Assembly: GCF_900108115.1 (NCBI RefSeq)
Contig: NZ_FTPU01000014.1
Location: forward strand, 1 to 64,000
Source: Epilithonimonas bovis DSM 19482
GTDB taxonomy: Bacteria; Bacteroidota; Bacteroidia; Flavobacteriales; Weeksellaceae
Direction: 5' to 3'
DNA: 64,000 nt
In this document: positions 1 to 64,000 of the stretch, piece by piece
Layout of the letters: each line of letters starts with the position of its first letter
How positions within the stretch are numbered: position 1 is the first letter of the stretch
The notes under the pieces: generated by a model
The model's input: only the letters and a program-made list of their open reading frames with translations
What the model was told of the DNA's origin: nothing
The model's database searches: none
Made by a program: the position numbers and the translations under genes

Positions 1-186
1 ATAGACCAATTCCCATTTCGGAAAATCACCAGGCAACATCCTCCATTGGCAACCGGTTTTCACCAAATACATTATGGCGTTCCAAATGGTTCTTAAATCA
101 TATTTTCGCTTTCTGTCATTGAGGTTCAAAGTTTTTTTTATAAATTGCCACTGATTGTCAGAAATGTTTGTCGAGTAATTTTTCAC
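1..186 (-). CDS. IS5-family transposase, N-terminal fragment (DUF4096-type)
   Basis: Reading the minus strand from a GTG at 186 gives 62 residues beginning [17 protein letters not shown] and continuing through [16 protein letters not shown] to WELVY, where the window ends. This is the N-terminal helix-turn-helix-like region of IS5/IS1182-like transposases (DUF4096); the DDE catalytic residues lie beyond the edge. An in-frame TAA at 195-193 precedes the GTG, so GTG is the only usual start in this frame. No clear Shine-Dalgarno sequence is visible, which is normal in this phylum. Whether the enzyme is intact cannot be judged. Confidence 0.85.
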
Positions 187-322
187 TGTAATTTAATTGA
201 TTAGTAACCAACAAGTTACGGAAAATAAACAACATAAACAACTGACAATCAGTTTTTTTATAAGATTATTTTATAAAATAAACGCCATACGAATTTTTCT
301 AATTTAATTTTTAAACAGGCTC
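1..322 (-). mobile_element. Right part of an IS5-family insertion sequence, cut by the window edge
   Basis: The stretch holds the start of a transposase on the minus strand and, at its outer edge (about 299-322), a sequence that reads on the minus strand as GAGCCTGTTTAAAA, a form typical of terminal inverted repeats. The coding sequence of an SDR gene resumes directly after it, so the boundary near 322 is inferred from where that homology begins. The left end is outside the window, so the target duplication cannot be confirmed; TAA just after the boundary is a candidate. Confidence 0.7.
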
Positions 323-324
323 TA

Positions 325-991
325 AATAAACAAGTTGCCATTGTTACCGGCTCTAGCAGTGGAATAGGAAAAGGAATTGCTATCAGTTTGGCAAAATCCG
401 GTGCAATTGTTATCGTGAATCATTCATCCGAACATTCTCGTCCGGAAGCGGAAGAAACGCTTAAAACCATTGAAGAAAACGGAGGGGAAGGCTTTATCAT
501 CCAATGTGATGTGAGTAAGGAAGACCAAGTTTTGGCAATGTTCCAAACGACTATTGATAAATACGGAACTGTAGATATTCTTATTAATAACGCAGGTTTA
601 CAACAAGATGCACCATTTGTAGAAATGACCCTTGCTCAATGGCAAAAGGTTATTGATGTGAATCTGACCGGACAATTTCTTTGTTCAAGAGAAGCGATTA
701 AGGAATTCCTGAAGCGAGGAATGGGCTCAGGAATATGGGAAACAAAAAATCCGTGTGAATAATATTTGTCCGGGCGCAATCCAAACGCCAATCAACAAAT
801 CCGCTTGGGATAGTCAAAAATCTCTGGATGCGCTGATGACGCTAATCCCGTATGATAGAATCGGGCAACCGGAAGACATTGGAAATTTAGCCGTATTTTT
901 GGCGAGTGATTATTCGGATTATATTACAGGTGCGAGTATCTATGTGGATGGTGGAATGACCAGCCTGGAGAGTTTCTCGGATAACGGGTAA
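325..991 (+). pseudogene. Broken SDR-family dehydrogenase (glucose 1-dehydrogenase-like), IS-truncated and internally deleted
   Basis: From about 325 the translation runs LNKQVAIVTGSSSGIGKG, a classical SDR cofactor motif. It goes on through LINNAG to FLKRG near 720, then a different frame takes over with AQEYGKQKIRVNNICPGA and the SDR end VDGGMT, stopping at 991. The normal start codon is missing because the insertion sequence ends just upstream. At about 720-730 a segment is gone that in relatives contains the catalytic Ser and the YxxxK motif; by recall of the family some 40-50 codons are lost, with a frame change. Two open frames remain (388-762 and 755-991), but neither can encode an active enzyme. 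It is best read as one dead gene with two lesions. Confidence 0.88.
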
Positions 992-1322
992 ATTATAGAT
1001 GATGAGTGATAAATGATAAATGATTGATATTTTGGATCAGAAAAAACTATTGGGTAAAATTGAACTCAGGTTCTAAGAAGTATCAATTATCATTGACCAA
1101 TCATTATTTATTAGTTGAAAGAATAACAAAACCTCAGCATAGCCCCGATGGGAACGGCATCCTTTTTTGTTATTGCGATTGTTGATAAGTTCTACAGATT
1201 GCTTCACTTTGTTCGCAATGACAAGAAAGATATAGTGGACAGCGGGTTGGGATGTTCTAGCAAAGGTACAACCGTGTTGCTCCTAATAAAAAGAATAATT
1301 ATTCTCGAAAATAATTAGAAAA
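992..1322. repeat. Gene-free spacer built of dispersed repeats, with a nested hairpin
   Basis: No gene is visible. At 1005-1025 there is a short TGATAAA-type microrepeat. From about 1131 to 1298 the sequence resembles a composite intergenic repeat: AGCCCCGATGGGAACGGCAT on the left and GATATAGTGGACAGCGGG on the right. Between them sits a hairpin, arms 1169-1178 and 1213-1222, pairing fully if one G-U pair is allowed. The hairpin core (ATTGCTTC...TCGCAATGAC) is close to the repeats at 26550-26605 and 42526-42582. That such repeats are common in related genomes is recollection. Confidence 0.55.
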
Positions 1323-3929
1323 ATGAATGAAGAAGAAAAATTAAAAAATCCGGATTGGAAAAAGTGGGGACCTTACGTGAGCCACCGCCAATGGGGAAAT
1401 GTACGCGAAGATTACAGTACCAACGGTGATGCGTGGGGATTTACTGGTCACGATATGGCGGAAGCCTGGACTTACCGGTGGGCAGAAGAAGGCATCGCGG
1501 GAATCTCGGATGAGAAGCAACAGATGTGTTTTGCACTTTCTTTCTGGAATAAAAATGACTGCCGAGTCAAGGAGCGTTTTTTTGGACTGAGTAATTATCA
1601 GGGAAATCACGGTGAAGATATCAAGGAGATTTTTTACTATCTGGACAATACACCTTCTCATAGCTATATGAAGATGGTTTACAAATACCCAATCAATGCA
1701 TTTCCGTACGATGACCTCATCAATACGAATGCGCAACGATCCAACAAAGACCCAGAATATGAACTTATTGACACAGGAATCTTCGACAATGATGAATATT
1801 TTGATATTTTTATTGAATATGCAAAAGCTGGCGAAGACGATTTTTTAATCAGAATCGATGTTCATAACAGAAGCAACAAAGCTGCGCCAATCGTAGTTTT
1901 ACCAACAGTGTGGTACAGAAATAACTGGATATGGGGTTACAATGATTACAAAGGAAAACTAGGATTTTCTAAGCGGGGCGAAATTGATATTCATCATAAT
2001 AGTCTTAGTATAAAAAAACTTTATTCCCGAAACAGAAATGTGGATGCGTTGTTTTGTGAGAATGAAACCAACCGTTCGAGGTTATTTAATCTTCCGAAGA
2101 CTGAAGGTTTTTTCAAAGACGGAATCAATCAATACATTACGAAAGGTCTTGATACTATTAATCCTTCTAAGACTGGGACAAAAGCATCTGTTCATTGTGA
2201 AGAGATTATAGAAGCGAATAGCAATAAAGTTTTTGAGTTCCGATTATCGCCACATATTATGGAGGATGCGTTTTGGGATTTTGATGAAATTGTTGCAAGA
2301 AGGAAACAAGAAGCTGATGATTTCTACGGAAACATCCAGCAAGACATTGAGAATGAGGATGAAAAAAATGTTCAAAGACAGGCTTTTGCTGGATTGCTTT
2401 GGAACAAACAATTTTATCATTACAACGTTGGAAAATGGCTGAAAGGCGACCCGAATTTCCCGATCCAAAGAAAAGGCTTTGTAAGAAACAGCAATTGGGA
2501 ACATCTTCATAATAAGGACATTATATCGATGCCAGACAAGTGGGAATATCCTTGGTATGCGACTTGGGATTTGGCGTTCCACTGTGTGAGTTTTTCTGTA
2601 ATTGATTCGGAATTTGCTAAAAATCAATTGATTACATTGACAAAAGAATGGTATATGCATCCAAACGGTCAGCTTCCGGCTTACGAATGGAATTTTGATG
2701 ACGTTAACCCGCCTGTTCATGCCTGGGCAACCTTCCGGGTTTTTAAAATTGATGAAAAAAACAACGGCAAACCTGATCTTGCATTTTTGGAACGTGTTTT
2801 CCAGAAGCTGTTGCTCAATTTCACATGGTGGGTCAACCGGAAAGACTACAATGGAAAAAATATTTTCGGAGGCGGATTCTTAGGACTCGACAATATTGGC
2901 GCCTTTGACCGCAATATGGAATTCAATGAAGGGGAACATCTTGAACAAGCCGACGGAACAAGCTGGATGGCAATGTACGCACTGAATATGATGCGTATCG
3001 CTATGGAATTGGCAACGTACAATCCTGTTTATGAAGATATGGCGATTAAATTTTTCGAGCATTATCTTTATATCGCCGAAGCAATGGAAAACATTGGGGA
3101 AGGCAAGCAAGGACTTTGGAACGAAGAAGATGGTTTTTTCTACGATTTGCTTCAGCTTTCCAATGGAGACAGTGTGAATTTGAAACTTCGGAGCATCGTG
3201 GGATTGATTCCGATGTTTGCAGTAGAAGTTGTGGAACACAGTCTTTTGGAAAAACTTCCGGAGTTCAAAAAAAGAATGGAATGGGTTCTGAAAAATAAGC
3301 AAGACCTGACCAAACTCGTTTCCCAATGGTATGTTGAAGGCGAAGGCAATAAACACCTTTTGAGTATCCTCAGAAAAACAAGATTGACCCAAGTTTTAAC
3401 AAGATTGGTTGACGAATCTGAATTCCTCAGCGATTACGGAATCCGCGCGATGTCTAAAGTCTATGAGGAAAATCCTTTCCGATTCACTGTTCACGGGCAG
3501 GAACACGTGGTTTATTACACGCCTGCAGAAAGCGACAGCCGAATGTTTGGTGGCAACAGCAACTGGCGCGGACCGATTTGGTTTCCGATTAATTTTCTGA
3601 TTGTTGAAAGTTTACAGCGTTTTGATTTCTTTTTCGGAGATTCTTTAAAAATAGAATATCCAAAAGGAAGCGGAGAATACAAAAATCTGGATGAAGTTTC
3701 AAAGGATATCAGCAACAGACTTTGTAAGATTTTCCTGAAGGATGAAAATGGAAACAGAGCATTCAACGGTGGCGTTGAGAAATTCAATCAAGACCCACAT
3801 TTCAAAGATTACATTATGTTCTTCGAATATTTCCACGGTGACAATGGTCGAGGCGTTGGCGCTTCACATCAAACAGGATGGACTTCTACGGTGGCGAAGT
3901 TGATCCAGCCGAGACTTTCTAGCCGATAA
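1323..3929 (+). CDS. GH63-type (MGH1-like) glycoside hydrolase, cytoplasmic
   Basis: An 868-residue protein starting MNEEEKLKNPDW, without a signal peptide, so probably cytoplasmic. The regions WYATWDLAFH (about residues 409-418) and GGNSNWRGPIWFP (about 741-753) match the (alpha/alpha)6-barrel part of GH63/MGH1-like glucosidases, the group that includes YgjK and mannosylglycerate hydrolase. In such enzymes the Asp of the WD motif and a C-terminal Glu act in an inverting mechanism; this is family knowledge. Length fits the large bacterial members. It stands alone, between a repeat spacer and a terminator, so context does not reveal the substrate. An alpha-glucoside or mannosyl/glucosyl-glycerate are candidates. 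Confidence 0.82.
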   Translation: MNEEEKLKNPDWKKWGPYVSHRQWGNVREDYSTNGDAWGFTGHDMAEAWTYRWAEEGIAGISDEKQQMCFALSFWNKNDCRVKERFFGLSNYQGNHGEDIKEIFYYLDNTPSHSYMKMVYKYPINAFPYDDLINTNAQRSNKDPEYELIDTGIFDNDEYFDIFIEYAKAGEDDFLIRIDVHNRSNKAAPIVVLPTVWYRNNWIWGYNDYKGKLGFSKRGEIDIHHNSLSIKKLYSRNRNVDALFCENETNRSRLFNLPKTEGFFKDGINQYITKGLDTINPSKTGTKASVHCEEIIEANSNKVFEFRLSPHIMEDAFWDFDEIVARRKQEADDFYGNIQQDIENEDEKNVQRQAFAGLLWNKQFYHYNVGKWLKGDPNFPIQRKGFVRNSNWEHLHNKDIISMPDKWEYPWYATWDLAFHCVSFSVIDSEFAKNQLITLTKEWYMHPNGQLPAYEWNFDDVNPPVHAWATFRVFKIDEKNNGKPDLAFLERVFQKLLLNFTWWVNRKDYNGKNIFGGGFLGLDNIGAFDRNMEFNEGEHLEQADGTSWMAMYALNMMRIAMELATYNPVYEDMAIKFFEHYLYIAEAMENIGEGKQGLWNEEDGFFYDLLQLSNGDSVNLKLRSIVGLIPMFAVEVVEHSLLEKLPEFKKRMEWVLKNKQDLTKLVSQWYVEGEGNKHLLSILRKTRLTQVLTRLVDESEFLSDYGIRAMSKVYEENPFRFTVHGQEHVVYYTPAESDSRMFGGNSNWRGPIWFPINFLIVESLQRFDFFFGDSLKIEYPKGSGEYKNLDEVSKDISNRLCKIFLKDENGNRAFNGGVEKFNQDPHFKDYIMFFEYFHGDNGRGVGASHQTGWTSTVAKLIQPRLSSR

Positions 3930-3933
3930 ACTA

Positions 3934-3967
3934 AAAACCTTATCAGATTTTGATAAGGTTTTTTATT
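3934..3967 (+). terminator. Rho-independent terminator after the glycosidase
   Basis: Arms AACCTTATCA (3937-3946) and TGATAAGGTT (3952-3961) pair over 10 bp with a 5-nt loop and are followed by a T-rich run. A-rich sequence on the left lets it also serve the convergent gene ending at 3982. Confidence 0.85.
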
Positions 3968-3981
3968 AGAATGAATTACTT

Positions 3982-4632
3982 CTATTTTATAGCATTCTTC
4001 GAAATATCTTTTAAAAGTTTTTTCTGATTAACAAAAATCAGTTGATTTGCTGAATAGCTAAAATTTGGTCCTGAACTTTTTCTATTGATTTGTTCTTGAA
4101 GAGTTTGTTCAGACGGATATTTTCTTCCTTCTAAAGTCTGGGAAGACGAGACTTTTTGATAGTATATTTTTTTCAAAGATTTCAAATCATAGACTTCAAT
4201 AATAACAAATGCTTCATTTTTACTGTATTGAAATGGCAATTCTGTTTCAATATTGGCAATTTCATCCCTCACATTTTTGGTATAACTATTAACCAAATAA
4301 TCAAAATCTGTAGAGTTTTTCAAAGTCTCCAGTTCGTCTAAACTTGGATGATAAGCGATTTTGTTTGGAATCAAGTTCTCTTTTTGCGCATCCATAATCG
4401 TTTTGGCATTTCCATTACTTAACTTATTAAACAAGTCAAAATTGTTCTGATTAAATTTTATTGCATCAGTAGAATTTAAATCCGTAAGGGCTTTATTAAT
4501 CATCCATTTTTTGTTATCCTTAAAAACCAAAGACTTACTAAATCCTTGATAATCTCTTTGAGGAACTACAATACAACTTTGGAAAAATATTAAAAGAAAA
4601 ATTGGAAAAATAATTCCTAATTTAATTTTCAT
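3982..4632 (-). CDS. Hypothetical lipoprotein
   Basis: 216 residues with an N-terminal hydrophobic stretch ending FFQSC (Cys about 20), a signal-peptidase II lipobox, so a probable membrane-anchored lipoprotein. The mature part is Lys/Asn-rich and mixed-charge, with no motif I recognise. It starts 20 nt after the end of the OsmC-like gene on the same strand, so the two are probably co-transcribed. The shared terminator region at 3934-3967 separates it from the glycosidase. Function unknown; no other domain is claimed. Confidence 0.75.
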   Translation of the reverse strand: MKIKLGIIFPIFLLIFFQSCIVVPQRDYQGFSKSLVFKDNKKWMINKALTDLNSTDAIKFNQNNFDLFNKLSNGNAKTIMDAQKENLIPNKIAYHPSLDELETLKNSTDFDYLVNSYTKNVRDEIANIETELPFQYSKNEAFVIIEVYDLKSLKKIYYQKVSSSQTLEGRKYPSEQTLQEQINRKSSGPNFSYSANQLIFVNQKKLLKDISKNAIK

Positions 4633-4652
4633 TTTTTAGTTTTTACGGATTT

Positions 4653-5072
4653 TTAAACTACTACTCCATTCACGCTGACTTCATAAGAAATCTCAACATT
4701 TGGCTCCAATGTTTTAGAAACAGAACAATATTTTTCGAAAGATAATTCCGATGCTTTTTTTGCTTTTTTCGGGTCGATTTCGCCTTCTAGGAAAAACTTT
4801 ACTTTGATGGATTTGAAAGGTTTTGCTTCATCCACCTGAACTCTTTCGCCTTCCACTTCAGCTTTGAAATCGGTGATATTCTGGCGTTGTTTTTTCAGGA
4901 TAGAAACGACATCTATCCCGCTGCATCCGGCAACCGCCATCAGCACAGACTGCATGGGCGACACGCCTTTGGCTCCCGGCAAAGTTGTATTATCCAATAG
5001 TATTGAATTGCCCTGTTCGTTAGAACATTCAAACAAAAAATCATCATTGATCCTGTTAAGTGTAATTTTCAT
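4653..5072 (-). CDS. OsmC/YhfA-family thiol protein
   Basis: 139 residues. The two family cysteines are visible: AVAGCSGID (Cys50) and EKYCSVSK (Cys116). The motif around Cys50 and the overall length fit the YhfA-like branch of the OsmC superfamily, whose better known members reduce organic hydroperoxides with a Cys pair; the YhfA branch is not firmly characterised. It is the first gene of a two-gene run with the lipoprotein downstream. A second OsmC protein, of the peroxidase-type subfamily, lies at 36572-36985. Confidence 0.85.
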   Translation of the reverse strand: MKITLNRINDDFLFECSNEQGNSILLDNTTLPGAKGVSPMQSVLMAVAGCSGIDVVSILKKQRQNITDFKAEVEGERVQVDEAKPFKSIKVKFFLEGEIDPKKAKKASELSFEKYCSVSKTLEPNVEISYEVSVNGVVV

Positions 5073-5100
5073 TTTTTTATTGATCTCGTTAAATTAACCT

Positions 5101-5128
5101 CAAAATTACAAAAACAAAATTTGGCAAA
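5101..5128 (-). promoter_or_regulatory. Possible promoter for the OsmC-like gene
   Basis: On the minus strand TAATTTTG (5108-5101) matches the Bacteroidota -7 box TAnnTTTG. TTTG (5128-5125) lies 16 nt upstream, one short of the usual 17-23 spacing. The ATG follows at 5072. Confidence 0.35.
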
Positions 5129-5175
5129 CCTATTCATTATTATAATTAATTTGGCAAAAATTTTAAATAAAAAAC

Positions 5176-5574
5176 ATGAGATATTTCTTTCTTGTTCTTA
5201 CTTTATTTATTAGTAATTAGTACTTTTTTTATACACAAGATTCAGATTTGGGCATGCCTGATGTTGTTACAAAAGCAGAATTCCCCGGCGGTATGGAAGC
5301 ATTCCGAAAAGAATTCATGACGATGGTTTACGGTTATGTGGATGTAACAGCCTACGCTGTAAACGGGCCATTTTCCTTCATTATCACCATTGATGAAAAA
5401 GGAAAAATGAGCGAGCTGGTTATCTACCCAAAAGTTAAAAATGATGAAGAATTTGTTCAGGATATGACTTTTGCCATGAAGAAATGGAAACCGGCAACAA
5501 TTGACGGAAAACCAATAAGTTCCAATATCAATTTTACCAACTTTACAACAGATCATGCTGATCATGGTGATTAA
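5176..5574 (+). pseudogene. TonB C-terminal-like exported protein with a stop codon inside its signal peptide
   Basis: An ATG at 5176 opens MRYFFLVLTLFISN, clearly the start of a signal peptide, and is followed by TAG at 5218-5220. The same frame then continues YFFYTQDSDLGMPDVV and runs open to 5574. The body has AEFPGGMEAFRKEF and KWKPATIDGKPIS, the usual start and end motifs of the TonB C-terminal-like domain seen in many small Bacteroidota proteins. The only in-frame starts after the stop are TTG 5248 and ATG 5254, which would give a leaderless cytoplasmic protein of about 106-108 residues. So either the gene is freshly inactivated or the base call is wrong. Confidence 0.62.
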
Positions 5575-5676
5575 AGATGAAGAAACCCGCCCTTTTCTCA
5601 TGGATCATCACACTCATTGTCATCGATCAAAATTTTCGCAAAACAATTAGCCCTGCCATTCTGTCACAATATTTTG

Positions 5677-5684
5677 TATCTTTG
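5677..5684 (+). promoter_or_regulatory. -7 box upstream of miaB
   Basis: TATCTTTG matches TAnnTTTG exactly, about 47 nt before the GTG start of miaB. No TTG or TTTG is found at the expected -33 distance, so the match is partial. Confidence 0.4.
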
Positions 5685-5731
5685 TAAACTAAATCAACTC
5701 GGAGAATTTTTCGAGACTTAAGTTTATAAAA

Positions 5732-7168
5732 GTGCAGGAAAAATATATAGACGAAACCAAACAGGGCGAAGCTTTTGCCATCGCAGAAAAACCGGAAAAC
5801 AGCAAAAAACTGTTTTTGGAAAGCTATGGGTGCCAAATGAATTTCTCTGATTCTGAGATTGTTGCATCTATTCTTAACGAACAGGGATACAACACGACTC
5901 TGGACGTAAAAGAGGCAGACCTAATCCTCATCAACACGTGTTCTATCCGTGAAAAAGCAGAACAAACGGTAAGAATGCGTTTGTCACAATTCAAAAATCA
6001 GAAAAAAGAAAATCCTAATCTTACAGTTGGTGTACTTGGCTGTATGGCAGAGCGCCTAAAAACCAAGTTTCTGGAAGAAGAACACCTCGTAGACCTGGTT
6101 GTAGGGCCCGATGCTTACCGTGATCTTCCGAATCTTTTAAAAGAAACTGAAGACGGAAGAGATGCCATCAACGTCATCCTTTCAAAAGAAGAGACGTATG
6201 CAGATATTAATCCGGTCCGTTTGGGAGGGAACGGCGTTACTGCCTTTGTGACCATTACCAGAGGCTGTGATAACATGTGTACTTTTTGTGTGGTGCCTTT
6301 TACCAGAGGCCGTGAGAGAAGCCGGGATCCGCACTCGATTATCGAAGAATGTCAGGATCTTTGGAACAACGGTTATAAAGAAATTACACTTCTGGGGCAA
6401 AATGTAGACTCATATCTTTGGTATGGCGGCGGTCCCAAAAAAGACTTTGCCAAAGCTACCGAAATGCAAAAAGCAACCGCTGTTGATTTCGCACAATTGC
6501 TCAGTCTGGTAGCGAATGCTGTTCCGGAAATGAGAATCCGTTTTTCTACATCCAACCCGCAGGATATGAATATCAACGTGTTCGAAGTGATGGCTAAGCA
6601 CGATAATATCTGCAAGTATGTTCATTTACCCGTCCAGAGCGGCAGCGACAGGATTCTTGGACTGATGAACCGTCAGCATACCAGAGCAGAATATTTGGAT
6701 TTGATCAGAAAAGCGAAGGAAATTGTTCCAGATATTTCTTTTTCACAGGATATGATTATTGGGTTTTGTACAGAAACCGAAGAAGACCATCAGGATACTC
6801 TATCGCTGATGCGGGAAGTAGAGTATGATTATGGCTATATGTTTGCCTATTCGGAAAGGCCGGGGACGCCAGCTCACAAAAAGATGGCTGATGATATCCC
6901 AGCAGATGTGAAGCAAAGGCGTCTGGCGGAAGTGATTGCCCTGCAAGGCGAACTCTCTAGAAAAAGAATGGCTTCTTATGTAGGCCGGGTTCATGACATT
7001 TTAATAGAAGGGGTTTCCAAAAAGAATAAAAACCAGTGGAAAGGTAGGAATTCTCAGAATGCTGTTTGTGTGTTTGATATGCTGGAAGGGCAAAAAATTG
7101 GTGACATAGTTTCCGTTTTTGTTCACGGCAATACGCAGGGAACGCTTTTGGGGGAAACAGTGGCTTAA
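5732..7168 (+). CDS. miaB: tRNA-2-methylthio-N6-dimethylallyladenosine synthase MiaB
   Basis: 478 residues. The N-terminal UPF0004 domain has the three cluster cysteines Cys34 (SYGCQMN), Cys70 (NTCSIR) and Cys104 (LGCMAE). The radical-SAM motif [10 protein letters not shown] supplies Cys179, Cys183 and Cys186, and a TRAM domain forms the last 60 or so residues. This enzyme methylthiolates i6A at position 37 of tRNAs reading UNN codons, using two [4Fe-4S] clusters. The start is GTG, chosen because it gives the usual short N-terminal extension before the UPF0004 domain. It heads a same-strand run with the next four genes. By recall, miaB next to a sigma-54-type activator and lptE is a common arrangement in Bacteroidota. 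Confidence 0.97.
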
Positions 7169-7174
7169 GTCTCG

Positions 7175-7525
7175 ATGAAAAGTTTTTCATACATAATCAT
7201 TATGATGAGCCTGATTGGCAATTGCCAGTCAGCTAAGGCTTTCTGCACTCAAAACACAACTTATGTATGTTCGGAAAACAAGATTGAAAAAATATCAAAT
7301 GAACAGGCCAAACAGCTTTTAAAAGATTTTGGACACTTTATTTCAAAATACAATCAAAATCTTCAGAAGCATTTTGCTTTTCTCTGCACCAACCAACAAA
7401 TTGATTTTACTGGAGAAATATCTAAAAAGGCTGAAAGCAGTAACTCTGAGCAAATTTTTAAAATCCACAAGAAAACCTCCAAAGTTAGGAACAAAGACCA
7501 TTTAGATACAATTGTTTTAAACTGA
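7175..7525 (+). CDS. Small exported hypothetical protein
   Basis: 116 residues, starting 6 nt after miaB. An N-terminal hydrophobic segment (about residues 5-16) followed by NCQSAKAF suggests a signal peptide; the Cys does not sit in a good lipobox. The mature part is Lys/Asn-rich with four cysteines (CTQNTTYVC, FLCTN and the one in the leader region) and no motif I know. It is likely co-transcribed with miaB and the activator. It could be a lineage-specific insertion into an otherwise conserved gene order. Confidence 0.6.
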   Translation: MKSFSYIIIMMSLIGNCQSAKAFCTQNTTYVCSENKIEKISNEQAKQLLKDFGHFISKYNQNLQKHFAFLCTNQQIDFTGEISKKAESSNSEQIFKIHKKTSKVRNKDHLDTIVLN

Positions 7526-7559
7526 AATAAAAAATTTAAAACTTAAAAAATCTTCTAAA

Positions 7560-8834
7560 ATGGCAGACTTACAATCTATAAAAACAAGGTTTGGGATTAT
7601 CGGGAATTATCCGGCACTCAACCGCGCACTAGAAAAGGCAATTCAGGTTGCTCCAACAGATATTTCGGTCCTCGTAATCGGGGAATCCGGCGTTGGGAAA
7701 GAATTTATCCCAAAAATCATTCATGCAGAATCCAAAAGAAAACATCAACCCTATATCGTCGTCAACTGTGGCGCAATACCGGAAGGTACGATAGACTCTG
7801 AACTGTTTGGTCATGAGAAAGGTGCATTTACCGGTGCAACTTCTACAAGGAAAGGTTATTTTGAAGTGGCCGACGGTGGGACTATTTTCCTTGATGAGGT
7901 GGGAGAACTCCCGCTCCAGACACAGGTTCGACTTCTCCGGGTTCTGGAAAGTGGCGAATTTATGAAAGTCGGGTCTTCTCAGGTTCAGAAAACCAATGTG
8001 AGAATCGTAGCGGCAACTAACGTTAATATGATGAAAGCGATTACGGACGGCCGTTTTCGCGAAGATTTGTATTACCGCCTGAACACCGTTCAGATCGATA
8101 TGCCGCCTTTGAGAGAAAGGAAAGGTGATATCCATCTTTTATTCAGAAAATTTGCTGTCGATTTTGCCGAGAAATACAGGATGCAGGAGCTTACCCTGAC
8201 ACCGGATGCCGTGTCTTATCTGGAGAGCTACTCGTTCCCGGGCAATGTGCGGCAACTGAGGAATCTCGTAGAGCAGATGACTGTGGTAGAGCAACACCGC
8301 GAGATTAATGCTATAAAACTGGCAGAATATATCCCGATGAATGCCAACCTGCCTGCTGTTGTTCAAAAAGGCACCACGGGAAGCAGCGGTTCCGATTTTG
8401 GTTCGGAGAGGGAAATTATGTATAAAATCCTGTTTGATATGCGCAGTGATATCAATGATTTAAAATCATTAACTTCGGAGCTTATAAAAAACAGAGGTAA
8501 CGGCGACCTTAGCAATCAGGAGAAAAATCTGATTAACAGGATCTACACACCAGAAACGCACAGTCAAAACCCTAATTCTCTGTTGTATTTTGAAAACGAA
8601 ACCCGTCATCCAACCATCATTTCGGATAATGACGACCATCATTTTAACGATGTCGAAGATGTAGAAGTAGAGGAGGCCAAGCCAGAATCCCTGTCTTTGC
8701 AGAATAATGAAAAAGATTTGATTATCAAAGCATTAGAAAAACACAAAGGCAGAAGAAACAGAGCAGCGGATGAACTGGGTATTTCTCAGAGAACGCTTTA
8801 CAGAAAAATAAAACAGTATAACCTAGAAGAATAA
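7560..8834 (+). CDS. Sigma-54-interaction-domain transcriptional activator without a receiver domain
   Basis: 424 residues. Walker A is GESGVGKE (41-48), the sigma-54-contacting loop is GAFTGA (88-93), Walker B is in GGTIFLDEVGE (106-116), and a Fis-type helix-turn-helix ends the protein (about 388-424, RAADELGISQRTLYRKI). These are the AAA+ and DNA-binding parts of enhancer-binding proteins that remodel sigma-54 RNA polymerase. There is no N-terminal receiver, GAF or PAS domain, so control is probably by expression or a partner. A linker of about 120 residues (270-385), acidic and Asn-rich, separates the ATPase from the HTH. The last base of its TAA is the first base of the lptE start. Confidence 0.93.
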   Translation: MADLQSIKTRFGIIGNYPALNRALEKAIQVAPTDISVLVIGESGVGKEFIPKIIHAESKRKHQPYIVVNCGAIPEGTIDSELFGHEKGAFTGATSTRKGYFEVADGGTIFLDEVGELPLQTQVRLLRVLESGEFMKVGSSQVQKTNVRIVAATNVNMMKAITDGRFREDLYYRLNTVQIDMPPLRERKGDIHLLFRKFAVDFAEKYRMQELTLTPDAVSYLESYSFPGNVRQLRNLVEQMTVVEQHREINAIKLAEYIPMNANLPAVVQKGTTGSSGSDFGSEREIMYKILFDMRSDINDLKSLTSELIKNRGNGDLSNQEKNLINRIYTPETHSQNPNSLLYFENETRHPTIISDNDDHHFNDVEDVEVEEAKPESLSLQNNEKDLIIKALEKHKGRRNRAADELGISQRTLYRKIKQYNLEE

Positions 8835-9385
8835 TGGTCAGAAGTCACAAGCCACCAGCCACAAGCCCGGGAATTAAAATATTTTTTCTATTATCTTGGC
8901 TCATGGTCCTTAGCAGTTGTTATTCCTTCACAGGTTCTTCTTTGCGGGAGGACATGAAAACGGTAAAGATCAACACGTTCCCCAACAATGCTCCCAACAA
9001 TCTCCCGAGCCTTAGCCAGGATTTTACGGTGGCCGTACAAAACCGTTTTTTGCAGCGAACAACACTGAAAGGTGCTGTAGAAAACCCGGATCTGCTTATA
9101 GAAGGAGAGATTACAGATTATAACATTACACCTACCAGTATTGGTAACGCTACGACCAGTACTACAGGCAATACCGTGCAGGCACAACAAAACAAACTGA
9201 CTATTACTGTAAAAGTGCATTACGAAAACGCAAAAGACCCCACGCTGAATTTTGACAGAACTTACAGCGACGAGGCCGTTTTTAGCAGCGATCTTGACCT
9301 TAATACCATAGAAACCTCACAGGTGAAAATTGTAAATGAGAGAATCATTAATAAAATCTTTAATGACATTGTAGCCAATTGGTAA
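8834..9385 (+). CDS. lptE: LptE-family outer-membrane lipoprotein for LPS assembly
   Basis: 183 residues with a lipobox LSSC (Cys29) after a hydrophobic segment, then YSFTGSSLREDMKTVKI and TFPNNAPNNLPSLS, typical of Bacteroidota LptE. LptE plugs the LptD barrel and helps insert LPS in the outer leaflet. The start codon overlaps the activator's stop by one base. The first 12 residues (VRSHKPPATSPG) come from an imperfect CACAAGCCAC-type DNA repeat and look unlike a conserved leader, so translation may have been extended over a repeat. The next gene begins 4 nt downstream. Confidence 0.85.
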   Translation: MVRSHKPPATSPGIKIFFLLSWLMVLSSCYSFTGSSLREDMKTVKINTFPNNAPNNLPSLSQDFTVAVQNRFLQRTTLKGAVENPDLLIEGEITDYNITPTSIGNATTSTTGNTVQAQQNKLTITVKVHYENAKDPTLNFDRTYSDEAVFSSDLDLNTIETSQVKIVNERIINKIFNDIVANW

Positions 9386-9389
9386 AGAC

Positions 9390-11333
9390 ATGAATACGAG
9401 AGTTTTAGAATTAATAAAAAATCCAAAAATCATTACAGAATCTGATCTGGATATCCTGGCATCCGAATCAGAAAAAACACCCTATGCACAAAGCATCAGA
9501 GCACTTTACCTCTATGGGATCAATCTTTATCAGCCAGAAAAATACAAAGAAAACCTTTCCCGCACTGCGGCATACACCACCGATAAAAAGATACTTTATC
9601 AATTCATCAATTCTGAAAAGATAAACAAAAAAGAGCAGTTGCCTAATGAGCAACTAGCCTTGGAAGACGCTAATATTCAGCCAACTAAAGAGATTAGCAA
9701 AACTCAGGAAGAACAGATTACTCCGGAAGAGTTGCCACAGGAAGAAATTGAAGAAAAGCCTGAAGAAAAGCCGGTAAACATAACGGATTCTAATGAAAAT
9801 ATAGAAGCTGAAAAAGTGAGTAAGCCATCCTATAACATTTCACCTTCCATCACATTTACATCGGCTAACAACATTGTATATCAGATAAATAACACAAAAA
9901 CACAAAGTGGGAAAACAGGCTTCCCAATTCCCCAAACTGTTGTTTCTAAAAAAGTTATTGAAAGACCGGCAGAAGAAGAACTATCCGAACCTGCCAATCC
10001 CGAGCTTATTGCAGAAATAGAACAGGCAGAAACACCATCACTCAACAAGTTCGACATTAATAAAATTATTGAATCAGAGGATCAGGAAGGATCAGAATTT
10101 ATAGTTGTGGAGGGCGAAAAAAACAGATTATTGTATGAAGGTGAAGAAAACTTTATGGCAGAGCAAACGCCTGAACTGGATCTGGAAGCTACGGCAGAAT
10201 CTGGCGAACTGACTCTGAAACAGGAAAATGAAACTGTTGTTACGCCAATCGTCCCGGCAGAAAACAGGCCGGAAGAAGTCTTGTTTGAAAATAACAATGG
10301 ACTTCAGAGCAATGAACCTGTTGAAAGCACTGTTAAAGATGAGAACGATGATATCAGCTTCGGTGGTGCTCAGGATTTTATGCCGGATGTGAAATTTTCT
10401 GTCCCAAAAAATCATCTTGATTACCTCAATCCCCCAAAATATGAGACCCAATTAACTAAAGAAGATCAGCATAAAACCGGTCATCATTATGAAGGCCCAA
10501 CCTTACAAGAAGATCTGGAAATACAAGATGCCAATGCAGTAAGTTTTGCAGAAACGCAGGCTTTTGACTTTGCTAATGCAGAGGTAGAACCAAGCAAGAT
10601 AGAACATAATTCGGATGACAAAATCGTTATAGCAGACATCCCGGAGCCGGAAGACAACGGCTGGAAACCGATGCAGTTCTCGGGTAATACACCGGATGCT
10701 TTAATTGGCAAGCCAGAAAAAGAGCCGGCCGTGGAAGAAGAACCGGCTGTCAGCGAAAAATTCAAAATTGACCTGATTGAAGAGCCAATGGTCCAAGATA
10801 ACGAACAAAAGAATGGTCTCGAAGAGAATTTCGTAGTAGAAGAAAGCACTGTGGAAACCCCTCAGGAACCTAAAGAAGAAGAGCTTCCCGTTATCAATGT
10901 TTCATTTTTTGGGGATGATGTTGCTAAAATAGAAGATCATAAAGAAATACCGGTTACTTCTTCTGTGGAGAAACCAAAGCAGAATGATGACAGCAACGTT
11001 GGCCGTTTTATCAATACCTGGCAAAACTGGCTAAAGATCGAACGTAATGACCAGCCTGAACAAAAGGTAACAAAAAAAGAAAAAATTATTGATAATTTTA
11101 TCGAAAACAACCCGAAAATTTCCCAGCTGAAAGACGAAAACGCATACGTTATAAAAGAGAGAAAAGACGACATCTCGCACCTGATGACCGAGACGCTTGC
11201 CAGATTATACACCGAGCAAAAACTCTATACAAAAGCTATTAAAGCTTATGAAATCCTTTCTAAAAAACATCCGGAGAAGAAGGCTTATTTCGAAGATAAG
11301 ATAGAAGAAGTTAAAGAAAACAGAAAACCATAA
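9390..11333 (+). CDS. Large acidic, mostly disordered protein with a TPR-like C-terminus
   Basis: 647 residues. The first 75 form a compact, helical region (MNTRVLELIKNPKI to YQFIN). Residues of about 80-530 are dominated by Glu, Pro, Asn and Lys with many EEP/EKP runs, pointing to a disordered linker. The last 60 carry a tetratricopeptide-like pair (ETLARLYTEQKLYTKAI, YEILSKKHPEKKAYF). No signal peptide is seen. It begins 4 nt after lptE and is probably translationally coupled. By recall, relatives have a TPR protein at this place, often followed by secG, which is absent here. Function unknown; a scaffold role in envelope assembly is a guess. Confidence 0.8.
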   Translation: MNTRVLELIKNPKIITESDLDILASESEKTPYAQSIRALYLYGINLYQPEKYKENLSRTAAYTTDKKILYQFINSEKINKKEQLPNEQLALEDANIQPTKEISKTQEEQITPEELPQEEIEEKPEEKPVNITDSNENIEAEKVSKPSYNISPSITFTSANNIVYQINNTKTQSGKTGFPIPQTVVSKKVIERPAEEELSEPANPELIAEIEQAETPSLNKFDINKIIESEDQEGSEFIVVEGEKNRLLYEGEENFMAEQTPELDLEATAESGELTLKQENETVVTPIVPAENRPEEVLFENNNGLQSNEPVESTVKDENDDISFGGAQDFMPDVKFSVPKNHLDYLNPPKYETQLTKEDQHKTGHHYEGPTLQEDLEIQDANAVSFAETQAFDFANAEVEPSKIEHNSDDKIVIADIPEPEDNGWKPMQFSGNTPDALIGKPEKEPAVEEEPAVSEKFKIDLIEEPMVQDNEQKNGLEENFVVEESTVETPQEPKEEELPVINVSFFGDDVAKIEDHKEIPVTSSVEKPKQNDDSNVGRFINTWQNWLKIERNDQPEQKVTKKEKIIDNFIENNPKISQLKDENAYVIKERKDDISHLMTETLARLYTEQKLYTKAIKAYEILSKKHPEKKAYFEDKIEEVKENRKP

Positions 11334-11338
11334 ACAAA

Positions 11339-11362
11339 AACTCCGGGAATTATCCCGGAGTT
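11339..11362. terminator. Bidirectional terminator between convergent genes
   Basis: AACTCCGGGA (11339-11348) pairs perfectly with TCCCGGAGTT (11353-11362) around a 4-nt loop, with A-rich sequence to the left and T-rich sequence to the right. It sits between the stop at 11333 and the stop at 11365 of the opposing gene. Confidence 0.85.
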
Positions 11363-11364
11363 AT

Positions 11365-12189
11365 TTATTTCAGTTCAATTGGGTTATTTCGGCTCTTGAT
11401 CTCATTCTCCATTCTTTTTTGCATATTCTGCATTTGTTTTGGATCAAAGGAAGGCCCGCCGGGGCCTCTGCTACCGCCAGGACCAGAACCACCGCCCCTT
11501 TGGGAATTAGAAAAGCTGACAGGATCTTTCTGAAATTTCTTCTCCAGGTCAGCGTACTTACTTTTACTGATATTGATGTACTGGCCTCTGGTTTGTGGCT
11601 GTTGTACACTCGCAATTTTTTTAGTTTGCCTCAGGTCAAAAGAATAATCTCCTTTAGCATCCTGCACTTTCACAATCAGTCCCGGCAGGCCGGAAAACTT
11701 GTAAGGCCCGTCCTGCAAAGGAATCTCTTGTGTAAACCATGCATACCATGTCCTTCCGCCATATACTACCTCTGCTTTTTGCGTATTATACTCGCCTATC
11801 TTAACAGTCTCCGGTAAGATTTTCCAAGGGAAAGCTGGTGTTTCATTATAAGAATACTGATCTCTGCCAATTCTGGATTTATAAAGCAGGCTTTGCTTAC
11901 CAAGATCTTTTTCAATAGAGAACTGCAGATTGCTTCTCAGATTTTCCATCTGTGAGCGGTCAAAACTTTTTGTTGCACGCATCCGTTCCATTACAGAATC
12001 TCTTTTAAGTGTATTTTCTGCATAGAAATAAGACTGCTTGCCATTGGTATCCAGATAAGCCAATTCAGATTTCCTGCTGTCTGTATTAGTAGAATCAGGC
12101 GTTGTTGTGACTTGATAAACAAAGCGTGTACTCTGCTGTGCCATCAGCATCGGCATAGCCAAAAGGCTCAGTATTTTCACAATCTTCAT
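11365..12189 (-). CDS. GLPGLI-family exported protein (first of a tandem pair by coordinate)
   Basis: 274 residues with a short signal peptide ending near MAQQ. The family signature FSGLPGLIVKVQDAKGDYSF lies around residues 165-184, preceded by GGRTWYAWFTQEIPLQDGPYKF. GLPGLI proteins are abundant exported Bacteroidota proteins of unknown role; some lie beside TonB receptors. The end is a Gly-rich stretch (QRGGGSGPGGSRGPGG) followed by a charged helix with many Met and Gln. Its start is 4 nt after the stop of the homologous gene at 12194-13150, so the two form one transcription unit. Confidence 0.88.
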   Translation of the reverse strand: MKIVKILSLLAMPMLMAQQSTRFVYQVTTTPDSTNTDSRKSELAYLDTNGKQSYFYAENTLKRDSVMERMRATKSFDRSQMENLRSNLQFSIEKDLGKQSLLYKSRIGRDQYSYNETPAFPWKILPETVKIGEYNTQKAEVVYGGRTWYAWFTQEIPLQDGPYKFSGLPGLIVKVQDAKGDYSFDLRQTKKIASVQQPQTRGQYINISKSKYADLEKKFQKDPVSFSNSQRGGGSGPGGSRGPGGPSFDPKQMQNMQKRMENEIKSRNNPIELK

Positions 12190-12193
12190 ATGA

Positions 12194-13150
12194 TTATTTA
12201 TTAGTTAGTTCTATAGGGTTTGTATTTCCAAAATTGGTAAAACCGGTGTTCTGCCCGGATGTAGCGGCCGGCATCCCGCCCATATTGGGTGCACCGCCCA
12301 TTTCGCCATTTGGCATTCCGCCATTGCCTCCGGGTGGGCCGTTAAAACCGCCGTTCATAGCACCATTCCGCTGATGCATACCACGCCCGCCACCTGGATT
12401 AAACTGATCCAAATTAATTTGTGAATCCTTATTTTTTGACAACTCCATTCTTACAGAAGCCTTATCTCCCGCAAAGTTAATCCTGCTGGACTTCCTTGCA
12501 TCAGGCATAATCTGTTCCTGATAAGCATTAGTGACAACCACTTTTTTTAAAAAACTGAATCTGTAATCACCTTTATCATCTTCCAGTTTCAAGATCAAAC
12601 CGGGTAATCCGTAAAACTTGTATGGCCCGTCTGATAATTTGATATCCGGCGAAAACCAGGCCGTCCAGTTCCTGCCTCCAAAATTGACGGTTGCTTTCTG
12701 TATCTTGTACCCTTTATACTCCGAGGTCTGTGGTGTGATCTCCCAATTCAGCTTGCGGTCTTCCTGATAATAAACCTGTTTGGGGCCTACATTCTCTACA
12801 AGGTTTACACTATTACCTGCCAGATCTTTTATAATAAAATATTCAAAAAATGTTGGTTGGATAGATTTTCCGTCGGCCAGTTTAGGAAAATCCGGCTTAT
12901 CTTTTTTGGATTTTTTAATCTCCTGTTTTTCCTGAAGTTTCAGTGTACTTCTCAGGGAATCTCTCAAAAGCCGGCTTTCGCTGATGAACAAAGTCTGCGT
13001 CTTACTGACATCCAGAAAGGTTTTCTCAACCTTCATATCCACCAGGTTGATGGTGTCCGGATTAGCTTCGGTTTGATAAATATAGCGATCGGTCTGGCAA
13101 AATACTTTCCCAAAAGCCAAAAACATTATGAGGACAATAATCTTATTCAT
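12194..13150 (-). CDS. GLPGLI-family exported protein (upstream tandem copy)
   Basis: 318 residues with a signal peptide (FGKVFCQ). The signature FYGLPGLILKLEDDKGDYRF is followed by a region that differs from the neighbouring copy. The tail is long and Gly/Met/Pro-rich (GGGRGMHQRNGAMNGG, PPGGNGGMPNG). It resembles the downstream paralog across the WYAWF/WTAWF and GLPGLI blocks, so the pair probably arose by tandem duplication. The gene heads the two-gene unit; a -7-like box lies at 13187-13180. The tails of both proteins end in NPIEL, an unexpected shared terminus. Confidence 0.88.
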   Translation of the reverse strand: MNKIIVLIMFLAFGKVFCQTDRYIYQTEANPDTINLVDMKVEKTFLDVSKTQTLFISESRLLRDSLRSTLKLQEKQEIKKSKKDKPDFPKLADGKSIQPTFFEYFIIKDLAGNSVNLVENVGPKQVYYQEDRKLNWEITPQTSEYKGYKIQKATVNFGGRNWTAWFSPDIKLSDGPYKFYGLPGLILKLEDDKGDYRFSFLKKVVVTNAYQEQIMPDARKSSRINFAGDKASVRMELSKNKDSQINLDQFNPGGGRGMHQRNGAMNGGFNGPPGGNGGMPNGEMGGAPNMGGMPAATSGQNTGFTNFGNTNPIELTNK

Positions 13151-13179
13151 ATTCTGATGGTTTGATTAACAAATAACAG

Positions 13180-13187
13180 CAAAGTTA
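13180..13187 (-). promoter_or_regulatory. -7 box for the GLPGLI pair
   Basis: On the minus strand this reads TAACTTTG, an exact TAnnTTTG match 29 nt before the ATG. No TTTG is found at the -33 position; a CTCCTAGGAG palindrome (13195-13204) lies where a regulator could bind. Confidence 0.4.
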
Positions 13188-13314
13188 ATTATTACTCCTA
13201 GGAGAATTAATATTTGTTTATTTTAATTGGGATAACTTAACATAACCCGTTGATTTTCAAATAAAATTAACAACCCGCACATGTATAGGAAATCATCAAA
13301 ATAGATGACATCAA

Positions 13315-13346
13315 TTTGAGATTGCGGATTTTATGTTGTATTTTTG
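13315..13346 (+). promoter_or_regulatory. Bacteroidota-type promoter of the suf genes
   Basis: TTTG (13315-13318), a 20-nt spacer and TATTTTTG (13339-13346) match the TTTG/TAnnTTTG consensus at both boxes. The A-type carrier gene starts at 13375. Confidence 0.7.
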
Positions 13347-13374
13347 CAGACTAAAATCAGTCTAAATAAAAACA

Positions 13375-13704
13375 ATGATTAAAGTTAGCGATCAGGCAAA
13401 AGCAAAAGCAGCTCAGTTGATGAGTGAGGATGGCTTTAATCCTGAACAAGATTACATAAGAGTAGGCGTAAAAAGCGGAGGTTGCTCCGGATTAGAGTAC
13501 GTTCTCAAGTTTGACAATGTTAAAAACGATACCGATCAGCTTTTTGAAGATAACGGAGTGAAAATTGTGGTGGATAAAAAATCGATCCTGTATCTGGCAG
13601 GCACCATACTTGAATATTCTGGAGGGCTTAATGGTAAAGGTTTTATCTTTAACAATCCTAATGCTGCAAGAACCTGTGGCTGCGGGGAGAGTTTTAGTTT
13701 ATAG
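13375..13704 (+). CDS. A-type iron-sulfur carrier (SufA/IscA/HesB family)
   Basis: 109 residues with the three conserved cysteines: Cys37 (SGGCSGLEY) and Cys101/Cys103 (RTCGCGESF). These bind an Fe or Fe-S cluster transferred to apo-targets. The position directly ahead of sufBCD on the same strand supports a SufA role, although IscA and ErpA share the same motifs. A good promoter precedes it. Length is that of the family without extension. Confidence 0.92.
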   Translation: MIKVSDQAKAKAAQLMSEDGFNPEQDYIRVGVKSGGCSGLEYVLKFDNVKNDTDQLFEDNGVKIVVDKKSILYLAGTILEYSGGLNGKGFIFNNPNAARTCGCGESFSL

Positions 13705-13735
13705 GCACTAGATCAGGATTATGGCTGTAAGCCAA

Positions 13736-13756
13736 AAATCTGAAATCTGAAATCTG
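13736..13756 (+). repeat. Three perfect tandem copies of AAATCTG just before sufB
   Basis: AAATCTG is repeated at 13736-13742, 13743-13749 and 13750-13756, ending 5 nt before the sufB ATG at 13762. This is the place of a ribosome-binding site, so copy-number change could alter sufB initiation. That effect is inference. Confidence 0.7.
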
Positions 13757-13761
13757 AAAAA

Positions 13762-15210
13762 ATGAGTAAATATACAGAAGACGACCTAAGGGTCGATTTA
13801 GAAAATAAGAAGTACGAATTTGGCTGGGAAACGAAAATCGATTACGAAGATTTTCCAATCGGGCTGAATGAAGATGTCATCCGTGCTATTTCTGCTAAAA
13901 AAGAAGAGCCGGAATGGATGACAGATTGGCGTTTGGAATCGTTCCGCATTTGGCTGAAGATGACCGAGCCACATTGGGCAAACGTAAAATATGTGAAACC
14001 TGATTTTCAGGCCATTCGCTATTATGCGGCTCCCAAAGTAAAACCGGAACTGGCCAGTCTAGACGAAGTAGATCCGGAATTGCTAAAAACTTTCGCAAAG
14101 TTAGGCATCAACATCGAAGAGCAAAAAAGGCTTTCCGGTGTTGCTGTCGATATCGTGATGGATTCCGTTTCTGTTAAAACCACTTTTCAGGAAACACTAG
14201 CGGAAAAAGGCATTATTTTTTGCTCTATTTCCGAAGCGATCAAGAATCACCCCGATTTGGTAAAAAAATATATCGGGAAAGTGGTACCAAGAGGCGACAA
14301 TTTTTACGCAGCACTTAATTCTGCAGTTTTTTCCGATGGCAGTTTTTGCTACATCCCAAAAGGCGTACGTTGCCCGATGGAATTGTCTACCTATTTCCGT
14401 ATCAATCAATCCGGGACCGGACAGTTCGAGAGAACTTTGCTCATAGCAGATGAAGGAAGCTATGTCTCTTATCTGGAAGGCTGTACAGCACCATCCAGAG
14501 ATGAAAACCAGCTCCACGCCGCAGTTGTGGAATTGATTGCGATGGATAATGCCGAAATCAAGTATTCCACGGTCCAAAACTGGTATCCCGGTGATGAAGA
14601 GGGTAAAGGCGGGGTTTTCAATTTTGTCACCAAAAGAGGGCTTTGCGAGAAAAATGCAAAAATATCATGGACGCAGGTAGAGACCGGCTCGGCCGTAACC
14701 TGGAAATATCCAAGCTGCATCCTGAAAGGTGATAATTCGGTGGGGGAATTTTACTCTATCGCCGTTACCAATATGCATCAATATGCTGATACAGGTACCA
14801 AAATGATCCATATCGGAAAGAATACCCGGTCTACAATCATCTCCAAAGGTATTTCCGCAGGGAAATCTCAAAACTCTTACCGTGGTCTGGTAAAAGTGAT
14901 GCCAAGCGCTAAAGGTGCCAGAAATTTTTCTCAGTGTGACTCGCTGCTTATGGGCAACAATTGCGGGGCGCATACCTTCCCGTACATCGAAATAAAAGAT
15001 CCGACAGCACAGTTGGAACACGAAGCGACTACTTCCAAAATTGGGGAAGACCAGATCTTCTACTGTAACCAAAGGGGAATTGATACCGAAAGAGCAATCG
15101 CTCTGATTGTGAATGGTTTCAGCAAAGAGGTCCTCAACAAACTTCCAATGGAGTTTGCTATCGAGGCTCAGAAATTATTGGAAATCTCTCTTGAAGGAAG
15201 TGTAGGATGA
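13762..15210 (+). CDS. sufB: Fe-S cluster assembly scaffold SufB
   Basis: 482 residues, the usual SufB length. The beta-helical core motifs are visible: [40 protein letters not shown], and near the C-terminus [20 protein letters not shown] and [13 protein letters not shown]. SufB forms the SufBC2D complex, on which nascent Fe-S clusters are built and passed to carriers. It lies between the A-type carrier and sufC on the same strand. The tandem AAATCTG repeat immediately upstream is unusual. Confidence 0.97.
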
Positions 15211-15266
15211 GATCAAATTAATTGATTACTAAAAATAATAAAAAGACAAAGTTTTAAACATATATA

Positions 15267-16010
15267 ATGCTTAATATCAAAAACTTACACGCCAAAATAG
15301 AAGATGGCGCAGAAATTTTAAAAGGAATTAATCTAGAGATAAAACCAGGCGAAGTCCACGCCATTATGGGTCCTAACGGTGCCGGAAAATCGACACTTTC
15401 CTCTGTAATTGCAGGGAAAGAAGATTATGAAGTGACTGATGGTGAAATCTTTTTTGAAGGTAAAAACATCATCGAAGATGCGCCTGAAGAGCGTGCACAC
15501 AAAGGCATTTTCCTTTCTTTTCAATATCCCGTGGAAATACCGGGTGTATCTGTAACCAATTTTATCAAAGCGGCCCTCAACGAGAACAGAAAAGCCAATG
15601 GCCTTGATGATATGTCAGCTAAAGAAATGCTTTCCGAAATCCGTGAAAAGTCAGAATTATTAGGCATCAAGAAAGATTTCCTTTCCAGATCGCTTAACGA
15701 AGGCTTCTCCGGCGGTGAGAAAAAAAGGAATGAAATTTTCCAAATGCTCATGCTGAACCCCAAATTGGCTATCCTTGATGAAACCGATTCAGGCCTTGAC
15801 ATTGATGCCCTAAGAATTGTTTCTGAAGGCGTTAAGCATTTTAAAAACCAGGGCAATGCCGTTCTGCTCATCACCCACTACCAGAGACTTCTTAATTATA
15901 TCCAGCCGGACTTTGTACACGTTTTAGCAGATGGTAAAATCATCAAAACAGGAGACAAATCCCTGGCTCTGGAACTTGAAGAAAAAGGCTATGACTGGCT
16001 TTTGAATTAA
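15267..16010 (+). CDS. sufC: Fe-S assembly ATPase SufC
   Basis: 247 residues, ABC-ATPase fold. Walker A is GPNGAGKST (35-43), the signature reads GFSGGEKKRNE (146-156) and Walker B is LAILDETDSGLD (168-179), the ETDSGLD form being characteristic of SufC. It powers the SufBCD scaffold and is cytosolic. There is a 56-nt gap from sufB and 89 nt to the preferred sufD start; all are on the same strand and so presumably one operon. Confidence 0.97.
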   Translation: MLNIKNLHAKIEDGAEILKGINLEIKPGEVHAIMGPNGAGKSTLSSVIAGKEDYEVTDGEIFFEGKNIIEDAPEERAHKGIFLSFQYPVEIPGVSVTNFIKAALNENRKANGLDDMSAKEMLSEIREKSELLGIKKDFLSRSLNEGFSGGEKKRNEIFQMLMLNPKLAILDETDSGLDIDALRIVSEGVKHFKNQGNAVLLITHYQRLLNYIQPDFVHVLADGKIIKTGDKSLALELEEKGYDWLLN

Positions 16011-16099
16011 TAAAAAATTGTCCTCCCCAATCAATCCTGAAGAATTGAAACCGGGAGTGACAGAAACTACTCAAAAAGATGCACAATCAAACCATTACA

Positions 16100-17407
16100 A
16101 TGGCTTTATTTGAACAAATTTTAGACAATCACGCTTCTTTTTTGGAAACGTTGCATCATTCTTTTTTGAACGATGCAAGAAAAACTGCGCTTCAGAAATT
16201 TGAAGCTGAAGGTTTTCCGACCAAAAAAGATGAAGAATACAAATACACGAATCTGAAGGAAATTACAGAAAAAAACTATAATTTTCTGCCTACACCGGCA
16301 CATCACGTTACCAAAGCGCAACTGGATGAGCTGCATCTGGGCGAAGAAAAATTTGACTGGATTGTTTTCATCAACGGAAAACTGCACAAAGAATTTTCAA
16401 AGATTTCTATTCAAAATGTGGAATTGCTATCCATCGATTATGCTCTAGACCATGAAGAGCATAAGAAGGATTTTAATCAGTACTTCAATACCATCGCCAA
16501 TCCGGATTTAGCCTTTACCAACCTGAACCTGGCCTATTTTACAGACGGATTTTTTCTCAAGGTGCCAAAAAATGCCTTAATAGAAAAGCCGATCCACGTT
16601 TTTTACCTGTCACAAAATCAGGAAGAAAATACATTTTATAATACCCGAAATCTTCTCATTGCTGAAGAAGGATCGAAGGTGGAAATCATAGAAAGCCATC
16701 ACAACTTTGATAATAACTTTGTATTCACCAATTCTGTTACAGAAATCTTTACAGGTAAGAACGCGAAAGCCGACTGGCACAAGCTGCAGAATGACAATGA
16801 TACTTCTTACCTTGTAGACCACACATTTGCAAAACAGGAAAGAGACTCCCTAACCACAGTGAACACCTTCTCTTTTGGTGGAAAATTAGTGCGTAACAAT
16901 TTGGATTTCATCCACAATGGTGAAAATATCAATTCATTTATGAATGGTATCACCATTATTGGAAAAGACCAAACGGTGGACCACCACACAGCTGTGCATC
17001 ACAAACAACCAAACTGTGAATCTTACCAAAACTATAAAGGGATCTATAAGGATAAATCACACGGTGTTTTCAACGGGAAAGTTTATGTAGACAAGATTGC
17101 ACAAAAGACCAATGCTTATCAGCAGAATAACAACATTTTGCTTGACGAGGGCGCAACCATTGATACGAAGCCACAGCTGGAGATTTTTGCAGATGATGTA
17201 AAATGTTCCCATGGCTGTACTGTTGGGCAATTAAATGAAGATGCCATGTTCTATCTAAGGGCAAGAGGTATTTCTAAGAAAGAAGCTCAGGCATTGCTAC
17301 TCTATGCATTTGCTAATGATGCCATGCAGAATATTGACATAGAACCTCTTAAACATAAGATTTCGCAACTTTTGGCAGAAAAACTTAATGTTGAGATGGA
17401 ATTCTAA
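16100..17407 (+). CDS. sufD: Fe-S assembly protein SufD
   Basis: 435 residues from the ATG at 16100 (MALFEQILDN). An earlier in-frame ATG at 16079 would add seven residues (MHNQTIT) that do not look like the family start. SufD-type motifs follow: KKDEEYKYTNLKEI near residue 40, and in the C-terminal half DKSHGVFNGKVYVDKIAQKT, CSHGCTVGQL and YLRARGISKKEAQALLLYAFA. SufD is the non-catalytic partner in SufBC2D, thought to help with iron acquisition. It is the last gene of the cluster: a terminator follows, and neither the desulfurase SufS nor SufE/SufU is found in the window. Confidence 0.95.
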   Translation: MALFEQILDNHASFLETLHHSFLNDARKTALQKFEAEGFPTKKDEEYKYTNLKEITEKNYNFLPTPAHHVTKAQLDELHLGEEKFDWIVFINGKLHKEFSKISIQNVELLSIDYALDHEEHKKDFNQYFNTIANPDLAFTNLNLAYFTDGFFLKVPKNALIEKPIHVFYLSQNQEENTFYNTRNLLIAEEGSKVEIIESHHNFDNNFVFTNSVTEIFTGKNAKADWHKLQNDNDTSYLVDHTFAKQERDSLTTVNTFSFGGKLVRNNLDFIHNGENINSFMNGITIIGKDQTVDHHTAVHHKQPNCESYQNYKGIYKDKSHGVFNGKVYVDKIAQKTNAYQQNNNILLDEGATIDTKPQLEIFADDVKCSHGCTVGQLNEDAMFYLRARGISKKEAQALLLYAFANDAMQNIDIEPLKHKISQLLAEKLNVEMEF

Positions 17408-17423
17408 GAGATAAAGAATCAAT

Positions 17424-17456
17424 AAAAAAAACGCATCATTCCGATGCGTTTTTTTT
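17424..17456. terminator. Bidirectional terminator between sufD and rodA
   Basis: ACGCATC (17431-17437) and GATGCGT (17443-17449) form the core, extended by seven A-T pairs on each side, with T-runs in both directions. It separates convergent sufD and rodA. Confidence 0.88.
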
Positions 17457-17481
17457 GTAAGTATATCTATCTATCACTTAA

Positions 17482-18711
17482 TTAAACAAGGCTATTTTTA
17501 TCAGCGTAATTCAGTTTGAAAAAGATAAATGTCATGATGGAGAAGGCTAACAGAGAACTGCCTCCGTAACTGAAAAATGGTAACGGGATACCAACCGTTG
17601 GGAACAAGCCCATCACCATGCCTAAATTGATAGTAAAGTGTATCAATAAAATTGAAGCAAAACAGTACCCGAAAACACGGTTAAAAGTAGATTTTTGATT
17701 CTCTGCAAGGTAATATATCCGGCCAATAAAAACGGCGTAGCAAAGTATCAAAATTACACTCCCTACAAATCCCCACTCTTCTCCTACCGTACAGAAAATA
17801 TAATCGGTCTCCTGCTCCGGCACAAATTTACCCTGCGTAACCGAGCCCTGCTTGTACCCTTTCCCCATAAGACCTCCGGAACCAATCGCTGTTTTTGAAT
17901 AAAGCAAATTATACCCCGAGGTATCCCGGAAAGCTTTTTCGCCTTTGTATAAAACTTCTACCCTTTCTCTCTGGTGTTTTGGCAGTTTTGTCAGGATATA
18001 TGGAGATGCAAATGACAGTGCGCTCAGCATGACTATTGTTAATATAATCCTACTGATACTGATAACATTCCAGCTGATTCGGTAATAATTAAGGAAAATA
18101 AGTACTGCTGCAATCAATAATATCGACAATACAATATACAAAGGATTTACGGCGATAGAAATTAGGAAAATAGCAGCAAAGGTAAAGATGACACCAAATA
18201 CCCAGCCTGACAAACCTTCTCTGTACAGCGCCATTATAAAAGCAAAAAACACCAATAATGATCCCACGTCGGGAATCATAAGTACAACAACTCCGGGAAT
18301 AGCAATGATTGCTAAAGCAGTATACAGTGATTTTGTATTTTTGATATTAAAATCAGGGTTAGAGACATAATTAGCCAGCATAAGTGCCGTCCCTATCTTG
18401 GCAAACTCGACCGGCTGCATGGTAAAACCCCCGAATTTGTACCAGTTTTTCTGGCCCAGGATCTCCGTCCCAAAAGGAAATAACCCAATCAGGAGCAAAA
18501 CACCACCAACATATATAACCGCTGACATATTCTCAAAGAATTTGGTCCTCATAAGAAATATGATAAGGCCAACAAAAAGGGACAAACCAAAAAAGATCAA
18601 CTGCTTTTGGCCCAATTCCTCTTTTACACTGTAAATATTGATGATTGCAAAAACACACAAAAGGATATACAATGTTATACCCAGTTTATCTATACCTTCT
18701 GCCCACTTCAT
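17482..18711 (-). CDS. rodA: Peptidoglycan glycosyltransferase RodA
   Basis: 409 residues, polytopic, of the SEDS family. Motifs include GKNWYKFGGFTMQPVEFAKIG and near the end GLFPTVGIPLPFFSYGGSS. RodA polymerises lipid II glycan strands for lateral wall growth and works with PBP2. Its start overlaps the end of mrdA by 4 nt, so the two are translationally coupled. It is the last gene of the mreB-mreC-mreD-mrdA-rodA block. Confidence 0.96.
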   Translation of the reverse strand: MKWAEGIDKLGITLYILLCVFAIINIYSVKEELGQKQLIFFGLSLFVGLIIFLMRTKFFENMSAVIYVGGVLLLIGLFPFGTEILGQKNWYKFGGFTMQPVEFAKIGTALMLANYVSNPDFNIKNTKSLYTALAIIAIPGVVVLMIPDVGSLLVFFAFIMALYREGLSGWVFGVIFTFAAIFLISIAVNPLYIVLSILLIAAVLIFLNYYRISWNVISISRIILTIVMLSALSFASPYILTKLPKHQRERVEVLYKGEKAFRDTSGYNLLYSKTAIGSGGLMGKGYKQGSVTQGKFVPEQETDYIFCTVGEEWGFVGSVILILCYAVFIGRIYYLAENQKSTFNRVFGYCFASILLIHFTINLGMVMGLFPTVGIPLPFFSYGGSSLLAFSIMTFIFFKLNYADKNSLV

Positions 18712-20732
18712 TTTGCGCCGGATTTTATAGGTTTAACATTCGTATTCTTTACTTTGATTTTTTTATCCTGAATTGCCTTCAGGCTGTCTTTGATCTTTTT
18801 TAGCTTTACAGAATCCACAACTGGTTCTTTGTACCAGCCTTTTCGTTTCATATCAGCAACATACTGCCGCTTATACTCCGGCATAAAACTGGAAGTAACC
18901 ATTTTCTTGTACAGGTGCTCCCTCTTCATCTCACCGGTCACATATTTTTCAGCGATTGTCGTACAGGCCGGCCCTGCCCAGGTAGCTCCAAAACCGGCAT
19001 GCTCCATAACGGCAGCTACAACAATTTTTGGTTTATCAGCAGGAGCAATCAGGACAAAAATAGAATTATCTTTCCCTTGCGGAACCTGTGCGGTACCGGT
19101 TTTAGCCAACTGTGTGAAATCTTTTGACATGAGCCCTCTACCTGTTCCTCTCAACATTACAGCCTCCATACCTTTTAGCACCACATTATAAAACTGCGGA
19201 TTCTGGACCGCTGTATAATGTTTTTTCTTAAATCGTGGGTCAGGGTTTGGTTTACCATCAATTGATTTGACAATATGAGGTGTGTAATACCAGCCTTTGT
19301 TGGCAATAGCCGCGACAAAATTGGCCATTTGCAAAGGTGTTAGCATGACATCGCCCTGTCCCATCCCATTATAGATTGCGCCTGTAGACATCTCATCCCA
19401 ATTTTTAGGATCTTTCTTGGATCCGTTTGCTTTATATAGGGCAGCCATTCTATTTTCGTAGAATTTTCCTGAAGGAATTTTCCCCTTTGCCCCAACAGCA
19501 AGATCATTGTCCATATACTTGTTGAGTCCAAAACTTTCCATGATTTTCTGCCATTCATCAACACCTTTACTTGGATTACCAGGATATTTCTTAATAATAT
19601 TAATAAAAGCGTAAGTAAAATAACAGTTACTGGAAACCTGAATAGAAGGGATCAAAGGATCAGCACCGCCATGCCCCTTGATACTTTTGCCACGGTAAAA
19701 AAAACCACGCCCGCAAGGAAAGATGGTCTTATCAGTCATTACACCCATTTGCATTGCTGCCAGTGCTGTCAAAAGTTTGAATGTAGAACCTGGTGGATAT
19801 GTTCCCTGAACAGACCTATCAAATGTAGGTTTGTTCTCATAGATTGTATCGTTTGCAAGCTTGTAAAGATTACGGGATTTCTCCGGGCCGGTAAAGAGAT
19901 TAGGATCAATATCAGGGCCGGTGGCCATTGTCAGGATCTCACCATTATTAGGATCCAGTGCCACAATAGCACCATGTTTATTAACCAGCATCTCTTCTGC
20001 CATCCTTTGCAAATCATAGTCAATAGTTAGCGTCAAATCTTTTCCAGTTACCACTTCTTTATCAAGCTCCCCATTTTTATAAGAACCAATACTTCTCTGG
20101 CGAATGTCTTTTTGAATGTATCTCATTCCTTTTTCACCTCGCAGCTCCTTTTCATAGGATTTTTCTACACCACTTTTCCCAACAATATCTCCGGGTAAAT
20201 AATAAAGCGAGTCCTTCTTGATATCATTGTCATTCACCTGATTCGTATAGCCCAAAAGGTTACCTGAGGTATTAATCTCGTACTGCCGTTGCGGTCTTGG
20301 AACGATGCTGAAAGCCGGATACTTGAAAATCAATTCCTGAATCCTTGCCATATCTTCGCGGCTCAGGTTTTTCATAAAAGTCATTGGTGTGAGGCGGGAA
20401 TAATACTTTTCCTGCTCTATACTTTTCATCGTCTGGATGAAGGCCGGTTTTGAGATATTGACCAATTTGCAGAATCCAAGCGTATCGAAATCCGGTTTAA
20501 GCAATGCTGCTGTATAGGAAATCTCAAAAGCTGGCTGATTGCCCACAAGGATTTTACCATTTCGGTCAAAAATCACACCTCTCGGCGGGATGATATATTC
20601 TATCTTGATGGATGTATTCGCTGCATTAAGTGCATATCTGTCTGTGAACAACTGCAAATAAGAAAGCCTTGCAATAAAAATTAATGCAATAACAGAAAGC
20701 GATATGATGATTTTGAGATACTGTGATTTCAT
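18708..20732 (-). CDS. mrdA: Penicillin-binding protein 2 (transpeptidase of the elongasome)
   Basis: 674 residues. A single N-terminal membrane segment (about 7-26) is followed by the dimerisation domain (RGVIFDRNGKIL) and the transpeptidase domain. Its three active-site motifs are intact: SxxK at 316-319 (GSTFK), SxN at 367-369 (SSN) and KTGT at 544-547. It crosslinks peptidoglycan during elongation with RodA and is a beta-lactam target. The C-terminal tail of about 30 residues is Lys-rich and of low complexity. The gene overlaps rodA by 4 nt and lies 71 nt after mreD. Confidence 0.96.
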   Translation of the reverse strand: MKSQYLKIIISLSVIALIFIARLSYLQLFTDRYALNAANTSIKIEYIIPPRGVIFDRNGKILVGNQPAFEISYTAALLKPDFDTLGFCKLVNISKPAFIQTMKSIEQEKYYSRLTPMTFMKNLSREDMARIQELIFKYPAFSIVPRPQRQYEINTSGNLLGYTNQVNDNDIKKDSLYYLPGDIVGKSGVEKSYEKELRGEKGMRYIQKDIRQRSIGSYKNGELDKEVVTGKDLTLTIDYDLQRMAEEMLVNKHGAIVALDPNNGEILTMATGPDIDPNLFTGPEKSRNLYKLANDTIYENKPTFDRSVQGTYPPGSTFKLLTALAAMQMGVMTDKTIFPCGRGFFYRGKSIKGHGGADPLIPSIQVSSNCYFTYAFINIIKKYPGNPSKGVDEWQKIMESFGLNKYMDNDLAVGAKGKIPSGKFYENRMAALYKANGSKKDPKNWDEMSTGAIYNGMGQGDVMLTPLQMANFVAAIANKGWYYTPHIVKSIDGKPNPDPRFKKKHYTAVQNPQFYNVVLKGMEAVMLRGTGRGLMSKDFTQLAKTGTAQVPQGKDNSIFVLIAPADKPKIVVAAVMEHAGFGATWAGPACTTIAEKYVTGEMKREHLYKKMVTSSFMPEYKRQYVADMKRKGWYKEPVVDSVKLKKIKDSLKAIQDKKIKVKNTNVKPIKSGAK

Positions 20733-20803
20733 TTGTGTTTTTAATCTTTTCGGAGCGAACTCAAACCCCAGATTTCCGGCAAGTCTTCTTTCTAACTATT
20801 TGG

Positions 20804-21310
20804 TCAGACTTTTTGTTTGATCTTAAATGCCAATGTATAAGCCAGTATAAATACAAAAGAAATAAGACTGGTTGCCACTACATTCAGCAAAATATCAAAG
20901 AATCTGTTGAATTTAAAAAATTCTATGTACTGAACCAAAAATTGATGGATAAAAATACTCGTCAGTATAAAAAATATGAACTGTGTCCACTGGATACTCT
21001 GGAAGGAGAAAAAATCGGTGGTCGTATCCGTCGATGTTCTGAAGATAATGGTCCTGAAATAGGCGATAACGGTTGTTGCAAATGCGTTAATCCCCCAAGT
21101 CCCAAGAAATGCATCCACACACAGTCCCAATAAAAAACTCAATCCCAAAAACTGAAACTGATTACGGAAAAACGGATAAAACATCACAAACACGGGATAA
21201 AGCACGGGGATGTATTGCCCAAACAGCGCAATCCTGTTCAGTATAAAAACCTGAAAGGCCGTAAGTAATGCAATTAAAAGCAAATCGGAAAAAATATTTC
21301 TACTGACCAT
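20804..21310 (-). CDS. mreD: Rod shape-determining protein MreD
   Basis: 168 residues, strongly hydrophobic with about five membrane segments and the motif FLLGLCVDAFLG typical of MreD. It is the inner-membrane partner of MreC. The start overlaps the end of mreC by 11 nt, in keeping with translational coupling. Sequence conservation in this family is weak, so the call rests on the motif, topology and position between mreC and mrdA. Confidence 0.92.
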   Translation of the reverse strand: MVSRNIFSDLLLIALLTAFQVFILNRIALFGQYIPVLYPVFVMFYPFFRNQFQFLGLSFLLGLCVDAFLGTWGINAFATTVIAYFRTIIFRTSTDTTTDFFSFQSIQWTQFIFFILTSIFIHQFLVQYIEFFKFNRFFDILLNVVATSLISFVFILAYTLAFKIKQKV

Positions 21311-22154
21311 CTTTCTTTATCTGTGCTTTTAAAGTATCATTAATTTTATGGACCTCGGATTTTTTAAGATTTCTCACCACATACACAGTGCTTAGCTTGC
21401 CTATTTTCTCGCTAAGTTCTACAGAAACGTCCCAAAAACCGGTCTTGCTGTCCACCTGATAACCGGCAACTGTTCCCACCATAATCCCTGCCGGGAAAAT
21501 GGATGACTTACCATCAGTAACTACTGTATCTCCCACTTTTAGTGGTACATATTTAGGAATATCAGACAAAGTCATCGTGCGGGAGTCATCGCCTTTCCAT
21601 GACAATGTTCCGAAATAACCGGACTTTTTGAGCGATGCACTGATTTTGATTTTGTTCATACTCAAAACCGATTGCACCAGCGCATAATTATCTGTAGTGT
21701 TGATCACAATCCCGGCAATACCTTTAGGCGCAATAACCCCCATTTTAGAGCCAACGCCCTGTAAGCGGCCGCGGTTAATGGTAAAATAATTGTCTTTTCT
21801 GTTGATGCTGTTAAACACAACTTCGCCGTCTACAAAAGTGTAGATCTGCCCACCGCCAATCGTGTCATAAACCCGTCGAAATACTGGTTTATCCAGTTTC
21901 TCTTTACCATAGAGCTGCTTCATAAGGGCTTTATTCTGCGTTACAAGATCTTCATTAATCTGCTTCAGCTTGAGGTAAGAAGTCCCCTCATCGATATAGC
22001 CGGAAACCCAGGAATTAAAAGCGGCAGTGTTTGCTGCAAGAAAACTTTGCTGCATAGCATTTTTGCTGAATATCAATACAATTGCAACCAACTGTAAGAA
22101 TATGAAGAACACAAATAACGCATTCTTGGAAAAAAATCTCAGCAAAGCACCCAT
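21300..22154 (-). CDS. mreC: Rod shape-determining protein MreC
   Basis: 284 residues with one N-terminal membrane segment (about 10-29), a coiled-coil region (about 60-85), then the beta-barrel periplasmic domain with NRGRLQGVGSKMGVIAPKGIAG and VGDTVVTDGKSSIFPAGIMVG. MreC links MreB filaments to PBP2 in the periplasm. It lies 112 nt after mreB and overlaps mreD. Confidence 0.95.
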   Translation of the reverse strand: MGALLRFFSKNALFVFFIFLQLVAIVLIFSKNAMQQSFLAANTAAFNSWVSGYIDEGTSYLKLKQINEDLVTQNKALMKQLYGKEKLDKPVFRRVYDTIGGGQIYTFVDGEVVFNSINRKDNYFTINRGRLQGVGSKMGVIAPKGIAGIVINTTDNYALVQSVLSMNKIKISASLKKSGYFGTLSWKGDDSRTMTLSDIPKYVPLKVGDTVVTDGKSSIFPAGIMVGTVAGYQVDSKTGFWDVSVELSEKIGKLSTVYVVRNLKKSEVHKINDTLKAQIKKDGQ

Positions 22155-22266
22155 CTAAGTTATAAATGAAAAGCGATAATTGACAATTGAGTAAGCACTT
22201 TTATAATATTGCTGCCCATCTATTATCAAGAACCTATATGATTATTCAGGTTTTAGAAAATTGATA

Positions 22267-23292
22267 TTATTTGATTAGGAAATTGAATTTATCCATATTT
22301 TTAAGAGCAATACCTGTCCCTCTTACTACCGCTCTCAGAGGGTCTTCTGCAACAAAAACAGGAAGACCGGTTTTTCTGTGAAGCCTGTCTGCCAAGCCTC
22401 TCAAAAGCGCACCGCCACCGGCAAGATAGATCCCGGTTTTGTAAATATCCGCAGACAGTTCCGGAGGTGTTAAAGAAAGTGTTTCCATTACAGCATCTTC
22501 GATTCTGATAATTGATTTATCAAGTGCTTTGGCGATCTCCTTATAGTTAACCATAATCTCTTTTGGTTTCCCGGTAATGAGATCACGGCCTTGTACAGGG
22601 ATATCATCAATAGGAACATCCAGCTCCTCAACAGCAGAACCAACTTCTAATTTGATCCGCTCCGCCGTTCTCTCTCCGATGTATAAATTATGATGCGTCC
22701 TAAGATAATAGGCAATATCATTGGTAAAAACATCACCTGCGATTTTCACAGATTTGTCACAAACAATACCACCCAATGCAACTACGGCAATTTCTGTAGT
22801 ACCGCCACCTATATCGATAATCATGTTACCTTCCGGTTTCTGAACATCTATACCAACTCCTATTGCAGCCGCCATTGGTTCATAGATAAGGCGCACTTCT
22901 TTGGCATTCACTTTTTGGGCAGAATCTCTTACCGCTCTTTTTTCAACTTCGGTAATTCCGGATGGGATACAGATCACAATCCTTAGAGCCGGCTGAAAAA
23001 GTTTGCCCTTGATCCCTGGAATCTGTTTGATAAATTCCTTAATCATGTGCTCAGAAGCGTGAAAATCCGCGATCACACCATCCTTTAGCGGACGGATTGT
23101 TTTGATATCTTCGTGGGTTTTCCCCTGCATGTGTTTGGCCTGTTCCCCAACCGCAATCGGCTTGCCGGAAGAACGCTCTATCGCAACGATAGATGGCTGA
23201 TCCACAACTATTTTGTTATTATGTATAATAAGCGTGTTCGCTGTTCCTAAGTCAATCGCAATCTCTTGCGTGAACATATCCAATAAACCCAT
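22267..23292 (-). CDS. mreB: Rod shape-determining protein MreB (actin homolog)
   Basis: 341 residues. Actin-fold phosphate loops are visible: IDLGTANTLI near residue 14 and IDIGGGTTEIAV near 160, with LAGGGALLRGLADRL near the end. MreB filaments under the inner membrane guide lateral wall synthesis. It is first of the five-gene elongasome block and is divergent from hemA. A -7-like box lies on the minus strand at 23324-23317. Confidence 0.97.
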   Translation of the reverse strand: MGLLDMFTQEIAIDLGTANTLIIHNNKIVVDQPSIVAIERSSGKPIAVGEQAKHMQGKTHEDIKTIRPLKDGVIADFHASEHMIKEFIKQIPGIKGKLFQPALRIVICIPSGITEVEKRAVRDSAQKVNAKEVRLIYEPMAAAIGVGIDVQKPEGNMIIDIGGGTTEIAVVALGGIVCDKSVKIAGDVFTNDIAYYLRTHHNLYIGERTAERIKLEVGSAVEELDVPIDDIPVQGRDLITGKPKEIMVNYKEIAKALDKSIIRIEDAVMETLSLTPPELSADIYKTGIYLAGGGALLRGLADRLHRKTGLPVFVAEDPLRAVVRGTGIALKNMDKFNFLIK

Positions 23293-23316
23293 TTCCTTCG
23301 ATAATTGTTAAGTTTA

Positions 23317-23324
23317 CAAAGATA
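23317..23324 (-). promoter_or_regulatory. -7 box for the mre operon
   Basis: The minus strand reads TATCTTTG, an exact TAnnTTTG match, 24 nt before the mreB ATG. No clear -33 TTTG is found. Confidence 0.4.
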
Positions 23325-23551
23325 TAAATTTACGATGATTCTGTTTGTTGAATTAGAAATAATTTGGTTAAAATTTTATTAAAATTTACATCTCAAAAAC
23401 CAACCTGAAAATTGAAAATCAACTAAACAACAACGGCTATTTTGACGAAAATTAACCCGGAGATCAGCGAAAATTATACTTTTAAATGTTGTATAGAAAC
23501 TATCAATAGCATCAAAAGCCAAACCGCAAAAATCTTTGTTTAAAAAAATTG

Positions 23552-23559
23552 TAAATTTG
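23552..23559 (+). promoter_or_regulatory. -7 box for the hemA-led haem genes
   Basis: TAAATTTG matches TAnnTTTG and ends 10 nt before the hemA ATG at 23570, which implies a very short leader. The nearest TTTG upstream (23535) is only 13 nt away, too close for the usual spacing. Confidence 0.45.
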
Positions 23560-23569
23560 CACTCGGAAA

Positions 23570-24859
23570 ATGAGCCATAGTAATAAATTTCATCAGACCT
23601 CGGACTTTGCGGTTCTCAGTATCAGTTACGAAAAAGCGGATGCAGAAACGCGTGGGCGATTTGCTTTTTTTGACGAGCATATCAAGTCATTTGTCAACCA
23701 GATCCACGAGCAGGATTATGGCGATGCTTTTGTCGTATCTACGTGCAACCGGACAGAGATCTACTCTACCACCAAGAATTATCTTCATATTGCCGAACTC
23801 TATTGCAATACGGTAGGCGTTGGCCTGTCTGAATTTTTGAAATATGTCAACGTCCTGCAAAGAGAAGATGCGCTTTTTCACCTTTTCCGCGTGGCGGCAG
23901 GTTTAGAAAGCCAGATCATTGGTGATTTTGAGATTGTGTCCCAGATCAAAAATGCTTATAACCGCTTCAAGAAATACAAAGATTTTTCTAACCCTTATCT
24001 GGAAAGAGCCATTAACTCTGCAATCCAGATCTCAAAGAAAATTAAGAACGAAACAGGGATCAGCACCGGGTCTGCCTCGGTGTCTTACGCTGCCGTTCAT
24101 TATATACTGAATAACACAAGGCGGATCCACGAGAAAAACATCCTGCTTCTTGGCGTTGGCGAAATTGGCCAAAACACCATAGAGAACCTTGTAAAACATA
24201 TCTATCAGCCAAAAATAAAAATCGCCAACCGCTCTTTTGAAAAGGCAGAAAAAATAGCTGATAAATATAAAATCCCTCAAATCGATTTTAATCTTTTCCC
24301 GGAGGAACTCAAGCAAACTGACATTCTGATTGTGGCCACAGGTGCCCAAAAATATATTATTGACGAAACCAACTTTCCTAAGGAGAAAGAGATGGCCGTC
24401 ATCGACTTGTCGATCCCCAATAACGTACAAAAGGAAATCGGAAAGCTGGAGAATGTGACGTTGATTGATGTGGACCAACTCTCGCAAACCATCAGGGAGA
24501 CAATGGAACAGCGCAAAAAAGAAATCCCAAAAGCGGAAGCTATTATCAGAGAGATGGCCAAAGAATTTGCAGACTGGGAAAAAAAACGGAAACTGGCGCC
24601 CAACATCACTCACTTCAAAAATTCTCTCAAACAGATTGAGGAAAATGAGCTGCATAACATCCACAGAAAATTCCATTATGCAAAAATTGAGGATATGGAA
24701 CTTTCTAATAACCTGGTGCAGAAAATCACTAACAGGTTTGCAAAATACATTCTCGAGAACCCACTACGGGCCACAGAAATCACAAAATTGATGGAAGAGA
24801 TTCTCGACATTCATAAACAAGATACCGATGAACACAATAAAGATAGGAACCAGAAATAG
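23570..24859 (+). CDS. hemA: Glutamyl-tRNA reductase
   Basis: 429 residues. The catalytic nucleophile is Cys59 in VVSTCNRTEIY, the NADPH-binding fold has LLLGVGEIGQNTIENL near residue 194, and a C-terminal helical dimerisation domain is present. It reduces glutamyl-tRNA to glutamate-1-semialdehyde, the first committed step of C5-pathway haem synthesis. Its 3' end overlaps hemC by 32 nt. The gene converting the semialdehyde (hemL) is not in the window. Confidence 0.96.
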   Translation: MSHSNKFHQTSDFAVLSISYEKADAETRGRFAFFDEHIKSFVNQIHEQDYGDAFVVSTCNRTEIYSTTKNYLHIAELYCNTVGVGLSEFLKYVNVLQREDALFHLFRVAAGLESQIIGDFEIVSQIKNAYNRFKKYKDFSNPYLERAINSAIQISKKIKNETGISTGSASVSYAAVHYILNNTRRIHEKNILLLGVGEIGQNTIENLVKHIYQPKIKIANRSFEKAEKIADKYKIPQIDFNLFPEELKQTDILIVATGAQKYIIDETNFPKEKEMAVIDLSIPNNVQKEIGKLENVTLIDVDQLSQTIRETMEQRKKEIPKAEAIIREMAKEFADWEKKRKLAPNITHFKNSLKQIEENELHNIHRKFHYAKIEDMELSNNLVQKITNRFAKYILENPLRATEITKLMEEILDIHKQDTDEHNKDRNQK

Positions 24860-25736
24860 CCCACTTGCCCTCTGGCAGGCGCACGAGGTTGCAGCAAAAT
24901 TACAACACGTTGGTTTTGACACAGAGATTGTTCCTATTGTAAGTTCGGGGGACAAAAATCTTCATCAGCCGCTTTATGCGTTAGGGATCACGGGTATTTT
25001 CACGAGAGATCTTGATCTTGCCCTGCTCAACAGCCAGATAGACATTGCCGTACATTCTCTCAAAGATGTGCCGACAGAGTTGCCTCATAATATTCAGATT
25101 TCTGCCGTTTTGGAAAGAGATTTTTCCGAAGATGTACTGGTAAGGAATAAAGACGCAGAGCCGCTGGATCTTGAGGTGCTGAAAATTGCCACAAGCAGCT
25201 TGAGAAGACGTGCTTTTTGGCTGAAAGAATTCCCAGAAACCGAATTTGCTGACATCCGTGGTAATGTACAGACACGGTTAAAAAAGCTTGACGACGGTAT
25301 TGCCGATGCTACTATATTTTCTTTGGCAGGCATCAAGCGGATGAATCTGGATGTCCTTTATGAGCCCATCCCTTTTCTTTTGCAGGCGCCATCACAAGGT
25401 GTGGTAGCCATCGCCAGTTTATCCAGCAATATAGACCTGAATCAGGTTTTGAAATCCATTTCGCACAAAGAAACAGAAATCTGTACTACCATCGAGCGCG
25501 AATTCCTCAGAACACTGGAAGGCGGCTGTACTGCGCCAATTGGTGCCAAAGCAGAGATGCTGGACGGGCAGGTTCGTTTTTTAGGTGCGCTTTGTTCGCT
25601 TAACGGCAAAGATTTTATAGAAACCGATGAAATTTTTGACTGGAATGAGACCGAAAACTTCGGAGAAAGGCTTGCCAAAAAAATCCTGAACAACGGCGGC
25701 CGGGAACTGATGGATGAAATTAAAAAAAGTTTATAA
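24828..25736 (+). CDS. hemC: Hydroxymethylbilane synthase (porphobilinogen deaminase)
   Basis: 302 residues. It starts MNTIKIGTRNSPLALWQAHEV; the dipyrromethane cofactor attaches to Cys234 in EGGCTAPIGA, and the catalytic Asp region is HSLKDVPTELP (about 76-86). It joins four porphobilinogen units into hydroxymethylbilane. The ATG lies inside the 3' end of hemA (32-nt overlap), so this ATG is favoured by the conserved N-terminus. A 15-bp hairpin follows, before hemD. Confidence 0.97.
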   Translation: MNTIKIGTRNSPLALWQAHEVAAKLQHVGFDTEIVPIVSSGDKNLHQPLYALGITGIFTRDLDLALLNSQIDIAVHSLKDVPTELPHNIQISAVLERDFSEDVLVRNKDAEPLDLEVLKIATSSLRRRAFWLKEFPETEFADIRGNVQTRLKKLDDGIADATIFSLAGIKRMNLDVLYEPIPFLLQAPSQGVVAIASLSSNIDLNQVLKSISHKETEICTTIEREFLRTLEGGCTAPIGAKAEMLDGQVRFLGALCSLNGKDFIETDEIFDWNETENFGERLAKKILNNGGRELMDEIKKSL

Positions 25737-25739
25737 TGA

Positions 25740-25772
25740 AAACCTCACAGGTTTTAAAAACCTGTGAGGTTT
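25740..25772. repeat. 15-bp perfect hairpin between hemC and hemD
   Basis: AAACCTCACAGGTTT (25740-25754) pairs perfectly with AAACCTGTGAGGTTT (25758-25772) around a 3-nt loop. It lacks a long T-run, so it is more likely a dispersed palindrome or mRNA-stabilising hairpin than a strong terminator. A hairpin of the same plan occurs at 50787-50819. Confidence 0.85.
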
Positions 25773-25785
25773 AATACTTTAATAA

Positions 25786-26481
25786 ATGAAAATCCTATTT
25801 ACAAAACCGATCAGGAAAGAAAAAATTGACGAGAAGCTGGGAACGGTTTCCGGATTGTCATACGATTTTGTAAAAGTAATTGGCACAGAAATCATCACAA
25901 CGAAAGCTTTCGGTTTAGAAAATAATTCTTTGATTTTTACCAGTGCTAATGGTGTAAAAGCGTTTTTCTCCAACGGGTTTTTACCCAATGAAAATTTTGC
26001 AGAACCGCATCATTACAACAAAATATATGTTGTAGGTTCACAAACCAAAAAAGAACTCAGAAAATATAATTTTGGGACTTTTAAACTTTGTAAGAATGCT
26101 AATGAATTATCCAATTTTATCATAGAGAATTCTGTCAATGAAAAGTTTTTTCACTTCTGCGGTAATCTGGCCATTGATATCCTGGATGAGAAATTGCCCC
26201 TGCAAAATATAGCTTACCAGAAAATAGCGGTTTATAAAACACAATTGCTTTATCCCACAATCGATGAGAAATATCAGGCGATAGTTTTTTTTAGTCCGAG
26301 CGGAGTTCGTAGTTTTGCGAAGTTTAATCCATTGGGTGATGCAAAGATTTTTTCAATTGGGAAAACAACCACCGCCGAATTAGAAAAAATAACGGATAAT
26401 AAAATAATTACAAGCTCAAAAAACACATTAGCTGATATTTTAAATTTGATTTTAAAAGATACTTCGACAGGCTCAGTATGA
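25786..26481 (+). CDS. hemD: Uroporphyrinogen-III synthase
   Basis: 231 residues. Sequence conservation in this family is low; supporting features are the start MKILFTKPIRKEKI, IFTSANGVKAFF near residue 46, VVGSQTKKEL and the second-domain motif VFFSPSGVRSF followed by IGKTTTAEL. It closes hydroxymethylbilane with inversion of ring D. The position between hemC and hemE fits. The last residues (TSTGSV) and the stop codon are encoded by a repeat-like sequence, so the C-terminus may not be ancestral. Confidence 0.88.
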   Translation: MKILFTKPIRKEKIDEKLGTVSGLSYDFVKVIGTEIITTKAFGLENNSLIFTSANGVKAFFSNGFLPNENFAEPHHYNKIYVVGSQTKKELRKYNFGTFKLCKNANELSNFIIENSVNEKFFHFCGNLAIDILDEKLPLQNIAYQKIAVYKTQLLYPTIDEKYQAIVFFSPSGVRSFAKFNPLGDAKIFSIGKTTTAELEKITDNKIITSSKNTLADILNLILKDTSTGSV

Positions 26482-26482
26482 C
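26461..26482 (+). repeat. TTCGACAGGCTCAG-type repeat forming the hemD 3' end
   Basis: The sequence ACTTCGACAGGCTCAGTATG from 26461 resembles a short repeat I recall as scattered through many Bacteroidota genomes. Here it supplies the last codons of hemD, whose stop is at 26479-26481. Only one copy is in the window. Confidence 0.45.
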
Positions 26483-26520
26483 AATGTTGATGTGATTTAA
26501 AAGACTAAAGTTCTATTTTG

Positions 26521-26640
26521 CGCAGCGCGCCCCGACTTGAGCGGAGCTCGTCATTGCGAGGGACAAACAATCATACAATAGGATTGCTTCGTTCCTCGCA
26601 ATGACAGCGGGAGTGGAAGGCGGATAAAGGCGCCCAAATA
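26521..26640. repeat. Dispersed palindromic repeat, copy before hemE
   Basis: Left flank CCCGACTTGAGCGGAGCTC, hairpin arms GTCATTGCGAGG (26550-26561) and CCTCGCAATGAC (26594-26605), right flank AGCGGGAGTGGAAGGCGGAT. Nearly the same unit lies at 42501-42611 in front of nth, where both arms carry the matching change (T to C and A to G). It ends 9 nt before the hemE start, so it is transcribed in the hemE leader if one operon is made. Confidence 0.88.
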
Positions 26641-26649
26641 ATATATAAG

Positions 26650-27675
26650 ATGATTAAAAACGACCTATACTTAAAAGCGCTTCGCGGGGAAACCGTGGAA
26701 AGACCGCCAGTCTGGATGATGAGGCAAGCCGGAAGATACCTCCCGGAATTTATCGCCTTGCGCGACAAATACGACTTTTTCACCAGATGCCAGACCCCGG
26801 AATTGGCTTCGGAAATTACAGTGCAGCCGATTAGGAGATTTCCTTTGGATGCGGCGATTTTGTTCTCAGACATTCTGGTAGTTCCGCAAGCGATGGGCAT
26901 CGATTTCAAAATGAAGGAATCGGTTGGGCCCTGGCTGGATAATCCTATCAGGACTGCTAAGCAAGTTGATGACGTGATTGTTCCTGATGTAAACGAGACT
27001 TTGGGTTACGTTTTTGATGCTATAGAGATGACTTTGGAAAAACTGGATAACGAAATTCCGTTGATTGGTTTTGCTGGCTCACCCTGGACGATTTTCTGCT
27101 ACTGTATAGAAGGCAGAGGTTCCAAAGATTTCAATATTGCGAAGTCGTTTTGTTTTCTTCAGCCGGAAGCGGCTCACCAATTATTGCAAAAAATCACCGA
27201 TACTACGATTGCTTACCTGAAAAGGAAGGTGGAGAAAGGCGTTTCTGCTGTTCAGGTTTTTGACAGCTGGGGCGGCATGCTTTCGCCGGCCGATTATCAG
27301 GAGTTCTCATGGCAATATATCAATCAGATTGTTGAGGCTTTGGCGCCGTTGACGCACGTTGTGGTATTTGGAAAAGGCTGTTGGTTTGCACTGGACGAAA
27401 TGTCCAAATCTAAGGCTTCTGCAGTAGGTGTAGACTGGACCATCACGCCGGAACTGGCAAGACAGTTTACGAATAATGCGGTGACTCTGCAAGGTAACTT
27501 TGACCCGTCAAGATTACACTCGTCGCCGGAAACGATCCGGAAAATGGTGCACGAGATGATTAACCGTTTTGGAAAAGACAGATACATCGTCAACCTCGGA
27601 CACGGGATTCTACCGAATATTCCGGTAGATAATGCTGAAGCTTTTATAAAAGCTGTGGTTGAATGGAAACCTTAA
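26650..27675 (+). CDS. hemE: Uroporphyrinogen decarboxylase
   Basis: 341 residues, the family length. The N-terminal signature [17 protein letters not shown] (about 18-34) and the second signature [16 protein letters not shown] (about 139-154) are present, as is the C-terminal [10 protein letters not shown]. It removes four acetate carboxyl groups to yield coproporphyrinogen III. It follows hemD after a repeat-filled spacer of about 170 nt and ends the haem cluster at a terminator. Confidence 0.97.
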
Positions 27676-27676
27676 A

Positions 27677-27708
27677 CAAAAAGGAGCAATTAATTTGCTC
27701 CTTTTTTT
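27677..27708. terminator. Terminator after hemE, shared with the convergent gene
   Basis: AAAGGAGCAA (27680-27689) pairs with TTGCTCCTTT (27695-27704) and is followed by a T-run. The stop of the minus-strand gene (27707) lies inside it. Confidence 0.8.
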
Positions 27709-28015
27709 ATTCCAACTGGCCTGGTGCCGGTTGAGTTGGTTTTACAGCTTCATTATTGAGGCCATCTTTGGATTGTTCAGAATCCTTTCTTGCTTCCCGC
27801 TGCAATTTTTGTTTTTGGTTAAAAGTGGCTGTATCAGCCTTCCTCCTGAATTCGGTGCTTTGAGAGGATGTGTCCATTTTGAAATCACCTGATTTCAAAT
27901 TCTTTTCAGCTTTGGAACGCAGATTATCTCTTTTATCCTGCCTTGTGGTGGTCTGTGCATTCATCATCAATGTACCCAGCATTAGAAATGCTCCCACTAT
28001 CATTAATTTTTTCAT
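27707..28015 (-). CDS. Small exported hypothetical protein
   Basis: 102 residues with a signal peptide (LMIVGAFLMLGTLMMNAQ). The mature part is rich in Lys, Arg, Gln and Asp (TTTRQDKRDNLRSKAEKNLK) and ends Pro-rich (KPTQPAPGQ). No motif is recognised. The high charge and low complexity suggest an extended periplasmic or secreted peptide. It converges on hemE and stands alone. Confidence 0.65.
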   Translation of the reverse strand: MKKLMIVGAFLMLGTLMMNAQTTTRQDKRDNLRSKAEKNLKSGDFKMDTSSQSTEFRRKADTATFNQKQKLQREARKDSEQSKDGLNNEAVKPTQPAPGQLE

Positions 28016-28114
28016 AATACTTAAATTTATTGATTACATAGGCAACTCAAACACCAAACCATATTATGTTAAATTTAAGAAGTTATAAGTTTTTTGGCAG
28101 AAAATTAGGAGATT

Positions 28115-28603
28115 TTACTTTTCCAGTGCTTTTCTTAATTTCTCTACAAAAACATATGTTGCAGGGCAGATGAGCGTATTTTTTATCGTCAGGTTGTTGA
28201 TCTGATAGATCTTTTTACGGTCGGTATGCGGATATTCGCGGCAGGCTTTTGGCCGCACATCATAGATAGAGCAGGTATTATCGTCATTCAGAAAAAAGCA
28301 AGGCAGGTCTTGTAGAACTTTATCGTTATCCTCATCCACTCTCAGGAATTTAGCTTCAAAATCAGCCTGTCTCATTCGCAGATGTTTTGAGATCCGCTCA
28401 ATATCCTTTTCTATATAAAGCGGGCCTGTCGTTTTGCAGCAATTGGCACAGCTAAGGCAGTCGATCTCTTCAAAAGTTTCCTCGTGGGTTTCCAGAACCT
28501 GATAATCAAGATTTTTGGGCGGTTTTTTTTTGAGTCCATCCAAAAACTTTTTATGCTCTTTCTGTTTTTGAAGTGCTTGTTTTTTATAAAAATCAAGATC
28601 CAT
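28115..28603 (-). CDS. YkgJ-family cysteine-cluster protein
   Basis: 162 residues. The motif CLSCANCC gives Cys49, Cys52, Cys55 and Cys56; further cysteines are Cys102 (LPCFFL), Cys111 (NTCSIYDVRP), Cys121 (KACREYP) and Cys146. This is the CxxCxxCC...C...C pattern of the YkgJ/Fe-S zinc-ribbon-like family (UPF0153), which probably binds an Fe-S cluster or zinc. The biological role is not settled. The Lys-rich N-terminal 30 residues are helical. It ends before a 55-aa membrane-protein gene begins upstream on the same strand. Confidence 0.87.
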   Translation of the reverse strand: MDLDFYKKQALQKQKEHKKFLDGLKKKPPKNLDYQVLETHEETFEEIDCLSCANCCKTTGPLYIEKDIERISKHLRMRQADFEAKFLRVDEDNDKVLQDLPCFFLNDDNTCSIYDVRPKACREYPHTDRKKIYQINNLTIKNTLICPATYVFVEKLRKALEK

Positions 28604-28624
28604 GGTGCAAAGTTATTGGTTTTA

Positions 28625-28792
28625 TCATGAGAACACCAAATAATACAGACCACACCAAATGGCAGAGAAAAATAAAGCAAATAAAAAAGATGATTTAAGA
28701 TCCTGTCTTTCTTTCCTTATAAAATGTTTATAAAGTGTGACAATAACAAAAGTGATTATAACTAAAGTTGGTAAAACGGTAAATGTGTACAT
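28625..28792 (-). CDS. 55-residue membrane protein
   Basis: A minus-strand reading from ATG 28792-28790 to TGA 28627-28625 gives MYTFTVLPTLVIITFVIVTL, a charged loop YKHFIRKERQDLK, then SSFLFALFFSAIWCGLYYLV ending VFS. Two membrane segments joined by a basic loop indicate a small hairpin membrane protein, probably with both ends outside. It stops 21 nt before the ykgJ-like start, so the pair could be co-transcribed. It is easily missed because of its size. I recognise no family. Confidence 0.62.
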   Translation of the reverse strand: MYTFTVLPTLVIITFVIVTLYKHFIRKERQDLKSSFLFALFFSAIWCGLYYLVFS

Positions 28793-28856
28793 TAATAGTT
28801 TTTATCAAATATAATAAAATGACAACAATCTTATTTTAAACCACTTATTAAATTCT

Positions 28857-28864
28857 TAGATTTG
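28857..28864 (+). promoter_or_regulatory. -7 box directly before the truncated haemoglobin gene
   Basis: TAGATTTG matches TAnnTTTG exactly and ends 5 nt before the ATG at 28870. If used, transcription would begin at or next to the start codon. No TTTG is present at -33. Confidence 0.4.
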
Positions 28865-28869
28865 TGTCT

Positions 28870-29244
28870 ATGAAAGATATTACAAGCAGAGAAGATGTTG
28901 AGTTTTTGGTCCAGGCGTTCTACGGCAGAATTGTAAAAGATGACCTCATCGGATTCTTCTTTACAGACGTGGCAAAGATTGACCTGAATCTACATCTCCC
29001 AAAAATGTATAATTTCTGGGAGAGTATCCTGTTGGGAAATCCAGTGTATGAAGGACAGCCTATGGCAAAGCATTTCCCTATTAACGATATTGCCGCCATG
29101 GAGGAAAAGCACTTTAACCGCTGGCTACAGGTTTGGGAACGCACCGTGCATGAAAACTTTGAAGGCCACAATGCTGAAAATGCGATTACAAGGGCACTTA
29201 ATATTGCCAGGATTATGCATCATAAAATGAAATCTGTAAGATAA
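28870..29244 (+). CDS. Group III truncated haemoglobin
   Basis: 124 residues from the ATG at 28870; a GTG two codons earlier is possible. The globin pattern is FYGRIVKDDLIGFFF near the start, LPKMYNFWESILLG in the middle and the proximal haem ligand His81 in EEKHFNRWLQVW. Group III truncated globins bind O2 or NO in the cytoplasm and are linked to nitrosative or low-oxygen metabolism; that is family knowledge. It stands alone, downstream of haem biosynthesis genes, and converges on a large minus-strand gene. Confidence 0.92.
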   Translation: MKDITSREDVEFLVQAFYGRIVKDDLIGFFFTDVAKIDLNLHLPKMYNFWESILLGNPVYEGQPMAKHFPINDIAAMEEKHFNRWLQVWERTVHENFEGHNAENAITRALNIARIMHHKMKSVR

Positions 29245-29307
29245 AAAGACTTATAATTAAGCTATTTTAGTCTAAAAATATATCGTTAATTCCTTTCAAA
29301 AAATTAA

Positions 29308-32300
29308 CTACTTGGTACCATTCTCTAAAATCAGGTCCTTTACATTGCCGGTCCTCTTCAAAAAGCCCCAGGATTGCATCTCGCCTTGTAAAGCATGCCT
29401 CAAGCTTCTGAACAGGACAATGTACATCAGCCATCTGTAACCAAATCTTTGCGGAATAATGTAGAACAGGTCTGTCCATTTCTGCCGCTGCATAATAAAG
29501 GCCACCAACGCCAAAGAAGCGTCTACCAACAAAAATAAAAGGTAATATGTAAATATCTTGCTGCCATTACCGGACAAAATCCCAAAAAACATAATGAGAT
29601 CTGCCAAAGGCGAAAACATCGGGATAATATACTGAAAAATCAGGATGTTAGGCATAGCCCAAAGTCCGAGGCCTTTATATTTTGGATTGAGAAAAGTTTC
29701 CCGTTGTTTCCAAAACATTTGCATAATACCATACGTCCATCGGAAGCGTTGTTTCAGGAATTGTCTAACAGATTCCGGCGCTTCTGTTACAGCAACAGCC
29801 CGGTTTTCGTTAGCTACTTTATAACCTTTTTTCAGGATCTTTACCGTAAGGTCGCAATCCTCAGCCAGCGTGTCTCCAGAATAACCGCCCACCTCCTCTA
29901 TCACAGCTTTGCGAAATGCTCCAATAGCTCCAGGTATTACTGTAACAGCATTGATATTGGCATAAGCCAACCTGTCAAAGTTCTGGCTGGTGGTGTATTC
30001 TATAGACTGCCATCTTGTTAGCCAGTTTACACGGTTGCCTACTTTTACATTGCCCGCCACAGCAGCAATATTCTCTTCAGGAACAGCATTCAAAAACCTG
30101 GCTATCAGATATTTTACAGCGTCCTTTTCCAGCTTGGTGTCTGCATCGATACAGACCACATATTCGGCATCTGTTTGCGAAATACCATAGTTTAGCGCAC
30201 TGGCTTTCCCTCCGTTGTTTTTTGAAAGAATCGTCAGCTTATTTTCTTCCGAAAATGACATTTTCACCTTTCCGAGTGTATCATCCTTACTGCCATCATC
30301 TACAAAAACCACATTATAGTTGGGATAAGTCTGGTTGAGCAAATTCCTGATTGAAGAAACAATGTTAACCTCCTCATTATAAGCAGGAACGATGATAGAG
30401 ACTTTTGGATAATTGCTCATCATAGGCAATCTGTTCAGCTTTTTTTCTTTTTTGCTTTCAGCGATAGCCCAACAGATCATTATTACCAACCTTATAAATC
30501 CCAACCCAATAAATATCAAAAACAATGCGCCCAGAAAATGACTGATCCAATAGATGACCGTTGCCAGCAAAAGGTTAAGTTGCATCACATAATAGGTTTT
30601 AGTTTTCGGGATCTCCGGCATCAGTTCTTTTTTATTTTTGTGAAGGATGCTTGTAAGATCTGTGAAATGATAGCCTTGTTTCTGGAGCATCGGGATGAGT
30701 ACTTTCAGTGCTTTTACAGTTTCTGCCCTTGTGTCGCCGCCGGCATCGTGCAGCAGGATGATGTTTCCGCGTTCATGCTTGATCCCATCCAGTACGCGGG
30801 AAATGATCTGATTAGCTTTTACACCGGGCTGCCAGTCTTCGGGGTCAATATTTTCGCCGATATCAAGGTAATTTTGCTGCCTCGCCAATGCTACCGGGAT
30901 AATCTCCTCTGGCGTTGTAGGCTCGGAGTCAGCATTATATGGTGCACGGAAAAGTATTGTACTGTGCCCGGTCACACATTCTATAAGAAGCCGGGTAAGC
31001 TTAAGCTCCAGCAAAGCTCTTTTAGGATCAACTTTAGCAACGTTTTCGTGGGTAAAAGTGTGATTACCAATCAAGTGCCCCTCTTTGTAAATTCTTTTTA
31101 CCAAAGGCAGGTTTTTCTCTGCATTGATGCCTACAAGGAAGAACGCCGCCGGCACATGGTATTTTGACAGTATATCGAGAATCTGTGGTGTATAAGTTTC
31201 GTCCGGGCCGTCATCAAAGGTAAGGACCAGCTCTTTTTGTGGCGCAGCACCATACTTTTTCACTTCATAAGAACTTGGGTAAGAGAGATAATTTTCATCA
31301 GTGATGATTTTTTCTGCAGGATCTATCTCTACAGCAATCTTACCGTCATGTGGCGTATTAAGGACATCCAACACTTCACCCTCGCCAATGTAATCTACCA
31401 TAGTTTGCCCTTTTACGTGTTCAAGATTTTTGAGGTTAATCTTTCCCAGAGCTGTTGTTGTTAGGTCTTTATTATAGAAGGTCCATATCCGGCTGTCTTC
31501 ACTTCCCAAACGCCAAAGTGCTGTCCCGGCCAAAGGATATTCTGATGAAAAGCGCATGGTGTTGAAGATAGACGCTGCATCGTTAAAAAATACTGTATGG
31601 GTATTCTGATTGTTATCGGTGTAAGAATAGTTAAGATTGAAGGTATTATCATCAAAATTGATGACAGACTTACTCGCATTAGCTTTGGTGATGGCCTGCA
31701 TATAAGTCACCGACGCATTTTGATCCCGGTTGCTGCTCCAGTCATAGCCATAAGCTCCTAGACCTAAAATTATTTTTTGAGGACTGGTTTTGGCCCGCAT
31801 TTTATCGGTCTGCTGCTCTATCCACTTTTGTGAAGAGATGGGGCCGGAATCGCTGTCTGCAGAATACTCATCGTAGGCCATGAGAACAAAATAATCAACG
31901 TAAGGATCCAGCTTCTTGATATTGTAGTCATCATTATCTGTCATCACATCCATAGAAATCAGAAGGTTATTCTGTCTGAAAACCGATGAAAGGTCTGCCA
32001 TAAAATCAATGAGAACCTGATCAGAATCGAGATTAAGATCTTCAAAGTCAATATTAATCCCTTTGAAATGGTACTTAAGGCACTGGCTGGCTACTCTGTT
32101 GATCAGCACTTTTCTTCTTACCGGGTCACCCAGTATCCTGCCAATCCCTTCGGAATGGAACTCCTGGTTAAAGTTATTACTCAGGATAGGCATTACCGCA
32201 ACGCCGGTTCTTTTGATCACTTTATAGCCCTCCGGATCCATATTATTCTTGATATTCCCGGTTTTTGGATCTATAAAAAACCACTCCGGAAAGACCACAT

Positions 32301-32718
32301 TCAGATGTTTGATATTTCTTCTGAGTGACATCAGAGACTGCGGATCCCAGGCCACATAGAAAGCTGAGCGGATACCTGCCGGAAAAAGGTTCCAGTTTTT
32401 ACTTTGTTTTCTAAGGCGCTCTGCACGGGCTCTTTGGATTTTCTCTACGTTGGTTTCCATTTTTTTGGAATGGATAAAACTGCGGAATCCCTTGTATTCT
32501 TTTGAAATCCTGTTCTCCTGAAGATATGGTTTGTTTGCGGTGATGACGGCCTTATAATCCTCATGAAACGGCAATTCCGGATTCCGGTCCAGGCTCATCA
32601 TAAGCACCAGAGATGCAATAAGTAAAAGAACAACAAAAATGACGAGCCGGCTGCTCCACTTGATATTGCGCCAGCGTTTTTTGTTATCTGTCTGAAATAT
32701 TTGTCTTGATTTTTCCAC
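29308..32718 (-). CDS. Three-domain membrane enzyme: GH18-like hydrolase, polysaccharide deacetylase and GT2 glycosyltransferase
   Basis: 1136 residues. A membrane anchor lies at about 24-43. A GH18-like domain (about 115-430) keeps INIDFED with Asp224 and Glu226. A NodB/CE4 deacetylase (about 485-690) has TFDDGPD (500-506) and HTFTH (553-557). Membrane segments near 715-755 lead to a cytoplasmic GT2 domain with VDDGSKDDT (806-814), IDAD (857-860), AEDCD (952-956) and QRFRW (990-994), then further membrane helices. The order implies that a beta-linked polymer made inside is exported, deacetylated and trimmed outside by one polypeptide. This recalls PgaB plus PgaC of poly-N-acetylglucosamine systems, but here they are fused. 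The polymer itself is not known from sequence. Confidence 0.92.
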   Translation of the reverse strand: MEKSRQIFQTDNKKRWRNIKWSSRLVIFVVLLLIASLVLMMSLDRNPELPFHEDYKAVITANKPYLQENRISKEYKGFRSFIHSKKMETNVEKIQRARAERLRKQSKNWNLFPAGIRSAFYVAWDPQSLMSLRRNIKHLNVVFPEWFFIDPKTGNIKNNMDPEGYKVIKRTGVAVMPILSNNFNQEFHSEGIGRILGDPVRRKVLINRVASQCLKYHFKGINIDFEDLNLDSDQVLIDFMADLSSVFRQNNLLISMDVMTDNDDYNIKKLDPYVDYFVLMAYDEYSADSDSGPISSQKWIEQQTDKMRAKTSPQKIILGLGAYGYDWSSNRDQNASVTYMQAITKANASKSVINFDDNTFNLNYSYTDNNQNTHTVFFNDAASIFNTMRFSSEYPLAGTALWRLGSEDSRIWTFYNKDLTTTALGKINLKNLEHVKGQTMVDYIGEGEVLDVLNTPHDGKIAVEIDPAEKIITDENYLSYPSSYEVKKYGAAPQKELVLTFDDGPDETYTPQILDILSKYHVPAAFFLVGINAEKNLPLVKRIYKEGHLIGNHTFTHENVAKVDPKRALLELKLTRLLIECVTGHSTILFRAPYNADSEPTTPEEIIPVALARQQNYLDIGENIDPEDWQPGVKANQIISRVLDGIKHERGNIILLHDAGGDTRAETVKALKVLIPMLQKQGYHFTDLTSILHKNKKELMPEIPKTKTYYVMQLNLLLATVIYWISHFLGALFLIFIGLGFIRLVIMICWAIAESKKEKKLNRLPMMSNYPKVSIIVPAYNEEVNIVSSIRNLLNQTYPNYNVVFVDDGSKDDTLGKVKMSFSEENKLTILSKNNGGKASALNYGISQTDAEYVVCIDADTKLEKDAVKYLIARFLNAVPEENIAAVAGNVKVGNRVNWLTRWQSIEYTTSQNFDRLAYANINAVTVIPGAIGAFRKAVIEEVGGYSGDTLAEDCDLTVKILKKGYKVANENRAVAVTEAPESVRQFLKQRFRWTYGIMQMFWKQRETFLNPKYKGLGLWAMPNILIFQYIIPMFSPLADLIMFFGILSGNGSKIFTYYLLFLLVDASLALVAFIMQRQKWTDLFYIIPQRFGYRWLMYIVLFRSLRHALQGEMQSWGFLKRTGNVKDLILENGTK

Positions 32719-32791
32719 CTTTTATTTTATATGCAAATTTCCGAAAAATCAATAAAAACAAACTTAATTTCGACTTAAAAGAAACTTAATT

Positions 32792-33115
32792 CTACAACCA
32801 TAGAGAATCTATCCAGTCTGTGAACATGTGGAATAACAGGCCTACACCAACCATCCTTGGTACCCCTCGAAAAAAAAGTAACAAAAAGTAAAATCCAATG
32901 GCCCAATACGTATGCAACGGATGAAAATTGATACTCGACCGATGTGCAGAAAACATCGGCGTGCTTAGCAAATGATCGGCATCTACAAGCATGGTCCCCA
33001 ACATGATGAAGTATGCCTTTTTCCAGTTGCCCGGGAACAGAAGATAAGCAATCCCCAACGGGAAAACCAGATGCATAGAATAATGCAACAACGTCCTAAT
33101 CCAAAAATAATCCAT
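32792..33115 (-). CDS. Small membrane protein, DUF6122-like
   Basis: 107 residues with about four hydrophobic segments and conserved polar positions inside them: HYSMHLVFP, MLVDADHLLSTP, NFHPLHTYW and FHMFTDWIDS. The repeated His/Asp in membrane-adjacent positions recalls the YdjM/metal-dependent hydrolase-like group (DUF6122), though no activity is shown. Its start base is the last base of alkD, so it is translationally coupled to it. Confidence 0.78.
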   Translation of the reverse strand: MDYFWIRTLLHYSMHLVFPLGIAYLLFPGNWKKAYFIMLGTMLVDADHLLSTPMFSAHRSSINFHPLHTYWAIGFYFLLLFFRGVPRMVGVGLLFHMFTDWIDSLWL

Positions 33116-33843
33116 TAAACTCGTCCTTTTAAATAATCCTGCCTGATGCCCTCATCCAGCTTTTCTATAGCATAACGGAGGCAGGTCCTGGGCATTTTAT
33201 GGTAATGTAAATTAAGGAAATCTATCAACTCATCTTCATCCACTTTTCCCATTTCCCGAAGAAGCCAGCCGTTGGCTTTGTGCATAAGATCGTGAGGATG
33301 TTGCAGATTTCTGATAACCAATTCTTTTGTCAACTCCAATTTCCCTTTTTTGATGTAATACATCGTCCCAACGATAGCCATCCTTTTTTCCCACATATTT
33401 TCGGACTCAGCGAGTTTTTTCAGAATGCCCGGATCTTCATTTTCAAAACAGAACCTGCCTAAAATTTTATAGCAGGAGGTATCCACAAGATCCCAATTAT
33501 TGATATACCTGAGATGATCAAGATAAAAATCAACAACCGTTTTTTGACTACTTTGATCTTTTGCTTTTTCAAATTTATGAATGAGGATCAGGAGTGCGGT
33601 AAGGCGATGTTCATGGATTTTTGAAGCCAATACTTCACTGATTTTTGCTAATGAAACTTTATCATAATACGCTTTAGCCACTTTTCTTTGGTCTGGCACC
33701 GTTACACCAATAAAGAGGTCACCTTCTCCGTATTCACCCTTTCCGGTTTTGAAGAATTTGGGGAAAAATTCGGCTTTTTCGGGAAGAGCGAGCGCATCAA
33801 GCGCATTACAAATATCTGAAACAGTTGGAAAACCAGGTCTCAT
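33115..33843 (-). CDS. DNA alkylation repair protein (AlkD-like HEAT-repeat glycosylase)
   Basis: 242 residues from the ATG at 33843. A longer open frame to 33948 exists, but its extra 35 residues lie over the antiporter gene and do not look like AlkD. The protein is helical, with IGVTVPDQRKVAK, YINNWDLVDTSCYKILG and HPHDLMHKANGWLLREMGK, the conserved blocks of the AlkD family; Trp and Asp of the NWDLVD block line the alkyl-purine site in family members. AlkD excises cationic alkylpurines without base flipping. It overlaps the antiporter stop by one base and DUF6122 by one base. Confidence 0.92.
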   Translation of the reverse strand: MRPGFPTVSDICNALDALALPEKAEFFPKFFKTGKGEYGEGDLFIGVTVPDQRKVAKAYYDKVSLAKISEVLASKIHEHRLTALLILIHKFEKAKDQSSQKTVVDFYLDHLRYINNWDLVDTSCYKILGRFCFENEDPGILKKLAESENMWEKRMAIVGTMYYIKKGKLELTKELVIRNLQHPHDLMHKANGWLLREMGKVDEDELIDFLNLHYHKMPRTCLRYAIEKLDEGIRQDYLKGRV

Positions 33844-35114
33844 TATTCTGCAGTTCCCATAATTTTTTCCTCTGTGGCAATCTTCTTCGGATAAGCCACT
33901 TTGGCAATAGTAAGCCCCTGAACAACAATAGAAAATACGACTACACAATAAGTGATACTAATGATAATCTGGCTGTACTCGTTTTGAGGGATGGATAAAG
34001 CCAACGCAATGGAGACGCCACCGCGGATGCCACCCCAAACCAGTACTTTGATAGTTTGCGGACTGAACCTGTACTTGAATGCCATGAATTTTGTAGGTAC
34101 AAAAATGGCAATCCAACGTGCTACTAAAACAATTAGGATACAGATACCTCCAGCAATTAGATATTCATTAAGGTCTTTGATCAACAAGAGTTCAAATCCG
34201 ATAAAAAGGAAAAGCACTGCATTCATTATTTCATCAATCAGTTCCCAGAATTTTATCAGATAATCCTGCGTCTCAGACTTCATCTTGAACCTTACATTGA
34301 AATTACCCATAAAAAGTCCGGCTGCCACCATCGCCAACGGTGCAGAAATATGCAGCTCCCGAGCGACAAGATAACCTCCCATTACGACAGAAAGTGTCAC
34401 CAAAACTGAAATAATATAGTCATCTACCGCCCGCATAGCTCTTGACGCGGAGAACCCTAGTAATACACCCAACAGCAAACCGCCACCCGCTTCGCGCAGT
34501 AATAACAGGCCAACATTCTCTACATTGAGATCAAACTCTTTTCCTATCGCAATCTGTAGTACAACGGTAAATACCACAACGGCCATCCCATCATTAAACA
34601 AAGATTCTCCGGCCACCTTGGTTTCCAGCGATTTGGAAACATTAGCCTGCTTCAGGATACTAAGTACCGCGACAGGATCTGTAGGCGAAATCAGGGCACC
34701 AAAAACAAGGCAATAGATCAACGGAATTGTAATACCAACAAGCGGTAAAAGATAGTAGACTCCAAAACCCACAGCAAATGTTGAAATAATAACGCCTACC
34801 GTAGAGAATATAAGCACAGGCCCAAACTGCTCCCGTAAATCCTTGATATTAACATGTATACCGCCTGCAAAAAGCAGAAAATTAAGCATGGCGCCCATCA
34901 GGATCTCAGTAAAATCAAAACTGTTGATGAGCTTGGTTAGATGGCTTGTTGTTTTTGGCAAAAAATTGTCCCCGGAAGCTACCAGTGTTACCGAAACAAT
35001 AATGGCGATAACCATAATGCCGATGGTGCTTGGAAGTTTGAGAACCCTGTAATTGATATAGGCAAATAATGAGGCTAAGACAATAAGAACAGAAAATGAA
35101 TAGTATAATTCCAT
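33843..35114 (-). CDS. NhaP-type Na+/H+ antiporter (CPA1 family)
   Basis: 423 residues, 12 or so membrane segments. Key blocks are FALISPTDPVAVLSILK and GESLFNDGMAVVVF, in which the paired acidic residues form the CPA1 ion site, and KVLVWGGIRGGVSIALALS near the end. It exchanges external protons for internal Na+ (or K+) and helps pH homeostasis. It heads a run with alkD and DUF6122, each overlapping by one base, an odd functional mixture. Confidence 0.93.
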   Translation of the reverse strand: MELYYSFSVLIVLASLFAYINYRVLKLPSTIGIMVIAIIVSVTLVASGDNFLPKTTSHLTKLINSFDFTEILMGAMLNFLLFAGGIHVNIKDLREQFGPVLIFSTVGVIISTFAVGFGVYYLLPLVGITIPLIYCLVFGALISPTDPVAVLSILKQANVSKSLETKVAGESLFNDGMAVVVFTVVLQIAIGKEFDLNVENVGLLLLREAGGGLLLGVLLGFSASRAMRAVDDYIISVLVTLSVVMGGYLVARELHISAPLAMVAAGLFMGNFNVRFKMKSETQDYLIKFWELIDEIMNAVLFLFIGFELLLIKDLNEYLIAGGICILIVLVARWIAIFVPTKFMAFKYRFSPQTIKVLVWGGIRGGVSIALALSIPQNEYSQIIISITYCVVVFSIVVQGLTIAKVAYPKKIATEEKIMGTAE

Positions 35115-35150
35115 TTGGTTTTATTAGATAGAGATTTTTTAATTAGTTAA

Positions 35151-36362
35151 TTAATTATCTTCATCATCAAAATATTCGAACAAAAAATCATTGTATGGGA
35201 ATCTGGATATGTGGATCCTGTGGACCTCATCATAGATCATTTTTTTCATCTCAGGGAAGTTTTCCTTAGTCAGAGCCGAGATAAAAACAGTTGGATATTT
35301 TGATTTGGCCATCCATGTTTTTTTCCATTCATCAAGAGAAATATTTTTTCTGGAAGACGGTGTAAGGTCATCCTCATCCTTTTTCTCATAAGCAAATGCA
35401 TCAATCTTGTTAAAAACCATAATGATGGGTTTCTGATGGGCATCAATCTCCTGAAGAATCTGATTAACTGAAGCAATGTGATCTTCAAAACTTTCATGAG
35501 AAATATCAACGACGTGAATTAAAAGATCTGCCTCGCGCACTTCATCCAAAGTTGATTTGAAGGACTCTACCAGTTGTGTGGGCAGTTTTCTTATAAATCC
35601 TACTGTGTCGGTCAACAGGAAAGGCAGGTTCCCAATCACAACCTTACGCACTGTTGTATCCAGTGTTGCAAACAGTTTGTTCTCTGCAAAGACTTCTGAT
35701 TTTGATAAAGCGTTCATCAGCGTGGATTTCCCAACATTGGTATAACCAACGAGCGACACTCGCACCATTTTGCCTCGGTTATTTCTTTGCGTAGCCATCT
35801 GTTTATCGATGGTTTTCAGTTTATCTTTCAGGAGTGTGATTCTGTCGCGGATAATCCTTCTGTCGGTCTCAATTTCGGTTTCACCCGGACCACGCATCCC
35901 AATTCCCCCTTTTTGCCGCTCAAGGTGGGTCCACATCCTCGTTAACCTTGGTAAAAGGTATTGATACTGGGCCAGTTCCACCTGAGTTCTGGCGTAAGAG
36001 GTCTGTGCTCTCTGCGCAAAAATATCTAGGATAAGGTTGGTCCTGTCAAGGATTTTTACCTCGAGCTCACGCTCCAGGTTTTTGAGTTGGGAGGGAGACA
36101 GTTCGTCATCAAAAATAACGGTACCTATCTCATTCTCTTTAACATATTCTTTGATTTCCAAAGCCTTACCACTTCCCACAAAGGTTCGTGAGTCCGGCTG
36201 GGACAGTTTTTGAGTGAATCTTTTGTCAACCGTAGCACCGGCCGTATAAGCCAGGAACTCCAGTTCATCCATATATTCTGTCAGTTTTTCTTCATCCTGA
36301 TTTTGGGTAACAAGGCCAACCAAAACCGCTTTTTCATACTGATGTTCTTTCTTTTCTAACAT
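35151..36362 (-). CDS. hflX: Ribosome-splitting GTPase HflX
   Basis: 403 residues. The HflX-specific N-terminal domain has IFDDELSPSQLKNLE (83-97) and GGIGMRGPGETEIETDRR (152-169). The GTPase domain has GYTNVGKST (206-214), LTDTVGFI and FNKID. HflX dissociates stalled or inactive 70S ribosomes and is linked to heat and antibiotic stress. It appears as a single gene, 36 nt upstream of the antiporter on the same strand. Confidence 0.95.
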   Translation of the reverse strand: MLEKKEHQYEKAVLVGLVTQNQDEEKLTEYMDELEFLAYTAGATVDKRFTQKLSQPDSRTFVGSGKALEIKEYVKENEIGTVIFDDELSPSQLKNLERELEVKILDRTNLILDIFAQRAQTSYARTQVELAQYQYLLPRLTRMWTHLERQKGGIGMRGPGETEIETDRRIIRDRITLLKDKLKTIDKQMATQRNNRGKMVRVSLVGYTNVGKSTLMNALSKSEVFAENKLFATLDTTVRKVVIGNLPFLLTDTVGFIRKLPTQLVESFKSTLDEVREADLLIHVVDISHESFEDHIASVNQILQEIDAHQKPIIMVFNKIDAFAYEKKDEDDLTPSSRKNISLDEWKKTWMAKSKYPTVFISALTKENFPEMKKMIYDEVHRIHISRFPYNDFLFEYFDDEDN

Positions 36363-36410
36363 TAAAATTTATTGTTTTCTGATTTTGACAAGATACTATT
36401 TTTCATCAAA

Positions 36411-36435
36411 AAAACCAAAGAATATCTTTGGTTTT
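36411..36435 (-). terminator. Terminator after the OsmC peroxidase gene
   Basis: AAAACCAAAGA (36411-36421) pairs with TCTTTGGTTTT (36425-36435) over 11 bp. On the minus strand it is followed by a T-run, the right orientation for the gene ending at 36572. Confidence 0.78.
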
Positions 36436-36571
36436 ACATTTTTATCGTGGCATATTTTAACTTAAAAAAGCCAATCTATAATTAGTATGACCCTAAAAAA
36501 CCGCAGGATTATATTTACATTCAACAAATTGTTGATTTAAGATAAAACCTGTAGATTTTTGAAATCAATTC

Positions 36572-36985
36572 CTAATTCTCCAGAGTTGCCGCCAATGTTT
36601 TTTCAAAGCTAAAAGCAACGCTTACCGGGCATTTTTCTTTAGCTTCTTTTGCAATTTTTTGGAATTCTTCTTCGGAAATTCCGGGAACTTTTGCATTTAA
36701 CGTTAATTCAGATAAACTTACTTTTCCGTCTACAAAACTTATTTTGCAGTCTGTTTCCAATATTTCCGGTGTGTAGCCCGCTTCGGTCAGCAGTGATGAT
36801 GTCATCATTGCAAAACATCCCGCATGCGCTGCGGCCAGTAATTCTTCAGGATTAGTGCCAACACCGTCTTCAAACCTGCTTTTAAACGAATATTGAGTAT
36901 TGTCCAGTACTGTACTTTGAGTGGATAAAACTCCGCTGCCTTCTTTTACCGTACCTTTCCATACGGCTTTTGCACTTCTTTTCAT
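36572..36985 (-). CDS. osmC: OsmC-family peroxidase
   Basis: 137 residues. It starts MKRSAKAVWKGTVKEGSG, with catalytic cysteines Cys57 (HAGCFAM) and Cys119 (EKCPVS) and the TNPEELLAAAHAGCF block typical of the OsmC subfamily. It reduces organic hydroperoxides, probably with lipoyl or thiol reductants. It is a single gene with a downstream terminator and no visible operator. The symbol is by subfamily resemblance. Confidence 0.9.
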   Translation of the reverse strand: MKRSAKAVWKGTVKEGSGVLSTQSTVLDNTQYSFKSRFEDGVGTNPEELLAAAHAGCFAMMTSSLLTEAGYTPEILETDCKISFVDGKVSLSELTLNAKVPGISEEEFQKIAKEAKEKCPVSVAFSFEKTLAATLEN

Positions 36986-37140
36986 ATGTAAATATTTTTA
37001 TTGTTTTTAAAGATCATTTGGAATCTGTGATTTCATATTTTCAATGTTGGATATTATAATTTGTTAATACAAAGGCGTTTTTTTTTAAAATTAATTGTTT
37101 TGTAAATTTCAAATTGAATCAAAATCCCTTAATGCTTTTA

Positions 37141-37581
37141 TCAGTCCCAGTCTGCCGCTACAAATTTCATCGTCGTATTGCCTCCGGAAAGATTAAGAAA
37201 ATGGCCTTCCAATTTGTATTGTGTCATATTGGGCAAATCTTTACCAAACTGCTCTTCCAGTTTCATACGGCCGTCGCAATACATCATAGTAGATCCTACA
37301 CCGGAAAATTTTGCTTTGCCTTTATCAAATTCTGCCGTAAAAAACATTCCGTTACATCCCATTTTTGCGGTGTAGCGGTTAGGCGCATCACTTTCTTTTG
37401 TTAAATCCATGTTAGCCTCTAATTTTGTAAGATCTTCTTTGGTGAAATCTTTATATTCAACCAGCATCCATTTTCTGTTAATATTTTCCATCATTCCTTT
37501 ATTATCTTTATTGGATGTCTTACAGGATACGGCTAAAAACAGGATTAATGATAAAACCCCAATCGATTTTAAAACTTTCAT
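37141..37581 (-). CDS. META-domain (HslJ-like) lipoprotein
   Basis: 146 residues from the ATG at 37581; an upstream start at 37611 would add ten residues that spoil the leader. The signal ends AVSC (Cys20). The META/HslJ fold is suggested by NRKWMLVEYKD, MGCNGMFFTAEF and MMYCDGRMKLEEQF; the pair of cysteines in GCNG and YCDG is also typical. Such proteins are tied to heat-induced or novobiocin tolerance in E. coli, with no known enzyme activity. It is divergent from the S46 peptidase gene. Confidence 0.84.
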   Translation of the reverse strand: MKVLKSIGVLSLILFLAVSCKTSNKDNKGMMENINRKWMLVEYKDFTKEDLTKLEANMDLTKESDAPNRYTAKMGCNGMFFTAEFDKGKAKFSGVGSTMMYCDGRMKLEEQFGKDLPNMTQYKLEGHFLNLSGGNTTMKFVAADWD

Positions 37582-37667
37582 AAGGTGTGATTTACCTGAT
37601 CTGTTAACCAAATCCGTACCATTAGATTTAAAATAATCAGTAAATTAGCGACAAAATAATATTCTCA

Positions 37668-39803
37668 ATGAAAAAAATATTTTTAGCATTAACCCTGATT
37701 CTGGGATATGCACAAATGAGAGCAGATGAAGGTATGTGGCTTCTGATGCTTGTAAAACGCCTGAACGGTGTAGATATGCAAAAAGAAGGTTTGCACCTGA
37801 CACCAGAAGAGATCTACTCTGTGAATAACTCGAGCCTGAAAGATGCTATCGTGAGCTTTGGCGGTTTCTGTACCGGCGAAATCGTTTCTAACCAAGGTTT
37901 GATTTTCACCAATCACCACTGTGGTTATGATGCTGTTGCTGCAGCTTCTACATCAGAAAAAGATTATCTTAAAAATGGTTTTTGGGCCATGAAACCGAAT
38001 GAAGAGTTCAATGCTAAAAATCTGTATGTCAGATTTCTGGTAAGGATGGACGATGTCTCTGCAAGAATCAATGCAAAACTGAATAACAATATGTCTGCTG
38101 CGGACAGAAAAGCGGTTATCGATGCAGAATATAAAGCCATCCAAACAGAAAATTCTGAAAACGGAAAATACACTGTTGTTGTGAGAGATTTTTTCAACGG
38201 CAACGAGTTCTATTATTTTGTTTATCAAGACTATAAAGACATTCGTCTTGTCGGCGCTCCGCCATCCTCATTGGGAAAATTTGGTGGTGATACAGATAAC
38301 TGGGAATGGCCAAGACATACGGCAGACTTTACTGTTTTCCGTGTCTATGCAGACGCTAACGGAAACCCGGCAGAATATTCTGAAACCAACCAACCTCTGA
38401 AACCAAAACATTTCCTACCGGTTTCCCTTAAGGGTTACAAACCTGGAGACTTCACCATGATCCTTGGATATCCGGGAAGAACCAACCGTTATTTGACTTC
38501 GTACGGCATCGAACAGATGGTAGACAAAGATTATCCGGCTTGGGTAGATGCATCCAAAGTGGCAATGGACGTCATGAAAAAATATATGGATAAAGATAAA
38601 GCCACTCAGTTAGATTATGCTTCTCAATACGCCAGTGTGGCCAACTATTGGAAAAACAGAGCCGGAACCATCGACGCTGTAAAGAAAAACGGAACCGTTG
38701 CAGAGAAACAAAAAACCGAAGAGATCTACAACCAGTGGGCTGCACAATCCGCCAACGAAAGCACTTATAATGCTGTATTACCGGAAATTAAAGCTTATTA
38801 TCAGCAGGTCTCTGCCAGAAACGTGGAGCGCAATTACGCCTCTATCCTGCAAAGAAATGCCCATTACATAGGAGTAGCTTACCAGCTGGGAAGCCTTTTC
38901 AAAACTTATGCTGATCAGGATGATGCAGGAAAAACAGCCATGAAACAAAAAGTTTTGGACGCAGTAGACAAAGCTTATGACGGTTTCCACGATAATGTAG
39001 AAGGCAAAATGCTGAATTCTTTAGCCGCACTTTATAAATCAAGAGTTGCCAAAGATGTTGCTTCGCCAACGATCCTTGCCGCTGATGCTAACAGCCTGTC
39101 CACTATGGCTTACGAATCGATCTTTGCGAATGAAAAATCTGCACTTTTGTTTGTAGAAAACCCTGACCGCTTAAAAATTGATGCTGATAAGCTAAGACAA
39201 TTTGCCAATGGCATTGTTGAAGATCAAAAATTGGGAATAGAAAAGTATTCTAAAATTGATGAGAATTTTGCAAAAAACAGCAGATTGTTTTTAGATGGGC
39301 TTAGAAAAGCGCAACCAGAAAGAAAATTCTATCCGGATGCCAACTCTACAATGAGGTTGACTTATGGTACCGTGCAAACTTTACCAAAAAGAAATGACAG
39401 AAACTATAAGGGGATCAAAGAAAATTACTATACCGATATCAACGGAATGGTTGCCAAATATAAAAAAGGTGATGAAGAATTTGACCTTCCTCAGAAAGTC
39501 CTGGATCTTGCCAAGAAAAAAGATTACGGACAGTACGCTGATAGAAAAGGCGGTTTTATGCCTATCAACTTCTTATCCAACAATGATATTACCGGCGGTA
39601 ATTCTGGTTCGCCAATCATCGACGGAGACGGTAACCTACTTGGGCTTGCCTTTGACGGTAACAGCGAGGCTCTAAGTGGTGACATCGTTTTTGAACCTAA
39701 CTTACAAAGAACCATCAATGTGGATGTAAGATATGTACTTTGGGTCATCGACAAATATGCCGGAGCTACAAGGCTCATCAGCGAGCTGACTTTGGTAAAA
39801 TAG
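37668..39803 (+). CDS. S46-family dipeptidyl-peptidase, DPP7-type specificity predicted
   Basis: 711 residues with a signal peptide of about 19 residues. The catalytic triad is visible as His84 (NHHCGYDA), an Asp in NWEWPRHTADF (about 219-220) and Ser646 (GGNSGSPIID). The residue 18 positions after the Ser, in LAFDGNSEALSGD, is Gly664. In this family Gly there marks DPP7 (bulky hydrophobic P1), whereas Arg marks DPP11 (acidic P1). So a periplasmic enzyme removing hydrophobic-ending dipeptides is predicted. It serves peptide nutrition in asaccharolytic Bacteroidota. A terminator follows. Confidence 0.93.
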   Translation: MKKIFLALTLILGYAQMRADEGMWLLMLVKRLNGVDMQKEGLHLTPEEIYSVNNSSLKDAIVSFGGFCTGEIVSNQGLIFTNHHCGYDAVAAASTSEKDYLKNGFWAMKPNEEFNAKNLYVRFLVRMDDVSARINAKLNNNMSAADRKAVIDAEYKAIQTENSENGKYTVVVRDFFNGNEFYYFVYQDYKDIRLVGAPPSSLGKFGGDTDNWEWPRHTADFTVFRVYADANGNPAEYSETNQPLKPKHFLPVSLKGYKPGDFTMILGYPGRTNRYLTSYGIEQMVDKDYPAWVDASKVAMDVMKKYMDKDKATQLDYASQYASVANYWKNRAGTIDAVKKNGTVAEKQKTEEIYNQWAAQSANESTYNAVLPEIKAYYQQVSARNVERNYASILQRNAHYIGVAYQLGSLFKTYADQDDAGKTAMKQKVLDAVDKAYDGFHDNVEGKMLNSLAALYKSRVAKDVASPTILAADANSLSTMAYESIFANEKSALLFVENPDRLKIDADKLRQFANGIVEDQKLGIEKYSKIDENFAKNSRLFLDGLRKAQPERKFYPDANSTMRLTYGTVQTLPKRNDRNYKGIKENYYTDINGMVAKYKKGDEEFDLPQKVLDLAKKKDYGQYADRKGGFMPINFLSNNDITGGNSGSPIIDGDGNLLGLAFDGNSEALSGDIVFEPNLQRTINVDVRYVLWVIDKYAGATRLISELTLVK

Positions 39804-39826
39804 AAACCAATCATATTATAATATAT

Positions 39827-39856
39827 AATCCACCAAGATTTTGGTGGATTTTTTGT
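39827..39856 (+). terminator. Terminator after the S46 peptidase
   Basis: AATCCACCAA (39827-39836) and TTGGTGGATT (39841-39850) form a 10-bp stem with a 4-nt loop, followed by TTTTTG. Confidence 0.85.
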
Positions 39857-39914
39857 TATACCACGATGAAAATATTATAATTAAATTTTTTGTAAATTAG
39901 AGAAATCAATTTTT

Positions 39915-40985
39915 ATGAGTTTACGGTCATTATTTCACTGGTCTTACATTTTTCCGGTTTTATCATTAGTTTATTATTTGCTGGGAATAACGGATGACAG
40001 TCCTTTACTGGCAGCATTAGGTGGCGTTTTTTTAATTAGCTCTGTATTGGGAGCTGTACACCATGCCGAGGTCGTAGCGCACAAAGTTGGGGAACCATTC
40101 GGCACCATTATTCTTGCGATAGCCATTACCGTTTTGGAAGTAGGCCTTATTGTATCATTAATGATCGCCGGTGGAAAAGAAACAGACACATTAGCCAGGG
40201 ACACTGTCTTTGCTGCAATTATGCTCATTCTTAATGGTATCATGGGTGCCTGTCTGTTAGTAGGAGGCATCAAGTTCAAAGAACAGTTTTTTGCCAGGAC
40301 CTCCGGCAACATGGCGCTTATCAGTTTGGTAGCCATTGTAGTCATGACCTTAATCTTACCCAATTATACAACCACAGAATCGTCCGCAACATTCAGTACG
40401 GCGCAGCTCATTTTTTTCTCAGTTGCATGCCTCGTTATCTACAGTACATTTCTAATGGTTCAAACAGTGAGGCACCGTAATTATTTTTTACCCGAAAATG
40501 ATGATGAACCGCACGCAGATCCGCCATCCACCACGACAAGTATTGTCAGTCTGATTTTTCTCATTATATGCCTTGGCGTTGTTGTATTTTTAGCCAAAGC
40601 ACTTTCACCAAAGATAGAAGAGATGGTACACAGTGTGGGTGCCCCAAAATCATTGGTTGGTGTAATCATTGCAGCCGTGGTCCTATTACCCGAAGGCATG
40701 GCAGCCATCAAGGCAGCCAGAAGAAACCAGTTCCAGACCAGTCTTAATCTGGCATTGGGCTCAGCATTGGCCAGTATCGGGTTAACTATACCTTGCGTTG
40801 CCGTGGTCTGCATTGTACTTGATCTGCCATTGGTATTGGGACTGGATATCAAGTCTATGATTCTGCTTGCACTTTCGCTGTATACAGTAATGCTGTCACT
40901 CAATCGTGGGAAAACCAATGTTCTGTATGGCCTTGTATTATTGGTTAATCTATTTGCCTATATTTTCACAGTAATTGTTCCATAA
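39915..40985 (+). CDS. Ca2+/H+ antiporter, ChaA-like
   Basis: 356 residues, about eleven membrane segments. The two Ca2+/cation-exchanger repeats are seen as HHAEVVAHKVGEPFGTIILA...VLEVGLI and LVGVIIAAVVLLPEGMAAIKAARRN. The acidic residues in GEPFG and LPEG are family ion-binding positions. It exports Ca2+ (and possibly Na+ or K+) against protons. A short loop ENDDEPHADPP in the middle is acidic. A shortened acetyltransferase gene follows 19 nt downstream. Confidence 0.9.
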   Translation: MSLRSLFHWSYIFPVLSLVYYLLGITDDSPLLAALGGVFLISSVLGAVHHAEVVAHKVGEPFGTIILAIAITVLEVGLIVSLMIAGGKETDTLARDTVFAAIMLILNGIMGACLLVGGIKFKEQFFARTSGNMALISLVAIVVMTLILPNYTTTESSATFSTAQLIFFSVACLVIYSTFLMVQTVRHRNYFLPENDDEPHADPPSTTTSIVSLIFLIICLGVVVFLAKALSPKIEEMVHSVGAPKSLVGVIIAAVVLLPEGMAAIKAARRNQFQTSLNLALGSALASIGLTIPCVAVVCIVLDLPLVLGLDIKSMILLALSLYTVMLSLNRGKTNVLYGLVLLVNLFAYIFTVIVP

Positions 40986-41004
40986 ATTTCATTAATTTTA
41001 TCTA

Positions 41005-41507
41005 ATGAAAATTTTTGAAACAGAACGCCTGATCCTAAAACCGCAGATACAGGCGATGCCGATTTTTTTCTGAAGCTATACAATATGCCTTCCTTCATAA
41101 AAAATATTGGAGACAGAAAACTCAAAACTAAGGAGGATGCCGAGACATATAATACTAAACGTTTTCTCCCGCAATTCCAGAAATTAGGTTTTGGCAATTA
41201 TGTTGTCATACTAAAAGAAGACGGTTCCAAAATTGGTGCTGTAGGAATATTTGAACGGGATGGCCTGGATGTTCTGGATATTGGCTTTTCTTTTTTTGAG
41301 AAATATGGAGGAAAAGGTTACGCTTACGAATCTGCATCCCGCCTAAAAGAGGCAGCAGCGCTTGATTTTGGAGTAAAAAAACTAAGCGCTATTACGACAA
41401 CCGATAATTTTTCTTCTCAAAAATTGATTGAGAAACTGGGACTCAAGTTTCAAAAGATGGTAAGAATCCCTGACGATGAGAAAGAACTGAGGTACTATGA
41501 AAATTAA
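41005..41507 (+). pseudogene. GNAT acetyltransferase (RimJ/RimL type) with a one-base deletion
   Basis: The ATG at 41005 gives MKIFETERLILKP, the classical start of RimJ/RimL-like acetyltransferases, but the frame ends at TGA after IFF. From 41046 the next frame reads DTGDADFFLKLYNMPSF and runs to 41507 through GFGNYVVILKEDGSKIGAVGIFERD and YAYESASRLKEAA. One missing base around 41044-41046 explains both. Without it the product would be about 168 residues. A shorter product from ATG 41085 lacks the first strand and is unlikely to work. Its stop overlaps the next gene by 11 nt. It may be a genuine lesion or a sequence error. Confidence 0.85.
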
Positions 41508-41970
41508 TCTTAGCCATCGGACAGACGTTATCCCACAAAAAAAGTTAGTCGGCTTGAGTACTTTGACATCTTTTCAGGATGATCAAACAGCACTTCTTTG
41601 GAAAAAATTCATGATGAGACGAAAAGAAATCAGCAACCGGGTTTCCGCCAACTTATTTTCCCTACAGATCTACCCGGCTAATTTTTCTCCCCATCAACCG
41701 TTTACTAAATATGCATTGGCCGAGGTCTCTGATTTTGCCGATATGCCAGAAGAATTTGAAACCTTCGAATTACAGAGTGGGAAATATTTCGTTTTTAATT
41801 ACAAAGGCAAAGCGGAAAACGGGCCGGAGATTTTCAGATATATTTTCCAAAACTTCCTTCCGGAAAACAACTTAGAAGTGGACAGCAGGCCACATTTTGA
41901 GATTTTCGGAGAAGATTATAATCCGAATGACGATTCTGCACAAGAAGAAATTTGGATTCCGGTGAAATAG
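41497..41970 (+). CDS. GyrI-like / effector-binding-domain protein
   Basis: 157 residues, no signal peptide. The pattern KLVGLSTLTSFQDDQTALLWKKF near the start and YALAEVSDFADMPEEFETFELQSGKYFVFNYKG in the middle is that of stand-alone GyrI-like (AraC effector-binding) domains. These bind small amphipathic ligands. It overlaps the frameshifted acetyltransferase, so the two were probably one transcription unit. It ends 2 nt before the convergent bcp stop. Confidence 0.8.
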   Translation: MKINLSHRTDVIPQKKLVGLSTLTSFQDDQTALLWKKFMMRRKEISNRVSANLFSLQIYPANFSPHQPFTKYALAEVSDFADMPEEFETFELQSGKYFVFNYKGKAENGPEIFRYIFQNFLPENNLEVDSRPHFEIFGEDYNPNDDSAQEEIWIPVK

Positions 41971-41971
41971 A

Positions 41972-42418
41972 TTATTCCAAAATCTGAGCGGCGTGATCTT
42001 TGGTCTTTACTTTATCTATAACCTTGGTACAGATGCCTTTCTCATCAAAAATAAAGGTAGTACGCACAATGCCCATAAATTCCCTGCCCATAAATTTCTT
42101 CAGCTGCCAAACACCAAATTGATTGATAATATCATGGTTTTCATCAGCAATGACATCAAATGGCAATGCATTTTTTTCACTGAAGTTTTTTTGACGTTTC
42201 ACAGAGTCCGCACTCACGCCAAGCAGCTGGTAGCCGTCTTTTTCCAGAAAAGAATAATTATCGCGCAAATTACAGGCCTCTGCCGTGCAACCAGGCGTAC
42301 TGGCCTTTGGGTAAAAGTAAATAATTAGTTTTTTACCTATTAGTTTTTGAGAATCGATTTGTTCCCCGTTTTGATTTGTTCCGATAAATTCTGGCAAAGC
42401 GTCGCCAACCTGTAACAT
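41972..42418 (-). CDS. bcp: Thioredoxin-dependent thiol peroxidase (BCP/PrxQ)
   Basis: 148 residues from the ATG at 42418 (MLQVGDALPEF); the longer frame to 42448 adds MNYFCVKLKI, unlike the family. Peroxidatic Cys44 and resolving Cys49 are in TPGCTAEAC, the atypical 2-Cys PrxQ arrangement. It reduces H2O2 and alkyl hydroperoxides with thioredoxin. It is divergent from nth, with a palindromic repeat between the two genes. Confidence 0.93.
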   Translation of the reverse strand: MLQVGDALPEFIGTNQNGEQIDSQKLIGKKLIIYFYPKASTPGCTAEACNLRDNYSFLEKDGYQLLGVSADSVKRQKNFSEKNALPFDVIADENHDIINQFGVWQLKKFMGREFMGIVRTTFIFDEKGICTKVIDKVKTKDHAAQILE

Positions 42419-42434
42419 AATTTTTAATTTTACA

Positions 42435-42442
42435 CAAAAGTA
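42435..42442 (-). promoter_or_regulatory. -7 box for bcp
   Basis: The minus strand reads TACTTTTG, an exact TAnnTTTG match 16 nt before the chosen ATG at 42418. It also supports that start, since the longer frame would begin within a few bases of the box. No -33 TTTG was found. Confidence 0.42.
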
Positions 42443-42500
42443 ATTCATTCTTGAATTTTCATCGTGAATCTGATGTGAAATATTGAATAAATGCTGAAAA

Positions 42501-42611
42501 CCGCAGCCCGACTTGAGTGGAGCTCGTCATCGCGAGGGGCGCAACGATCTTTCAATACCAACGCTACATTCCTCGCGATGACAGCGGGAACGGAAGGCGG
42601 ATAAAGCTGCC
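42501..42611. repeat. Dispersed palindromic repeat, copy before nth
   Basis: Left flank GCAGCCCGACTTGAGTGGAG, hairpin arms GTCATCGCGAGG (42526-42537) and CCTCGCGATGAC (42571-42582), right flank AGCGGGAACGGAAGGCGGAT. It matches the unit at 26521-26640 in both flanks. Compared with that copy the arms differ by a paired T-to-C and A-to-G change that keeps the stem. Confidence 0.88.
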
Positions 42612-42628
42612 ATAAAAAAATATAAAAA

Positions 42629-43249
42629 ATGACAAAAAAGCAAAGAGCCCAAATGATCCAGGAAGAATTAGAAAAATTATACCCCGAAGTCCCTATCCCA
42701 CTGGATCACAAAGACCCTTTTACACTGATGGTTGCAGTGGCACTCTCTGCACAAACAACCGATAAAAAAGTGAATCAGGTAACACCTGCGCTTTTTGCCG
42801 TGGCAGACACACCCGAAAAAATGGCAAAACTGAGCGTAGAGCAGATCAAAAACCTGATCAAAGAAATTGGACTTTCCAACTCCAAAGCCAAAAACCTGAA
42901 AGGAATGGCAGAAATACTGGTTGAAAAACACCACTCTGTTGTACCACAAACGTATGAAGAACTGGAGGAATTGCCCGGTGTAGGTCACAAGACAGCATCT
43001 GTAGTCATGAGCCAGGGTTTTGGTTTCCCGGCGTTTCCTGTGGATACGCACATCCACAGGCTGATGACACAATGGAAGTTAACCTCGGGGAAAAATGTTG
43101 TAGAAACTGAAAAAGACGCCAAAAGTCTCTTTCCAAAATCCGTATGGAACAAACTCCATCTTCAAATCATTTTCTATGGTCGCGAGTATTCGCCCGCAAG
43201 AGGGAATAAAGAGAAAGATTTTTTAACGAAAATGTTATTTGACAAGTAA
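42629..43249 (+). CDS. nth: Endonuclease III, lacking the Fe-S cluster cysteines
   Basis: 206 residues. The helix-hairpin-helix glycosylase core is intact: LPGVGHKTASVV with catalytic Lys121 and VDTHIHRL with Asp139. Nth removes oxidised pyrimidines and nicks the abasic site. The usual C-terminal Cys-X6-Cys-X2-Cys-X5-Cys cluster loop is absent; after FYGREYSPARG the protein ends KEKDFLTKML and has no cysteine at all. Fe-S-less homologs are known in other lineages. Located divergently from bcp, behind a palindromic repeat. Confidence 0.92.
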   Translation: MTKKQRAQMIQEELEKLYPEVPIPLDHKDPFTLMVAVALSAQTTDKKVNQVTPALFAVADTPEKMAKLSVEQIKNLIKEIGLSNSKAKNLKGMAEILVEKHHSVVPQTYEELEELPGVGHKTASVVMSQGFGFPAFPVDTHIHRLMTQWKLTSGKNVVETEKDAKSLFPKSVWNKLHLQIIFYGREYSPARGNKEKDFLTKMLFDK

Positions 43250-43261
43250 CCGCTGTTATGA

Positions 43262-45079
43262 TCACTTAGCAGGCTTGATTACATTTTTGGCCCAGAGATC
43301 CATCTTTCTCTCAAGGATTTCTAAAGGAAGGCAACCCTGGCTTAGAACCTCATCATGAAATGCGGCCAGATTAAATTTTGACCCCAACTGTTTCTGATAT
43401 TTGTTTCTCAGCTCTCTGATTTTCATGGCACCTGCTTTATAACTCAAAGCCTGTCCCGGCATTGCCATATAACGCTCCACTTCGGCGGTGGCGCCAGCTT
43501 CGTCATAGGCAACGTTACTCAGAAAATATTGGATAGCCTGCTCTCGCGTCATCTGGCCAGTATGCAAACCGGTATCTATCACCAGGCGCACCGCCCGCAG
43601 CATCTCATCACTCAGAGAACCCATTTTTTGATAAGGGTCTGTGTAAAGGCCAAGCTCCTGGCCAAGCGACTCGCAGTAAAGCGCCCAACCTTCGCCGTAA
43701 GCGCCAATCCACCCAAACCGCATAAATTTGGGCAGCTTGGTATTCTCCTGTTGCAATGAGATCTGATAATGATGCCCGGGTATTGCTTCATGAAGAAAAA
43801 GAGACTCCATCCCCGAGGTCACATTGAATTTGCGCGGATCCGGGATTGGGATATAAAAAATACCTGGCCTGCTACCATCTGGGCTGCCTTGTATATACTC
43901 TGCACTGGCACTGGCCTCTCTGTATTTTTCGGTTTGTCTGATTTCGAAAGGCGTTTTTGGCGTTACATTAAACATGGTTTTCAACTTTGGTGTAATTTTA
44001 TCCAAAATTGACTGGAAACCCGCCAAGACCTCAGCAGAATTCTTATAAGGCATGGCTTTGGGATCACTTTTTACAAAATTTAGAAACTCATCCAGCGATC
44101 CTTTATAATTGAGCTGAGTCTTCACCTTTTCCATTTCTTTTCTCAACCTTTCTACTTCTGAGAGCCCCGTTTTGTGTATCTCGTCCGGTGTTTTATCAGT
44201 TGTTGTCCAGCTTTTTACATAATAGCTATAGATATTGCTACCATTCGGCAATGCATTATAGCCGTCAGTTAGCCTTGCTTTGGGCAGATACTCTTTCTCC
44301 AGGAAGTCAGCCATCTTCAGATACGCAGGAATCAGTTTGTTTTTGATAGCATCCTGATAAAGTTTAGAATACTTATTGGCAATAACAGGTGTAAAATCCT
44401 TAGGGAGATTCTTAACAGGACCGTAAAAAATATTTTTATCAAAATCGTCTGTGATAATCTCCTGGGCTCTAAGCTGTGGAATCATTTTTAAAACCAAAGC
44501 TTTGGGTAAAACAACATTATTGACGATTCCTGCTCGAAAGTTTGAGATCGCTGTATCCATCCATACCGGAAACTGATCAACCCTGCTTAGCCAGTTTTCG
44601 TAATCCTTTTCAGTTTTAAAGGGCTGTATGCCGCTGCCGCTTCCCAACATCGGGAAATCCAAAGGCAATCCGGAAAATTGTGTAAAAGGGATATACTCCG
44701 GATGGTAGGCGTAGCGTTCCTGTTTATCGATAATGGTATATTCCAGCACATCATACACCACTTTCCTGTCATCATCAAGGCTGTTGTAATCCACCAGCTT
44801 CAGCTGATTCTGTACAGAATTATAAAACGCAATTTCTTTTTTGATAAATGCCTGGCTAATATTGTTCGGCAATTGGTCATTATAACGGTTGTCGCCTTGA
44901 GATGTGGCTTCCAGCGGATAAAACTTAAGATATTCTTCATAATAACCGGCCGCTATAGAGTCCAGGTTGGGTGACTTCATAATATTGGCAGCGTTCAGCA
45001 TTGGTGAATCTTCTTTTTTGCAAGAAAAAAGAGCCGTAATAATGATAAAAAGGGAGAGCGTTTTAAGGAAAGAATTCAT
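43262..45079 (-). CDS. DUF885-family lipoprotein, probable metallopeptidase
   Basis: 605 residues with a lipobox LFSC (Cys20). The conserved metal motif HEAIPGHHYQ (around residue 437) and DEMLRAVRLVIDTGLHTGQMTREQAI are hallmarks of DUF885, whose HExxxHH-like pattern suggests a zinc peptidase; activity is not well established. It would be anchored in the periplasm or on the outer membrane. It is convergent with nth; the intervening gap is only 12 nt. Confidence 0.88.
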   Translation of the reverse strand: MNSFLKTLSLFIIITALFSCKKEDSPMLNAANIMKSPNLDSIAAGYYEEYLKFYPLEATSQGDNRYNDQLPNNISQAFIKKEIAFYNSVQNQLKLVDYNSLDDDRKVVYDVLEYTIIDKQERYAYHPEYIPFTQFSGLPLDFPMLGSGSGIQPFKTEKDYENWLSRVDQFPVWMDTAISNFRAGIVNNVVLPKALVLKMIPQLRAQEIITDDFDKNIFYGPVKNLPKDFTPVIANKYSKLYQDAIKNKLIPAYLKMADFLEKEYLPKARLTDGYNALPNGSNIYSYYVKSWTTTDKTPDEIHKTGLSEVERLRKEMEKVKTQLNYKGSLDEFLNFVKSDPKAMPYKNSAEVLAGFQSILDKITPKLKTMFNVTPKTPFEIRQTEKYREASASAEYIQGSPDGSRPGIFYIPIPDPRKFNVTSGMESLFLHEAIPGHHYQISLQQENTKLPKFMRFGWIGAYGEGWALYCESLGQELGLYTDPYQKMGSLSDEMLRAVRLVIDTGLHTGQMTREQAIQYFLSNVAYDEAGATAEVERYMAMPGQALSYKAGAMKIRELRNKYQKQLGSKFNLAAFHDEVLSQGCLPLEILERKMDLWAKNVIKPAK

Positions 45080-45237
45080 CTTAATAGAAAATATTTGGCA
45101 CTGTAAAGATAGGGTTTTAGATCAAGTATATTTTTATTTTGCTTCAAAACTTATTAGTCAAAAACATATTTTTAACGGTAAGAGAAGAGAATTAATAAAA
45201 ATAATAATCAAAAATTTTTCTCAATCATTCTATTTTT

Positions 45238-45245
45238 TATCTTTG
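45238..45245 (+). promoter_or_regulatory. -7 box ahead of the acidic hypothetical gene
   Basis: TATCTTTG matches TAnnTTTG, 43 nt before the ATG at 45289. The spacer 45080-45288 is otherwise very AT-rich and shows no gene. Confidence 0.4.
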
Positions 45246-45288
45246 TTATGCACTAATAAAACATTTATTTATAATTATTATCCTTATA

Positions 45289-45744
45289 ATGAAAGGAATA
45301 TTAAAGATCTACCATCCGGAGGAGACACTCAAGTATTTTATTAAAAGTACGTACTGCAAATCGGTTTACAGCAATACCAAAAACTTTTTAGAAGTGGAAA
45401 TCTTAACCGATGATTCTTTGGATCATGTAGAAGACGACTCGCTGCAATACAATTTCCCGCAGCTTTCCCTTAATGTTTTTGACTATCCCATTGCCGTGTC
45501 GGATCTTGCCGGGCACAGTTTCCACATAGAAGATACGGATGACGACACCTACACAGAGGCAGACCTTTTTGATGATGAAGAAGCTTTTCTTTTTGACAAT
45601 GATCTGACTTTCGAGAATAAGGATGGCGAGCTTCAATTGTGCTGGACAGGCAGTATTACCGATTTTTATACCGGTGCAGACGAGCCCATCCCGTTCAAAC
45701 TGAAGTGCAATTTCCGTCAGGATGACATCGAGGTAGACGAGTAA
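45289..45744 (+). CDS. Acidic hypothetical protein
   Basis: 151 residues, no signal peptide. It is very acidic, with runs such as IEDTDDDTYTEADLFDDEEAF in the middle, and starts MKGILKIYHPEETLKYF. No family is recognised. It precedes the TonB-like/ExbB cassette on the same strand by about 73 nt, which allows but does not prove co-transcription. Confidence 0.7.
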   Translation: MKGILKIYHPEETLKYFIKSTYCKSVYSNTKNFLEVEILTDDSLDHVEDDSLQYNFPQLSLNVFDYPIAVSDLAGHSFHIEDTDDDTYTEADLFDDEEAFLFDNDLTFENKDGELQLCWTGSITDFYTGADEPIPFKLKCNFRQDDIEVDE

Positions 45745-45817
45745 TCCTTCTCAAAAAATAATATTTATATTTACAAATCGTTATAAACTCATTGTAACGA
45801 TAAATTACTATTGATTG

Positions 45818-46747
45818 ATGTATCAGGATCTGGACGATATTGTTTTTGAAGACCGCCACAAGGCTTATGGTGCTTATGAATTCCGTAAGCATTATGACTT
45901 TACCCTTACCAAAGCCGTGGTTGTAGGGATTTTTATCTTCTGCGTGCTCTTTTTTATTCCGGCATCATTAACCAAAACACCCAGGAAAACAGCAATTAAC
46001 AGCGAAAAAATAATTCCTGTTGACCTTACCGAGATGCGCATCAATTATGGCGACAACCGCAATGGGAATGGCGCAGAAGAACCCAAAGCCGAAGAAGGAA
46101 GCCCGGCGCCCGTGATTGAGAAAAAACAGGAAAAAGAAACAGTTTCAGAGATTGCGAAATCATCTAAAGACAACACAGACAAAGACATACCCGATAATGT
46201 TGTCCCGACACCTACCAGAACTAAAAACCCGCCCGTAGCCAGCAAAAAATCAAACGACAAAGCCAATTCGCCCGTGGTGGCTAATTCTACCAAAACCGTA
46301 AAAGGCAATACCAACGCAAAAGGCGATATCAAGAAAGAAAATGCCACCGGTGACGGCCGTGGAAATGCAGCCATTGGCAATCTGCTAAAAGGCCGTGGTA
46401 CAAAAGCAGGATCTCAGGGTAATGGTTCCGGGCCGGGCAATTATGGCGATCCTCTGGGTGGCGACGGCGACGGAAACAGCCTTATTGGCATCGACAGAAA
46501 ACTAGTCGGTTTTATCCCGGGGACTATGGGGAGGGGCGGTGCGCAACCTAGCCAAAGCTGCTCAGCCAGTGGCAGCATTACTATTTCTTACACAGTTGAT
46601 AAGTCGGGAAAGGTTGTATCTGCCAGGCGCCAAAGCGGCAGCTCGGATCCCTGCCTCATCAGTACGGCTACCAGCTGGGTAAAGCAATATGTAAAAGCAG
46701 AACCTGCCAATGTATCTTCAAAGGGAACGTACAAAATCGTGTTCTAA
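45818..46747 (+). CDS. TonB-like protein A with a two-cysteine C-terminal domain
   Basis: 309 residues from the ATG at 45818; a TTG one codon earlier is possible. The cytoplasmic start FEDRHKAYGAYEFRKHYD resembles that of Bacteroidota TonB proteins; one membrane helix (about 29-49) follows. Then comes a long Pro/Lys/Asn/Gly-rich spacer. The last 78 residues begin FIPGTMG and hold YTVDKSGKV and WVKQYVKA, with Cys at domain positions 17 and 48. This domain aligns without gaps to the end of protein B at 47491-48147, by hand count identical at about half the positions. Role inferred: periplasm-spanning energy transducer. Confidence 0.82.
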   Translation: MYQDLDDIVFEDRHKAYGAYEFRKHYDFTLTKAVVVGIFIFCVLFFIPASLTKTPRKTAINSEKIIPVDLTEMRINYGDNRNGNGAEEPKAEEGSPAPVIEKKQEKETVSEIAKSSKDNTDKDIPDNVVPTPTRTKNPPVASKKSNDKANSPVVANSTKTVKGNTNAKGDIKKENATGDGRGNAAIGNLLKGRGTKAGSQGNGSGPGNYGDPLGGDGDGNSLIGIDRKLVGFIPGTMGRGGAQPSQSCSASGSITISYTVDKSGKVVSARRQSGSSDPCLISTATSWVKQYVKAEPANVSSKGTYKIVF

Positions 46748-46813
46748 TCGTCTTAAGAGGATTTTTTCTTAAAATATTGGACAATCCATTCGGATAAGTC
46801 CTTAGTTAATTCT

Positions 46814-46821
46814 TAAATTTG
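46814..46821 (+). promoter_or_regulatory. -7 box before the ExbB/TolQ-type gene
   Basis: TAAATTTG matches TAnnTTTG, 25 nt before the ATG at 46847. The gap of 99 nt after protein A therefore could hold a separate promoter. No -33 TTTG is at the right distance. Confidence 0.4.
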
Positions 46822-46846
46822 AAGGGTCAAAAACAAAATCAAAACT

Positions 46847-47488
46847 ATGGCAAAACAGAGTATTTCTATCTGGGAATTTTTATTTAGCGGAGGCCTGTTG
46901 AGCGTTTCCCTGATTATGATTCTGATTTTTTTTGGGATTGCAGCCATTGTTTTTTTTGCACAGAAACTATATGCGCTTAACCGGGAAAATCAGGTAGATC
47001 CTTATCTACTAAAGAACGTGAATGATCTGCTGAATGATGGCCGAATCCAATCCGCGGTTGATTTTTGCAGAAGAGACAACTCACCGGAAGCGCGCAGCGT
47101 AGAAAAAGGCCTCTCAAGACTGGGGCGCCCAGTTAACGAAATTGCAAATGCGATGGAAACTCAGGCACAGATAGAGCTTAACAGTGCTGAGAAAAACGTT
47201 GGTTTTCTGGCAACACTTTCCGGCGCTGCACCTATGTTAGGGCTACTGGGTGGTATTTTGATCTTGGTTTCTACTTTTGGAAGTTTATCAAAAACAGAAA
47301 CTTTGGTGGCTCAAAATATTTTGGCAGCAGATTTTTATAAAGCTTTGGCACCAGCCGCTGTGGGGCTTATCGTTGGATTTATTTCTTACATTTTCCACAA
47401 TATTCTGGTGAGCAAAATAGATTATATGCTGATGAAAATCCAGTACCACACCAACGAGTTTCTGGACATCATCAACAAACCTTCTTAA
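46847..47488 (+). CDS. MotA/TolQ/ExbB-family proton channel protein
   Basis: 213 residues. An N-terminal membrane helix (about 17-39) is followed by a cytoplasmic region and the two-helix channel part: LATLSGAAPMLGLLGGILILVSTFG (about 122-146) and YKALAPAAVGLIVGFISYIF (about 165-185). These are the classical ExbB/TolQ motifs. ExbB uses the proton-motive force to drive TonB, normally with ExbD. Here the next gene, 2 nt downstream, encodes a TonB-like protein instead of ExbD. Confidence 0.9.
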   Translation: MAKQSISIWEFLFSGGLLSVSLIMILIFFGIAAIVFFAQKLYALNRENQVDPYLLKNVNDLLNDGRIQSAVDFCRRDNSPEARSVEKGLSRLGRPVNEIANAMETQAQIELNSAEKNVGFLATLSGAAPMLGLLGGILILVSTFGSLSKTETLVAQNILAADFYKALAPAAVGLIVGFISYIFHNILVSKIDYMLMKIQYHTNEFLDIINKPS

Positions 47489-47490
47489 CA

Positions 47491-48147
47491 ATGGATTTTC
47501 GTCGAAAAACAAAAAGGCTTTCCGGTTTGCCAATTGCATTTTATGTAGTTGTGCTGTTGTTTTTTGTGCTGTTGTTTTCCTTTAATTCTTCTTATTACAA
47601 AAACTCTGAGATCCCGCAACCTGTTGTCGTAGAAACGCCACAAGCGATTGAGGAACCAATACAAGACACATTAACAAAACCGGAAATCTACGTGCCGGAA
47701 GCCGAAGTCCTGCCTCCTGTAGCAACAATTGATGATGATAAAAATCAAGAGCTAAAAGAAAAAGACAAGGACAAACAGGCCGCTGAAACATCTAAAAAAG
47801 AAAAGGTGGCTGATTCTAAAACCAAACAAAAGGAAGAAGAAAAAAAACAGACAGATCCTAAATCCGACAAAGTCACCAAAATAGGAAAAGACAGACCGCT
47901 AACCGCCTTTATCCCGGGAACGATGGGGAAAGCAGGCAAATTACCAAAACATAACTGTAAAACCAAAGGCCAGCTTGTGATGTTTTTTACAGTAGACAAG
48001 TCAGGCAATGTCACCAGCACCGGAAGAAGCAGCGGCATCAAGGACGGCTGTAATATTACTGCAGCTGTCATCTGGATGAAGCAATATGTAAAAGCTAAAA
48101 AATCCCAAAGTAACTCTCAAGGGACTTATACAATTAATTTTAATTAA
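47491..48147 (+). CDS. TonB-like protein B with the two-cysteine C-terminal domain
   Basis: 218 residues. A basic start (MDFRRKTKRLSG), one membrane helix (about 13-31) with no Asp inside, so it lacks the ExbD proton-site residue. A spacer of about 100 residues follows, Pro- and Lys/Glu-rich (EKDKDKQAAETSKKEK). The C-terminal 78 residues start FIPGTMG and hold FTVDKSGNV and WMKQYVKA, with Cys at domain positions 17 and 48, paralogous to protein A. It occupies the ExbD place beside the channel gene (2-nt gap). Confidence 0.82.
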   Translation: MDFRRKTKRLSGLPIAFYVVVLLFFVLLFSFNSSYYKNSEIPQPVVVETPQAIEEPIQDTLTKPEIYVPEAEVLPPVATIDDDKNQELKEKDKDKQAAETSKKEKVADSKTKQKEEEKKQTDPKSDKVTKIGKDRPLTAFIPGTMGKAGKLPKHNCKTKGQLVMFFTVDKSGNVTSTGRSSGIKDGCNITAAVIWMKQYVKAKKSQSNSQGTYTINFN

Positions 48148-48229
48148 GGCTAATATCTTTTCGATAAAATGTAATAAATCAAGTGCGATAATTGTTTTAA
48201 TTAGATAACCTTTTTAAAACTGATCAGCC

Positions 48230-50551
48230 ATGAAAAATAGCATTTTATTTTTTCTTATCCTTATCTCAACGGCTTTCTCTGCTCAGCAAAATCTTAAGAT
48301 TAATGGAAAAATCATTAATTCTGATAAAGAGAAAAATGTATCTCCTATTATCATTTACCTTTTGGATCAAGATAATCACTTAATAAAATCGACCTTTGCT
48401 CAGGATTCGAAGTTTGAATTCGACCAGTTGAAGTCGGGGAATTATCATCTTCAACTCTCGTCAGATGAAACAATTCAGAATGAGAAGCCATTTTATCTGG
48501 AAAAAAATCTCGAGCTTTCAATTGCATTTGAACTGAAAAGCCAAAAAATTGATGAGGTAACAATCACGGCTAAGAAAAAGACTTTCAAGGTAGAAAATGG
48601 GAATATTACGCTGGATGTTGCTAATTCAGCTCTGAATAAATTACCGACATCTTCAGAATTATTATCAAAATTACCTTTTGTAATGATGGATGCAAACGGC
48701 GAAGGTTTATCGTTTGTTGGAAAAGGAACACCTTTGCTTTATGTTGACAATCAGCGAGTGGATTTTGCGACATTATCTGCAATTTCAGTGGACGACATCA
48801 AGTCTGTAGAAGTTATTAGAAATCCGTCTGTTAAATATGAATCGGAAGGAAAAGCAGTTATCAAAGTTAATCTTAAAAAGAGTAGAAAAGATGGTTCGCA
48901 ATTGAGTCTTTCGGAAACGGCAACTTTCCAAAAACGATTCAGTAATTATCTTTCAGCTAATTTTCAGCAAAAGAAAAATAAAACCGAGTGGAAACTGAAT
49001 TCTTCCTACAACCAAGTCAATCATTGGGAAAGCAATGGTTTTGATTATCAAGTTCCAAGTAAAAATATTAGTTCCGATTATGTTATTAAATCCATCACAA
49101 AACGCCCGCAAACTATTTTTGGAGCGAGTTTGTATCAGGAACTGAATGACGACGGCGATTACATAACGCTAAGTTTTAATATGAATTTCAGACCTGATAA
49201 AGGCGATAACAATACCAATACTTTCTATTCAGAAAATGGTAATTCTACTTTTGTTAAAACCCTGAATCAGCAAGACAGAAACCGAGCGACCATCAATTCT
49301 ATCTTTAATTATAAAAAGAAAATAACAGATTGGGATGCTGAGATTTTGACCGGATTTCAGTTCAAAAGAGAGAGCGATAATGTGGATTATAGTTTTTATA
49401 ATGATACCAATAATTCCGGTTACGAGTTCAATCAGTTTCGTCATCAGTTATATTCTGGAAATGCTTATTCCGGAAGAATTGATATAGAGAAAAAATTGAG
49501 TGACAATTACAATCTTGAACTAGGCGGAAGCTTCACAAAAGCAGAAACCAACACCAATAACAAAACGGTTTTTCAGAATAATCAAAATCCTGAATTTTAT
49601 CAATACCAATTCAAAGAATCGAATCTTGCAGGTTATACCAATCTCGCCATTACTGCTGACAAATGGAATATCAATGCAGGTTTGAGAGCTGAAACAACCA
49701 ATGCGCAAGGTTTTGATGTGATTGAGAATGCAACTAAAATCAAGAGAGATTATCTCGACTGGTTCCCCAATGCGGAAATCAGTTTCAAGCAAAATGACAA
49801 TTATGATTATACTTTGAACTTCAGAAAAAGCATTTCCCGTCCGAGTTATGGAAATCTGGCTTCCGGAGGTTTATATGGAAGTCCATACGTTGAATATCAA
49901 GGAAATCCAGACTTAGTTCCAACTTATACCAACACGATTACTTTTACCACAAATCTGAAAAAAATCTCTGTCAACGCTTCTGCTTACAACAGCAAAAATC
50001 CTTTCGGTTACACCTTGGTTTATGATGAGGTAAGAAATATTTCCAAATTTCAACCGGTTAATTTCGATAAAGAAATGGGTATTTCTTTAGGCATTGATTC
50101 TCTTTTTCAAGGAAAAAAGTGGACGTCTCAGAACAGTCTTTCCGTTAATTATGATAAAATCGAAGATTCTCTAGCCGTTCTGAAAAATTCGACGCCTTAT
50201 GTTTATTTTTCAACTAATAATACTGTGAATGTTTGGAAGTATTTGTCAATTCTGCTGGACGGTTCTTATATCACAAAACGTGTGGAAGGTTTGTATGAAA
50301 ACAATGCAATGTGTTTGGTCAATCTTGGGATGACGTCTTCTATTTCCGATTTTGATTTTACAGTTCGATACAATGATGTTTTCAATCAGATGAATTATAT
50401 GCAGAAAATGTCTTATAGCGGAATCAATTCAACTGGCACTTTTTTTGGAAATACGCCAACGATATCTTTTTCAGCAAAGTATAATTTTGGTAAACTGAAA
50501 AAATCCAGTTACAAGGAAAATGCTGTCAACGTAACTTCGAACAGATTATAA
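48230..50551 (+). CDS. Outer-membrane beta-barrel protein (TonB-receptor-like, OMP_b-brl_3 type)
   Basis: 773 residues with a signal peptide (about 1-18, ending FSAQQ). A carboxypeptidase-regulatory-like domain (about 20-110), then a plug-like region (LPTSSELLSKLPFVMMD, VEVIRNPSVKYESEGKAVI) and a large beta-barrel end. This matches the 'outer membrane beta-barrel family' near TonB-dependent receptors. Substrate unknown. It follows protein B by 82 nt on the same strand, so it may be the receptor energised by the cassette. A small DUF2007 gene follows by 10 nt. Confidence 0.88.
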   Translation: MKNSILFFLILISTAFSAQQNLKINGKIINSDKEKNVSPIIIYLLDQDNHLIKSTFAQDSKFEFDQLKSGNYHLQLSSDETIQNEKPFYLEKNLELSIAFELKSQKIDEVTITAKKKTFKVENGNITLDVANSALNKLPTSSELLSKLPFVMMDANGEGLSFVGKGTPLLYVDNQRVDFATLSAISVDDIKSVEVIRNPSVKYESEGKAVIKVNLKKSRKDGSQLSLSETATFQKRFSNYLSANFQQKKNKTEWKLNSSYNQVNHWESNGFDYQVPSKNISSDYVIKSITKRPQTIFGASLYQELNDDGDYITLSFNMNFRPDKGDNNTNTFYSENGNSTFVKTLNQQDRNRATINSIFNYKKKITDWDAEILTGFQFKRESDNVDYSFYNDTNNSGYEFNQFRHQLYSGNAYSGRIDIEKKLSDNYNLELGGSFTKAETNTNNKTVFQNNQNPEFYQYQFKESNLAGYTNLAITADKWNINAGLRAETTNAQGFDVIENATKIKRDYLDWFPNAEISFKQNDNYDYTLNFRKSISRPSYGNLASGGLYGSPYVEYQGNPDLVPTYTNTITFTTNLKKISVNASAYNSKNPFGYTLVYDEVRNISKFQPVNFDKEMGISLGIDSLFQGKKWTSQNSLSVNYDKIEDSLAVLKNSTPYVYFSTNNTVNVWKYLSILLDGSYITKRVEGLYENNAMCLVNLGMTSSISDFDFTVRYNDVFNQMNYMQKMSYSGINSTGTFFGNTPTISFSAKYNFGKLKKSSYKENAVNVTSNRL

Positions 50552-50561
50552 TCAATGAATT

Positions 50562-50786
50562 ATGGAATTAATGACACTCAGGATTTTCAATACAGAAGTA
50601 GAAGCAGAATTGCTCAAAGCTTATCTGGAAACCAACGGCATTGAAACCTTTGTTTTTGGGAATATTTTAGCCAATACTTACAATTTATTCAACAATACAA
50701 GTGGCGGCGTTCAGCTAAAAGTCTCAGAAAATGACTTTGGAAAAGCTAATCAATTGATGAATGAATTTTATAATACAGATAATTAA
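50562..50786 (+). CDS. DUF2007-domain protein
   Basis: 74 residues. LRIFNTEVEAELLKAYLETNGIETFVFGN and VQLKVSENDFGKANQLM are the usual start and end of DUF2007, a small signal-transducing-like fold of unknown ligand. It is cytoplasmic. It sits 10 nt after the barrel gene and is followed by a 15-bp hairpin. Confidence 0.85.
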   Translation: MELMTLRIFNTEVEAELLKAYLETNGIETFVFGNILANTYNLFNNTSGGVQLKVSENDFGKANQLMNEFYNTDN

Positions 50787-50819
50787 AACCCTTTCAGAGT
50801 TCAAAACTCTGAAAGGGTT
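50787..50819. repeat. 15-bp perfect hairpin after the DUF2007 gene
   Basis: AACCCTTTCAGAGTT (50787-50801) pairs perfectly with AACTCTGAAAGGGTT (50805-50819) around loop CAA. It lies between the convergent DUF2007 and TonB-receptor genes and may act as a bidirectional terminator. It is similar in plan to the hairpin at 25740-25772. Confidence 0.85.
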
Positions 50820-50836
50820 ATTAAAAATCGTCTGAT

Positions 50837-53182
50837 CTAAAACTTAAAATCTACACCCACATAGAAATTTTGCTTCATAATTGGTGCATAAACCATTCCG
50901 CCGTCAAAGTAATTTCCAAAGGGATTTCCAGCATCCAGAATCGCAACTTTTTGCTGATAGCCCGTTAAGTTTTCTCCACCTAAATAAATTCTGATTTTCT
51001 CAGAAAAGTTTCTGGAAATCTGAGCATTCAAAGTGGCATAACTTGGTGAGTAATCTGCTAACTGAAATTCTGTAGGATTTGATTTTGTATTCGGAAGTCT
51101 CTGTTTTCCAACTAAATTTAAAGTCGTGTCAAAACTCCAAAATCTACCTTTCTCAGTTTTATTGGTTGAATAAGCCAGGTTAGCAAATCCACGATGTTTC
51201 GCCATAAATGGCACTTTTTTTAATCCGCTCAAATAATCCAAAGCCACATCATAATATTTGTAAGCCACTCTGAAATCTAAGTTTTTAATTGGCTGAAAAT
51301 CCCACTGCGTCTGGAAACTGTTTGCAAATGACTTTCCTTCAAGGTTATAAAACAAAATTTTCTGTGCAGATTCATCCAAATCTGTCACCACCTGATTCTG
51401 GAAATCTGTTCTGAAAAAATCAGCTAAAATGGTTGATTTTCTTCCAAACAACTTAAATTCCTGTTGCAAACTTACTCCATAATTCCAAGCGATTTCAGGC
51501 TTCAAACCGTAGATTTCGCCACCATTATTGATGATTTGAATTTGACGATTTGATGCAAAATAAGACTGACTTTCCGCAAAGATATTCGCAGTTCGGAAAC
51601 CTCTTCCAGCCGAAATTCTGAAAATCGTTTTCGGAGTCAAATCATATTTGAAATTCATTCTAGGTGTAAATTGCGTTCCTGCAAGATTGTGAAAATCAAC
51701 ACGAGCGCCTGTCACCAAAGTGAATTTTTCGCCTGTCAAAGTATATTCTGCAAACAATCCTGGAACAGTTTCGGTTCTTTTGTAATTGTCCAAAAGATAA
51801 TCTTCATCGTATTTGTCATAAAGGAAACTAGCTCCAACTTTATATTTGTTGTTTGTATTTCCGATGATACTTTCGAAAATCAAATTAGAATAATAAGAAG
51901 TCTCTTTCCCAAAATAATTTCTCAATCCGAAAAAGCTATCTTGCTGATGATAAGTCAATTGGTTCATCCATCCCAAGCTTTGATAAGGTTTTCCTTTGAA
52001 AACATAACCTGTTTTATTCCATAATTGAAATCTCGAAATATCAATTCCAACACCATAAAGCGATTGGTCTTCCTGCGGAATCCTTTTATTAAATCCGATT
52101 TGTCCTGCCGTTCTTTCGTCTTTCAGATAATTAATTCCGAAATGCGAAGCAAATCCAGAGTTCTCCAAATCATTGTAATTCAAAAGATAAGCAACATTTA
52201 ATTGGCTTCCTTTTGGCCTGTCAAGAAAACCGTCATCGTTCATATCTGTATCGCCAAAAGTGCCGTTACCGTGAAGCAAAACACTTTGAGTCCATTTGTC
52301 AGAAATTGGAGAAGTGCTCGTCACATTGGCTTCCACACGACCATTGTTATCAGAGAACAAATTGATTTCTGTTTCCGATTTTTTATCATCGTCGTGGGTT
52401 TTCAAAAGTTCTGTATTGATTTGTCCTGTGATACTTTCGTAACCGTTGACAACCGTACTTCCGCCTTTCGTCAGCTGGATTCCGCCAATCCATTTTCCTG
52501 GAATGAAATTGAGCCCATAAGGCGAAGCCAATCCACGGATTTCAGGTAATTGTTCCTTGGTCAAAAGTGTATATTTCTGGTCAAGTCCGAGCATTTTCAA
52601 TTGCTTAGTTCCCGTAACCGCATTACTGAACGAAACATCCACAGTCGCATTGGTTTCAAAACTTTCGGAAAGATTACAACAAGCCGCTTTCAATAATTCT
52701 TTGGAACTGATATTGAAAATCAATCCCGCTTCTTTTTTACTGATAGCCGTTGCTTCTTTTTCTCTCGTCAGTTTTACACCTTCAATCTGATTCGTTTTTT
52801 TATCAGAATCTGAATGATGTTCAAGTGTGTCATTCGGTTTTTCAAAATCAGAACCTCTTGTATATAGACAACACGCAGGCAGATTTTTGTAAGCATCTTC
52901 CGGCGCTTTGAATTTCTCGTTATCGTGACCAACTTCAGCGATTTGTTTCAGGATATCATCACATTTAACTTTTGATTCGTCAATTGTCATTGTCAAAGTC
53001 TGATTATTGGCTGTCCAGTTTGCAGTTTGTGCTCCTGCTTTCAAGGCTGCTTTTTCTATTCGTGCTTTACATTGTCCGCAATTTCCCTTTACCAAAAACT
53101 GTTCTGTAACGGTTTGTGCAAAGGAAAATATGGAACAAACGAGCAGCATAAAAAACATAAGTTTCCTACTTAAAATGTTCAT
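50837..53182 (-). CDS. TonB-dependent receptor with an N-terminal heavy-metal-associated domain
   Basis: 781 residues from the ATG at 53182; a longer frame to 53299 runs over sequence that does not look coding. Signal peptide to about residue 22. An HMA domain (about 25-95) has GNCGQC (Cys35, Cys38), followed by NLPACCLY (Cys104, Cys105). A further AACCNLSESFETN precedes the plug (GLASPYGLNFIPG), then a long beta-barrel ending in KF. The HMA domain replaces the usual carboxypeptidase-like start. It suggests metal, most likely copper, binding at the outer membrane. It starts 19 nt after the HMA gene. Confidence 0.9.
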   Translation of the reverse strand: MNILSRKLMFFMLLVCSIFSFAQTVTEQFLVKGNCGQCKARIEKAALKAGAQTANWTANNQTLTMTIDESKVKCDDILKQIAEVGHDNEKFKAPEDAYKNLPACCLYTRGSDFEKPNDTLEHHSDSDKKTNQIEGVKLTREKEATAISKKEAGLIFNISSKELLKAACCNLSESFETNATVDVSFSNAVTGTKQLKMLGLDQKYTLLTKEQLPEIRGLASPYGLNFIPGKWIGGIQLTKGGSTVVNGYESITGQINTELLKTHDDDKKSETEINLFSDNNGRVEANVTSTSPISDKWTQSVLLHGNGTFGDTDMNDDGFLDRPKGSQLNVAYLLNYNDLENSGFASHFGINYLKDERTAGQIGFNKRIPQEDQSLYGVGIDISRFQLWNKTGYVFKGKPYQSLGWMNQLTYHQQDSFFGLRNYFGKETSYYSNLIFESIIGNTNNKYKVGASFLYDKYDEDYLLDNYKRTETVPGLFAEYTLTGEKFTLVTGARVDFHNLAGTQFTPRMNFKYDLTPKTIFRISAGRGFRTANIFAESQSYFASNRQIQIINNGGEIYGLKPEIAWNYGVSLQQEFKLFGRKSTILADFFRTDFQNQVVTDLDESAQKILFYNLEGKSFANSFQTQWDFQPIKNLDFRVAYKYYDVALDYLSGLKKVPFMAKHRGFANLAYSTNKTEKGRFWSFDTTLNLVGKQRLPNTKSNPTEFQLADYSPSYATLNAQISRNFSEKIRIYLGGENLTGYQQKVAILDAGNPFGNYFDGGMVYAPIMKQNFYVGVDFKF

Positions 53183-53201
53183 CGTCAAAAATTTAAGTTG
53201 A

Positions 53202-53594
53202 TTACTTAAGCTCGCAGACTTGTTTAGGATCGCAACTTTTCGCCATCTTTTTGCTGTTGTCAGGACGGTCGTACTGGCAGCAAGCGTCCAGATCGTCATA
53301 GACTTTGTCGGAAGCGCGGAACATTTCGTTGTCGTGACCTGCTTCCGCTACACTTTTCAGAATCGATTTTTGATCAGTTTTGGAAGCGTCGTAACTTACG
53401 GTCAAGACTTTTTTGCTCATATTCCAGTCGGCTGATTTTACATTTTTATCAGCTTTAACAGCCGTTTCGATGCGTTCTTTGCACATTCCGCAGTTGCCTT
53501 CTACTTTGGCTTTGAAGGTTTTTGTTTGTGCAGAAAAATTTGAAAATAGAAATATTGAAAGGAATAAAATTCCTGATTTTATGATTGTATTCAT
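53202..53594 (-). CDS. Exported heavy-metal-associated (HMA) protein
   Basis: 130 residues from the ATG at 53594; the frame open to 53663 lacks a leader. Signal peptide to about residue 22. The HMA site is GNCGMC (Cys35, Cys38). The extension AGHDNEMFRASDKVYDDLDACCQYDR holds Cys105-Cys106, with Cys121 and Cys127 near the end. The HMA plus CC extension is clearly paralogous to the N-terminus of the TonB receptor that follows 19 nt later. Probable periplasmic copper-binding or delivery protein; metal identity is inferred. Confidence 0.9.
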   Translation of the reverse strand: MNTIIKSGILFLSIFLFSNFSAQTKTFKAKVEGNCGMCKERIETAVKADKNVKSADWNMSKKVLTVSYDASKTDQKSILKSVAEAGHDNEMFRASDKVYDDLDACCQYDRPDNSKKMAKSCDPKQVCELK

Positions 53595-53734
53595 TTTGGT
53601 TAATTTTAATTGTTGATTCGAGATTTTAAGCAAATCTTGAATTTGAATTCTCGCAGATTTCACGGATTTAGCAAATTAATTTGCAGAAAAATTCGCAATA
53701 TTTGCTTAATCAGCGAGATAAACCTAATTTAAAA

Positions 53735-54103
53735 TTAACCCAATTTAGGCGGTTGCCAAATATTGAAAGACCTTGCTAAAGGCGATTGTAATTGATAAGA
53801 AAATTGATTTTTGATCTCAAAAACGGGTGTTTTCAATTTGTTATCGAGGTTATTCAGAACAACCGAAAAAACAAATCCTGAACTGCAGGTTTTGCAAGTG
53901 GTGCAATTGTCTTTGCAGTCTTTTTCTTTTTTGGAATCGTGATGGCAGGAATCTGATTTTTTCTCTTTTTTGCAACAACCCGAATTTTCTTTCTGAGCTT
54001 CGCAGCAAGAGCTTTGAGCCAACTGAACATTAAAGTTCTGCTTTGGAAATACAAAAATCCCCAAACAGAAAATCATTAATATCAATTGAAACTTTCTCAA
54101 CAT
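53735..54103 (-). CDS. Cys-rich exported protein of the metal locus
   Basis: 122 residues. A hydrophobic start (about 5-20), then a segment of about 45 residues with nine cysteines and two histidines: SSCCEAQ, SGCCKKE, DSCHHDS, KDCKDNCTTCKTC. The C-terminal half is non-Cys and ends NIWQPPKLG. By recall, similar proteins with that ending occur next to copper genes in Flavobacteria. The Cys density implies binding of a soft metal. It lies first, 140 nt upstream of the HMA gene on the same strand, with a -7 box directly before it. Confidence 0.78.
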   Translation of the reverse strand: MLRKFQLILMIFCLGIFVFPKQNFNVQLAQSSCCEAQKENSGCCKKEKKSDSCHHDSKKEKDCKDNCTTCKTCSSGFVFSVVLNNLDNKLKTPVFEIKNQFSYQLQSPLARSFNIWQPPKLG

Positions 54104-54110
54104 CGTTTTG

Positions 54111-54145
54111 CAAAATTATGAAATACAAAATAAACGAACCACAAA
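54111..54145 (-). promoter_or_regulatory. Promoter of the Cys-rich metal gene, partly inside a repeat
   Basis: On the minus strand TAATTTTG (54118-54111) is an exact -7 match 7 nt before the ATG. TTTG (54145-54142) lies 23 nt upstream, at the far limit of the spacing, and belongs to the arm of the inverted repeat at 54136-54284. Confidence 0.45.
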
Positions 54146-54284
54146 AGGCACAAAGATTTTCACAAAGCACAAAAATTCAATTGATGAAGTCAAATCTTTG
54201 TGACCTTAAAAACATTAGAACATCAAGAAATCCTTGTGCCCTTGTGTTAAAAAACTAGTAAAACTTTTGTGCCTTTTGTGGTTC
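54136..54284. repeat. Long inverted repeat of the CTTTGTG type
   Basis: GAACCACAAAAGGCACAAA (54136-54154) is perfectly complementary to 54266-54284. Between the 19-bp arms are further CACAAAG/CTTTGTG words in opposing directions (for example 54164 and 54202). The unit fills the whole space between the Cys-rich gene and the acyl-CoA dehydrogenase. A looser relative, with GCAAAG/CTTTGCG words, follows msrB around 56281-56390. Confidence 0.82.
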
Positions 54285-54328
54285 ACGTTTTAGGAATATT
54301 AATTGCATTCTACAAGAAAACAGAATCT

Positions 54329-55687
54329 ATGAACGGTACAATTTCCAAGATCAAAGGGCTTTTTAACCTCCTGAAACATATCGATATAGACCAAATCTCC
54401 AAAATTTCTCAAAAAGTCGACCTTCCAAAACTGATGAATCAGTTCTCAAAATTGGACGACAATCAAATCAAAGGTTTGACGAAAATGCTCGATTCTTCCG
54501 GGAAGAAAAGAGAATTACCTCCAATCAACGGTGATTTTTATGAACTGCATATGAAACTGACGGATGAGCAGCGAGCAATTCAGCTAAAAGTCCGTGAGTT
54601 TATGGAAAAAGAAGCAAAACCTCTAGTCAACGATTATTGGTTGCACGATGATTTTCCACACGAACTCATCCCAAAATTCAAAAAACTGAATCTCTGTGGT
54701 GTCACGTACGAAGGTTACGGTTGCCCAAATCTTCCGTTCTTAATGGAGGGTGTCATTGCAATGGAAATTGCCCGGGTCGATGCATCGCTGGCGACATTCT
54801 TCGGAGTTCAGTCGGGTTTGTCAATGGGTTCGATTTATATTTGTGGCTCCGAGGAACAAAAACAGAAGTATCTTCCGGGAATGCAGCAATTCGATTTGAT
54901 TGGCGCATTCGGCTTAACCGAGCCGGAAGTTGGTTCGGGCGCAGCTGGCGGATTGACAACAACCTGCAAAAAAGTAGAAGGCGGCTGGATCCTGAACGGA
55001 CAGAAAAAATGGATCGGAAATGCCACTTTTGCGGATGTGATAATTATATGGGCAAGGGATCTTGATGACAATCAAGTCAAAGGTTTCATTGTCGAAAAAG
55101 GAACGGAAGGTTTTTCGGTTGAAAAAATCAAAGGAAAAATGGCACTCCGAATTGTTCAAAACGGATTAATTACAATGAAAGATTGTTTCGTCGCAGATTC
55201 TCAGAAAATGGAACACGCCAACAGTTTCAAAGACACAGCAAAAGTCCTCCAAATGACAAGAGCTGGTGTTGCTTGGATGGCGACTGGTTGTGCAAGAGGT
55301 GCTTACGAAAGTGCTTTGGATTACACCAGAAAACGTAAACAATTCGGAAAACCAATTGCATCTTTTCAGTTGATTCAAGGACATTTGGTAGAAATGTTAT
55401 CAAACCTTACAGCAATGCAGACTTTGGTTTTCAGATTGTCCGAAATGCAAGATGCTGATATTTTGAAAGACGAACACGCTTCCTTAGCAAAAGTATTTTG
55501 TAGTCTGAGAACTCGTGATGTTGTGGCGCAAGCAAGAGAAGTAATGGGTGGAAACGGAATTCTTTTGGAACACGATGTTGCCCGCTTTGTTGCCGATGCA
55601 GAAGCCATCTATTCTTACGAAGGAACCAAAGAAATCAACTCATTGATTGTCGGTCGTTCAATTACAGGAATGAGTGCATTTGTTTAG
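54329..55687 (+). CDS. Acyl-CoA dehydrogenase, glutaryl-CoA-dehydrogenase-like
   Basis: 452 residues from the ATG at 54329; an earlier start at 54269 would read over the inverted repeat. An N-terminal helical extension of about 65 residues precedes the dehydrogenase fold. Motifs are GAFGLTEPEVGSGAAGG, KKWIGNA and YEGTKEINSLIVGRSITG near the end, the Glu in YEGT being the catalytic base in the GCDH-like group. These FAD enzymes oxidise acyl-CoA thioesters, here perhaps glutaryl-CoA or another short acyl-CoA. No pathway partners are next to it. The long extension is unusual. Confidence 0.88.
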   Translation: MNGTISKIKGLFNLLKHIDIDQISKISQKVDLPKLMNQFSKLDDNQIKGLTKMLDSSGKKRELPPINGDFYELHMKLTDEQRAIQLKVREFMEKEAKPLVNDYWLHDDFPHELIPKFKKLNLCGVTYEGYGCPNLPFLMEGVIAMEIARVDASLATFFGVQSGLSMGSIYICGSEEQKQKYLPGMQQFDLIGAFGLTEPEVGSGAAGGLTTTCKKVEGGWILNGQKKWIGNATFADVIIIWARDLDDNQVKGFIVEKGTEGFSVEKIKGKMALRIVQNGLITMKDCFVADSQKMEHANSFKDTAKVLQMTRAGVAWMATGCARGAYESALDYTRKRKQFGKPIASFQLIQGHLVEMLSNLTAMQTLVFRLSEMQDADILKDEHASLAKVFCSLRTRDVVAQAREVMGGNGILLEHDVARFVADAEAIYSYEGTKEINSLIVGRSITGMSAFV

Positions 55688-55736
55688 ATATCTTATGTTA
55701 ATGAATTTTCGCTTTAATTGTTGTAAATTTATTTCA

Positions 55737-56276
55737 ATGAAAAAAGTAGTTTTTTTAATATTAATCACTTTATTTTTGCAACAATGTGCGCAGAAAAAAG
55801 TTGATTTAACCAAACCCCAACAACAAACAACAATGGAAGATAACACACACGCCAACAATCCCTATTATTCAAGAACTGACAAAACCAAACTGAATGTTTC
55901 CAACGAAGAATGGAAAAAAATCCTCCCGCCAGAAGTTTATGCAATAGCTAGAGAAGCCAATACAGAATATCCATTCACCGGGAAATATAATGATTTCGAT
56001 GAAGTTGGAGAATATTACTGCGCTGTTTGCGGTAATCATTTGTTCCGTTCAAGCTCTAAATTTGCAAGTACTTGTGGCTGGCCAAGTTTCTTCGAAGCTG
56101 ATAAAGATGGTGTGATTTATAAACGAGATTCTTCTCACGGAATGGAACGTATCGAGGTGCTTTGTAAACGCTGCGATTCACATTTGGGACACGTTTTCAA
56201 CGACGGCCCGCCACCAACAGGTACACGGTATTGTATGAATTCTGTTAGTTTGGATTTTCAACGCGATAAGAAATAG
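55737..56276 (+). CDS. msrB: Peptide-methionine (R)-S-oxide reductase, lipoprotein form
   Basis: 179 residues from the ATG at 55737; the frame is open from 55674, but only this start gives the leader with lipobox LQQC (Cys17). Zinc-binding pairs are Cys95/Cys98 (CAVC) and Cys143/Cys146 (CKRC), catalytic Cys166 is in RYCMNSVSLDF, and Cys113 may be the resolving residue. MsrB repairs Met-R-sulfoxide in proteins. The lipoprotein leader places it in the periplasm, so it needs a periplasmic electron donor that is not visible here. Confidence 0.93.
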   Translation: MKKVVFLILITLFLQQCAQKKVDLTKPQQQTTMEDNTHANNPYYSRTDKTKLNVSNEEWKKILPPEVYAIAREANTEYPFTGKYNDFDEVGEYYCAVCGNHLFRSSSKFASTCGWPSFFEADKDGVIYKRDSSHGMERIEVLCKRCDSHLGHVFNDGPPPTGTRYCMNSVSLDFQRDKK

Positions 56277-56322
56277 TTTTCATCGCAAAGGCATAAAGGA
56301 AGATTTAAATTATCTTTATATG

Positions 56323-56352
56323 AGTCGCAAATTAAAACTTTGCGACTTTTTT
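56323..56352 (+). terminator. Terminator after msrB
   Basis: AGTCGCAAA (56323-56331) pairs with TTTGCGACT (56339-56347) around a 7-nt loop and is followed by TTTTT. It is part of a repeat region with several GCAAAG/CTTTGCG words. Confidence 0.7.
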
Positions 56353-56386
56353 AGTTTTAAATTCTAAAATGCTTGCGACTTTGCGT

Positions 56387-56394
56387 TAATTTTG
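56387..56394 (+). promoter_or_regulatory. -7 box before the SDR gene
   Basis: TAATTTTG matches TAnnTTTG, 22 nt before the TTG start at 56417. It follows the CTTTGCG words of the repeat, and no -33 TTTG is in place. Confidence 0.4.
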
Positions 56395-56416
56395 TATCAC
56401 TAAATCTAATTTAAAA

Positions 56417-57169
56417 TTGAAAACAATATTCATCACCGGAGCCACTTCCGGAATAGGAAAAGCCACTGCCGTCTTGTTAGCCCAACAAAAAAACAGGTTG
56501 ATCCTTTGCGGCAGGAACCAAACAGTCTTGGATGAACTGAAAACCGAACTATCAAAGGAAACCGAAGTTTTTACATTACGTTTTGATGTCAGGAATTCTG
56601 ATGAGGTTTTTGCTGTGATCAATTCGCTCCCGGAAGAGTGGAAAAACATTGATGTTCTCATCAATAATGCCGGAAACGCCCACGGATTGGATTCTCTTGC
56701 AGATGGCAATATCGAAGACTGGAATGCTATGATGGACGGCAATGTGAAAGGTCTGCTTTATGTTTCCCAGCCCATTATCAGATTGATGAAAGCTCAACAA
56801 AACGGCCAAATCATCAATATCAGTTCGGTTGCGGCAAGGCAGACTTATGCTGGTGGCGTGGTCTATTGTGCTTCTAAAAAAGCGGTTGACACCATCTCAG
56901 AAGGAATGAGGATCGAGTTGACGGAATTCGGAATTCGCGTGACTAATATTCAGCCGGGAGCTGTGGAAACTGATTTTTCTAAAGTGAGATTCAAAGGTGA
57001 TGAAGCGAAAGCGGCAACTGTATATGCAGGCTACGAACCTTTGGTTGCCGATGATATTGCGGATGCGATTGCGTATTGTATCAACGTTCCTGAGAGGGTT
57101 TCTGTGGCAGAAATGACAATTTTTCCCAAAGCGCAGGCAGAACCACGAACGATTTATAGGAAATTGTAA
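56417..57169 (+). CDS. Short-chain dehydrogenase (YdfG-like, NADP-dependent)
   Basis: 250 residues with a TTG start; the first residues (KTIFITGATSGIGKAT) directly precede the nucleotide-binding motif TGATSGIG (7-14), so no longer N-terminus is missing. NNAG lies at 83-86, the catalytic Ser in INISSV (about 136-137), Tyr150 and Lys154 in YCASK. It resembles YdfG, which oxidises L-allo-threonine and 3-hydroxy acids. It is a complete enzyme, unlike the broken SDR at 325-991. Confidence 0.9.
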   Translation: MKTIFITGATSGIGKATAVLLAQQKNRLILCGRNQTVLDELKTELSKETEVFTLRFDVRNSDEVFAVINSLPEEWKNIDVLINNAGNAHGLDSLADGNIEDWNAMMDGNVKGLLYVSQPIIRLMKAQQNGQIINISSVAARQTYAGGVVYCASKKAVDTISEGMRIELTEFGIRVTNIQPGAVETDFSKVRFKGDEAKAATVYAGYEPLVADDIADAIAYCINVPERVSVAEMTIFPKAQAEPRTIYRKL

Positions 57170-57177
57170 TCTGAAAA

Positions 57178-57606
57178 ATGAGGTTTTTAACTTTACTTTT
57201 TTGCTTGTTTTTTTTTGTCGGATTTTCTCAGACTTATTCTAAGAAAGAAAAGGTCATCTTGATTCAGGTTTCAAAATTGGATTCTCTGATGGAAAATAAT
57301 GATTCTAAGATTTTAGAATTGTTTTCTGATGATGTTTCTTTTGGGCATTCCAACGGTTGGGTTCAAAATAAAGATGATTTCAAAACAGATTTTGAGTCCG
57401 GGAAAGTGAAATATCAATCTGTAAAGCAAAGCGAATTGAAGGAACTTAAATTCAAAAATAAATTTGCCAGTATCAGAAGAATTATTGCCGTAAAAGGTCT
57501 TTATAAAGAGGAAGTCTTCGAAATGAAACTTTCTGTCTTGGAACTCTGGATCCGGCAAAAAGGAATCTGGAAATTGTGGAGCAGGCAAAGTGTTGGTTTG
57601 AAATAA
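57178..57606 (+). CDS. NTF2-like exported protein (DUF4440 type)
   Basis: 142 residues with a signal peptide ending FSQ. LDSLMENNDSKILELFSDDVSFGHSNG and ELWIRQKGIWKLWSRQSV are the start and end of an NTF2-like (SnoaL/DUF4440) fold. Members bind small ligands or catalyse isomerisation, and function is not predictable. It starts 8 nt after the SDR gene, so they may be co-transcribed. Confidence 0.8.
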   Translation: MRFLTLLFCLFFFVGFSQTYSKKEKVILIQVSKLDSLMENNDSKILELFSDDVSFGHSNGWVQNKDDFKTDFESGKVKYQSVKQSELKELKFKNKFASIRRIIAVKGLYKEEVFEMKLSVLELWIRQKGIWKLWSRQSVGLK

Positions 57607-57629
57607 TTCTTTCTTAATCCTTACATTTG
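57597..57629 (+). promoter_or_regulatory. Promoter for tsaB, with near-leaderless start
   Basis: TTTG (57597-57600), a 21-nt spacer and TACATTTG (57622-57629) match both boxes of the Bacteroidota consensus. The tsaB ATG begins 5 nt after the -7 box, so the transcript should start at or next to the start codon. Confidence 0.65.
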
Positions 57630-57633
57630 CACA

Positions 57634-58320
57634 ATGAAAATCCTTCACATAGAAACCTCGTCCAAAAACTGTTCTGTTGCCATCTCCGATGGTGAAAATT
57701 TGCTTTGCCTTTGCGAAGAAGTTTCGGATAATTACAAACAATCCGAAAGTCTGCATACTTTTGTAGAATGGGCTTTGGAAGGCGCAGAGATTTCTTTGAA
57801 AGATTTGGATGCTGTTTCTTTAGGAAAAGGTCCAGGTTCTTATACTGGCCTTAGAATTGGAGCTGCTTCTGCCAAAGGCTTTTGTTATGGACTTAAGCTT
57901 CCGTTGATTGCTGTTAATTCTTTGGATTCTATGGTTGAAGAATTCGTTAATCAAGGTTTTGAATTAATTATTCCTTTGATTGATGCCAGAAGAATGGAAG
58001 TTTACACCGCTTTTTTCGATGGGAAATCAGGCGAAATGATTAAGGAAACCGAAGCCAAAATCCTGGATAAAAATTCATTTTCTGAATTAGCTGACAAGAA
58101 AATTCTCTTCATTGGCGATGGCGCAAAAAAAGCCCAGGAAATCTTGAACTTTCCAAACGCAGAATTCAAAACAGATATTTATCCTTCAGCAAAAGGCTTG
58201 ATTAAAAAAGCGGTGGAGAAATTTAATCAGCAGGATTTTGAAGATGTCGCTTATTTTGAACCTTTTTATCTAAAAGATTTTCAGGGAATTAAGAAAGCTG
58301 ATAGAGTTAAGAAACAGTAA
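57634..58320 (+). CDS. tsaB: tRNA threonylcarbamoyladenosine biosynthesis protein TsaB
   Basis: 228 residues. The start MKILHIETSSKNCSVAI and LGKGPGSYTGLRIGAASAKG (about 67-86) are the family signature. TsaB is the platform partner of TsaD, making t6A37 in tRNAs that read ANN codons. TsaD and TsaE are not in the window. It converges on a PQQ-type dehydrogenase with no gap, the two stop codons being adjacent. Confidence 0.94.
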   Translation: MKILHIETSSKNCSVAISDGENLLCLCEEVSDNYKQSESLHTFVEWALEGAEISLKDLDAVSLGKGPGSYTGLRIGAASAKGFCYGLKLPLIAVNSLDSMVEEFVNQGFELIIPLIDARRMEVYTAFFDGKSGEMIKETEAKILDKNSFSELADKKILFIGDGAKKAQEILNFPNAEFKTDIYPSAKGLIKKAVEKFNQQDFEDVAYFEPFYLKDFQGIKKADRVKKQ

Positions 58321-59520
58321 TTATTTCTTAGAAATTCGGTACAATTTCCCGCTGTCCGTAATCGCATAAAGATTCCCGTCTTTCCCGTCAAAAACATCAC
58401 GGAATCTCTCGTGTTGGTCTTCCAGCAGGCGTTCTTCGCCAACAACTTTGTTGTTTTCGATAATAATTCTGTCAATTTTTTCGCCGCTAAGGCAGGCAAT
58501 GAAAAGATTATTCTTCCATTCGGTTATATTGCCGGTGTAGAAGGTAATACCGCTGGGCGAGATCACGGGATCCCAATAATAAACAGGCTGCTCCAGTCCG
58601 GCTTGCTTTGTCAAACCATTATTGATTGCCTTCCCAGAATATTCGATACCATAAGTAATCGTTGGCCAACCGTAGTTTTTCCCGGCCTGGATGAGATTGA
58701 TTTCATCACCACCTCTGGGTCCCATTTCGGTTTCCCAAAGATCTCCCGTTGGGGGATTGATGGCGAGGCCCTGGGGATTTCTGTGTCCGTAAGAAAAGAT
58801 TTCCGGTTGTGCATTATCATTTCCAATGAATGGATTTCCCGCCGCAGGTTTTCCGTTTTTATCGATTTTAAGAATTTTTCCCAAGTATGCTTTGAGATCC
58901 TGAGCCAAAGGGCGGGTTTCCAAATCTGACCGTTCACCGGTGCTCACAAAAAGATTTTCGGATTTATCAAAAACCAGGCGGCTGCCGTAATGTAACCTAC
59001 CGTTGTAGGAAGGCGTCGCCCGGAAAATGATTTTCACATTATCGATTTTATTCCCGGACAAAACACCTTTGCCAACGGCGGTCAAATTTCCTTTTTCATA
59101 AGGTTCCGAAAATGTCCAGTAAACGGTTTTATTAGTTAAGAAATCAGGGTCAATCGCGATATCCAAAAGCCCGCCCTGTCCACGGCTGTCAACTTTTGGG
59201 AGACCGGTAATTTTTGTAATCGTTTTTCCGTCTTTGGAAACGAGATTGATAAATCCTGTCTTTTCTGTAATCAGAAAATCGCCGCTCGGTAATTGCGCCA
59301 TTCCCCAAGGCCGCCCAAGGCTGGTGTTGATAATATCAACCTGATATTCGGTTTGAGTTTTATATCCTGCGACCCTTGTTTGACCGTTAAATGCCGGTTT
59401 ATAATCGGAGTTGGGCTGTTCTTTTTCAACCGATGAGAGATTTTTGACGGAGCCCTTTTCCTGACAACAAATTAGAATGGTTGAAGAACAACAAGCGAAT
59501 AAAATGACAAATTTTAACAT
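58321..59520 (-). CDS. PQQ-dependent sugar dehydrogenase-like lipoprotein
   Basis: 399 residues. N-terminal hydrophobic segment with a lipobox-like LICC. The six-bladed propeller signature includes SLGRPWGMAQLPSGDFLITEK near residue 70, LDIAIDPDF, HYGSRLVFD, GHRNPQGLAINP, ETEMGPRGGDEIN and GKNYGWP. This is the soluble aldose/glucose dehydrogenase (YliI/Asd) group, which uses PQQ in the periplasm. PQQ biosynthesis genes are not visible, so cofactor supply is an open question. Confidence 0.9.
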   Translation of the reverse strand: MLKFVILFACCSSTILICCQEKGSVKNLSSVEKEQPNSDYKPAFNGQTRVAGYKTQTEYQVDIINTSLGRPWGMAQLPSGDFLITEKTGFINLVSKDGKTITKITGLPKVDSRGQGGLLDIAIDPDFLTNKTVYWTFSEPYEKGNLTAVGKGVLSGNKIDNVKIIFRATPSYNGRLHYGSRLVFDKSENLFVSTGERSDLETRPLAQDLKAYLGKILKIDKNGKPAAGNPFIGNDNAQPEIFSYGHRNPQGLAINPPTGDLWETEMGPRGGDEINLIQAGKNYGWPTITYGIEYSGKAINNGLTKQAGLEQPVYYWDPVISPSGITFYTGNITEWKNNLFIACLSGEKIDRIIIENNKVVGEERLLEDQHERFRDVFDGKDGNLYAITDSGKLYRISKK

Positions 59521-59697
59521 AACTTTTTTGAATGAAATGGAAATATAGTGCCATCAAAAAAGAGATAAGATCAAAATACACCATCTGTTTTTACAATTTT
59601 TAGACATTACCCTCAATTTAAATAAGTATAATTACAAATTTTAGGTATTAAAACACAAACAACCCTAATAAAATTCAATTTTAATTCAAAAATGTTA

Positions 59698-59705
59698 TAC
59701 ATTTG
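59698..59705 (+). promoter_or_regulatory. -7 box for the TonB receptor gene
   Basis: TACATTTG matches TAnnTTTG and ends 20 nt before the ATG at 59726. The 205-nt spacer upstream is AT-rich with no Fur-type palindrome that I could see. Confidence 0.42.
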
Positions 59706-59725
59706 ATTAAAATCTAAATCATACT

Positions 59726-62164
59726 ATGAGAATCAAAAAAGTAAGTGTCCTTTTTTTCCTGGGTGCAACATCATTGTTTTTTGCTCAGACCACAAAAGAC
59801 AGCCTATCCAAAGAAACATCTGTAGATGAAGTGGTTCTCACCGGAACACGAAACAAAAAGAGAACCGTTACCAATACGGCGGTTCCCGTGGATGTCATAG
59901 ATCTGAAACAGGTCAGCCAATCTACCGGTCAGGTAGATGTTAATCAGCTATTGCAGTTTGCAGCACCTTCGTTTAACTCCAACAAGCAATCAGGCTCAGA
60001 CGGTGCCGATGCGGTAGATCCTGCGACATTACGAGGTTTGGGACCGGATCAGACTTTGTTATTATTGAATGGCAAAAGATACCACCAGTCTTCTCTCATC
60101 AACCTTTTTGGAACCAGAGGGCGCGGAAATACAGGCTCTGACATGAATACCATTCCTGTGGCGGCGATTAAAAGAGTGGAGATTCTGCGTGATGGTGCCT
60201 CAGCACAGTATGGCTCAGATGCGATTGCAGGAGTTATCAATGTGGTTTTGAATGATCGTGATCACGGTTTTGAAGGCAGCGCATTCTACAGTGGCAATGT
60301 TTTTAAAAGCCCAGGGAATAATGATGTCGTTTCTGATAAAAAACTGGACGGTAATACATTTGATTTTAGTGGAAACCTGGGGACAAAAATAGGAACCAAA
60401 GGAGGTTTCGGAAACTTTACTTTAGAATTAATTAATAAAGATTATGCCATACGAAATGCCAATCCGGATAAGTTTGATGCACCAAGGCAACGCTTTGGCG
60501 ATGCCAAATCCAACAATGTTTATTTTTTTGGAAATATAGAAGTGCCATTGTCTGATGGGCTTAAGTTCTACACTCAGCCAGGTTTTTCTTTCCGCAACAC
60601 CCATGCATACGCATGGACGCGATCTGCCGATGCTGATGGCAACATTCCGGAGATCTACCCAACTGGTTTCAATCCAATAGAGAATACCAAAATCAGCGAT
60701 TTTACTTTTGATAACGGGCTCAAATTCAAAGTTGGAGGCTGGGATTTTGATTTTTATAATGCTTTTGGTGGCAACCGTTTTGTTTATCAGATCGATAATA
60801 CCATCAATGCAACATTGGGCGTCAATTCGCCAACGAGTTTCAATGCCGGAGGCCACTCGCTTTTTCAAAATACGACGGGCATCAGCACAACCAAGTCATT
60901 TGATGTTTTGCAAGGATTAAATATCGCGCTGGGAACAGAATTCCGATACGAAAAATTTAATATTATCAAAGGAGAAGAAGCGTCTTATGCGATGTATGAT
61001 GTCAATGGTCAAGTAGTAACTGCCAACACCAATCCTGATCTGTTGGTCATCAATCCGTTATCCGGCGATGTACGACCAGGCGGCGCACAAGGCTTTCCGG
61101 GCTATTCTCAGGAAGTTGGCAAAAGCAGAAACAACTTTGCTGCGTATATAGATACAGAGTTGGACATCACCAAAAACTGGATGATCAGCGCGGCAGGCCG
61201 TTTCGAGAATTATAACGATTTTGGAAGCACCGTAAATGGTAAGTTTGCTACAAGATACGCCATCACGCCACAGTTTGCGTTCCGAGGATCGGTTTCTACA
61301 GGGTTCCGTGCACCATCGTTGGTTCAGAAATATTACAGCCTTCAATTTACCAACTTCCAGGGAGGAAATCTTGTAACTGTCCAGCTGGCTTCCAATGACA
61401 GTGCCTTGGCTAAAGAAGTTGGTATCCCCGATCTAAAACAGGAAACTTCTACCAACGGAAGTGCCGGCTTCACCTTCAATAGTGGAAAGTTCACTGCAAC
61501 AGTTGACGGTTATTATATCAAGGTAAAAGACAGAATTGTTTTGACGGGAACATTTGATCAATCCGATGATGCTATTGGATCTATTTTGGCAGCGAGCCAT
61601 ATAGACCAGGCACAGTTTTTCACCAATGCGGTGGACACAAAAACCCGCGGCGTAGATCTGATCCTGTCTTACAATACCAATCTAGGAACCGGAAAATTAG
61701 CCGCAACTCTTGCCGGCAACTACAACGATATGGAGATCACCGCTGTTCACACCAGCGGCAAACTGATAGGCAAAGAGGACACCTATCTCAGTGCCAGAGA
61801 AAGAGCTTTTATCTTAGCATCTGCACCCAAAACCAAAGTCAACCTGAATCTGAACTACAGGATCCAGAAATTCAATGCTAATTTGCAATTGGTGAGGTTT
61901 GACAAAATAACGTTGGTAGGATACAACGGTCTGGACGATTACCAGACCTATACACCAAGAGTGACCACCGATTTCTCAGTGGGCTATGATTTCACCAAAA
62001 ATTTCTCATGGATCGTGGGTGGAAAAAACGTATTCAACAGATATCCTACTCTACAATACTCTTCTGTATCAGAAGGCAATACAGAATCTGGTGGCATCTT
62101 TGATCCTGTGCAGATGGGATTTGCGGGTCGACAGGTTTTCACAAGGGTAACTTATAAATTTTAA
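59726..62164 (+). CDS. TonB-dependent outer-membrane receptor
   Basis: 812 residues with a signal peptide of about 20 residues. A TonB-box-like SVDEVVLTGTR (about 32-42) is followed directly by the plug (VNQLLQFAAPSFNSNKQ, RGLGPDQTLLLLNGKRYH, VEILRDGASAQYGSDAIAGVIN). The barrel ends in VTYKF. There is no N-terminal carboxypeptidase-like domain, so it is not a SusC type; it fits classical nutrient/metal-complex receptors. No partner lipoprotein is adjacent, so the ligand is not suggested by context. Confidence 0.94.
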   Translation: MRIKKVSVLFFLGATSLFFAQTTKDSLSKETSVDEVVLTGTRNKKRTVTNTAVPVDVIDLKQVSQSTGQVDVNQLLQFAAPSFNSNKQSGSDGADAVDPATLRGLGPDQTLLLLNGKRYHQSSLINLFGTRGRGNTGSDMNTIPVAAIKRVEILRDGASAQYGSDAIAGVINVVLNDRDHGFEGSAFYSGNVFKSPGNNDVVSDKKLDGNTFDFSGNLGTKIGTKGGFGNFTLELINKDYAIRNANPDKFDAPRQRFGDAKSNNVYFFGNIEVPLSDGLKFYTQPGFSFRNTHAYAWTRSADADGNIPEIYPTGFNPIENTKISDFTFDNGLKFKVGGWDFDFYNAFGGNRFVYQIDNTINATLGVNSPTSFNAGGHSLFQNTTGISTTKSFDVLQGLNIALGTEFRYEKFNIIKGEEASYAMYDVNGQVVTANTNPDLLVINPLSGDVRPGGAQGFPGYSQEVGKSRNNFAAYIDTELDITKNWMISAAGRFENYNDFGSTVNGKFATRYAITPQFAFRGSVSTGFRAPSLVQKYYSLQFTNFQGGNLVTVQLASNDSALAKEVGIPDLKQETSTNGSAGFTFNSGKFTATVDGYYIKVKDRIVLTGTFDQSDDAIGSILAASHIDQAQFFTNAVDTKTRGVDLILSYNTNLGTGKLAATLAGNYNDMEITAVHTSGKLIGKEDTYLSARERAFILASAPKTKVNLNLNYRIQKFNANLQLVRFDKITLVGYNGLDDYQTYTPRVTTDFSVGYDFTKNFSWIVGGKNVFNRYPTLQYSSVSEGNTESGGIFDPVQMGFAGRQVFTRVTYKF

Positions 62165-62170
62165 TCTATA

Positions 62171-62638
62171 CTAACTACTTTTTTTGAAAGGATTCAAGCT
62201 TTTTTGAATCCTTTTTTTGTATCCAACACTGTCTGTACTTTTATCTTTATCGTATGTTTTGATATAAGAAGGATTACCTTTTTCGTCATAATAAATCCAA
62301 TCCCCAAAGTAAAACCAATGCACAGATCCTGGCTTACTGATACGTTTCGTTTGTCCTTTTTCCTGCCTCTTCCCATTTTCCTGATAAAGGGTCGTGGTGG
62401 TAACAGAATCTTTGATCACATCTTTTTGGTATAACTTCCCATTGCGATAGGTTTTCCAAACGCCTTTCTTTTCACCTTTTTTATAGCGACCAATACTCAG
62501 GAACGTCTGCTGTGGGTAATCATCCTTTTCTATCCATCTTCCGGTTTTTTTCTTCTGATGATTTGGCAATTGCTCGTAACGGTTTATTTTACAAGATATT
62601 AAAACCATCAGAAAACAAAGAATATAATACTTCATCAT
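62171..62638 (-). CDS. MORN-like (YwqK-type) lipoprotein
   Basis: 155 residues from the first of two adjacent ATGs (62638 or 62635); the frame open to 62668 lacks a leader. Lipobox ISC (LMVLISC). The body has short repeats of the MORN-variant kind: GRWIEKDDYPQ, GRYKKGEKKGVWKTYRNGKLYQKD, DWIYYDEKGNPSYIKTY. Such proteins are sometimes labelled as YwqK antitoxins, but no toxin is present. Its 5' region is divergent from blaI. The BlaI-type operator sits 38 nt upstream of its start. Confidence 0.75.
   Translation of the reverse strand: MMKYYILCFLMVLISCKINRYEQLPNHQKKKTGRWIEKDDYPQQTFLSIGRYKKGEKKGVWKTYRNGKLYQKDVIKDSVTTTTLYQENGKRQEKGQTKRISKPGSVHWFYFGDWIYYDEKGNPSYIKTYDKDKSTDSVGYKKRIQKSLNPFKKSS
62187..62219. 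terminator. Terminator after the TonB receptor
   Basis: AAAGGATTCAA (62187-62197) pairs with TTGAATCCTTT (62204-62214) over 11 bp and a T-run follows. It lies in the 3' end of the convergent gene, whose stop is at 62171. Confidence 0.85.
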
Positions 62639-62649
62639 ATTTTTTTTAT

Positions 62650-62657
62650 CAAATATA
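62650..62657 (-). promoter_or_regulatory. -7 box for the MORN-like gene, 18 nt from the BlaI operator
   Basis: The minus strand reads TATATTTG, an exact TAnnTTTG match 11 nt before the ATG. No -33 TTTG is seen; the operator 62676-62691 begins 18 nt upstream, covering the place where the -33 element would be. Confidence 0.45.
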
Positions 62658-62675
62658 ATCAATTTCAAATATTTA

Positions 62676-62691
62676 TTCTACATTTGTAGAA
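62676..62691. promoter_or_regulatory. Palindromic BlaI/MecI-type operator over the blaI promoter
   Basis: TTCTACATTTGTAGAA is a perfect 16-bp palindrome with the TACA/TGTA core used by BlaI-family repressors. Inside it TACATTTG (62679-62686) is an exact -7 box for blaI, so bound repressor would block the polymerase. A further half-site TGTAGAA lies at 62705-62711, just before the ATG at 62719. Confidence 0.82.
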
Positions 62692-62718
62692 ACAATTGCA
62701 GCTTTGTAGAATAAAATT

Positions 62719-63090
62719 ATGAAAGAACACAAATTAACCGATACCGAAATTATTCTGATGGAGATTCTTTGGCAAAAGGAAAAAGCTTTTATGAAAGACA
62801 TCCTGGACGAATATACCGAACCAAAACCTGCGGCAACCACCATCGCGACATTGCTGAAAAGAATGCAGACCAAAGATCTGATAGGCTACAAAACTTTTGG
62901 TAACTCAAGAGAATATTTCCCAAAAGTGAGGAAAGAAGATTATTTCCAGGTGGAAATGACTTCTATGATTGACCGTTTTTTTAACAATTCTGTGAGCCAG
63001 TTTGCTTCGTTTTTCACTTCGAATGCAAAGCTCTCTCAGAAGCAGTTAAAAGAACTTAGAGACATTATAGACAAAGAAATCAACGAATAA
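62719..63090 (+). CDS. blaI: BlaI/MecI/CopY-family repressor
   Basis: 123 residues. The winged-helix pattern starts LTDTEIILMEILWQKEKAFMKDILDEY, then KPAATTIATLLKRMQTKDLIGY with the recognition helix, and the C-terminal dimerisation helix. The family represses beta-lactam or antibiotic-response genes and is inactivated by proteolysis after BlaR1 signalling. It overlaps no gene, being followed 1 nt later by blaR1. The operator at 62676-62691 suggests autoregulation. Confidence 0.93.
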   Translation: MKEHKLTDTEIILMEILWQKEKAFMKDILDEYTEPKPAATTIATLLKRMQTKDLIGYKTFGNSREYFPKVRKEDYFQVEMTSMIDRFFNNSVSQFASFFTSNAKLSQKQLKELRDIIDKEINE

Positions 63091-63091
63091 A

Positions 63092-64000
63092 ATGCTCATA
63101 CCGATTTTTAAAATAATCCTGTGTTCATCTTTATTAATTGGCATTTATTACATGTTTTTGCAAAAGGAAAAGATGTTCTGGTTCAACCGTTTTTATCTTT
63201 TGACAGCCTTGATTTTCTCTTATGCGATTCCGTTTATTAAAATCACGCTGCCAGAAACATCGTCCCAAAAAGTACTATTGATTGATCAAATCCCAGCACA
63301 ACAATTGCTCAGGAGCAGCAATAACACTTCCCAATTCGACTGGTCTAGCTTGCTTGTAATAGATTACGTATTGGTTTCGCTTATTCTGATGATCAAATTA
63401 GTGATTGCCTTCAAAAAAATTATTAGTCTGAGAGGAATCGAGATTATTTATCAGAACCAAAAAATGAAGATTATTGAGAAAAATCTTCCGCCATTCAGTT
63501 TTTTGAAAACCATCTACCTGAACAAAAAATACTTTGAAAATGGGAAAATTGACGAGAGGATTTTCCAACATGAGAAAACACATATCGCTCAGAAACATTC
63601 TTTGGATATCCTGTTCCTTGAGATTTTGAAGGTTATATCTTGGTTTAATCCCGCTCTGTATGTTTATAAAAAAGCAATGAGCGATAACCACGAGTTTTTG
63701 GCAGACGATAGCATCATTCTACAAAATACCGATGTAAAAGATTATCAAAGACTGATTCTCTCGGAGATGCTGCAGACTCAAAATATTAGCCTCACACATC
63801 AATTCAATTATAACAACACCAAAAAACGATTTATTATGATGACCACCAAAAAATCAAAATTTGAAAAAGCAAAAAAAATATTGGCGGCTTCCGCTTTTGC
63901 AGGATTGAGCACTTTATTTGTACAGAAAGTTTATGCATCGGAAAGCAAGCTGGAACAGCATAACGCTCCAATAATCATGACAAGCAACTCATTGAAGATG
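63092..64000 (+). CDS. BlaR1/M56-family metallopeptidase, cut by the window edge
   Basis: At least 303 residues, open at 64000. Membrane segments at about 5-22, 34-50 and 86-106 precede the zinc motif HEKTH (160-164), with the third ligand region NHEFLADD (199-206). A helix near 268-285 follows the catalytic domain. This fits M56 sensor peptidases that cleave BlaI-type repressors. The visible part after residue 285 (about 18 residues) is insufficient to tell whether a penicillin-binding or TonB-like C-terminus follows. It starts 1 nt after blaI, typical of the blaI-blaR1 pair. Confidence 0.9.
   Translation, partial: MLIPIFKIILCSSLLIGIYYMFLQKEKMFWFNRFYLLTALIFSYAIPFIKITLPETSSQKVLLIDQIPAQQLLRSSNNTSQFDWSSLLVIDYVLVSLILMIKLVIAFKKIISLRGIEIIYQNQKMKIIEKNLPPFSFLKTIYLNKKYFENGKIDERIFQHEKTHIAQKHSLDILFLEILKVISWFNPALYVYKKAMSDNHEFLADDSIILQNTDVKDYQRLILSEMLQTQNISLTHQFNYNNTKKRFIMMTTKKSKFEKAKKILAASAFAGLSTLFVQKVYASESKLEQHNAPIIMTSNSLKM

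Follow-up and report, generated by a model that had tools for sequence, protein, structure and literature searches.

The motors of the Ton, Tol, Mot and Gld systems are thought to run on a dimer that carries an acidic residue and lies inside a pentamer, the residue in Ton, Tol and Mot being an aspartate that faces threonines. What, then, would drive a Ton-type unit that is without this proton-handling part and has its force-transmitting arm doubled? The question is raised by a locus of Epilithonimonas bovis DSM 19482 (genome of 3.35 Mb in 96 contigs), located within the 64,000-nucleotide stretch of contig NZ_FTPU01000014.1 that we analyzed as a whole and refer to here as the window.

A, ExbB, B and the upstream gene U all lie on the forward strand. 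Protein A, a TonB-type transducer read as an ORF from the ATG at 45818 (45818..46747), starts in the window with MYQDLDDIVFEDRHKAYGAY, has one membrane helix and closes with an 80-residue C-terminal domain that extends from FIPGTMG to the end (46505..46744) and holds Cys249 and Cys280 (numbered on a 310-residue reading from 45815). After a gap of 99 bases comes an ExbB/TolQ-type gene (46847..47488; Pfam MotA_ExbB, 4.4e-19), whose product matched E. coli ExbB in the PDB (2.2e-6). Only 2 bases further on, protein B (47491..48147) consists of a short cationic N-terminus, a membrane helix without an acidic residue, a Lys/Glu-rich spacer and a second two-cysteine TonB-like C-terminal domain (47908..48144; Cys156 and Cys187). 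ORFs and Pfam matches bear out the coordinates and contents given for A, ExbB and B in a preliminary description of this DNA, as well as its claim of a lone ExbB with ExbD missing and B standing in its operon place; B occupies the position of exbD and tonB in relatives. An ExbD hidden between the three genes was ruled out, the gaps being too small and the locus giving zero matches. When exbD was sought elsewhere in the same genome, three ExbD matches were found, every one on other contigs.

By coordinates, A, ExbB and B keep the same order in 23/23 genomes of the genus, which is probably Epilithonimonas (the three named records that hold close relatives of B were one of Epilithonimonas arachidiradicis and two Chryseobacterium-labelled bins), with zero ExbD matches at the locus in all 23. 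Besides the window, we fetched the loci of 20 of the 23 genomes, and 20/20 had the order U, A, ExbB, B, FolC; in one of them (L034), the gap between A and ExbB was 619 bases and held a 168-residue ORF. Gene U (45289..45744 in the window) codes for a conserved, acidic protein of 151 amino acids. It was located 5' of A in 20/20 genus loci and immediately precedes ExbB in 62 loci from other genera; it had zero matches above cut-off in Pfam and NCBIfam, and its predicted structure had a mean pLDDT of 47.9.

In order to place this arrangement, a sample of 119 genomes of the family was searched with a profile of the two-cysteine domain. The domain was present in 95 and absent from 24; 14 of the positive genomes belonged to the genus, each with two domain copies, and the loci of all 81 others were fetched. 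ExbB-ExbD-TonB was found in 78 of these 81 (74 through ORFs and BLAST, 4 more through tblastn), counting one (L157) with a split ExbB and widely scattered genes. Two genomes of a related genus (g27) had A-ExbB-B followed by FolC, bringing this arrangement to 22/22 fetched loci (20 from the genus and 2 from g27), while G049, a small reduced genome, had a TonB and an ExbB, the latter with an assembly gap, but no ExbD, both cysteines being lost. An ExbD beside the same ExbB is therefore the rule among relatives, as the 78 genomes show, but not at the locus of the 23 genus genomes. In two genomes that possess it, the operon ExbD was the top-scoring ExbD (93 and 88 bits), so its absence from the genus, g27 and G049 is unlikely to reflect missed matches. 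At the level of the order, 41/146 genomes matched the profile, 14 of them outside the family and weakly; among three of these out-of-family loci that were read, two had ExbB-ExbD-TonB together with a gene that its first residues mark as FolC-like, and the third was without such an operon.

Comparison and parsimony show that the A-ExbB-B unit arose by the remodelling of an ordinary ExbB-ExbD-TonB operon, in which ExbD was lost and the C-terminal domain of the old operon TonB doubled. We infer a single origin from the shared arrangement, a FolC tree of 57 sequences giving no proof: the genus, g27 and the ExbD-keeping genus g19 fell in one clade (90/91), with internal order unresolved. Riemerella, which we take to belong to the same family as the window's genome, has an operon like the ancestral unit (ExbB ca. 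226, ExbD ca. 132 and TonB ca. 290 residues). Three TonBs of Riemerella anatipestifer have been studied (PMC4446302 and PMC5109031, in excerpt), and its exbB1-exbD1-tonB1 operon is described in passages of the first as coding for an ExbB of 24 kDa, an ExbD of 14.7 kDa and a TonB of 30.6 kDa, with a hypothetical gene upstream in the same direction. The likeness to the ancestral unit is one of size and order only (PMC4446302); unlike A-ExbB-B, the Riemerella operon includes an exbD and codes for just one TonB, and the gene that follows, as given in those passages, is of the hi0933 family, not FolC. According to the same excerpt, the ExbB1-ExbD1-TonB1 complex, when complete, powered iron uptake and the Riemerella hemin receptor in E. 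coli (PMC4446302).

The domain shared by A and B had been described as alignable without gaps, with cysteines at the same two positions. This held throughout: in the window, the two domains, both starting with FIPGTMG, are 50% identical without gaps and have both cysteines in register, and the pair is kept in 21/21 A and 21/21 B sequences (window and 20 loci). Across the fetched family loci, it is present in 123/124 domains, with both cysteines gone together in the single exception. In Pfam, the A domain fell below the TonB_C cut-off (17.4 against 24.6 bits), unlike that of the canonical operon TonB, which passes it, and the B domain had no match; a PDB sequence search with the domain profile gave nothing meaningful (best E value, 0.2). 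An AlphaFold2 model of the A domain (8 rows; pLDDT 75.1) showed a strand-strand-helix-strand order, residues 11 to 20, which include most of the FIPGTMG stretch, being modelled with pLDDT of <50. Compared with the PDB through Foldseek, ranks 1 to 17 were TonB or TonB homologues (best E value, 6.2e-3; TM, 0.46 to 0.61; none with E of ≤0.001), and TolA entries, whose fold is related to that of TonB, appeared from rank 18 downward. The two-cysteine domain is predicted, on these modest scores, to have the TonB fold. In the model, the first cysteine precedes strand 1, and the other is found where the helix after strand 2 begins, a placement compatible with a disulfide bond, and the two would most likely pair to staple the domain. 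The suggestion that the domain might be of an undescribed kind was not supported, given that the model matches TonB C-terminal domains best, that the cysteine pair occurs throughout the family domains apart from one and that the parent operon corresponds to Riemerella exbB1-exbD1-tonB1 in size and upstream gene as given in excerpts of PMC4446302.

The genome of the window also codes for a canonical ExbB-ExbD-ExbD-TonB operon on contig 70. Both canonical ExbDs were found in 22/23 genus genomes, the exception being 73% complete. The gene upstream of this operon is presumably LeuRS-like. Gene order and upstream gene are as described for the tonB2 operon of Riemerella, which adjoins LeuRS (PMC4446302, in excerpt). 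This canonical Bacteroidota operon (contig 70; Riemerella TonB2) resembles the A-ExbB-B unit in its ExbB family and in the N-terminal anchor of its TonB, which matches that of A; it differs in having two ExbDs and an ExbB with threonine at both of the pore sites considered below.

When the first 60 residues of A were compared with the contig 70 TonB, 44 residues aligned ungapped at 19.6 SD, none of 500 shuffles scoring as high, while one old operon TonB (L102) gave 1.0 SD. The TonB on contig 57 produced a score similar to that of the contig 70 TonB (109 against 104). The body of A, on the other hand, aligns with old operon TonBs (for instance, 50% over 248 and 49% over 283 residues). Since its N-terminus is like the canonical TonB and its body like the operon TonB, A is a chimera. 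According to the alignment to the contig 70 TonB, the acquired anchor is coded by 45818..45970 and comprises the cytoplasmic DLDDIVFEDRHKAYGAY stretch and the membrane helix; it is followed by a Gly/Asn-rich spacer and the two-cysteine TonB-like domain of the old operon TonB, which together make up the rest of A. Comparison and parsimony show that this upstream copy carries the membrane and cytoplasmic end of the other TonB type in the genome, and the chimeric N-terminus suggests that A may bypass the local ExbB altogether.

In E. coli, a species outside the Bacteroidota considered here, the TonB membrane helix docks on ExbB (passages of PMC12215075, PMC12905483 and PMC12204202). Since TonB docks on its motor through the N-terminus, which has been replaced in A, A could now be pulled by the canonical motor. 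We tentatively prefer this reading, at somewhat less than an even chance: A would have been re-wired, its motor now being the canonical ExbB-ExbD-ExbD complex of contig 70, and would still pass force via the old two-cysteine domain to the same outer-membrane partners as before, and the local ExbB, holding B by its membrane helix, would no longer be a proton motor. As a conjecture, this ExbB might be a passive membrane scaffold that keeps B at the membrane, and B, tipped in the same way as A, might serve as another arm, perhaps holding partners between strokes of A. The unit offers a test of whether an N-terminus swap re-wires TonB arms between motors.

A partner that is not proton-driven should be considered in the light of the pore residues of the local ExbB. 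In E. coli, Asp25 of ExbD is faced by a polar ring made up of Thr148 and Thr181 of ExbB (PMC7014051 and PMC12215075, in excerpt); in the window, the equivalents are Gly136 and Ala170. We compared 77 ExbBs accompanied by ExbD (the 78 ExbD-bearing operons minus the one with a split ExbB) with 23 from A-ExbB-B units (window, 20 genus loci and 2 from g27). Both sites were threonine in 77/77 of the former, while among the 23 the Thr148 site was glycine in 20 and serine in 3, and the Thr181 site was serine in 13, threonine in 6, alanine in 3 and glycine in 1. The Thr181 site is only loosened in most, 19/21 genus sequences having threonine or serine there; alanine was found in the window and in both g27 genomes. 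The ExbB of G049 keeps threonine at the Thr148 site although it is without ExbD. Furthermore, a new motif, FYKAL[AS]P (FYKALAP at 163 to 169 in the window), was found in the third helix, with F163, A166, L167 and P169 in 23/23 sequences and Lys165 in 21/23, and the site of E. coli Glu176 is lysine in 21/23. By comparison and parsimony, the threonines opposite the ExbD aspartate were lost or loosened, with purifying selection kept and a new conserved motif gained. The loss of ExbD, that of the threonines and the other changes probably took place on a single branch, and the association of the two losses then counts as one event, not 23. Proton-driven MotA is itself not known to have a threonine at the Thr148 site. 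ExbB is seemingly not directly involved in proton translocation (a review passage in PMC7014051), so the changed threonines need not mean a dead motor. Convergence of the local ExbB on canonical ExbB in the first helix was not seen in a comparison with one canonical sequence.

Selection was measured as dN/dS (Nei-Gojobori) on unsaturated pairs among the 20 loci, the pairs therefore differing by gene. Median pairwise values were 0.065 for A (35 pairs), 0.055 for ExbB (56 pairs) and 0.126 for B (107 pairs), which indicates purifying selection on the A-ExbB-B unit. In seven loci of an ExbD-bearing genus, the values were ca. 0 for ExbB, 0.034 for ExbD and 0.06 for TonB (11 to 16 pairs each), and, measured against the ca. 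0 of ExbB there, the ExbB here is less constrained. Given the order kept in 23/23 genus genomes and the low dN/dS, the unit is more than a chance arrangement. These values bear on whether it might be a relic, that is, an operon without an energy source and in decay. It would fit that ExbD and conserved pore residues have been lost, that B is the fastest-evolving protein and that ExbB evolves faster than in that one ExbD-bearing genus; however, 23/23 genus genomes keep the unit, dN/dS is far below 1, the ExbB motif is new and conserved and the same arrangement is present in g27, all of which makes decay very improbable. As a conserved and selected case with the aspartate subunit gone and the facing threonines changed, the unit provides a clean test of ExbB roles beyond proton flow, and it is a caution against calling every ExbB homologue a proton channel.

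The local ExbB could also still be a proton motor, with ExbD supplied by the canonical operon or by a lone paralogue and with A and B as its two transducers. The presence of the canonical ExbDs nearly throughout the genus, the low dN/dS of the local ExbB and the threonine or serine kept at most Thr181 sites agree with this, but the Thr148 site is changed in 23/23 sequences, the Thr181 site is alanine in the window and g27, lysine occupies most Glu176 sites and the local ExbB of g27 is only 22% identical to canonical ExbB over 197 residues. The lone paralogue, in addition, is gone from 5/23 genus genomes, and the copy in the window's own genome is divided between two reading frames. We regard a borrowed ExbD as rather doubtful. 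With regard to the preferred re-wiring of A, it should be noted that the residues kept at the Thr181 site, the Thr148-site threonine of G049 and the possibility that the contig 70 ExbD serves the local ExbB in trans all run against it.

The lone third ExbD was also considered as the displaced local partner. Eighteen genomes have one; the three copies compared had 44 to 55% identity to the canonical ExbD2 and ca. 30% to an operon ExbD, and, being nearer to the former and lost from several genomes, it was rejected in this role. Contig 88 of the window's genome holds a further ExbB without a Pfam ExbD match on the contig, in this respect like the unit. Its small partner is, we assume, DUF2149-like. 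Unlike in the unit, GLIGT and STT are retained in the contig 88 ExbB, and an aspartate stands at the helix start of the small partner (both by eye).

The position of B beside ExbB suggests another arrangement, in which B would take the seat of ExbD within the ExbB pentamer and A would lie at its rim, the axle being the TonB arm itself and the aspartate unneeded. The median gap from ExbB to B is 3 bases (22 loci), resembling the 7 bases between ExbB and ExbD (74 loci), B begins with MEFRRRTKK, much like the ExbD start MELKRRNR, and the third ExbB helix is remodelled around a conserved motif. There is also a proposed precedent, a TolQ-type motor without TolR or ExbD and with the transducer in the pore, in TolQ-vWA pairs (PMC12204202, in excerpt), which are like our unit in having a TolQ/ExbB-type gene without an ExbD neighbour and a directly adjoining transducer gene. 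The transducers of those pairs, however, have a vWA domain, and their pore helices are described in that excerpt as keeping the aspartate, together with the threonine ring, whereas B has a TonB-like domain and no aspartate, and the threonine sites of the local ExbB are changed; Pfam gave no match to vWA in A or B. That the membrane helix of B is without the ExbD-type aspartate, as had been claimed, was confirmed by eye in 21 B sequences, and aspartate or glutamate was equally absent from the helix in 21 A sequences. Against the ExbD profile, the N-terminus of B did not rise above the controls (at most 3.7 bits for B, with 8.1 bits for the highest-scoring unlabelled ORF), its first 45 residues gave no score above controls with ExbD, the old TonB or A, and hhalign probabilities were 25% with ExbD and 31% with the old TonB. 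We consider B in the pore unlikely. Equally improbable, in our view, is the broader case of an ExbB complex transducing force without ExbD or a membrane aspartate, in which the B helix would lie in the pentamer pore with a lysine ring and a remodelled wall, the membranes would be coupled passively or by a source other than the usual protons, and A would act either from the rim or on the canonical motor. No ExbB-TonB unit that has neither ExbD nor the aspartate was reported in the literature searched, which consisted mostly of titles and abstract openings and included few subscription journals.

The C-terminal domain of B is that of the old TonB. Its spacer carries the motif IY[IV]P[ED] in 21/22 B sequences, against 7/80 operon-type TonBs. 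Two other identities were tried for B: an ExbD-TonB fusion was unsupported by the profile scores, and a TolA match in NCBIfam (1.4e-4; 21.3 bits, the cut-off being 59.45) was put down to the Lys/Glu composition.

Finally, the barrel protein that the preliminary description had counted as part of the device does not belong to it. The barrel gene at 48230 was rejected as a member of the unit, since FolC, not the barrel gene, follows B in 20/20 genus loci and the FolC of the window's genome is displaced. In this genome, FolC is inverted at 69.8 to 71.1 kb of the contig, with ca. 21 kb of other DNA, the barrel gene included, between it and B. The gene order indicates that the barrel gene came to lie beside B through a local rearrangement; the sequence found 3' of FolC in 4/6 compared relatives begins at ca. 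71.15 kb of this contig.

Gene A of the FIPGTMG pair is preceded in all 20 of the 20 loci from the genus by a gene that we refer to as U, which in the window lies upstream of A at positions 45289-45744 and encodes an acidic protein of 151 residues. In other genera, U was found before ExbB in 62 loci. Family searches with U against Pfam and NCBIfam gave no match above the cut-off, and its structure prediction was too poor to interpret (mean pLDDT of 47.9).

Elsewhere in the source genome, a third ExbB (L007:3175-4025, on contig C88) retains both pore Thr motifs, as read by eye. It is flanked by a small membrane protein that bears an Asp and by a gene that we take to be receptor-like, with a large, presumably CobN-like protein farther along. 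Contig C49 carries an isolated ExbD paralogue (L008:3048-3555) that belongs to the canonical type and whose reading is split over two frames. Its counterpart in G018, another genome, contains an internal TAG, and 5 of the 23 genus genomes lack the paralogue.

The two-Cys FIPGTMG domain also occurs in a protein of 339 residues with a signal-like N terminus (L118:5057-6076, genome G048), with no ExbB within the 12 kb read. In G049, a reduced genome of the same family, the counterpart of the ancestral ExbB-ExbD-TonB operon (L117:6063-7334) no longer has ExbD; both Cys residues are gone from its TonB domain, and an assembly gap falls within its ExbB.

Comparison with relatives revealed a rearranged region at 48147-71150 of the source contig C90 (48147-64000 within the window), with B immediately preceding one breakpoint. 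FolC (69821-71050, minus strand) is reversed in orientation relative to the relatives and, unlike in them, is separated from B by ca. 21 kb of other DNA. At 50837-53299 (minus strand), we recognized by eye a receptor-like barrel protein with Cys motifs (GNCGQC) in an N-terminal stretch that, also by eye, resembles a heavy-metal-binding domain.
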